A stretch of DNA of 30,951 bases from an uncultured Mycoplasmatota bacterium (GTDB lineage: Bacteria; Bacillota_I; Bacilli_A; RF39; UBA660). Positions 1 to 30,951 of the stretch are shown piece after piece; positions within the stretch are counted from its first letter, which is position 1, and each line of letters starts with the position of its first letter. The DNA lies in NCBI GenBank assembly GCA_900556025.1, contig USNG01000018.1, positions 1 through 30,951 of the forward strand, read 5' to 3'. A program made the position numbers and the translations under genes. Under the pieces are notes generated by a model. The model was not told where the DNA came from. It saw nothing but the letters and a program-made list of their open reading frames with translations, and ran no database searches.

Positions 1-257
1 TTTTTAACAAAACCTTCTTTAACACCTTGAATAGCGTTAGCAACAAGTGTTCTTGACAAACCGTACAATGCATCTGTTTCACGAGAAGTGCCAACTTTTG
101 ACAATACAACGTGATTATCTTCTATTTTTACGGCGATTTCAGGACGAACTTCAACAACTTCAGTTCCCAAAGGTCCTTTAGCTGAAACAGTTTGACCGTC
201 AACTTTTACCTCAACACCTTGAGGAATTTCAACCGGTTTTTTACCAATTCTTGACAT
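1..257 (-). CDS. rplF: 50S ribosomal protein L6 (uL6), N-terminal part, cut by window edge
   Basis: The first 85 or so codons of ribosomal protein L6, which binds 23S rRNA near the base of the L7/L12 stalk. The N-terminus MSRIGKKPVEIPQGVEV and the later LSRTLVANAIQGVKEGF are characteristic of L6; the full protein would be about 180 residues. The ATG at 257 follows a good AAGGAG Shine-Dalgarno site. It lies 80 bases downstream of rpsH on the same strand, the usual rpsH-rplF order of the spc operon. Arg CGT and Leu TTG codons are used, unlike the AGA/TTA style of the genes beyond 1.9 kb, so this end may come from another genome. Confidence 0.93.
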   Translation of the reverse strand, partial: MSRIGKKPVEIPQGVEVKVDGQTVSAKGPLGTEVVEVRPEIAVKIEDNHVVLSKVGTSRETDALYGLSRTLVANAIQGVKEGFVK

Positions 258-337
258 TTTTAATTTCTCCTTGTGGTATATGTACTATTTCACGGGCTTT
301 TCTACCAATTAAACCCGAAAACTAAGTGTTTGCAAAA

Positions 338-733
338 TTAGTAAACGTAGCAAAGAACTTCGCCACCCAAGTTTTCTTTTCTTGCTTTTCTGTCAGTCAA
401 CAAACCTTTTGGAGTTGAAACAACAGCGATACCCATACCGCCCAAAACTTTTTGCAAGTTTTTAGCCTTTGAGTAGTGTCTCAAACCAGGTTTAGAAATT
501 TTTTCTAATTTTGTGATAACTGGTTTTCCGTTAACATCATATTTCAATGAGATAACGATAACTTTGAATTGTCCTTTTTCTTGAACTTCGTAATCAGCAA
601 TGAAACCTTCTTCTTTCAAAAGTTTAGCCAATTCGATTTTCAATTTTGACGCAGGAACTTCAACTGAAGGGTGCTTAACTGTGTTAGCATTTCTGATTCT
701 TGTAAGCATATCAGCTATTGGATCTGTGTTCAT
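338..733 (-). CDS. rpsH: 30S ribosomal protein S8 (uS8)
   Basis: Complete 131-residue S8, which binds the central domain of 16S rRNA. The N-terminus [13 protein letters not shown] and the C-terminal [20 protein letters not shown] are family signatures, and the length is normal. AGGAG sits just before the ATG. Leu is encoded mostly by TTG, and C-ending codons (AAC, TTC, ATC) are common, in contrast to the rest of the window; high expression could explain part of this. In Bacilli rpsN and rplE normally lie directly upstream, but neither is present: the gene is preceded by about 350 bases without a gene. Either the operon is rearranged or the contig is joined here. Confidence 0.95.
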
Positions 734-1087
734 TCTTTTTCTCCTATCTTAGACCTGCACGGCAACCCGTGCGGTTTCCTTAAATACTCGTCACTTATCG
801 GATTAATGTTGCTGAAGATTAAAAGTTACCTTTTAGATTTCAACTTTTTCCGACAGTCTGACAGAATAAAAATATCATGGAAAAATCAGAAAATCAACCA
901 ATAGTAACGATTTATTAAATGTAAAGGAGATAAATTTTAAAAACGTATTGCCAGAAAGGCGTAAATCTTTTATTGATAAAGGTCAGCTGTAAAAAAAGAA
1001 AGAACAAAATATACTACAAATGACTTGGGTAACAAAGACAAAAATACACCCATTTGTCACCCAAAATAGAATTTTTGTAATTAGATG
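734..1087. other. Gene-free stretch between rpsH and the tRNA operon
   Basis: No convincing gene in either strand. It contains a 6-bp hairpin (GCACGG/CCGTGC) about 25 bases upstream of the rpsH Shine-Dalgarno site, a longer imperfect inverted repeat at 1025-1064, and short reading frames with many stops. Base composition shifts from mixed to AT-rich across it. If the contig is chimeric, the join is most likely here. Confidence 0.5.
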
Positions 1088-1123
1088 AAAAAATAAGGAT
1101 AAGGTAAAACCCTTATCCTTATT
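1088..1123 (-). terminator. Rho-independent terminator of the tRNA operon
   Basis: A perfect 13-bp stem (arms 1092-1104 and 1111-1123, AATAAGGATAAGG and its complement) with a 6-base loop. On the minus strand it is followed by a run of T, just past the initiator tRNA gene. Confidence 0.9.
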
Positions 1124-1133
1124 GACTTTCAAT

Positions 1134-1210
<77 letters not shown>

Positions 1211-1238
1211 ATATTAGTATTTCATAATATATATCATA

Positions 1239-1331
1239 TGGCGGAGGAAAAGGGATTCGAACCCCTGCGCCAATTTCTTGACCTCCCGGTTTTCAAGACC
1301 GGTCCCTTCAACCAGACTTGGGTATTCCTCC
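1239..1331 (-). tRNA. tRNA-Ser (TGA)
   Basis: 93-nt class II tRNA with a long variable arm, anticodon TGA in the loop CTTGAAA, and encoded CCA. It lies between the Leu and fMet genes of the operon. Confidence 0.95.
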
Positions 1332-1345
1332 AATAAAATTAAAAT

Positions 1346-1434
1346 TGGTGCCCCAGATCGGACTTGAACCGATATGAGCTTTTACACTCGCAGGATTTTA
1401 AGTCCTGTGCGTCTACCTATTCCGCCACTGAGGC
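1346..1434 (-). tRNA. tRNA-Leu (TAA)
   Basis: 89-nt class II tRNA, anticodon TAA in the loop CTTAAAA, discriminator A, encoded CCA. The acceptor stem GCCTCAG/CTGGGGC sets the 5' end at 1434. It reads TTA, the main Leu codon in most of this window. Confidence 0.95.
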
Positions 1435-1442
1435 ACATAAAT

Positions 1443-1518
1443 TGGTGTCTCGCTGGGGATTCGAACCCCAGACCCCTTGATTAAAAGTCAAGTGCTCTAC
1501 CGGCTGAGCTAGCGAGAC
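1443..1518 (-). tRNA. tRNA-Lys (TTT)
   Basis: 76-nt tRNA with anticodon TTT in the loop CTTTTAA and encoded CCA; acceptor stem GTCTCGC/GCGAGAC. Confidence 0.95.
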
Positions 1519-1538
1519 ATGCGTCATATAATAATTTT

Positions 1539-1614
1539 TGGTTGCCTCGGCTGGATTCGAACCAGCGGAATGCAAGAGTCAAAGTCTTGTGCCTTACCAC
1601 TTGGCTACGAGGCA
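1539..1614 (-). tRNA. tRNA-Gln (TTG)
   Basis: 76-nt tRNA with anticodon TTG in the loop CTTTGAC and encoded CCA. The acceptor begins with T1 pairing A72 (TGCCTCG/CGAGGCA), typical of tRNA-Gln. Confidence 0.95.
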
Positions 1615-1624
1615 AAATTACAAG

Positions 1625-1708
1625 TGGTGGAGAGAGGTGGATTCGAACCACCGAACCCGAAGGAACAGATTTACAGTCTGCCGCGTTTAGCCTCTTCGCT
1701 ATCTCTCC
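1625..1708 (-). tRNA. tRNA-Tyr (GTA)
   Basis: 84-nt class II tRNA with a variable arm, anticodon GTA in the loop TGTAAAT, and encoded CCA; acceptor stem GGAGAGA/TCTCTCC. Confidence 0.95.
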
Positions 1709-1714
1709 AATTAG

Positions 1715-1790
<76 letters not shown>

Positions 1791-1804
1791 ACAAACATAA
1801 ATAA

Positions 1805-1881
1805 TGGTGGGCGATGAGAGACTCGAACTCCCGACCCCCTGCTTGTAAGGCAGATGCTCTAACCAACTGAGCTAATCGCCC
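1805..1881 (-). tRNA. tRNA-Val (TAC), first gene of the operon
   Basis: 77-nt tRNA, anticodon TAC in the loop CTTACAA, encoded CCA; acceptor stem GGGCGAT/ATCGCCC. It is the promoter-proximal gene of the operon Val-Thr-Tyr-Gln-Lys-Leu-Ser-fMet. Confidence 0.95.
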
Positions 1882-1906
1882 ATTATTTTTCCTTGTTGCG
1901 TAATTA

Positions 1907-1935
1907 AATATACCATTTATTACTTTTTATGTCAA
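1907..1935 (-). promoter_or_regulatory. Sigma-A-type promoter of the tRNA operon
   Basis: On the minus strand, TTGACA (1930-1935), a 17-base spacer and TATATT (1907-1912). The -35 is perfect and the expected start falls about 20 bases before tRNA-Val, as suits a strong stable-RNA promoter. Confidence 0.85.
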
Positions 1936-1951
1936 GAATTAAATGAAATTT

Positions 1952-2308
1952 TTATGATGTTTTTTTGTTTTTTTCAATTTCAACTATTCTTTCAGAAATC
2001 CATGAGTTCAAATTTTCTTTTAAAGGTTCAAATCCTTGACCCTTTTCTACTAAAGAATTTCTTCTCATTTTTACCTTATTCAAAGATAATTTAACCTGTT
2101 TTTTTTCATAATCAATATCAATAATTCGAGCTTTGATGAACTGGTTAATGTGATATCTAGAATTCAAATCATTTATATATCTACTACAAATTTCTGATAT
2201 ATGTATTAGGCCATTAATATCTTCTCCAATTTTAACAAAAATACCGTAGCTTGCAATTCCAGTAATTTGACACTCTACAATATCTCCAACAAGTAAATTA
2301 GTTTCCAT
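1952..2308 (-). CDS. S1-domain RNA-binding protein, general stress protein 13 / YugI (CvfD) type
   Basis: A 118-residue protein with one S1 (OB-fold) RNA-binding domain at about residues 6-76: VGDIVECQITGIASYGIFV, then GLIHISEI and KKQVKLSLNKV match the S1 pattern. The C-terminal 40 residues are charged. Single-S1 proteins of this size in Bacilli (YugI/GSP13) associate with ribosomes and act in post-transcriptional control; that role is inferred. The ATG lacks a strong Shine-Dalgarno site. A TATAAT box about 17 bases upstream, with TTGGAT 16 bases before it, may be its own promoter inside the tail of the gap after the yutH-like gene. Confidence 0.8.
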   Translation of the reverse strand: METNLLVGDIVECQITGIASYGIFVKIGEDINGLIHISEICSRYINDLNSRYHINQFIKARIIDIDYEKKQVKLSLNKVKMRRNSLVEKGQGFEPLKENLNSWISERIVEIEKNKKTS

Positions 2309-2339
2309 TCAACATCACAAAACAATTATAACATAAAAA

Positions 2340-3275
2340 TTAAATTATCCAATTGATTAATTCAATTTTTTTAAATTTTATACACTTATTTCTAAAATAA
2401 TTTAAAAATTTTAAATAATAATTTGAGTCATCAATTATTTTTTTCAATACATTATTATATTTTTCTTTTGCTTCACGTGATAATTCTTTTTCATTTGAGA
2501 ACATTAAACTTAAAATATCGAAATACTCAATTGGATATAAAAAAATTGAAAATAAATATATTAAATCATTTTCTGTCATTTCGACAATCAAATGATCTAT
2601 CTCATTGAAGTTAAATTCATGTAAAAAAATTTTTTTCTTAATAGTAATTGCTTCATTATAATACTTATTAGAGCGAAAGAAATCAAATATATTATAATTA
2701 GAAAGCTTTTCAAAATCAAAAAAACTACTCTTTAATCCTAAATATTTTTCATTTTTTGTATCATAATCATTCAATAATTGAACGGAATTCTCTGCCATCC
2801 CTATAAAATAATTAAAACTTTTCTCAACCAAAGGATAATCATTATAATTATCCAAAACATTTTCCTCAATTTTATCTATTTCTTTTTCAATTCTTTCTTT
2901 TAAATTAACAATAGGCAAATTTAACGTATTTGCATAATCTTGTTCATTTATAAAATTAACAATTTCCTCAATACTATCACACGATTCTTTTTTGAATAAA
3001 ATTATTATCTTATTATTTTTTCTACAATAAAATTCATTATTTTTAGTTTTTACAATTCTATTCATTTTAATTTTAGAGTTTTTTGAATTAACCTCTTCAA
3101 TCAAATCAAAATATACTTTTATTTCATTTTCATTAATATCTGTACTCTTTTTTATGCATATATAAAACATTTCATTGCTATCAAAAAAATATAAATCATG
3201 CTCATCTATATAATAAATTTTATTTGGATAAATCTCATAATTATTAAATATAAAGTTTTTTATATGAATCACCAA
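2340..3275 (-). CDS. Probable YutH-like spore coat-associated protein
   Basis: A 311-residue, Lys/Asn/Ile-rich protein. The segment YFIGMAENSVQLL (about 155-167) and the late SIFLYPIEYFDIL resemble motifs of YutH/CotS spore-coat proteins, a kinase-like fold lacking catalytic residues. No DxD or other kinase active-site motif is visible. Context supports the call: yutD- and yunB-like genes follow upstream on the same strand, as in the Bacillus yut/yun region. The start is TTG at 3275 or GTG at 3272, with no Shine-Dalgarno site. A CATAAAAT box lies only 6-9 bases upstream, as in a mother-cell sigma promoter with almost no leader. The family call comes from remembered motifs, so it is moderate. 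Confidence 0.55.
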   Translation of the reverse strand: MVIHIKNFIFNNYEIYPNKIYYIDEHDLYFFDSNEMFYICIKKSTDINENEIKVYFDLIEEVNSKNSKIKMNRIVKTKNNEFYCRKNNKIIILFKKESCDSIEEIVNFINEQDYANTLNLPIVNLKERIEKEIDKIEENVLDNYNDYPLVEKSFNYFIGMAENSVQLLNDYDTKNEKYLGLKSSFFDFEKLSNYNIFDFFRSNKYYNEAITIKKKIFLHEFNFNEIDHLIVEMTENDLIYLFSIFLYPIEYFDILSLMFSNEKELSREAKEKYNNVLKKIIDDSNYYLKFLNYFRNKCIKFKKIELINWII

Positions 3276-3291
3276 TAAATTTTATGCAAAT

Positions 3292-3323
3292 AAAAAAGCA
3301 CTAATTCTAAAATTTTAGTACTT
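3292..3323 (-). terminator. Terminator after the disordered-protein gene
   Basis: Stem of 9 bp (arms 3296-3304 and 3315-3323, AAGTACTAA with TTAGTGCTT and one G:U pair), followed on the minus strand by six T. It ends the 4494-3337 operon. Confidence 0.75.
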
Positions 3324-3336
3324 TTTATTTATTATA

Positions 3337-4230
3337 TTAAACAGATAATTTACTTCCTTCTTCTGGTAATTCAGGATTGTCTTGAATTTGATTAATCATT
3401 GTATCAACCATATTAGTCATATCAGGGATTTTTGTCTCATTTAAATGGTTCTCGCTCACAACAGCAGTCTTAGGTGAATCCATTTTCTGCGTTTCTGATA
3501 GGTATAAATCTATCTCATCAGATATAAAACTCATAATTTTTTGTAACATTTGCTCTTTGCGACTAGTAGATGACTTAAATTTCTCCTTCACATCAATATT
3601 CTCTTTAGTACTTGAATCGTCTAATGTAATTTCATTCATTTTAGGCAATTCTACACTTAACGAGCTATCCTCACTACTAACTTTAGGTGCTTCACTTTTA
3701 TTTTCTAAAGAAGGAGTAGCACTATCAATAAACATTTCAGAAGAAGCTTTTGGAACAACTGGAATATCTAATTTTGTATTAGAAAAATTTGGTAACTTTA
3801 AATCAGGAATTACTTCTTTTTTTGCTTCTATATTCTGAGACTCAATTGGTGAATCCAATGATGGTATCTTAGGTAAATCAATACTTTCTAAACTAGAAGT
3901 ATCACTAACAGAAACTGGAACAGCTCCTTGTAAATCCGGTTCTTGCTCTTTTTGCCCCAAAGATAAACTGCCTAAATCAATACTAGGTATATCTGCTTTC
4001 TCTTCTACCACATCTGATCCCAAATCTAATGATTCCATTACTGGAACAGAAATCTCAGGCTCTACTTTTTCTTTTTCAAGAGATGAAGTATTTGCTAGCG
4101 GAACAATTCCTTGAGCATTTAACTTTAAATTAGAGGAATTAACACCAATGACTTTTTTGTACATTTCAAAATCACCGGTTTTAGAAACACTACCAGAAAG
4201 TATTTTATCAGTTTTATTTATCAATTGCAT
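3337..4230 (-). CDS. Unknown disordered Ser/Pro/acidic-rich protein
   Basis: A 297-residue protein with no recognisable enzyme motif, signal peptide or membrane segment. Residues from about 45 to 215 are low complexity, rich in S, P, E, L, D, with loose repeats such as IPSIDLGSLSLG, IDLPKIPSLDSP and LKLPNFSN. A more ordered stretch near 225-250 (RKEQMLQKIMSFISDEIDLYL) is likely a helix. It starts 10 bases after the DUF1292-like gene with AAGGTGATAAT before the ATG, so the two are co-transcribed. Base composition is richer in C and G than the flanking genes. It sits among sporulation-type genes, so a spore-shell or scaffold role is possible, but this is a guess. Confidence 0.7.
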   Translation of the reverse strand: MQLINKTDKILSGSVSKTGDFEMYKKVIGVNSSNLKLNAQGIVPLANTSSLEKEKVEPEISVPVMESLDLGSDVVEEKADIPSIDLGSLSLGQKEQEPDLQGAVPVSVSDTSSLESIDLPKIPSLDSPIESQNIEAKKEVIPDLKLPNFSNTKLDIPVVPKASSEMFIDSATPSLENKSEAPKVSSEDSSLSVELPKMNEITLDDSSTKENIDVKEKFKSSTSRKEQMLQKIMSFISDEIDLYLSETQKMDSPKTAVVSENHLNETKIPDMTNMVDTMINQIQDNPELPEEGSKLSV

Positions 4231-4239
4231 ATTATCACC

Positions 4240-4494
4240 TTATCCTTCAACTATTTGCTTCATAGCTTGCTTAACGCTCGCCCATACTTGATCATCTTTA
4301 ATCCCAACTAAGCTATAAACACCAGGTTCATTTTCTACAAATTCAGAAATATAAATTTTACTCATACCTTCCCCAGCTGTTTCGCCTTTAGATAATATAA
4401 CAAAATTTTTATCTAACTCAGATATTTTAAAAGCATTAACCAAGTCTACTTCTTCCATAGTTCCATCCATATTTTTAATTGATATTTTATTCAT
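4240..4494 (-). CDS. Small DUF1292-like protein
   Basis: An 84-residue cytoplasmic protein. Its pattern of a polar strand pair (KISIKNMDGTMEEVD), then NFVILSK, an acidic middle, and IKDDQVWASVKQAMKQI at the end, resembles DUF1292, a small family common in Firmicutes with no settled function. GGTGAAGAG precedes the ATG. Its sigma-A promoter is clear (TTGATA-17-TAGAAT) and it is the first gene of a two-gene operon with the disordered protein downstream, which suggests the two work together. Confidence 0.65.
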   Translation of the reverse strand: MNKISIKNMDGTMEEVDLVNAFKISELDKNFVILSKGETAGEGMSKIYISEFVENEPGVYSLVGIKDDQVWASVKQAMKQIVEG

Positions 4495-4519
4495 CTCTTC
4501 ACCAATCCTATTCTACCTA

Positions 4520-4548
4520 ATTCTAACACATTAAAAAAATAATATCAA
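4520..4548 (-). promoter_or_regulatory. Sigma-A-type promoter of the DUF1292-like operon
   Basis: TTGATA (4543-4548), 17-base spacer, TAGAAT (4520-4525) on the minus strand. The -35 hexamer is inside the hairpin of the upstream gene's terminator. Confidence 0.7.
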
Positions 4549-4560
4549 CACCGATATTAT
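4533..4560 (-). terminator. Terminator of yutD, probably bidirectional
   Basis: 8-bp perfect stem (4539-4546 and 4553-4560, ATAATATC/GATATTAT), 6-base loop, then seven T on the minus strand. Confidence 0.75.
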
Positions 4561-4566
4561 CATTTT

Positions 4567-4848
4567 TTACTTATCTATTACTTTTTCAAGAATAAAATAT
4601 TTACAATCATAAGCACAGTTTTCTTTTATATACTTATCTAAATTTCTATAATCATTTATTTTGTTTAAATTTTTATTGCCTTTTTTATTAAAACCTTTCA
4701 ATCTTAATTTTGAATAAGCAATATCACCAACTATATAATCATAATTTTCAAAATAAGATGTATATTTATCCAAGAACATATCTTTATCAAAACCGCTTCT
4801 ATAATCTTTAATTAATTTATATTTATTATTTTCTATTTCTATAATCAT
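4567..4848 (-). CDS. yutD: YutD family protein (DUF1027)
   Basis: A 93-residue protein with the YutD signature: the core YDYIVGDIAYSKLRLKGF (residues 36-53) and the Cys-containing tail ENCAYDCKYFIL match the family, which is widespread in Bacilli and has no settled biochemical role. AGGAAGG precedes the ATG at good distance. Length is close to other members. It is a single-gene unit with its own terminator, between yunB upstream and the DUF1292-like operon downstream. In Bacillus, yutD is likewise in the neighbourhood of yutH and yunB. Confidence 0.85.
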   Translation of the reverse strand: MIIEIENNKYKLIKDYRSGFDKDMFLDKYTSYFENYDYIVGDIAYSKLRLKGFNKKGNKNLNKINDYRNLDKYIKENCAYDCKYFILEKVIDK

Positions 4849-4969
4849 TTTAACAGCCTTCCTACAAAAATTATATCATTTTATTAAACTCAAGTAAACA
4901 ATATCAAAAATTTAAAAATGTTTTATCAAATAAATTATTACTTGCCTTAATATTTTAAATTATTCAGAT

Positions 4970-5641
4970 TCATTTAACAGTATTTCCAATAAGTCCACCA
5001 TAATAAGTTGGAATCTTTCCTTGAATTATTTTACTATCAATCAGCAAATCTTTTTTTATTTTTACATTTTTTGAAATGAATGGAAAAATTATTTCATACT
5101 CAATATTTGTTTGAAAATACACTTTAATAATTGAGTTGTTAATACCATATTCTTGAGTATCAATATAAACTGAATTATCACTACTAGCAACTGAATACAA
5201 TTTATATGGAATTTTAGGCGTTAAGTTTGACAAAACTATATTATCATGCACAATTCCAAATGGAATTTTTACTTCAAGAGTATTTTTGATTTTATAATTT
5301 TCAATATCTTCTAAAAAATTATCAACTATTTTTGAGTAACATTCATTCATTAGTTTATTATCAAAATCAACTGATATTATTTCACCTTTATCGTTATAAT
5401 TAAGTATAACAAATTGTGTATTGCCATTATAATCCTTAATTGTCTTAACAGCAGCATCATTAAGTATTTTCATAATCCTATTTGTTAATTCTTTCTGCAC
5501 AAAAACATTCAAATATTCAACACTTTTAACAGAAAATAATCTAATAAAAAGAAAGGTCACAATCAATATAATTAATATCACCAGTAAGATTTTATCACTC
5601 ACAGTGATAAAAATATGATTTTTCAATCTCATTCTACTCAT
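4970..5641 (-). CDS. yunB: Sporulation protein YunB
   Basis: A 223-residue membrane-anchored protein: basic N-terminus, one membrane segment at about residues 15-34, and an extracytoplasmic domain. The pattern LEVKIPFGIVHDN, then YGINNSIIKVYFQTNIE, and the ending IIQGKIPTYYGGLIG matches YunB, which in Bacillus is expressed in the mother cell during sporulation; its mechanism is unknown. Either M1 (5641) or M4 (5632) could start; neither has a clear Shine-Dalgarno site. A CATAGAAT box ends 5 bases before M1. It shows the organism retains at least some sporulation genes. Confidence 0.8.
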   Translation of the reverse strand: MSRMRLKNHIFITVSDKILLVILIILIVTFLFIRLFSVKSVEYLNVFVQKELTNRIMKILNDAAVKTIKDYNGNTQFVILNYNDKGEIISVDFDNKLMNECYSKIVDNFLEDIENYKIKNTLEVKIPFGIVHDNIVLSNLTPKIPYKLYSVASSDNSVYIDTQEYGINNSIIKVYFQTNIEYEIIFPFISKNVKIKKDLLIDSKIIQGKIPTYYGGLIGNTVK

Positions 5642-5646
5642 AATAA

Positions 5647-5676
5647 ATTCTATGAAAAAAGAAGTACATTATATAC
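5647..5676 (-). promoter_or_regulatory. Candidate sigma-E-like promoter of yunB
   Basis: On the minus strand, GTATATA (5670-5676), a 15-base spacer and CATAGAAT (5647-5654), close to the Bacillus sigma-E consensus (KMATATT, 14-15, CATACAHT). The -35 lies in the terminator hairpin of the preceding gene. Expected transcription start is at about the start codon. Confidence 0.4.
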
Positions 5677-5680
5677 TTCT
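5655..5680 (-). terminator. Terminator of the tail-anchored protein gene
   Basis: 7-bp stem AGAAGTA/TACTTCT (5674-5680 and 5660-5666), 7-base loop, then TTTTTT on the minus strand. Confidence 0.75.
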
Positions 5681-5710
5681 AATTTAACTCATACATATAT
5701 AAAATTATAC

Positions 5711-6721
5711 TTAAATAATATTCCAATCTAATATATAATTTAATATTAAGAAAATTGTAGCCAACAACATTAAAATTATTAAAACCATAATTATCTTTCC
5801 AAATACAGAACCTTTTTTTGCTTCTTTTTCAATTTCCTGAAATCCTTCAAAATCCGATTTATCAAACAAACTAGAATTTGTATAAAAAGAATTATCTATC
5901 TTTTCTATTCTTGGCTTATCATCTTCATCATCAGAATCATCATCTTCTAACTCTTCTAAATCTGAATTTATTTTTTTATTTTCTTCTTTACTATCGGATT
6001 TTTTCAGCATCTCTTTTTCTAAATTTATTTCTTGAGTAAAATCAGTATCAGGCATTTTGATTGATTCTAAATCTTGAGTAATTTCAATCAATTCTTTCTT
6101 TAAACTTTCACTATCTTGAATTTGACTATCACCCATTGGAGGAATAACATTGGTATGTTCACTGTCCCCCATAAGTTCATCAAGCAAATCAGCCTTCTTA
6201 CTATTATTCTTACTATTTATTTGAATATTTTTTATTAATCCTACCAAAGTTTTTTCTTCTGTATTTAATTCGTCTATTGGACCAGTAATGTCATCGTCAA
6301 TAGCTGCTTGCTGTTCTTCCTTGATTTTTATTCTTTTTAATATATCTATTTGAGTATTATTTAACTTTCTATGTCTATCTTCAGCATAATCAACTTCTCT
6401 TTTATCACGCGCAGTTTCAAGTACAGAATTTATATCATATGTCTTCTCTTCTTTTCTTGTAACAACAACTTTTTCTTCAGGTGGTAGCTCTAATGAAATT
6501 CTTTTCCTATTTTCATCTAAATCCTCATTCGAATAAACATATCTCTTTATCTTTTCAATATCTATTCCCTTTGTATTATCAGAAATAACGCTAACATTAT
6601 TGTTTGTTCTTATTCGAGACAATTCACTCATATCAGTATTAGTATAAATTGATTGATTTTTTTTAACTCTACTCATACTTTGTAGTGAATTTTCTTCATA
6701 TTTTTCCATTCTTGTACTCAT
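5711..6721 (-). CDS. Unknown tail-anchored acidic membrane protein
   Basis: A 336-residue protein with a long charged, probably mostly disordered or coiled cytoplasmic part and one hydrophobic segment at about residues 310-330 (GKIIMVLIILMLLATIFLIL), followed by a short tail, so tail-anchored. The N-terminus contains SMSRVKKNQSIY, then a conserved-looking IKRYVYSNEDLDENRKRISL (about 57-78); residues 258-272 are a run of D and E. No enzyme motif is visible. The layout suggests a membrane-bound adaptor, perhaps in division or envelope assembly; the family is not recognised. GGTGAAG precedes the ATG. Confidence 0.7.
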   Translation of the reverse strand: MSTRMEKYEENSLQSMSRVKKNQSIYTNTDMSELSRIRTNNNVSVISDNTKGIDIEKIKRYVYSNEDLDENRKRISLELPPEEKVVVTRKEEKTYDINSVLETARDKREVDYAEDRHRKLNNTQIDILKRIKIKEEQQAAIDDDITGPIDELNTEEKTLVGLIKNIQINSKNNSKKADLLDELMGDSEHTNVIPPMGDSQIQDSESLKKELIEITQDLESIKMPDTDFTQEINLEKEMLKKSDSKEENKKINSDLEELEDDDSDDEDDKPRIEKIDNSFYTNSSLFDKSDFEGFQEIEKEAKKGSVFGKIIMVLIILMLLATIFLILNYILDWNII

Positions 6722-6852
6722 TATGCTTCACCGTAATAATAATATCATAAGTAACGATTATTTTCAAGGAATGTATATTTACATATAAACTAGATTTTTT
6801 TGTATTTTTAATATATAATCAATATATAATGTTATAAAGGAGAATAAAATCT

Positions 6853-7056
6853 ATGGAAAAATTAAAAGTTACAGAAGCTTGCATAGGATGCGGATTATGC
6901 GTAGCTGAAAATGAAAAATATTTTGAATTCAACGATGAAGGATTCAGTAAAGTAAAAAAAGAAATTATTGATGAAGAAGATAAAAAAGATTTATTAAATA
7001 TAATTGAATCTTGTCCTGGTGAAGCAATAGTTATCGAAGAGGAAAAAGAAGCCTAA
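6853..7056 (+). CDS. Small [4Fe-4S] ferredoxin
   Basis: A 67-residue acidic electron carrier. Cys10, Cys13, Cys16 (CIGCGLC) and Cys54 (SCP) are the four ligands of a single [4Fe-4S] cluster, as in the mono-cluster ferredoxins of Bacilli. The C-terminus is Glu/Lys-rich. AAGGAG lies 10 bases before the ATG. It is a stand-alone gene, divergent from the tail-anchored protein gene and convergent with rluB, with several TATAAT-like boxes in the AT-rich upstream region. The redox partner cannot be told from context. Confidence 0.9.
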   Translation: MEKLKVTEACIGCGLCVAENEKYFEFNDEGFSKVKKEIIDEEDKKDLLNIIESCPGEAIVIEEEKEA

Positions 7057-7060
7057 AGAA

Positions 7061-7096
7061 AAAGAAGCATAGTTCAATCTATACTTCTATTTTTTT
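7061..7096 (+). terminator. Bidirectional terminator between ferredoxin and rluB
   Basis: 10-bp stem with one mismatch (7063-7072 and 7079-7088), 6-base loop, seven T afterwards on the plus strand and TTTTTCTTT on the minus strand; it serves both convergent genes. Confidence 0.75.
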
Positions 7097-7811
7097 AGTT
7101 ATTAACATAATTATATAATTGTTTTGATTCTTTTATGGTTAGTTTATGATATTCTCCCATACTTAATCCTTCTAAATCAAAGTATGCATATCTAATTCTT
7201 TTTAATTTCAAAACCTTATGTCCTACACTAGCAAACATGTTTTTAACTTGATGATTTCTTCCTTCAGTAATCGTTAGTTCTACATAACTTTTATTGTTCT
7301 TTTTATCAATTTTTTTCAATTTAGCTTTTGCTTTTTTAGTCATCACGCCATCTAGCAAAATTCCATTTTCTAGTTTTTTTATTTCTTCTACTTTAATTAT
7401 TCCATCTATCTTAGCATAATATGTTTTTTCAATATTTCCTTTTGGATGAGTAAGCTTATTAGCAATCTCGCCATCATTTGTTAAAAGTAAAACTCCTGTA
7501 GTATCATAATCAAGTCTTCCAACCGGAAAGATTTTTTCTTTTGTATCAATCAAATCAACAACAGTTTTTCTACCCTTTTCATCATGTACAGAACATATTG
7601 TTTTATCAGGTTTATAAAGTACATAGTATTCTTTAGCTTGTCTTTTAACCTCAAACCCATCAACTTCAACTACATCTTTTTCATTAACTTTAGTACCAAG
7701 TTCACGAACAATGTTTCCATTAACACTTACTTTTCCTTTTAAAATTAATTCTTCACTTTTTCTTCTTGAAGCTACTCCACATTCACTTAAAAATTTTTGC
7801 AATCTTTCCAT
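7095..7811 (-). CDS. rluB: Pseudouridine synthase RluB family
   Basis: A 238-residue rRNA pseudouridine synthase. An S4 RNA-binding domain (about residues 2-60, MERLQKFLSECGVASRR) precedes the RsuA/RluB catalytic domain with GRLDYDTTGVLLLTNDG; Asp101 in GRLD is the catalytic residue. The RNA target is 23S rRNA helix 89 in RluB; the RsuA/RluE alternatives are less likely given the Firmicute context. The start is at 7811 because AAGGTG stands 6 bases upstream; a longer reading to 7838 has no such site. The dacB-like gene is 31 bases upstream; Bacillus also has rluB (ypuL) near dacB, with spmA-spmB between, which are absent here. Confidence 0.88.
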   Translation of the reverse strand: MERLQKFLSECGVASRRKSEELILKGKVSVNGNIVRELGTKVNEKDVVEVDGFEVKRQAKEYYVLYKPDKTICSVHDEKGRKTVVDLIDTKEKIFPVGRLDYDTTGVLLLTNDGEIANKLTHPKGNIEKTYYAKIDGIIKVEEIKKLENGILLDGVMTKKAKAKLKKIDKKNNKSYVELTITEGRNHQVKNMFASVGHKVLKLKRIRYAYFDLEGLSMGEYHKLTIKESKQLYNYVNN

Positions 7812-7842
7812 ATAAAACACCTTAAGTAATTTTAACAAAAAT

Positions 7843-8835
7843 TTATCTAAATGACAACAATTCTTTTATTCTTGAGATACGTTTCTTATAAGAAATTTTA
7901 TATAATTTCTCTTTAAATATCACATCTTCATTCAAAAGTACTAAAACACATTTCTGATTTAAATCGATTTTAAGTCTAACATTTTTAACCTCATCAGGTC
8001 TAAGTAATACATTAATATCTTTCTTTAAGTAATAATGATTATTTTCTCCATCATCAATCTTAAAAGAAATAAAATACTTATCTAATAATTTATATTTTTC
8101 ATACTTTTCAAAATATTCTTCATATAACCTTTTATGCAAATTAAATTTATCAGCTTCATCTATACTAGCAATTACCAAAGTTTTTCCATTTTTCCTAGCA
8201 GAAGAAACATACACTTGACCACTAGCTTTTGTATAACCAATTTTTCCACTTATCAAATACTTGTATTCACTTAAAAGTTTATTTTTATTTACCCAAATAT
8301 ATTTATCAACTTTATATCTTTTAGCTTGAGTAATCTTTAAAAAATCTTTATTTTTTATTGCATAACTCATAAGAACAGCCAAATCATACGCCGTACTATA
8401 ATTCTTTGTTTCATCATTTAACCCATGTGGATTTTCAAAATTAGTATTATACATTCCAAGTTTAAAAGCTTTTATATTCATATTAGCTATAAAATCATCA
8501 TATCCATATTTTGTAGCTATAGACATAGCAGCATCATTACCACTTTGTAACATTAATCCATGAAGCAAATCATTTAAAGTAAAGGTTTCCCCTTGTTTCA
8601 CATAAATCATAGATCCATTAACTTTTAATATCTCTTCACCTATAGTTATCTTATCGTCTAATGAACCCATATCTAACGCAATCAAAGATGTCATAACTTT
8701 AGTAGTTGAAGCTATTAATTTTCTCTCATTCATATTACTTGAATATAAAACCCTATTACTATCTGCATCCATTACAACTACAGATGCATTAACTTTAATA
8801 AATAACAATAATAATACTATAACAATTTTTTTCAT
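7843..8835 (-). CDS. dacB: D-Ala-D-Ala carboxypeptidase (peptidase S11, DacB-like)
   Basis: A 330-residue exported penicillin-binding protein that trims peptidoglycan stem peptides. Signal peptide at residues 1-17; STTK (43-46) holds the catalytic Ser43 and Lys46, and SGN (98-100) is intact. The third box reads KIG (198-200) in place of KTG, by a single-base change (ATT for ACT), which may alter activity or beta-lactam binding. A C-terminal beta domain follows. The DacB assignment rests on the adjacent rluB and a sigma-E-like promoter; DacF is an alternative. The ATG at 8835 gives a proper signal peptide; an in-frame GTG at 8850 is possible. Neither has a Shine-Dalgarno site. Confidence 0.8.
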   Translation of the reverse strand: MKKIVIVLLLLFIKVNASVVVMDADSNRVLYSSNMNERKLIASTTKVMTSLIALDMGSLDDKITIGEEILKVNGSMIYVKQGETFTLNDLLHGLMLQSGNDAAMSIATKYGYDDFIANMNIKAFKLGMYNTNFENPHGLNDETKNYSTAYDLAVLMSYAIKNKDFLKITQAKRYKVDKYIWVNKNKLLSEYKYLISGKIGYTKASGQVYVSSARKNGKTLVIASIDEADKFNLHKRLYEEYFEKYEKYKLLDKYFISFKIDDGENNHYYLKKDINVLLRPDEVKNVRLKIDLNQKCVLVLLNEDVIFKEKLYKISYKKRISRIKELLSFR

Positions 8836-8839
8836 ACTA

Positions 8840-8867
8840 ATTGTATTCACAAATCAAAAAAAATATC
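8840..8867 (-). promoter_or_regulatory. Candidate sigma-E-like promoter of the dacB-like gene
   Basis: Minus strand: GATATT (8862-8867), 14-base spacer, AATACAAT (8840-8847). This fits the Bacillus sigma-E pattern (ATATT, 14, CATACAAT) closely, and Bacillus dacB is sigma-E dependent. The -10 ends only 4 bases before the ATG, so the mRNA would be leaderless. Confidence 0.5.
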
Positions 8868-8871
8868 AAAC

Positions 8872-8894
8872 AAAAAGCAACTTTTACATTGCTT
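8872..8894 (-). terminator. Terminator of the nadK operon
   Basis: 6-bp stem AAGCAA/TTGCTT (8889-8894 and 8875-8880) overlapping the nadK stop codon, then TTTG and a T-rich stretch on the minus strand. The stem is short. Confidence 0.55.
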
Positions 8895-9690
8895 AATCAG
8901 TTAAAAATTTCTCATTTACTATATTTATAAAATTATATTCCTTCATTCTTAAAAATTTTAATTTCTTATTTTTTACAAAACACTCAATCTTCTTAACATT
9001 ATTATATCTCTTATTTTCGCCATCAAAAGTAAGCAAAATTGTCTTTTTAAGTGGATAAAGCTCAATATGTTTTTTTTCTGGTAACACAATAGGATTTAAT
9101 AAATTTCTATAAGCTTTAGTATTAATAGGAGCAATAGGCATAATTTGAAGAGTATGTAATGTATTATAAACAAGAGCTCCTCTAAAACTAGTATTGTAAG
9201 CACTTGAACCAACAGAAGTTGATATCAAAACACCATCTCCCATATAAGTTTCCAATTTTACATGATCAACATGAATATCCATAAGCAAAGCATTCAATTC
9301 TAGTTCACGAACAACTACTTCATTTAAAGCATAATATCTTGATATAGAATCATCAGTTGAAACTTTAGTTTCCAAAACACCAATATTATCTACTTTAAAA
9401 TCATCATTATTAAGTGCCTCAATAAAACTTCTTAGATTATTTGGTCTAATCTCTTGTAAGAATCCTAAAGTACCAGTATTAATTCCAATATAATAAACTG
9501 AACTATCAAAATTAGTATCTTTTACCATTCTTAAAAAAGCACCATCACCACCAATAGCAATAGCTAAATCAAAACCCTCATCAACTAATTCGAAATCATA
9601 CAATTTTATTAATCCAACTAATTCATCCAATATAGAATCAGATCTTTCAGTATGATTTGAAAATAGTTTTATTTTATTAATTTTTCTCAT
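8893..9690 (-). CDS. nadK: NAD kinase
   Basis: A 265-residue ATP-NAD kinase that makes NADP in the cytoplasm. GGDG (47-50) with the catalytic Asp49, NTGTLGF (71-77), ALNE (121-124) and GDGVLISTSVGSSAYN (151-166) are all intact, and the length is typical of Gram-positive NadK. AGGTGAATAA precedes the ATG. It follows the cinA-type gene by 8 bases in a three-gene operon (unknown 105-residue protein, amidase, NadK), so two steps of pyridine-nucleotide metabolism are adjacent. Confidence 0.95.
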   Translation of the reverse strand: MRKINKIKLFSNHTERSDSILDELVGLIKLYDFELVDEGFDLAIAIGGDGAFLRMVKDTNFDSSVYYIGINTGTLGFLQEIRPNNLRSFIEALNNDDFKVDNIGVLETKVSTDDSISRYYALNEVVVRELELNALLMDIHVDHVKLETYMGDGVLISTSVGSSAYNTSFRGALVYNTLHTLQIMPIAPINTKAYRNLLNPIVLPEKKHIELYPLKKTILLTFDGENKRYNNVKKIECFVKNKKLKFLRMKEYNFINIVNEKFLTD

Positions 9691-9698
9691 TTATTCAC

Positions 9699-10169
9699 CT
9701 ACTTTATAATCTCTAATAACCTTTCTAAAACTTTATTAACTATAAACTCTTTACATTCTTTTCTAGGTTTATTTGGACACATAACGTTAAATTTCACATA
9801 TTCATTATTTTTTCTATCATATATAGTTACAAAAACTATATTGTCTTCTCCACTTGGATTATTCACGTCAAATCTGTTTATTTTTCCTGTAATACCTACC
9901 CCATAAGTAGAAAGAGCATAATCACTTATACATTTAGCCATCTCATCAGAAGTTTCAAAACTATAAACAGAATATTTGGAAATTGTTTCTTCCTTAACAC
10001 CCATTTTAATTTTATATTCATTTGAATATGTTATAGCACTAAACTTCAACACTTCACTTGAACCATCAACATTTGTAATAGTTGTAGCAAAATATCCAGC
10101 AGTACATGACTCCATTGAAGCAATTGTCTCTTTATTTTTAATTAATCTTTTTACAATTTCACTTTCCAT
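9699..10169 (-). CDS. CinA C-terminal domain protein (nicotinamide-nucleotide amidase, PncC type)
   Basis: A 156-residue stand-alone CinA C-terminal domain, which deamidates nicotinamide mononucleotide to nicotinate mononucleotide and so recycles NAD. ESCTAG (20-25), YSNE (48-51) and GITG (92-95) are the family signature. The region after GITG (KINRFDVNNPSGEDN) departs from the usual GIAGP-GG pattern, so activity is probable but not certain. AAGGAG overlaps the upstream stop region and sets the start; the gap to the upstream gene is 4 bases. Confidence 0.87.
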   Translation of the reverse strand: MESEIVKRLIKNKETIASMESCTAGYFATTITNVDGSSEVLKFSAITYSNEYKIKMGVKEETISKYSVYSFETSDEMAKCISDYALSTYGVGITGKINRFDVNNPSGEDNIVFVTIYDRKNNEYVKFNVMCPNKPRKECKEFIVNKVLERLLEIIK

Positions 10170-10173
10170 ATCT

Positions 10174-10491
10174 TTACAACTCCTTAGTTTCCATTTTAGT
10201 TAGTCTTACATAAGCAGTAATTTCACCATTTTTATATTCTAAATCTATATCAGAAGCAAACACATTAACCAAATTTAGCTCTGCTTGTAATAAAAAACAT
10301 AACTCAACCTTACCAAATCTAGTTTCTTTGGGATAAGAAAAACCATTATACTTTTCTTCAGTAATTACTAAAACACTAATTTCATTATCCTCAGTTTGCT
10401 CAAATTTTATAATACTACTATTGTCCAAAACAAAAGCATTTCTAATCATAAGAAGAATTTGCTTACTGTCAATACTAAAATCATAGTCCAT
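10174..10491 (-). CDS. Unknown 105-residue protein, first gene of the cinA-nadK operon
   Basis: A small soluble protein without signal peptide or membrane segments and without a motif I recognise. It alternates short beta-type stretches (ISVLVITEE, VELCFLLQAEL, EITAYVRLTK), suggesting a compact alpha/beta fold. GAGGTTATATT precedes the ATG. Tight spacing to the amidase gene shows co-transcription; a link to nucleotide metabolism is only by association. Confidence 0.75.
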   Translation of the reverse strand: MDYDFSIDSKQILLMIRNAFVLDNSSIIKFEQTEDNEISVLVITEEKYNGFSYPKETRFGKVELCFLLQAELNLVNVFASDIDLEYKNGEITAYVRLTKMETKEL

Positions 10492-10599
10492 AATATAACC
10501 TCAATTTCCAACAATAGTATATCATAAATTATTACTTAGACACATATATCAATTGTTTTTTAACTAAAAATATGTTAAGTTGTAATTAAGGGGATTTTT

Positions 10600-11508
10600 A
10601 TGATTAAAAAATATAGTGAAATACTTATTGATATATGCAGAGAAATAGATTTTGAATATGATGTTTTAATGGACTTATCTGAAAAAAATAAAGAAAATAC
10701 AGTAGATTACACAAATAACTTATGCAAATTAAGAAGACTATTAGATAAGTCAATAGAATACTGTAGAACATTTAGTGTAGAAACACTTCAAAATATGCTC
10801 TACTATATCACAGAAAAATTAGGAGAATTTGAAAGTTGTTACTACTATGAAATTGCTTCTAGTATAATTGATCATGTTTTAAATAAATATTATATTGATC
10901 AAAGAACAGGCACAGATGACACAAATGAAGAAGAAACTGAATACGATGAAGCACCACTAGACGAAAGCGAAGTTGAAGAAGCAAATAGATGGTTAGAAGC
11001 TTACCCTGATTACTTAGATGATTATTATGATGAAGCAATGGGAATTATTTATACAAGCGTTGCTAGAAAAATATTTATTGAACTAATTAATCTAAAACCA
11101 GAAACTAAAAAAGAAAAAGAATTACAAATTAAATTATTAAAACTTTATAATTCAAAATATAAATATGATTTTTTAACAAAAAGTGTTTCACTAGAATTAA
11201 TGGCAGTTGATGCTAGATTCAATCCATTTAGAATTTATATACATACAGATGAAGAATTTAGTTCAATGTATTTTAATGAGTCAATTGATATATTAAAAAC
11301 AATATGTAACAGAAGAATTAGTAGTTTAGATACTGAAAGTTTAGAAGATTGCTTTGAAATAATGTGTTTATTTGAAATGTTAGATTATTTAAATATTGAA
11401 CAACTAAATAAACTTAAAGAAGCATGCATAGAATTTACTAATTCAAAAAGCCCTAATACACTTGGAAAATTATGTCTTTCAAAATTGCAATCAAAAACGG
11501 ACGATTAG
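10600..11508 (+). CDS. Unknown acidic helical protein
   Basis: A 302-residue soluble protein with no signal peptide or membrane segment. It looks almost entirely alpha-helical, with an acidic linker at about residues 105-130 (TGTDDTNEEETEYDEAPLDE) dividing two halves. The C-terminal half has repeated helix-like units ending in Leu- and Cys-containing stretches (ILKTICNRR, CFEIMCLFEMLDYL), as in repeat scaffolds, but no known repeat is clear. AAGGGG lies 5 bases before the ATG. It is a single gene, transcribed away from the cinA-nadK operon, with its own terminator on the stop codon. Function unknown. Confidence 0.8.
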   Translation: MIKKYSEILIDICREIDFEYDVLMDLSEKNKENTVDYTNNLCKLRRLLDKSIEYCRTFSVETLQNMLYYITEKLGEFESCYYYEIASSIIDHVLNKYYIDQRTGTDDTNEEETEYDEAPLDESEVEEANRWLEAYPDYLDDYYDEAMGIIYTSVARKIFIELINLKPETKKEKELQIKLLKLYNSKYKYDFLTKSVSLELMAVDARFNPFRIYIHTDEEFSSMYFNESIDILKTICNRRISSLDTESLEDCFEIMCLFEMLDYLNIEQLNKLKEACIEFTNSKSPNTLGKLCLSKLQSKTDD

Positions 11509-11521
11509 TCCGCTCTTTTTT
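11498..11521 (+). terminator. Bidirectional terminator between the acidic protein and the lipoprotein
   Basis: 5-bp GC-rich stem CGGAC/GTCCG (11498-11502, 11508-11512) overlapping the stop codon, then CTCTTTTTTT on the plus strand; the minus strand has TTTTT after the stem, so it can serve both genes. Confidence 0.8.
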
Positions 11522-12063
11522 TAGTCATTTTCATAATTATATAAACCATGTATTTTTTCTAAAGTAACTCTATCTGGTGTCTGTAAAACCCATTCTTTAT
11601 CTTTTTTAACTAATTTAAATGTTATATCATAATCTATTTTATCACTTACTTTAGACATATTTTCTATTTTATATTTATAATATAAATTTTCATCAAACAT
11701 ATTATCATTATCATAAAATTCATTCATATGACTATTCATATATTCACGAGAATTTTTATCAGCTAAATATAAATCATATACAGTTATTTTTACTTTAACT
11801 GTTGCCTCTTCACCATCAATACTTTCCTCTTTAACTTCATATTTTAAATCTTTATATTGTCTTTTTAGTACTTCTTTATAAGCTAAAGTATTATCACTAT
11901 TTAAGTTTTCAGCTGCAACAGTAGTATCAATATCTTCAATAACATTATCAGTTAAATTATTATATTGATTTAAATAAGATTCAACTTTACTAGTTGGTGT
12001 ATTTGATAAACTACATCCAGTGAATAGAAATAATAATGATAAAGAAAATAATATTTTTTTCAT
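11521..12063 (-). CDS. Putative lipoprotein of unknown function
   Basis: A 180-residue lipoprotein: signal peptide with lipobox LFTGC, lipidated Cys17, then a Ser/Thr linker. The mature part (SYLNQYNNLTDNVIEDID to KKDKEWVLQTPD) has an NTF2/DUF4878-like feel: a helix followed by strands for KVKITVYDL, DITFKLVK and EWVL. The start at 12063 is fixed by AGGAGG 7 bases upstream; a longer frame to 12093 is not needed. It lies 42 bases downstream of a small membrane-protein gene on the same strand, possibly the same transcript. Confidence 0.85.
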   Translation of the reverse strand: MKKILFSLSLLFLFTGCSLSNTPTSKVESYLNQYNNLTDNVIEDIDTTVAAENLNSDNTLAYKEVLKRQYKDLKYEVKEESIDGEEATVKVKITVYDLYLADKNSREYMNSHMNEFYDNDNMFDENLYYKYKIENMSKVSDKIDYDITFKLVKKDKEWVLQTPDRVTLEKIHGLYNYEND

Positions 12064-12105
12064 AGATTTTCCTCCTAATAATATTGTTAACACAATAATA
12101 AAATA

Positions 12106-12309
12106 TTATTCATTCTTTTTAAAAAAAGAAAAAAATATAAAAATAATACCAATTACCCCTATTAAACATTCAATATGAGTAAAAATATATTTCAAGTATT
12201 CTATAAAACTATACCCCATCTTTAATAAATTAAGATAAACTATAATAAACATTAAAGAATAAGAGCATAATAAAATACCTGTAAACAATAAGACAATTTT
12301 CTTTAACAT
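12106..12309 (-). CDS. Small two-segment membrane protein, unknown
   Basis: 67 residues with two hydrophobic segments (about 5-30 and 45-62) and a basic C-terminus (FFKKNE). No Shine-Dalgarno site; two overlapping TATAAT boxes lie directly before the ATG, so the mRNA may be leaderless. Divergent from uppP. Length and lack of known relatives make it less certain. Confidence 0.55.
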   Translation of the reverse strand: MLKKIVLLFTGILLCSYSLMFIIVYLNLLKMGYSFIEYLKYIFTHIECLIGVIGIIFIFFSFFKKNE

Positions 12310-12322
12310 ATTATAATTATAT

Positions 12323-12351
12323 TTGTAAAATTATAAAAATATTATTATAAT
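12323..12351 (+). promoter_or_regulatory. Sigma-A-type promoter of uppP
   Basis: TTGTAA (12323-12328), 17-base spacer, TATAAT (12346-12351), 15 bases before the start codon of uppP. Confidence 0.65.
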
Positions 12352-12366
12352 GAGAAAGGTGATTAT

Positions 12367-13164
12367 ATGGAAATATTAAAATATTTATTATTAGCAGTAG
12401 TACAAGGATTAACTGAAACAATACCTGTTTCATCTAGTGGTCATTTAATGATCATAAAAAAATTAATAAGTTTAGATATAGATTTTAATACAATAGCTAT
12501 ACTTACTAATTTTGGATCATTAATAGCAATATTAATTATATTTTGGAAAGATATAGTTTCTCTAATAAATAGTTTTTTTAAATATTTAAGTACTAAAGAA
12601 ACAAAATATAAAAGTGAATACAAATATTGCTGGATGATAGTTCTTGGATGTATTCCAGCAGGACTTTGTGGACTAATAGTTAGTAAATTAGAATTATTTG
12701 CTAAAATAGAAAATAATATTAAAATAGTTGGTCTTTCATTAATAATTACAGCAGTACTATTATTTATTATTAGAAACTTTAAAGGTAAAAAAGATGATAA
12801 AGATATTGGAGTTAAAGAAGCTTTAACAGTTGGATGTTTTCAAATATTAGGTTTATTTCCTGGTATAAGTAGAAGTGGTTCAACAATAGTTGGAGGTATG
12901 AGCGGAGGACTTAAAAGAGATACAGCATTCAAATATTCATTTATGTTATATATACCAATGAGTATAGCTGCTATGGGACTTGAATTATTCGATATAGAAT
13001 TTACTAGTTCATTAATTCTTCCTTATGCCCTATCAATTATAGTTTCATGTATTGTTACACTACTAGTTACAAAATGGTTTAGAAAAATTGTTAATGAAGG
13101 TAAACTAATATACTTTAGTATATATTGTTTAATAGTTGGTTTACTTGTAATATTATTTCTATAA
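12367..13164 (+). CDS. uppP: Undecaprenyl-diphosphatase UppP (BacA)
   Basis: A 265-residue integral membrane enzyme that dephosphorylates undecaprenyl diphosphate, returning the lipid carrier used for peptidoglycan and for the surface polysaccharide encoded further on. QGLTETIPVSSSGH (13-26) and PGISRSGST (165-173) are the two catalytic motifs and are complete. Length and eight or so membrane segments are as expected. AAGGTG precedes the ATG. It is transcribed alone from a TTGTAA-17-TATAAT promoter and ends at a clear terminator. Confidence 0.95.
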   Translation: MEILKYLLLAVVQGLTETIPVSSSGHLMIIKKLISLDIDFNTIAILTNFGSLIAILIIFWKDIVSLINSFFKYLSTKETKYKSEYKYCWMIVLGCIPAGLCGLIVSKLELFAKIENNIKIVGLSLIITAVLLFIIRNFKGKKDDKDIGVKEALTVGCFQILGLFPGISRSGSTIVGGMSGGLKRDTAFKYSFMLYIPMSIAAMGLELFDIEFTSSLILPYALSIIVSCIVTLLVTKWFRKIVNEGKLIYFSIYCLIVGLLVILFL

Positions 13165-13168
13165 AAAT

Positions 13169-13194
13169 AAAGATCTGAAAAGATCTTTTTTATT
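13169..13194 (+). terminator. Bidirectional terminator after uppP
   Basis: 8-bp stem AAAGATCT/AGATCTTT (13169-13176, 13181-13188) with a GAAA tetraloop, T run on the plus strand and TTTATTTTTA on the minus strand. It serves uppP and the convergent membrane-protein gene. Confidence 0.8.
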
Positions 13195-13712
13195 TACATC
13201 TTATTAAAATACTTATTTTCTTTCCTATCATATAATAATTTAATGATTATATTACATAAAATAAATATTAATCCGATAGATAAATAAATATATCCAAATA
13301 ACTCAATATAAGTCCTTATATCATTTAAAAATAGATTATTACTATCAATTACATAAAACAATCTAAAAAGAGCTAAAAACGCTATCAAAAAGCTTAAACC
13401 AACATGTTTAAGTCCCCTATAAGTATTCTCCCTTATCAAAAATATACCAGTCATCAAAGTAAATATAAATAAACAAAGAACAATTATTACAACAAAATTA
13501 ACCCTTTCAGAAAAACCAATATATTCAAATAAATAATTAAATTTATCACTAACACCATACCTAGTAATATTATAATTTAACTTTTCACTATTAAAAATAT
13601 TAATCAAAAAACAATTAAAAGGTAAAACTAACAAAGCAATAGAATTAAATATCACTAATAACATAGTATTAATAGATATCATAAATTTTCTTAAATCACT
13701 TATATCTTCCAT
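13194..13712 (-). CDS. Unknown four-segment membrane protein
   Basis: A 172-residue protein with four hydrophobic segments (about 13-38, 72-92, 101-122 and 139-160) and a basic C-terminal tail. A loop of about 33 residues (SEKLNYNITRYGVSDKFNY) separates the first two. GAGGTTATT precedes the ATG. No family is recognised; it is convergent with uppP and divergent from the rhamnose operon, so context gives no role. Confidence 0.7.
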   Translation of the reverse strand: MEDISDLRKFMISINTMLLVIFNSIALLVLPFNCFLINIFNSEKLNYNITRYGVSDKFNYLFEYIGFSERVNFVVIIVLCLFIFTLMTGIFLIRENTYRGLKHVGLSFLIAFLALFRLFYVIDSNNLFLNDIRTYIELFGYIYLSIGLIFILCNIIIKLLYDRKENKYFNKM

Positions 13713-13778
13713 AATAACCTCAATTCATAAGTCATTATTATAATATACACACATTAAAAAGAAAATAAAAAAATTATC

Positions 13779-13795
13779 TGTTGACTTTTTCAACA
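13779..13795. promoter_or_regulatory. Perfect inverted repeat over the -35 of the rhamnose operon (candidate operator)
   Basis: TGTTGA, five bases, TCAACA: a perfect 6-bp inverted repeat, 17 bp in all, covering the -35 hexamer. Size and symmetry suit a dimeric XRE-type repressor, and the first gene of the operon carries such a DNA-binding domain. Binding would be expected to block the promoter. Inference from position only. Confidence 0.5.
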
Positions 13796-13810
13796 AAAAC
13801 ATGCTAAAAT
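13781..13810 (+). promoter_or_regulatory. Promoter of the dTDP-rhamnose operon
   Basis: TTGACT (13781-13786), 18-base spacer, TAAAAT (13805-13810), 19 bases before the start codon. Confidence 0.65.
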
Positions 13811-13829
13811 TTTTATAGAAGGTGAAAAA

Positions 13830-14930
13830 ATGGAAGAAAGTAATAGCATAATTGTTGGAAAAAAACTTAAAACAATGAGAGAAAAACTAAATTTGACTCA
13901 AGAACAAGTTGCAAAAGAACTCAACTTAGGAAGAGATGCTATAGTAAGAATTGAATCAGGTAAAAGAAAAATAACTTATGAAGAATTAAAACAATTTGCT
14001 AAAATATATAATTTTGATGAAAAAGAATTAACTGATAGTAAAAAAGAACAAGAAATAAAAGGAATAATATTGGCCGGTGGAAGTGGAACTAGACTTTACC
14101 CTATCACAAAAGGAACAAGCAAACAACTTATTCCAATCTATAATAAGCCTATGATATATTATCCATTATCAGTACTTATGCAAGCAGGAATCAAAGACAT
14201 ATTAGTTATAACTACAGAAGAAGAACAAAATAATTTCATAAGATTATTAAAAGATGGAAAACAATTTGGAATTAATTTAACATATAAAATTCAACAAAAA
14301 CCAGAAGGGCTTGCACAAGCATTAGTAATTGGAAAAGAATTTATTGGTGATTATCCTTGTGCAATGATACTAGGAGATAACATTTTTTATGGAAGTGGAA
14401 TTGAAAATGAATTATCACAAGCAATTAATAACTTAAGCGACGAAAAAGCAACAATTTTTGGTTATAAAGTAAAAGATCCACAAAGATTTGGAATAATGGA
14501 ACTAGGATACAACAATACAGTACTTAGTGTAGAAGAAAAACCAGCTAATCCAAAATCAGAATATGCAATCACTGGCTTGTACTTTTATCCAAAAGGGGTT
14601 TCAAATCTTGCTGAAACAATAAAGAAATCAGCAAGAGGAGAATATGAAATAACTACTTTAAATGAATTGTATTTAAAACAATTAAGATTAAAAGCAAGAC
14701 TTTTAGATGATAATTATGTTTGGCTAGACACCGGAACATTTGAAAGTATGCTAGATGCTTGTAACATGATAAAAGCATTAGAATTTAACAAAGATACTTT
14801 AATTTGCTCACCAGAAAAAATAGCTTTTGATAATGGATGGATTAATGAAGAACAATTAAAAGCTGAAGCTTTAGAGCAAAGCAAAAATGAATATGGAAAA
14901 AAATTATTAAAAATATTAGAAAGGAAATAG
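13830..14930 (+). CDS. rfbA: HTH(XRE)-glucose-1-phosphate thymidylyltransferase fusion
   Basis: A 366-residue two-domain protein. Residues 8-68 are an XRE/Cro-type helix-turn-helix (LKTMREKLNLTQEQVAKELNL, then IVRIESGKRKI); residues 77-366 are RfbA/RmlA, which joins glucose-1-phosphate and dTTP to dTDP-glucose, the first step to dTDP-L-rhamnose. GGSGTRLYP (83-91), QLIPIYNKPM (99-108), GDN (182-184) and EEKP (235-238) are intact. RfbA usually begins MKGIILAGG; here that Met is Ile76 (codon ATA), and no ATG or stop separates the domains, so the fusion is real in this sequence. AAGGTG sets the start. It heads the operon; an inverted repeat over its promoter suggests self-regulation. Confidence 0.93.
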   Translation: MEESNSIIVGKKLKTMREKLNLTQEQVAKELNLGRDAIVRIESGKRKITYEELKQFAKIYNFDEKELTDSKKEQEIKGIILAGGSGTRLYPITKGTSKQLIPIYNKPMIYYPLSVLMQAGIKDILVITTEEEQNNFIRLLKDGKQFGINLTYKIQQKPEGLAQALVIGKEFIGDYPCAMILGDNIFYGSGIENELSQAINNLSDEKATIFGYKVKDPQRFGIMELGYNNTVLSVEEKPANPKSEYAITGLYFYPKGVSNLAETIKKSARGEYEITTLNELYLKQLRLKARLLDDNYVWLDTGTFESMLDACNMIKALEFNKDTLICSPEKIAFDNGWINEEQLKAEALEQSKNEYGKKLLKILERK

Positions 14931-14934
14931 ATTT

Positions 14935-16383
14935 ATGAAAAAAATAAAAACAGAATTAGAAGATTGTTTTATAATTGAACCAGACAAATTTGGAGATTCA
15001 AGAGGTTATTTTTCACCCTACTTTATTCAAAAAAATTTTGATGATTTAGGATTTCAAAAAGTTGTTCAAACAAATAGAAGTAAAAGTTCAAAAGGAGTTT
15101 TAAGAGGATTACATTTTCAAAAAAATCCAAAATGTCAAGCTAAAATTGTTGAAGTTATCAAAGGAAGCGCTATTGATGTAGTTGTTGATATGAGAATTGA
15201 CTCACCTACATTTGGAAAATATACTGCAGTTAAATTAACAGAGGATAATAATAGACAATTATTTGTACCTAGAGGATTTGCACATGGTTTTGTAAGTTTA
15301 GAAGATGATACAATATTTCAATATTTAATAGATAATGATTACGCTCCTAAATTGGAGGCAGGAATCAAATGGAACGACTCAACAATAAATATAGATTGGC
15401 AAAGAATATTTAAAGAAAATAATATTGGTGAACCACTTTTATCAGATAAAGATAAAATTCATCCCTCTTTTAAAGAAAACAAAGTAGTTTTTAAAAGGGA
15501 ACAAGAAAAGTGCCTAATAACAGGTTATAATGGACAATTAGGATATGATATTAAACGTGAATTATTAAAAAATGGAATCAAAGAAGAAAATATTTTAGCA
15601 CTTGGAAGAGAAGAAATGGATATTACCAACCAAGAACAAGTTAATAGTGTTATAAACAATTTTAAACCAAATGTTATTTTTCATTGTGCAGCCTGGACAG
15701 CTGTAGATAAAGCCGAAGATATGGTCGAAGAAGCAACAAAAGTTAATGTTGATGGAACTAAAAATATTGTTGAAGCTTCAATAAATGTTGGAGCAAAAAT
15801 CGTTTATCTATCAACTGATTATGTTTTTGATGGACAAAAAGATGGAATTTATATTCCAGAAGATGAAACGAATCCACAAAATATTTATGGAAAGACTAAA
15901 TACTTAGGAGAAAAAGAAGTAGAAAAAAATCCAAATCATTTTATAGCACGTACATCTTGGGTTTTTGGAATAAATGGGAAAAATTTTGTAAAAACAATGC
16001 TTAATTTATCAAAAAATCATGAAGAATTAAATGTTGTTGATGATCAGATTGGTTCACCTACTTACACTGTAGATTTAGCACATATTTTATATGAATTATC
16101 TCAAACAGATAACTATGGAACTTACCATGTCACAAATGAAGAATTTTGTTCATGGGCTGAATTTGCAGAATATATATTCAAAATCAATGATATAAAAACA
16201 AAAATAAACAGAGTTACAACTGAAGAATATTTAAAATTAACAAATTCAAAACAAGCATATAGACCAAAAAATTCAAGATTAGACAAAAATGAATTATATG
16301 AAATTGGACTAGATCATATGCCATCATGGAAAGATGCAACAGAAAGATATTGTAGAGAATTAAGAATGAGGAGTACAAAATGA
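14935..16383 (+). CDS. rfbCD: Bifunctional dTDP-4-dehydrorhamnose 3,5-epimerase / reductase (RfbC-RfbD fusion)
   Basis: A 482-residue fusion carrying the third and fourth steps of dTDP-L-rhamnose synthesis. Residues 1-185 are the cupin-fold epimerase RfbC with GVLRGLHFQ (54-62; catalytic His60) and PRGFAHGF (112-119). Residues 192-482 are the reductase RfbD, with the nucleotide-binding GYNGQLG (197-203), STDYVFDG (293-300) and the Tyr318/Lys322 pair in YGKTK. The join is KREQEKCLITGYNG, without an internal Met, so reductase is made only as the fusion. AAGGAAATAGATTT precedes the ATG, 4 bases after the rfbA fusion gene; it overlaps rfbB by 4 bases. Similar fusions are known in Firmicutes. Confidence 0.93.
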   Translation: MKKIKTELEDCFIIEPDKFGDSRGYFSPYFIQKNFDDLGFQKVVQTNRSKSSKGVLRGLHFQKNPKCQAKIVEVIKGSAIDVVVDMRIDSPTFGKYTAVKLTEDNNRQLFVPRGFAHGFVSLEDDTIFQYLIDNDYAPKLEAGIKWNDSTINIDWQRIFKENNIGEPLLSDKDKIHPSFKENKVVFKREQEKCLITGYNGQLGYDIKRELLKNGIKEENILALGREEMDITNQEQVNSVINNFKPNVIFHCAAWTAVDKAEDMVEEATKVNVDGTKNIVEASINVGAKIVYLSTDYVFDGQKDGIYIPEDETNPQNIYGKTKYLGEKEVEKNPNHFIARTSWVFGINGKNFVKTMLNLSKNHEELNVVDDQIGSPTYTVDLAHILYELSQTDNYGTYHVTNEEFCSWAEFAEYIFKINDIKTKINRVTTEEYLKLTNSKQAYRPKNSRLDKNELYEIGLDHMPSWKDATERYCRELRMRSTK

Positions 16384-17381
16384 AATTTTTAGTAACAGGT
16401 GGAGCTGGATTTATTGGAAGCAATTACTTACATTATGTAGTAAATAAATATCCAAAAGATAAATTTATTTGTATAGATGCATTAACTTATGCAGGAAATT
16501 ATAATAATATTAAAGAATTAGAAAAGAAAAATAACTTTAAATTTGTTAAAGGAGATATTAGAGACAAAGATTTAATAGAAAAATTATTCGAAAAAGAAAA
16601 ATTTAATATAGTAGTAAATTTTGCAGCAGAAAGTCATGTAGATAACTCAATAAAGAACCCTAATTTATTTGCTGACACAAATGTTTTAGGAACAATGACT
16701 TTAATGAATGCGTGCGTAAAGTATGGAATCAAAAGATATCATCAAGTATCAACTGATGAAGTTTATGGCGATCTTCCATTAGATAGACCTGATTTAAAGT
16801 TTAATGAAACAACACCAATTCACACATCTAGTCCCTACTCAGCTTCAAAAGCAGGAGCTGATTTACAAGTATTAGCCTATGCTAGAACTTATAAATTACC
16901 AATAACTATATCAAGATGTTCAAATAATTATGGAGCATATCAATTTCCAGAAAAATTAATACCAGTAGTAATTTCAAAAGCATTAAATAATGAAAATATA
17001 CCAGTATATGGTACTGGAGAAAATGTTAGAGATTGGATACATGTACATGATCATAATGTTGGAGTTGATTTAATTATAAGAAAAGGAAAAGATGGTGAAA
17101 TTTACAATCTCGGAGGACATTCAGAAAGAACAAACTTAGAAGTTGTAAAAACTATACTAAAACAATTAGGAAAACCTGAATCATTAATTACATTTGTCAA
17201 AGATAGACCAGGACATGACTTAAGATATGCAATAGATTCAACAAAAGTTGAAAAAGAACTTGGCTGGACAAGAACATACACATTCGAAAATGGCATTAAA
17301 GAAACAATAGACTGGTACATCAATAATAAAGAATGGATTGAAAATATTAAATCAGGAAAATACAAAGAAGCATACAAATAA
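16380..17381 (+). CDS. rfbB: dTDP-glucose 4,6-dehydratase
   Basis: A 333-residue short-chain dehydrogenase-type enzyme that turns dTDP-glucose into dTDP-4-keto-6-deoxyglucose, the second step to dTDP-L-rhamnose. The NAD-binding GGAGFIG (7-13), the STDEVYGD stretch with Thr125, Asp126, Glu127, and YSASK (153-157; Tyr153, Lys157) are complete. The start overlaps the stop of the epimerase/reductase gene as ATGA, so translation is coupled. It is the last gene of the operon, followed at once by a strong terminator. All four activities are present, so the pathway is complete. Confidence 0.95.
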   Translation: MKFLVTGGAGFIGSNYLHYVVNKYPKDKFICIDALTYAGNYNNIKELEKKNNFKFVKGDIRDKDLIEKLFEKEKFNIVVNFAAESHVDNSIKNPNLFADTNVLGTMTLMNACVKYGIKRYHQVSTDEVYGDLPLDRPDLKFNETTPIHTSSPYSASKAGADLQVLAYARTYKLPITISRCSNNYGAYQFPEKLIPVVISKALNNENIPVYGTGENVRDWIHVHDHNVGVDLIIRKGKDGEIYNLGGHSERTNLEVVKTILKQLGKPESLITFVKDRPGHDLRYAIDSTKVEKELGWTRTYTFENGIKETIDWYINNKEWIENIKSGKYKEAYK

Positions 17382-17410
17382 AAAGTCTTAGTATTAAAAC
17401 TAAGACTTTT
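17381..17410. terminator. Bidirectional terminator between the rhamnose and polysaccharide operons
   Basis: Perfect 12-bp stem AAAAGTCTTAGT/ACTAAGACTTTT (17381-17392, 17399-17410) with a 6-base loop; A/T runs on both sides serve both convergent operons. The BCCT gene stop codon lies in the stem. Confidence 0.9.
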
Positions 17411-18902
17411 TCATTTCCCTTTTTAACATTTTGATTGATGAAATTATAACAACAAACATAGTTATAGCTAATGGAAAGCCAACTAATATTGCTAAAACTT
17501 GCACAGCATCAAAACCACCAATTTGTAATAATACAAATGTTATGATACATGCTATTACAGCCCAAAACAATCGTAACCATCTTGGAGCCAAATCTTTACT
17601 ATCTTTATGAAGATATGTTGACTCAGCCGCAACAAAAGAACTTGAATCCACAGTTGTAGCCATAAAAATAAAACATAATATTGTAACAATAAACATCATT
17701 ACTTTAGCAAAAGGCATAGTTTTAATTATCGAAACGATAGCTTCAGCTTGTGTACCATTTTGCAGAATACTAGCTATATCCAGTACTCCACTTTGCTGTA
17801 TCTTTATTGCATAGTTTCCTAATGTAGACATTGCCACCCAACATCCTAAACTACAAAAAATCATTTGACCTAATGCCATTTCTTTAAGTGTTCTACCTTT
17901 AGAAATTTTAGCATTAAAAATTCCCATCAACGGCATATAAACAATAAGCCATGCCCAATACCATACAGTCCATTTAGCTACAAAGTCACCATTTCCATAA
18001 GGATCAGTATAAGTTAGCATTCTTGGAAAATTGATTAGATATTGTCCCAAATTATTAATTTCCGATTTTAATACAAAAGGTATACCAGCAATTATTGCCA
18101 CAACTATCATAAACAAAAAGGCTAAAGCTACATTAATATCACTTAATTTTTTAATTCCTTTATTTAATCCTTTGTATACGCTCATACCAAATATCAAGAT
18201 CCAAATAACCAAAATAGATATTTGCAAAATTATAACTTTATCAGCAGGAACATTAAAAATAGTTTGAATTAGTAGTGTTAATAATGGCATTCCTAAACCC
18301 ATAGAAGTCACAGGAGCAACAACTGCACCAAAAATTCCAAAAATATCAAGTAATACTTTAATAAAGCCATCTTTTTTTGAAGGAACAATATCGCAAGCCG
18401 CACTCATGTTAACATTTTTTATATGTTTATTATGTAAAAGTATGCCTAAGGCAATAGATATTGGAACATATAAAGTCCATGCATTTAAACCCCAATGATA
18501 GTGAGAATAAGACTGTGCCAACTCATAAGCATCTTTTGACAATGGAACAACGTCAAAAGGAGGATTAGAAGCATAAATTATGCTCTCTATAAATCCAAAA
18601 ACAATTAATCCAGCACTACAACTTGTAGTAAACATCATTGCTATCCATGAAAACTTACTATATTCTGGAGTTGCCTTTTCACCCCCAAGCTTAACATTAG
18701 AATAACGTCCAAATATTATCCATAAAGAAAATACAAAAGCAGCTATATTTGCTAATATAAACAACCAACTAAATTTATGAGAAATAACATTATAAACATT
18801 GTCAACATTATTTTTTATAAAATTCAAATTAAAAGATACAACCACTAACATTACAGCTATGATTAATAATGATGGAATAAATCTTTTTTTATCAACCTTC
18901 AT
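17400..18902 (-). CDS. BCCT-family transporter (betaine/carnitine/choline type)
   Basis: A 500-residue, about twelve-segment secondary transporter for quaternary-ammonium compounds. FTTSCSAGLIVFGFIES, YSHYHWGLNAWTLYVPIS and WTVWYWAWLIVYMPLMGIFNAKISKGRTLKE match the conserved BCCT core; LTYTDP before the latter recalls CaiT. The substrate and the coupling ion are not decidable by eye. The start is ATG 18902 (GGTGAG before it, 4 bases after the deacetylase stop); a frame running to 18947 would overlap that gene by 41 bases. It is the last gene of the polysaccharide operon, an unusual place for a BCCT carrier: it may supply an amine for glycan decoration, or simply be an osmoprotectant importer. 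Confidence 0.9.
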   Translation of the reverse strand: MKVDKKRFIPSLLIIAVMLVVVSFNLNFIKNNVDNVYNVISHKFSWLFILANIAAFVFSLWIIFGRYSNVKLGGEKATPEYSKFSWIAMMFTTSCSAGLIVFGFIESIIYASNPPFDVVPLSKDAYELAQSYSHYHWGLNAWTLYVPISIALGILLHNKHIKNVNMSAACDIVPSKKDGFIKVLLDIFGIFGAVVAPVTSMGLGMPLLTLLIQTIFNVPADKVIILQISILVIWILIFGMSVYKGLNKGIKKLSDINVALAFLFMIVVAIIAGIPFVLKSEINNLGQYLINFPRMLTYTDPYGNGDFVAKWTVWYWAWLIVYMPLMGIFNAKISKGRTLKEMALGQMIFCSLGCWVAMSTLGNYAIKIQQSGVLDIASILQNGTQAEAIVSIIKTMPFAKVMMFIVTILCFIFMATTVDSSSFVAAESTYLHKDSKDLAPRWLRLFWAVIACIITFVLLQIGGFDAVQVLAILVGFPLAITMFVVIISSIKMLKREMKKS

Positions 18903-18906
18903 GAAC

Positions 18907-20493
18907 TCACCACTTCCTAACAAAAAATTTTCTATAAAATTTATCAATAATAATATTTACTTTATTTAATAAAGGATTTATTAATATATTTATATCATTA
19001 AGACATTTATTTTTATTAATAAAAATTTTTTCAGTAAAATTATTTCCTTTAACTATTATAAAGCCTTTAGATTTATTAGACAATAATAAATTTTCTTTGT
19101 CATAACCAACATTTTTAGAATAAGACAAATCTATATCAAAATTATTATCTTTTTTTTCATAAGAATAAATACTTATCTTTACCTTTTCATCTTTAAAGCA
19201 AATATAATTATTAGTCCATATATCATTTAGTAAAACTTTATTACTTTTAATAGATGGAATTGAATCATATAACTCTATTTCAGAAAATCCATTTTTAACA
19301 ACATTATCTAATATTTTTATTTCAATAGTTTTAACGGAATCATCAATCAATATTCTTTCTTTTTTTAATAAATTATTAAATTTATGTTTTATAATTTTGC
19401 CATTATATTTAACTTCAATATTTTTTATATTTTCATTATTTAATCCATGATAAAACACCATATATTTAACTTTAACAAAATCAGAGAAAAAGATTTTAAT
19501 ATTTTTTTTATCATCATTCTTTTCTGGAATCCATATTCCTTGATCATAATTAATATTCACATTATTTCCATTCAAAATATTGCTAGAATCACAAATAATA
19601 AAATCATTTAAATATTCTTTTTGTCCAGAAGAAGTTTCAATATTTGCAAGGTACATTAAGTTATTAGTAAACCTAGGAATATAAGTAAAATTACAATTAA
19701 TCATATTAAAAGCATGTTCAGTCAAAACTTGACTCTTATGGCACTTAATTGCTTTATATGCTACATTCTTGAATAAATTTAAAGTATAAAATTTTTCGTT
19801 TATTTTTATTTTCAAGCATTCTTCTTCACTAAAATATTTATTATGTAGTAATAACTTGTCTTTAGTTTTAAATATAGACTCACCTGGATATAATTGATTA
19901 AAATCAAATGGACCAAAGTATGAATTCTCATAAGTAAATGTTTTTAATAGCAAAGGATAATAGTTACCTTTATTTTTTAAAATCAAATTAATTGCTTTTT
20001 CAACTGATAAAGCTGTCATTATGTGATCTGGATGAAAATCCAAATCATTGGTTACTATTATATCCGGAGTAATAAACTCAATTAATTCTCTTAAATCATT
20101 TATCAAATTATTAATATTTAATTTATTGTGAATATGATTTTTGATATAGCACCATTCATCTATTCCAACAACACTATAAGTTTCAGATATATTATTTTTA
20201 GAAGTCCAATTTTTTTTCGAAGTATACATGTGAGTGATGCCAGAATAAGATTGATCACAATACCCTAAAAAATATACCTTATTTTTTTCTACTCCCAATT
20301 TCTTCAATGATTTTATGGCTTCTTTGTATCTATATTTAGCAGGAATTACATAATCTCCATTAGTCGTAAAACATACGTAAATATCATTATTATTATGAAA
20401 TTTTTCTATTAATCCTCCAGCAACATGAATTTCGTCATCTTGGTGAGGAATCACAACCAAAATTTTTTTATTTTTTAAACCATTAAAATCCAT
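18907..20493 (-). CDS. PIG-L/LmbE-type deacetylase with C-terminal beta-rich region
   Basis: A 528-residue protein. Residues 8-260 are a PIG-L (LmbE) zinc-dependent N-acetylglucosamine deacetylase domain with PHQDDE (16-21) and HPDH (154-157), the metal and catalytic residues. The C-terminal half (about 290-500) is rich in strands; VKYMVFYHGLNNENIKNIEVKYN followed by IEIKILDNVVKNGFSEIELYD resembles a discoidin/carbohydrate-binding module. There is no signal peptide, so it probably acts on a cytoplasmic, lipid- or nucleotide-linked sugar. It starts one base after the flippase-ligase stop, with AAAGG before the ATG. Deacetylation would leave a free amino group on the glycan. Confidence 0.85.
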   Translation of the reverse strand: MDFNGLKNKKILVVIPHQDDEIHVAGGLIEKFHNNNDIYVCFTTNGDYVIPAKYRYKEAIKSLKKLGVEKNKVYFLGYCDQSYSGITHMYTSKKNWTSKNNISETYSVVGIDEWCYIKNHIHNKLNINNLINDLRELIEFITPDIIVTNDLDFHPDHIMTALSVEKAINLILKNKGNYYPLLLKTFTYENSYFGPFDFNQLYPGESIFKTKDKLLLHNKYFSEEECLKIKINEKFYTLNLFKNVAYKAIKCHKSQVLTEHAFNMINCNFTYIPRFTNNLMYLANIETSSGQKEYLNDFIICDSSNILNGNNVNINYDQGIWIPEKNDDKKNIKIFFSDFVKVKYMVFYHGLNNENIKNIEVKYNGKIIKHKFNNLLKKERILIDDSVKTIEIKILDNVVKNGFSEIELYDSIPSIKSNKVLLNDIWTNNYICFKDEKVKISIYSYEKKDNNFDIDLSYSKNVGYDKENLLLSNKSKGFIIVKGNNFTEKIFINKNKCLNDINILINPLLNKVNIIIDKFYRKFFVRKW

Positions 20494-20494
20494 A

Positions 20495-22963
20495 TTAATA
20501 CCTTTTTTTAGTTATTTTATGATAAAACTTAAAAAATATTGGATTAGGATCCTTTCTATCCCAAAAATACCATACTTTTGCAGTAAATAATTCTTTTAGC
20601 CATTTAAATAAACTTACTTCTTTAGTTTTTACTCTGTCTTGAAAATCAACAAATTCAACAATTGCTCTAAAACCTTCAAATTTTTTAAAACAATTTTTAG
20701 TTTTTTTATTATCTAACATACATTCAGACCAAAGATAAGGTAAATTCATACCAGCTTTAGTAGATGCCCAACTCCATGTTGAATTTCTAAAATTAATTTC
20801 TAAAAAATAATAATTATCATTCTTGTCAACTAGAAATTCAACAGAAAAAATACCATCAAATCCTATCATTTCAAACATTTTTGATAATTTTGATTCAAGT
20901 TCAGGATGAAATGGAGGAACAACCTTCATATAATTACTATATGCACCTTTTTTAACATATAAATAATCAGATGATATTGTAAACACAACATTTTTTCCGT
21001 GATTCACCGAAAATCCATCATAACAAAGTTCATTCTTTTTATCAATATATTCTTGTAATAGAATTTCTTTTGATTTTATATTACTTAAAGCTTTTTTCAA
21101 TTCCTTTTCGTTCTCACAAACATATGAATCAGCTTTCCAATGATCTTTAGTAGAAATAATTGCTTTAGTTAAAACTGGATATTTAACATCTTTAGGAATT
21201 TTCTTATCTCTAATTACCCAACTTTTAGCAATATTGATACCACACTTTTTAGCTAATAAATTTATCTCATTTTTATTCATATATTTTGTAACTCTGCCTT
21301 GTTCATGAGCATTAAAGAAAATAAATTTATCTTTTAAAATATCATAATTATTATCTAATATACTCGTCATTTGATCATCACATGTAAAAACAAAAGGTTT
21401 AACATCACCAAAATTACCATATTCTTTAATTAATAAATCTAAAGCCTCATCAAAAGAATCAACAAGATGTAATTTTGATATATATTTACTTTTAGATGCA
21501 AATGCAAAGTCTCCTCTTTTTATAATAGCAATGAGTCTTATATTCTTTTCACCCAAACTTCTAATTAATCCTAATGGATTATAAAATTCTTCTCCTATCA
21601 CAATATAGATTTTATCATTCATATTATCACTCTCTTTCAATATTCTTTTGATATCAATAATTTTATAATATATTATTAAAAAGTTTTGTATTACTAAAGC
21701 TATCAAAATAGCAAACAAGTCTATTCTTCTAACTAATAAATAGGATACTAACATATATATTACATTTGATATAGCAACAATTATAGTTTCATTTTTTACC
21801 CTATTCATAGATTGATAAAAAGGATGAAGAGTCGTATAAGACAAAGAAATAGCATTAATAGGCAAATATATTAATAAAATATACCACTTATCAGAATACA
21901 TCTCTCCATAAAAAATATTCAACCACAAAGGAGATGTAATACCAATTAATAATGCAACTGGTACAGTAAACTTTAACATAGTATTTTTTATCTTAACGAA
22001 AATTTTTAAAGCTCTTCTATTTTCATTTTTTGCATTCAGTTCAGAAAATTGAGGTAAAATTGATTGTTGCAACGGAGATGAAACTTTATTCAAAATCGAA
22101 CCAAACTGCTTGAAAACCTTAAAAACTGATACTAAATCAGTACTCAAAAAAGATATAAATATCATATCAAAATAATTAACAGGAATATCAAGAATACATC
22201 CAAATGTACACCACAATGTATAACTAACAAAATCTTTTGAATCATCGGGAAATTTGCTCTTAAGTATTTTATATTTAGAATAAATCTTTTTGTAAGTCAC
22301 AAACGCAAATATCACTAATAGAATATTTCCAATAATATCGGAAATACAATAAATTATAACAACATTTACCAGTGAAATATTTGAATTAAGTAAGAACATA
22401 ACTAAAATTGATACAAGTTTAATAAATGCCGTAATAAACTTTTGTAACGCGACCAAATTAAACTTATCCATAACTCTCAGCATTGCAGTTGGTGTTCCAG
22501 AAAAATGTGAAAATATAGTTACAGAAAATATCTGAGCACAAATTATTAATTCAGGTGACCAAGAAAATAAATGTCCAACTAATGGTGCTAAAAACAAAGC
22601 AACTAGTCCACCTAAAAAAGCAGTAGATAAATCAATTATTGTTCCAAGTTTTATGTAGCCAGCTAATTTTTCTATATCATTCTCAATTAAAGCTTTTTGA
22701 CCATACTGAATGGTACTTTTCCAAGCTTGAATATTCAATGCAACATCAATAATTAACATATATGTTTGAGCTAGAACTAAAACTCCATAATCATAACTAC
22801 CTAAAAATTTAATTAATAAAAATGTTACAATCAATCCAATTAAAGAAGCACCAGTATCACCAAAAAAAGCCCACAATGAATTTTTAAAAAGATTTTTCCA
22901 AAAAATATTGCTAAAAATTTTGTCTTTATAAAAATAATATTTATGTTTAATTTTTTTTATCAT
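20495..22963 (-). CDS. Polysaccharide flippase (Wzx/MATE-like) fused to an ATP-grasp ligase
   Basis: An 822-residue protein. Residues 1-447 form a multi-segment membrane flippase of the polysaccharide-transport family (NSLWAFFGDTGASLIGLIVTFLL, SSPLQQSILPQFSELNA), which moves lipid-linked oligosaccharide across the membrane. Residues 448-822 are a cytoplasmic ATP-grasp enzyme (YPVLTKAIIST, ILLQEYIDKKNE, then the Mg-binding FDGIFSVEFLVDKNDNYYFLEINFRNS), a carboxylate-amine or peptide-type ligase; the substrate is unknown. The join contains a Met codon at 21622, preceded by AGAGAG and out-of-frame TGA TAA, so an ATP-grasp-only product may also be made. ATG 22963 follows GAGGTG and lies one base after the polymerase stop. 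Confidence 0.88.
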   Translation of the reverse strand: MIKKIKHKYYFYKDKIFSNIFWKNLFKNSLWAFFGDTGASLIGLIVTFLLIKFLGSYDYGVLVLAQTYMLIIDVALNIQAWKSTIQYGQKALIENDIEKLAGYIKLGTIIDLSTAFLGGLVALFLAPLVGHLFSWSPELIICAQIFSVTIFSHFSGTPTAMLRVMDKFNLVALQKFITAFIKLVSILVMFLLNSNISLVNVVIIYCISDIIGNILLVIFAFVTYKKIYSKYKILKSKFPDDSKDFVSYTLWCTFGCILDIPVNYFDMIFISFLSTDLVSVFKVFKQFGSILNKVSSPLQQSILPQFSELNAKNENRRALKIFVKIKNTMLKFTVPVALLIGITSPLWLNIFYGEMYSDKWYILLIYLPINAISLSYTTLHPFYQSMNRVKNETIIVAISNVIYMLVSYLLVRRIDLFAILIALVIQNFLIIYYKIIDIKRILKESDNMNDKIYIVIGEEFYNPLGLIRSLGEKNIRLIAIIKRGDFAFASKSKYISKLHLVDSFDEALDLLIKEYGNFGDVKPFVFTCDDQMTSILDNNYDILKDKFIFFNAHEQGRVTKYMNKNEINLLAKKCGINIAKSWVIRDKKIPKDVKYPVLTKAIISTKDHWKADSYVCENEKELKKALSNIKSKEILLQEYIDKKNELCYDGFSVNHGKNVVFTISSDYLYVKKGAYSNYMKVVPPFHPELESKLSKMFEMIGFDGIFSVEFLVDKNDNYYFLEINFRNSTWSWASTKAGMNLPYLWSECMLDNKKTKNCFKKFEGFRAIVEFVDFQDRVKTKEVSLFKWLKELFTAKVWYFWDRKDPNPIFFKFYHKITKKRY

Positions 22964-22964
22964 T

Positions 22965-24164
22965 TTACACCTCAATCTTTTTGTCACTAAAAAAATATGA
23001 AACAGCAATAAAACTAAACATCAACAATAAATTATAATAATGACCTATTCTAACGCCTTGAATAAAGAATAATAATATAAAAAACAACCCATAGTAATTC
23101 TTATTCTTAATATATCTAATAAAATATTTTAAAAGATATGCAAATATATACAAAATTCCTACTATACCAAATTCAGAATAAATTCTTATAAAAATTGATG
23201 CAGCATCAACCTCATTCACATAATTTTTAACGACAGGATACATTTTATCAATATAAAATTTATAATAGAATCTATGTGAGTACATTCCTGTTCCAAAATA
23301 ATAACCATCCTTAATTTTACTATGAGCAACTCTAAAATTTGAAATAATTGCAAAGCCAGTAGTATCTTCACCCTTCATAGAATTAGGATTAACAAGAGAA
23401 CCAATCTTATATATAGAAGTTTTTATAAAATCAGGTTTAAACAAACATAAAGAAACAATTCCAATAATTAATAAAGAAAACGTGACAATCGTTTTTTTAA
23501 AATTCTTTTCTTTAAACAAATATAATAGAAAAACTAAAAATAAAGAAAAATATACTATAGTAGAAAAAGTCAATAAAGCAAAAACTAAAATAATAAGAGT
23601 TTTATACCAAGCATAATTTCTATTTTTTTCCAAACCAATATATAACCCCGAAGACAATATGCCACATAAGTGAGCCGGTTCGGCATATAAAGAATGAAAA
23701 CGATTTTCCATTAAATAATTACCATTAGTTTTAAAACCATATAATGTTATATCGTACAAATATTTAAAATCTAACTGATAAGAAATAAACTGCACTAAAC
23801 CATAAACTGCCAATATTAAAGCAGATACATATAAAACTTTTTTAACTCTATCAACTGTAGTTTCTCCAATATACATATATAAAGCAAAGAATTGTATTAA
23901 AAAATATACAACACTTTTAATAGTGGAAAAATCAAATTTATTTATAAAAGTTACAAGTAAAATATATATAAGAATTATAGTCATTTTTTTATCAAAAAAC
24001 AATATTTTTCTCTTGTAAAGCATTTCAGCCAAATATAAACAACAAAGGAATAGTATCAAAATTTGAAAAATAGTGATAGGTAAAAATCCAAAATGACCTG
24101 CATCTTGTAATATGATTGCCATAATTAAAATAAAATCCTTAAGTCTATTTAAACTATTTTTCAC
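22965..24164 (-). CDS. Wzy-like O-antigen/polysaccharide polymerase
   Basis: About 399 residues, with about ten to twelve hydrophobic segments and a large loop near the C-terminus (FRVAHSKIKDGYYFGTGMYSHRFYYKFYIDKMYP) between segments, followed by FGIVGILYIFAYLLKYFIRY. This layout, and SLYAEPAHLCGILSSG in the middle, suits O-antigen polymerases, which join lipid-linked repeat units outside the membrane. Wzy proteins are too diverse for a firm call by eye. The start is taken as GTG 24164 because GAGGTG stands 5 bases upstream; GTG 24179 is also in frame and would overlap the previous gene. Confidence 0.75.
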   Translation of the reverse strand: MKNSLNRLKDFILIMAIILQDAGHFGFLPITIFQILILFLCCLYLAEMLYKRKILFFDKKMTIILIYILLVTFINKFDFSTIKSVVYFLIQFFALYMYIGETTVDRVKKVLYVSALILAVYGLVQFISYQLDFKYLYDITLYGFKTNGNYLMENRFHSLYAEPAHLCGILSSGLYIGLEKNRNYAWYKTLIILVFALLTFSTIVYFSLFLVFLLYLFKEKNFKKTIVTFSLLIIGIVSLCLFKPDFIKTSIYKIGSLVNPNSMKGEDTTGFAIISNFRVAHSKIKDGYYFGTGMYSHRFYYKFYIDKMYPVVKNYVNEVDAASIFIRIYSEFGIVGILYIFAYLLKYFIRYIKNKNYYGLFFILLFFIQGVRIGHYYNLLLMFSFIAVSYFFSDKKIEV

Positions 24165-24175
24165 ACCTATACACC

Positions 24176-25327
24176 TCACTTTTTCAATATTTCATTATAT
24201 AATCTTAAACAATTTTTTTGATCATTAAATCCATAAAATTTATCTGCAAATTTAACATATTTATCTTCATTTTTAAAATTATTCATCAATATTTTTTCAA
24301 CATTTTTTATAAGAATGTTGAGTGATTTACAGGAAACACCAAAATCTCCTTTTTTCAAATCCAAATATCCCTTTTCATAATGTTTTGAATAAAAAGCATC
24401 ATAATCAAAATGAAAAAACAAAACTGGCTTCTTCTGATATGCAACATCAAAAAAAGTAGATGAATAATCTGTAATAAGCATTGAACATTTTTTTAATAAA
24501 GTATGAATATCATAATCACTACTTTTACAAATTTTAACCATTTTATTATTAATACTCATAAGTTTAATTCTTTTTTGTATTTCATAATGTGGATAAAACA
24601 ATATTTTAACATTATATTTTAATAATATTTTTTCCAAATCCTTTGAATTAATAAAACTCAACCAATTCTTACAATAACTGCTTTCTTTAAATTCATTATC
24701 TGACGAATAAAATAAATACTGTCTCCAAGTAGGCATCAATAATATAAACCTTTCACTTTCTGAATTTAAATCATCAAATCTACAAAGTCCAGTTAATTTC
24801 ACAATATCTTCATTATATCCAAAGTTATCTAATATAAATTTATATTCCATAGGTGAAGATGTAACAAATAAATCTATTTTCTTATTAACAAGTGATGGTA
24901 GATAATTATATATTATGCCATGTTGTATAAAGATTCTCTTTCCTTTACAATAAATTAAGTTTCTATCATCCAATTTCCAGAACATACCACTATCTGGAGA
25001 GTAACCCATATGGTGAGTACTAATCAAATACTTTGCATTTATAAAAATTACAAAATGTTTAAAAGATGATTTATAAACAACATCTTTTTTATTAATTCTT
25101 TTTAAATCATAAGAATCTTTCTTAATTATATATTTGATATTAAGATTTGTATGATTCTTTTTTAGATATTCATAAAAATAAAATCCATTATCTCTAGCTT
25201 CATCTCCCCTTTCAGCTATTAGCCAAACATCATTATATTTTTTTCTAAAAAAGGGAGCAACAATTAAAGATATAACATATTTAATCAAATATATTACCTG
25301 TAGCATTCTTCTTAATATTTTTTTCAT
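24176..25327 (-). CDS. CDP-glycerol glycerophosphotransferase family enzyme (TagB/TagF-like)
   Basis: A 383-residue peripheral membrane enzyme of the Glyphos_transf family, which transfers glycerol- or ribitol-phosphate from the CDP-linked donor to a lipid-linked acceptor. RIFIQHGIIYNYLPSL, LPTW-like LMPTWRQ, ILFYPHYEIQ and LITDYSSTFFDVAYQKKPVLFF are the family motifs, with the conserved His, Asp and Ser of QHG and TDYSS. The basic, hydrophobic N-terminus would bind the membrane. ATG 25327 follows AGGAAGG and lies one base after the preceding stop. No tagD-like gene is in the window, so the donor must come from elsewhere. Confidence 0.88.
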   Translation of the reverse strand: MKKILRRMLQVIYLIKYVISLIVAPFFRKKYNDVWLIAERGDEARDNGFYFYEYLKKNHTNLNIKYIIKKDSYDLKRINKKDVVYKSSFKHFVIFINAKYLISTHHMGYSPDSGMFWKLDDRNLIYCKGKRIFIQHGIIYNYLPSLVNKKIDLFVTSSPMEYKFILDNFGYNEDIVKLTGLCRFDDLNSESERFILLMPTWRQYLFYSSDNEFKESSYCKNWLSFINSKDLEKILLKYNVKILFYPHYEIQKRIKLMSINNKMVKICKSSDYDIHTLLKKCSMLITDYSSTFFDVAYQKKPVLFFHFDYDAFYSKHYEKGYLDLKKGDFGVSCKSLNILIKNVEKILMNNFKNEDKYVKFADKFYGFNDQKNCLRLYNEILKK

Positions 25328-25328
25328 C

Positions 25329-26303
25329 TTATACCTTCCTAATATTATAAACATACCATCCAATTTTTACAAAAGATGAACCCAAAGTAGATAATAATAG
25401 TGCCAATAAATTAACTTTATTTATATTTTTATTTCTTAACAAAGTCCATCCCTCATGAAGTATTTCTTTTCTTAAATCACTTTTGTATTTTTTCACTTGA
25501 TTATTACTTAATTTAGATGAACACATTTGTGCATAAACGCCAAACATTGTTTTAAATTTTTTATTCATACAATTAACACTTAAATCAGAATATTTTTTTG
25601 AAATATCATCACACATAATTGAAGTCATTTCAATAGCATCCATTTTCTTTACATTAAATTCACATCTAGTAATAGAATTTTTTCTCAAGCAATAAAAATA
25701 ATAACTTTTATTTCCATAAGCTATCTTGTTACATTTCATAATCAATTTATAAATAGTAGCATTATCCTCATATAATTTTCCTACTGGAAAAGAAATATAA
25801 TCAAACAAATTTTTTCTATACATTTTTGCACAAGCAGAAACAGTAAATCCCTCTTCATTGACCAATCTCTTTAAAGCATCCTTTTGAGACAATAAATCTT
25901 CTTTATAACCAACCCCAATATCTTGAACTTTTTTAGAAAGAATCTTATAAGAAGAAATGGATAAATCCGTTGAATATTTGACAATAAGTTTTTTCAAATA
26001 TTCAACATATCTTTCATCAACATAATCATCTGAATCTATAAAAACTAAATACTCACCACCTGATTTTTTAATTCCATAATTTCTAGCATCAGATAAACCA
26101 CCATTCTTTTTATGATATACCTTGATTCTTTTATCACACTTAGACCATTTATTACATAATTTACCAGAACTATCGGTAGATCCATCATCTACCAAAATAA
26201 TTTCTAAATTAGTGTATGTTTGATCAATAACAGAAGAAACACATTTATCCAAATATTTTTCAACATTATAAACAGGAATAATAACACTTACTAAATCTTC
26301 CAT
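25329..26303 (-). CDS. Family 2 glycosyltransferase
   Basis: A 324-residue inverting glycosyltransferase with a GT-A fold. VSVIIPVYNVEKYLDKCVSS at the start, DDGSTD (39-44) for nucleotide binding, GGLSDARNYGI, and DSDD (90-93, metal site) are classical GT2 motifs. The C-terminal 130 residues are basic and probably lie on the membrane. The donor sugar is unknown. AAAGGTAAT precedes the ATG, which comes one base after the stop of the upstream glycosyltransferase. Confidence 0.92.
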   Translation of the reverse strand: MEDLVSVIIPVYNVEKYLDKCVSSVIDQTYTNLEIILVDDGSTDSSGKLCNKWSKCDKRIKVYHKKNGGLSDARNYGIKKSGGEYLVFIDSDDYVDERYVEYLKKLIVKYSTDLSISSYKILSKKVQDIGVGYKEDLLSQKDALKRLVNEEGFTVSACAKMYRKNLFDYISFPVGKLYEDNATIYKLIMKCNKIAYGNKSYYFYCLRKNSITRCEFNVKKMDAIEMTSIMCDDISKKYSDLSVNCMNKKFKTMFGVYAQMCSSKLSNNQVKKYKSDLRKEILHEGWTLLRNKNINKVNLLALLLSTLGSSFVKIGWYVYNIRKV

Positions 26304-26304
26304 A

Positions 26305-27153
26305 TTACCTTTTCCCCGCTTTCATGCCAAATAATCTTGCTGCCATATCAAATGGATATCTAAAAAACATTTTAATATTTTTTTCTTGAACTATTCTCTT
26401 AAGTACATATTTTGCTAAATCGGCGCCACTACTATTAGTACCATAATTATCCAAATAAGAGTTTTCTTTAAAAAAAATACCAGTTAGCTTATATCTATCG
26501 TATATTTGTTTTAATGTAAAATTATGTGAATGATATACTATTGAATCAGACTCATACGATATTTTATAGCCATTAGTTATTAATTTATAAGCTAAATACA
26601 TATCTTCGGAAATTGTTAATTTTTTAGAATCATATCCTTTTACTTTTTTGAATGCCTTCAAATCCACAGCACTAGCAGCATCACTAAAAAAGAAAGTTCT
26701 AAGGCCATATTTTTCAATATCATTCTTTGATCTCATAAATGAATAATCTGGATAATTACGTTCTCTGGTATATTTTTCTATATTATTATACTTAGTAATT
26801 TGCCTAGAATAAGCAGCAGCACAATTTCCTTTAAGAATATTTTTTGTCAAATTATATAACCATTTATCATCTTTAATTACAACATCCTGAGTAATAAAGC
26901 AAACAATATCAGCATTACTCTTCATAGCCGCTTTTTCTCTAGTTAAGCTATGAGAAAATTCACTTTTCTTAACGATTTCATAATTACATTTGTTATTTTT
27001 CAATAATTGTTCAGAATTATCTTTTGATTCAGTTAATAAAAAAAGAATTTCCCCAACATTTACATTTTTTTGAATCAATAAAGATTTATATAAGTCATCT
27101 ATATATTCTTCAGCATTATATAAAGGACATATGATATCGATTACTTTTTTCAT
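26305..27153 (-). CDS. Family 2 glycosyltransferase, probable rhamnosyltransferase
   Basis: A 282-residue GT2 enzyme. IDIICPLYNAEEYIDDLYKSL, then FSHSLTREKAAMKSNADIVCFITQDVV (TQD takes the DXD place), and ISEDMYLAYKLITNGYKI resemble rhamnosyltransferases of the RfbN/WbbL group, and dTDP-L-rhamnose is made by the neighbouring operon. Thus it likely adds rhamnose to the lipid-linked unit. The ATG at 27153 has GGGAAGTGAAG upstream; a frame to 27168 also exists but has no better site. First gene of the seven-gene operon running to 17400. Confidence 0.85.
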   Translation of the reverse strand: MKKVIDIICPLYNAEEYIDDLYKSLLIQKNVNVGEILFLLTESKDNSEQLLKNNKCNYEIVKKSEFSHSLTREKAAMKSNADIVCFITQDVVIKDDKWLYNLTKNILKGNCAAAYSRQITKYNNIEKYTRERNYPDYSFMRSKNDIEKYGLRTFFFSDAASAVDLKAFKKVKGYDSKKLTISEDMYLAYKLITNGYKISYESDSIVYHSHNFTLKQIYDRYKLTGIFFKENSYLDNYGTNSSGADLAKYVLKRIVQEKNIKMFFRYPFDMAARLFGMKAGKR

Positions 27154-27191
27154 TTCTTCACTTCCCAAAATATTAAATATCAGACAAAAAT

Positions 27192-27200
27192 ATTATACCA
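27192..27200 (-). promoter_or_regulatory. Extended -10 promoter of the polysaccharide operon
   Basis: TGGTATAAT on the minus strand (27192-27200), about 40 bases before the first ATG; no good -35, consistent with an extended -10 type. Confidence 0.55.
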
Positions 27201-27237
27201 TTTATAGTAGTAAATTAAAAGCAAAATAGTAAACAAA

Positions 27238-27271
27238 GTAAAAGAGTTGTAAATTTATACAACTCTTTTAC
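27238..27271 (-). terminator. Terminator after the YerB-like lipoprotein gene
   Basis: Perfect 14-bp stem GTAAAAGAGTTGTA/TACAACTCTTTTAC (27238-27251, 27258-27271) with a 6-base loop, overlapping the stop codon. The T run on the minus strand is short. Confidence 0.8.
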
Positions 27272-28314
27272 TTAATACTTACACTCTTTGATTTGTCAAA
27301 AAGATTTATATATGTATTGCCATCATTAACATTTACTTCTGTTCCATCTGTATAAGCATATTTAGTTTGAGCGCTTCTAGATTCTTTACTCCATTTAATT
27401 TCTCTTGCATAACCATTAGTTATATAGTACCCACTACCACTACCAATATTGTATAAATCAGTATAATTTGTACCAGCTGTATCAGTATAACCTTTAACTT
27501 TCCCAGTTCCAATTAATGTTATGATAATATTTTTAGTATCAAATTTATTTCCATTAAAATAATCCTTATGTTCTTTATTATTATAGTATCTTTGATATCT
27601 CCCAGTATTTTCATCATATACATATTTTAATTTATAACTACCAGAATAATTTAACTCAACTGTTTTAGCTTCTTTAGCATCGCTTGCCTTACTTAAATCA
27701 ATAATATCAGTTGTATATTTAAGTGGTGATTTAACATCTGTAGTTAATCTATATTTTTTTGTATTAGTTGCATAATTAATTAATTTTTCTAAACTTGTAT
27801 ATCCAGTATGTTCTGTTGCTAATTTTTCTGGATTATCCCTAAAGAATGGTTTTGAAGAACTTTGAGCATCTATATCAGTTACTTTAGTTTCTTTAATTAC
27901 ATCGTAAGCAGGATGATTTCCACCCCAATGTACAAATATTGCATCATTTTCTAATGCATAATCAATATAGTTTTGTCTAGCACTTCTTATAGTACCAATT
28001 TTATTAGTTGTTTTATCTTTAAATAAAGCTAAACTTCTTGAATAACCACCTTCAATTGGAAATTCATAAATCATATATGCTTGATCTAAACCAGCTTGAA
28101 CTTTCATAGCAGATGGTAAGTTATTAATTATAATAGCGTAAGGTCTAGATTTAGAATCTTCATCTATTATAGTTAATTTCTTTTCTTCAACTTTTGGTTC
28201 GACTTGAACATCATTATTTTTATCCTTATTAGAATCAACCTTTTCTTCTTTTTTTCCACATCCACTTACAAGTAACAATACAACAAGAAGTAATACAACC
28301 AATCTTTTTTTCAT
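27268..28314 (-). CDS. YerB-like lipoprotein (DUF3048)
   Basis: A 348-residue lipoprotein: signal peptide with LVSGC, lipidated Cys19, a Lys/Glu/Asp linker, then the DUF3048 domain from about residue 55. RPYAIIINNLPSAMKVQAGLDQA, EGGYSRSLALF, IGTIRSARQNYIDYALENDAIFVHWGG and the later GNTYINLFDKSKSV are family features. YerB-type proteins lie outside the membrane in many Firmicutes; their activity is not settled. GAGGAG precedes the ATG. It is 12 bases downstream of the sugar-transferase gene, in the same operon. Confidence 0.9.
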   Translation of the reverse strand: MKKRLVVLLLVVLLLVSGCGKKEEKVDSNKDKNNDVQVEPKVEEKKLTIIDEDSKSRPYAIIINNLPSAMKVQAGLDQAYMIYEFPIEGGYSRSLALFKDKTTNKIGTIRSARQNYIDYALENDAIFVHWGGNHPAYDVIKETKVTDIDAQSSSKPFFRDNPEKLATEHTGYTSLEKLINYATNTKKYRLTTDVKSPLKYTTDIIDLSKASDAKEAKTVELNYSGSYKLKYVYDENTGRYQRYYNNKEHKDYFNGNKFDTKNIIITLIGTGKVKGYTDTAGTNYTDLYNIGSGSGYYITNGYAREIKWSKESRSAQTKYAYTDGTEVNVNDGNTYINLFDKSKSVSIK

Positions 28315-28326
28315 AATACTCTCCTC

Positions 28327-29025
28327 TTATAAAGCTCCATCTCTTTTAAAAACTATCACAAAAGTTTTAAATAATATTTTTAAATCTAAAAGCAATGACT
28401 TAATCTTAACATATTTTACATCTAAATTTAATCTATCATTAAAATCAGTATTATTTCTTCCTCTAACCTGCCAATATCCAGTCAAGCCAGGTTTAACAGT
28501 AGTTATAGTTTTGTATCTACTACCCATATCTTTTTTCTCACGTGGCAAATAAGGTCTAGGACCAACTAAGGACATTTGACCTAAAAATACATTTATAAAT
28601 TGTGGAAACTCATCTATAGATGTAATTCTTAAAAGTTTACCGATTTTTGTAATTCTAGGATCATTATTTAATTTTTTATATTTGTTATACTCATTAGCTA
28701 TTTTTTTATCATTTTTTAGCATTTCTTCTAAAATAGCATCTGCATTGGGAACCATTGTTCTAAATTTTATCATTTTAAAAATTTTACCATTTTTTCCAAT
28801 TCTATCTTGCACAAAGAAGATTGAATTATTGTCTCTAGCAAACAAAGAGAAAATTTTTACAACAATAACAATTGGAATTAAAAATGCAATTCCAACAATA
28901 CTGCCAATAAAATCAAAAAATCGTTTTACAAACAAATAAAAATAATTATCATTAATTATTGTCTTTTCTTGAACTATAGACTTTGAAATTTTCTTTGTAT
29001 TTTCGACTTCTAACGTTTCATTCAT
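28327..29025 (-). CDS. Initiating undecaprenyl-phosphate sugar transferase (WbaP/EpsL type)
   Basis: A 232-residue polyprenyl-phosphate hexose-1-phosphate transferase that puts the first sugar on undecaprenyl phosphate and so begins the repeat unit. The membrane segment FFDFIGSIVGIAFLIPIVIV, FFVQDRIGKNGKIFKMIKFRTM, LRITSIDEFPQFINVFLGQMSLVGPRP and KPGLTGYWQVRGR are complete family motifs. Short form, without the extra N-terminal segments of WbaP. The sugar (glucose, galactose or N-acetyl type) is not readable. AGGAG lies 10 bases before the ATG; a sigma-A promoter is directly upstream. Confidence 0.93.
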   Translation of the reverse strand: MNETLEVENTKKISKSIVQEKTIINDNYFYLFVKRFFDFIGSIVGIAFLIPIVIVVKIFSLFARDNNSIFFVQDRIGKNGKIFKMIKFRTMVPNADAILEEMLKNDKKIANEYNKYKKLNNDPRITKIGKLLRITSIDEFPQFINVFLGQMSLVGPRPYLPREKKDMGSRYKTITTVKPGLTGYWQVRGRNNTDFNDRLNLDVKYVKIKSLLLDLKILFKTFVIVFKRDGAL

Positions 29026-29053
29026 TATGCAACTACTCCTAACTTGTAAACCT

Positions 29054-29082
29054 ATTATACTATTTTAAACTTAGTTATTCAA
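29054..29082 (-). promoter_or_regulatory. Sigma-A-type promoter of the sugar-transferase operon
   Basis: TTGAAT (29077-29082), 17-base spacer, TATAAT (29054-29059) on the minus strand. Confidence 0.75.
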
Positions 29083-29100
29083 CCATTTATAAATTTTTAT

Positions 29101-29131
29101 ACAAAAAAACTGATAAGTTTTTATCAGTTTT
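29101..29131 (-). terminator. Terminator of the LCP gene
   Basis: 11-bp stem AAAACTGATAA/TTATCAGTTTT (29121-29131 and 29106-29116) with a 4-base loop, overlapping the stop codon, followed on the minus strand by a T run. Confidence 0.85.
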
Positions 29132-30584
29132 TGTTAAGTGCTTGGTTTAATTTAACTTTTGCTTCTTCAACTGTTTTTAAGTTAGGATTCATTACATATA
29201 ATTCTCTACTTGGGTAACTATACGTATAAGCATATAAATCGCTTCCTGAAACATTGTATGTATCTATTGTCCATCCACTCATATCATCTACTTGCATTTT
29301 TACTAAACTTGTAATTTCTTCAGTTGTTATATTAGTTTCAAATGTACCATTTAAAGATGTTAGTATATCTGAATATTTAGATATAAGTGTTTTAGAACTA
29401 GTAACTTTTTCAATTATTTTTTGAATTACTTGTTCTTGATTTTCTCCTCTATGCCTATCTCCATCAGTATAAGTATGTCTTTCACGAGCAAATGCTAAAG
29501 CACATTTACCTTTTACTTTGTTATTTCCAGGTTTAAACACACAATCTCTATCAGTCCAACAACTAAAACTTCTTGTTTGATCATTGTATAATGTAATACC
29601 ATCAATAGCATCTACTAATTTTACAACTGCATTAAAATTAACTCTAACATAATATGGAACTTTAATCTCATATAAATCTTCTAATGTTGACATAGACATG
29701 TTTACTCCACCAACAAGTCCAGCATGAGTTAATTTATCTTTAAGTCCTGTTTTACCATGTAATTGAACATAATAATCTCTAGGTGTATTTACCATCAAAA
29801 TCTTTTTTTCAGTTGGGTTAACAACTAATAAAATATTAACATCACTTAAACTCTTAGCAGGTAACTTACCACTTCTTGTATCTATTCCACTTAAATAAAC
29901 AATAAACGGGTCTTCTGTTACATCTACTCCTGTAGATGTATTTTCTATTCTTTGTTTAATCTCTATTGTATCTAATACTTTAACACTATTTGTGTATTCT
30001 TGATCTTCTTCAACCATCGCATCATAATTACCTGAATTAACAATAATTATAGTTTCAATATTATCTTTAACTTCATATAATAATTCAGCAACATTTTCAC
30101 TATATTCTAATTTACTATTTTTTATTTTTTTATTGATAGACTTCTCAAGTAAAGTCTTATCATCCATATCATTAACTAATTTTATAGTTTTATTATTTAA
30201 ATCACTTATTGAATTAATATTTGAATTTTTATTAACAACAACATTATATATATTAGTTTCATATTTAGCATTTAAATTATCTTTTAAAAATTTCAATGTA
30301 TCATCTAATTTGTCATTAGCAAAATATGTAATTCCAATCAAAGGAATAAATATAATATCGCAAATTATTAATATCCAAGCTCTTGAATTTTTATTTCTAA
30401 TAAATAAGATAAACATTAATATTAAAAATACCATTACACCTACTAAAATCATATAGTATTTAGTTGGTAATATATTAGCAGTATATATTAAATAACACAA
30501 GTATCCCATAGATATTAAAGCAAGTAACCATAAAAAACCACTAATTATTCTTAAAACAGTATTTTTCTTCTTTCTTTTTGACAT
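29124..30584 (-). CDS. LCP (LytR-CpsA-Psr) family glycopolymer transferase, CpsA-like
   Basis: A 486-residue membrane-anchored enzyme that attaches lipid-linked glycopolymer to peptidoglycan. Three membrane segments lie in residues 10-100, then an accessory domain at about 105-215 (IYNVVVNKNSNINSISDLNN to IETIIIVNSGNYDAMV) like that in streptococcal CpsA, then the LCP domain from about 230. LSDVNILLVVNPTEKKILMVNTPRDYYVQL, DKLTHAG, FNAVVKLVDAIDGI and DGDRHRGENQEQVIQ carry the conserved Asp and Arg residues for the pyrophosphate. It has its own promoter and terminator, upstream of the sugar-transferase operon. Confidence 0.93.
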   Translation of the reverse strand: MSKRKKKNTVLRIISGFLWLLALISMGYLCYLIYTANILPTKYYMILVGVMVFLILMFILFIRNKNSRAWILIICDIIFIPLIGITYFANDKLDDTLKFLKDNLNAKYETNIYNVVVNKNSNINSISDLNNKTIKLVNDMDDKTLLEKSINKKIKNSKLEYSENVAELLYEVKDNIETIIIVNSGNYDAMVEEDQEYTNSVKVLDTIEIKQRIENTSTGVDVTEDPFIVYLSGIDTRSGKLPAKSLSDVNILLVVNPTEKKILMVNTPRDYYVQLHGKTGLKDKLTHAGLVGGVNMSMSTLEDLYEIKVPYYVRVNFNAVVKLVDAIDGITLYNDQTRSFSCWTDRDCVFKPGNNKVKGKCALAFARERHTYTDGDRHRGENQEQVIQKIIEKVTSSKTLISKYSDILTSLNGTFETNITTEEITSLVKMQVDDMSGWTIDTYNVSGSDLYAYTYSYPSRELYVMNPNLKTVEEAKVKLNQALNKN

Positions 30585-30607
30585 TTCCTATCCCAACTTT
30601 CTAGCAT

Positions 30608-30636
30608 ATTATACCACTATAAGTACTAAATATCAA
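30608..30636 (-). promoter_or_regulatory. Sigma-A-type promoter of the LCP gene
   Basis: TTGATA (30631-30636), 17-base spacer, TATAAT (30608-30613) with TGG before it (extended -10), minus strand. Confidence 0.8.
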
Positions 30637-30682
30637 TTATAGTTTATGCATAATAAGTGTAAACATACATTAAAAGTAATGT

Positions 30683-30951
30683 TTATAATTTTTTTATTTC
30701 TTCAATAGTTAATCCTGTTGTATCAGAAATAATTTTAACATCAACATTATTTTCTTTTAATTTTTTTGCATGTTCTATATTTAGTTTAGTTTTTTGAGTC
30801 TTTAGTTCTTCATCTTTGCTTTTTAGTTCTTCTCTACTATTTTTTAATTCTTCATTTTTCTCAGAAATAATAGTTCTTAAAGCATTCTCAGTTTTTTCTT
30901 GATCTTCTTCTCTGCTTATAAATGTTACAAAGTCATCATCGCTATTTAACT
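30683..30951 (-). CDS. Probable Rpn/PD-(D/E)XK nuclease family protein, C-terminal part, cut by window edge
   Basis: The last 89 codons of a gene running off the right edge. The sequence has a charged coiled coil (EKNEELKNSREELKSKDEEL) and ends VDVKIISDTTGLTIEEIKKL, a pattern typical of the C-terminus of Rpn-family recombination-promoting nucleases/putative transposases, and of related uncharacterised proteins in Firmicutes. The catalytic N-terminal domain is outside the window, so the call rests on the tail alone. No good terminator follows; the stop codon is TAA at 30683-30685. Confidence 0.6.
   Translation of the reverse strand, partial: LNSDDDFVTFISREEDQEKTENALRTIISEKNEELKNSREELKSKDEELKTQKTKLNIEHAKKLKENNVDVKIISDTTGLTIEEIKKL

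Follow-up and report, generated by a model that had tools for sequence, protein, structure and literature searches.

In the 30,951-nucleotide stretch of DNA analysed here (the window), one gene encodes an XRE-type helix-turn-helix (HTH) fused to RmlA (RfbA), the enzyme that begins the synthesis of rhamnose, a sugar of the cell surface. The question that this locus raises is why such an enzyme would carry a DNA-binding domain. Our reading, at a probability of roughly 0.74 and from sequence comparisons, is that the product of this gene is a working RmlA and also the repressor of its own rmlA-rmlCD-rmlB operon. The genes and domains concerned are as follows.

13194..13712, minus strand: divergent membrane-protein gene (open reading frame, Pfam)
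13830..14930, plus strand: HTH-RmlA fusion gene, 366 amino acids, single open reading frame
13866..14027, plus strand: XRE helix-turn-helix, HTH_3, residues 13-66 (Pfam)
14058..14918, plus strand: RmlA domain, TIGR01207, residues 77-363 (NCBIfam)
14935..16383, plus strand: RmlC-RmlD fusion gene, the next gene of the operon (open reading frame, Pfam, NCBIfam)
16380..17381, plus strand: RmlB gene, overlapping the preceding stop codon (open reading frame, Pfam, NCBIfam)

The original prediction held that an XRE HTH and a complete RfbA lie in one frame, and profile searches bear this out. In particular, HTH_3 matches residues 13-66 (E 2.6e-13; 50.2 bits against a gathering score of 23), NTP_transferase matches residues 77-313, and the NCBIfam model for RmlA, TIGR01207, scores 394.3 bits (cut-off 360.65) and is covered from position 1 to 285 of 286. 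An AlphaFold2 model of the fusion protein, built with 34 aligned sequences, has a mean pLDDT of 86.5, with five helices within residues 3-68 and low confidence at residues 85-91; a fold search returned solved RmlA structures on top, the best being 6n0u (1.5 Å rmsd, 51% identity). The codon at the usual RmlA start is indeed ATA (14055-14057), as had been proposed. Methionine occurs in the fusion protein at residues 1, 16 and 108 and then at later ones, and within the first 110 codons TTG appears only at 22 and 81, the latter within the LAGG motif; among these we saw no good start from which RmlA could be made alone. Note, though, that among the 120 homologues listed the residue at the old start is Ile in 40, Val in 33, Met in 30, Leu in 8, Thr in 3, Ala in 2, Phe in 2, Tyr in 1 and Cys in 1, so that 30 of 120 keep the methionine.

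Might the fusion be an artefact of assembly or of a frameshift? A database search for the two-domain architecture, which had been suggested as a check, found both the HTH and the NTP_transferase domain in 120 of 120 homologues among the matches listed (8000 were scored), the closest being 98% identical to the fusion protein and the next 67%, and in 13 further public genomes the fusion lies in one open frame. These findings rule out an artefact. Separate HTH and rfbA genes in relatives, which would have told against a genuine fusion, were likewise not seen: near stand-alone rmlA we found no separate XRE gene of the fusion type in the loci surveyed (L001-L126, with flanks of differing length), and we rejected a separate XRE gene adjoining rmlA as the ancestral state since these loci hold no such case. 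Fusion loci were found in 6 of 385 sampled genomes from the order of G001, in 2 of 336 from the order of G003, in 8 of 291 genomes from the family of G001, and in G002 and G004 (the samples overlap); with so few sampled genomes having it, the fusion is a minority form. Four of the metagenome-assembled genomes (MAGs) with fusions are assigned to Bacilli (L001, L002), Clostridia (L003) and Tenericutes (L004). Within the open-licence PubMed Central literature that we searched, no HTH-RmlA fusion was found in print and the family appears undescribed; accounts may exist outside that scope.

The recognition helix of the fused HTH is nearly invariant across 121 sequences (G34 in 93%, R35 in 99%, D36 in 92%, A37 in 94%, I38 in 92%, R40 in 91% and E42 in 99%). 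Moreover, dN/dS across the HTH is about 0.10-0.16 in five pairs of sequences, values that are rough because dS exceeds 1 in four of the five; by this measure the fused HTH is under purifying selection.

What might the HTH bind? Between the divergent membrane-protein gene and the fusion gene lies a palindrome that overlaps a candidate promoter.

13779..13795, no strand: predicted palindromic operator TGTTGACTTTTTCAACA, consensus TGTTGA-N5-TCAACA (motif comparison)
13781..13786, plus strand: -35 hexamer TTGACT, within the left half-site (consensus match)
13805..13810, plus strand: -10 hexamer TAAAAT, with an 18-nt spacer and TG ahead of it (consensus match)
13819..13824, plus strand: AAGGTG, likely ribosome-binding site of the fusion gene (read from sequence)

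The palindrome TGTTGACTTTTTCAACA ends 34 bp 5' of the fusion ATG and contains the -35 box. We compared 14 fusion loci, the window and 13 others, using the search pattern TGTTG-N7-CAACA. Because the pattern was fixed after the window site and hints in a few relatives had been viewed, the counts at fusion loci are not a blind test; the loci are also related and thus not independent. With that reading of the counts, the palindrome lies within a promoter in all 14 fusion operons, 12 times exactly and twice with one mismatch. The 12 exact palindromes begin 48-58 nt 5' of the fusion start codon. One of the two mismatched sites (L089) is at -97 from the fusion start codon, and the other (L001) is in the promoter of an operon whose first gene is a stand-alone rmlA and whose second is the fusion. 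Among shuffled 150-nt upstream regions the exact motif occurred in 6 of 70,000. Mean identity between fusion loci is 0.89 in the half-sites, compared with 0.37 over the 40 nt upstream and 0.49 over the 20 nt that follow.

An automatic search placed a -10 element after a 17-18-nt spacer from TTGAxx in 11 of 14 fusion promoters; in L089, L093 and L120 the automatic pick was off, and weaker boxes could be seen by eye near the usual place. The promoter match in the window is by itself not significant, as shuffled sequences average 1.4 such matches. With a predicted transcript start near 13817, the palindrome in the window is centred at about -30, a position that fits a repressor site: a protein bound there, over the -35 box, would block polymerase. 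Thus, the XRE domain of the fusion has a predicted cognate palindromic operator.

The same geometry bears on the idea that the HTH binds the operator without repressing, either activating transcription or tethering the enzyme to DNA. XRE proteins can act as activators, but a protein bound over the -35 box would stand in the way of polymerase, and we consider this idea unlikely. Less likely still is a reading of the palindrome as a terminator or RNA hairpin, with the HTH as a relic. A run of T follows the palindrome in some loci (L004, L090), but it is absent in the window, L003 and L091, the upstream neighbour in the window is divergent, and a scan of 13700-13860 gave no terminator-like site; arm sequence and spacing to the -10 element are both conserved, and stand-alone XRE genes have the same arms in front of them (see below). 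On these grounds we disfavour a terminator or RNA element.

Autorepression by the fusion protein would proceed as follows. Pairs of HTH domains, formed within the RmlA oligomer, would occupy the palindrome and shut RNA polymerase out of the promoter, and transcription would drop as the HTH-RmlA enzyme builds up, making of the protein at least a homeostat for rmlA-rmlCD-rmlB. Less certainly, a ligand in the RmlA part might alter DNA binding. One point speaks against autorepression: a tetramer would have HTH pairs for two sites, and a second site with at most one mismatch within the operon is lacking in 13 of 14 fusion loci, the one exception being L118 (at +1943). A second operator for the tetramer was accordingly dropped as a candidate.

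The genes that follow the fusion under the predicted operator make up the rest of the dTDP-rhamnose pathway, the order in the window being rmlA (fusion)-rmlCD-rmlB. RmlC and RmlD form one 482-amino-acid protein in the window, as identified with Pfam and NCBIfam. An rmlD motif is encoded 3' of the fusion in 14 of 14 loci, in 11 of them within an open reading frame of 479-510 codons; these lengths suggest that RmlC and RmlD are also fused in 10 of the 13 other loci, Pfam having been run for the window only. At L001 (5036-7113), a stand-alone rmlA and the HTH-rmlA form a tandem within one operon with one predicted operator.

We also asked where else the palindrome occurs. Thirteen fusion genomes contain 20 exact sites in total, 0-3 each, compared with 26 for a reversed control pattern; with no excess across the genome, it is the location of the sites that carries the argument. 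Twelve of the 20 are in rml promoters, 11 of them fusion promoters and one that of a stand-alone rmlA (G309). The other eight all fall inside reading frames, seven of which are long and one (G425:C41) short and uncertain, and a wider regulon was rejected for this reason. With its site at a stand-alone rmlA, G309 may have two loci under a single protein, unless its MAG bin is mixed. Among the stand-alone rmlA genes, 97 in all, a site (at most one mismatch) lies within 150 nt of just two, L143 (in G309) and L001 (in G001), and both of these genomes also encode a fusion; the other genomes were searched for a fusion in part. Two more of the 97 have a site about 300 nt away.

If the fused HTH reads this operator, then stand-alone XRE proteins with the same recognition helix might be expected to have it too. 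We took all 17 HTH-only loci found among the matches listed for the same order, with the pattern fixed before the test: 12 have the helix GRDA[IV], three (L170, L171, L174) have another helix, and two (L172, L173) were left out. The 12 GRDA[IV] proteins are small (109-122 amino acids), and the palindrome lies 5' of all 12 genes, exactly in 11 (at -50 to -64) and with one mismatch in the 12th. The best sites of the other-helix genes have 2 (L170), 1 (L171) and 4 (L174) mismatches. The pairing of helix and operator thus recurs where the surrounding genes differ. Downstream of 8 of the 12 there is a coding sequence with an HExxH motif, and two neighbours that were tested proved to be Peptidase_M78 plus Fic. 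At these two loci (L148, 838-2549; L151, 368-2117), a small XRE gene is followed by a gene for a fusion of Peptidase_M78 (IrrE-like) and Fic, with the same palindrome in front; the pair is possibly a toxin-antitoxin or regulatory module. These XRE proteins share with the fusion the recognition helix, the operator and a similar distance to the start codon, but they have no enzyme domain and different neighbours. A relation between fusion and stand-alone XRE of mutual exclusion was dropped for want of cases.

The existence of such stand-alone proteins in the same order, with the same helix and operator, is also what makes it conceivable that the palindrome is maintained as the site of a different XRE protein, the fused HTH being a passenger. 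However, not one of the 20 exact sites found across the 13 fusion genomes precedes a stand-alone XRE gene (a diverged operator would escape this count), the stand-alone rmlA genes of G201 and G266, genomes that do have such an XRE, are without the site, and the HTH is under purifying selection. We regard a passenger HTH as quite improbable, a little more so than an HTH that binds without repressing.

Does the fusion still act as an enzyme? Arg16, Lys26, Gln83, Asp111, Lys163 and Asp226 (Salmonella enterica numbering), which we take to be the catalytic residues of RmlA, are kept in the window and in 129 of 129 fusion domains; they are also intact in the L001 fusion, which sits beside a stand-alone rmlA. 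Active-site residues and a DNA-binding domain are thus present in one chain. The fusion is probably a working RmlA and HTH-RmlA proteins probably still do both jobs, as far as conserved residues can tell.

The allosteric site is another matter. According to one report, RmlA is feedback-inhibited by dTDP-rhamnose at a site between subunits, and mutants of S. enterica RmlA at Glu256 are less sensitive to dTDP-rhamnose (PMC10375476). The corresponding residue is Lys330 in the window, and at least 124 of 129 fusions have another residue (Ile, Lys, Ala, Val, Leu, Tyr, Met or Phe) in place of Glu256; by this one residue, the fusions lack the glutamate of the classical feedback site. All 55 stand-alone RmlAs that fall outside the clade with the fusions have Glu at this position, and within that clade 42 stand-alone RmlAs have Gln (22), Ala (8), Glu (5) or others (7). 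From this distribution, the classical dTDP-rhamnose site is altered partly across the clade and further in the fusions. Other positions of the allosteric pocket vary in stand-alone RmlAs too.

It had been proposed that the protein is both a metabolic sensor and a repressor. The repressor half has good computational support as a prediction for its own promoter, given the conserved palindrome over the -35 box, the stand-alone XREs with the same palindrome and the intact active site; the sensor half is less certain, and the replacement of Glu256 in at least 124 of 129 fusions weakens the idea of dTDP-rhamnose sensing. A metabolite-gated repressor, in which dTDP-rhamnose, dTDP-glucose, dTTP or glucose-1-phosphate in the RmlA part sets HTH binding, would be a stronger form of autorepression and not its opposite. 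Enzyme-linked sensing is a known pattern in NadR and BirA, and a changed residue at position 256 is what one would expect of a retuned site. Against gating, loss of Glu256 speaks against the usual dTDP-rhamnose contact, and the stand-alone XREs, which have the same operator and no RmlA, imply that RmlA may be dispensable for operator binding itself. With the feedback site between subunits (PMC10375476), ligand and oligomer would be linked. We hold gating to be plausible at somewhat less than even odds.

NadR combines an XRE-like HTH, an NMN adenylyltransferase and a kinase, and BirA and PutA are working metabolic enzymes whose own DNA-binding domains repress the genes of their pathways. To our knowledge, enzymes with their own DNA-binding domain that repress their own operon are few. 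HTH-RmlA resembles NadR in having an HTH ahead of a nucleotidylyltransferase, and NadR represses its own pathway; NadR differs in its unrelated nucleotidylyltransferase family, its pathway, its extra kinase domain and its known NAD-linked sensing. BirA and PutA differ in being other enzymes, with other DNA-binding folds or families and a known sensing mechanism. HTH-RmlA would thus work like these three in kind, with repression here being predicted, and belongs to a different family. Ordinary RmlA/RfbA shares the complete RmlA domain with the fusion, whereas the fusion has the additional N-terminal HTH and the replaced Glu256. HTH-RmlA proteins seem to form a new enzyme family whose members would double as their own repressors.

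Like HTH-RmlA, BzdR consists of an XRE domain, a linker and an enzyme-derived domain, in its case shikimate-kinase-like; BzdR is reported to have lost enzyme activity and to sense benzoyl-CoA, and the step from enzyme to regulator was approached with synthetic chimeras (PMC3602430). The catalytic residues of HTH-RmlA, in contrast, are intact in 129 of 129 fusions. The HTH-RmlA family offers a defined predicted operator, a promoter geometry, a related stand-alone regulator that shares this operator and sister RmlAs lacking the HTH, which makes the same question testable with natural proteins. It also offers a testable rule for setting the supply of rhamnose to surface polysaccharides in gut bacteria known mainly from metagenomes.

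How did the fusion arise? In a quick tree of 150 RmlA domains, 53 sampled fusions and 42 stand-alone forms fall in one clade (SH-aLRT 99). The fusion or stand-alone label needs at least seven changes on this tree, three of which are forced by starred branches; on this tree, the HTH domain is gained or lost more than once. The fusion HTH and its operator probably derive from the stand-alone XRE lineage found beside M78-Fic genes. A broader and slightly more tentative proposal than gating is that in HTH-RmlA a single protein controls dTDP-rhamnose: feedback would have shifted from the allosteric site to the promoter, ligand occupancy of the RmlA oligomer would set transcription of the operon, and the protein would be a natural, catalytically intact intermediate between enzyme and transcription factor that arose or disappeared on more than one occasion.

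Three smaller observations concern individual sequences. P0088 has an HTH and linker in common with the L092 fusion and an RmlA domain that groups with the stand-alone L143 (G309), a pattern possibly due to recombination between two rmlA copies or to mixed assembly. L089 (helix ISRDAIIRLE) and L171 (ISRNAIINIE) both have Ser for Gly34 and the half-site AAACA for CAACA; these two cases are a hint only that the helix change and the half-site change are linked. Finally, the window encodes at 20495-23008 (minus strand) an 837-amino-acid protein whose C-terminal part is a weak match to ATP-grasp models and whose first half, by eye, resembles a polysaccharide flippase, itself an odd fusion.
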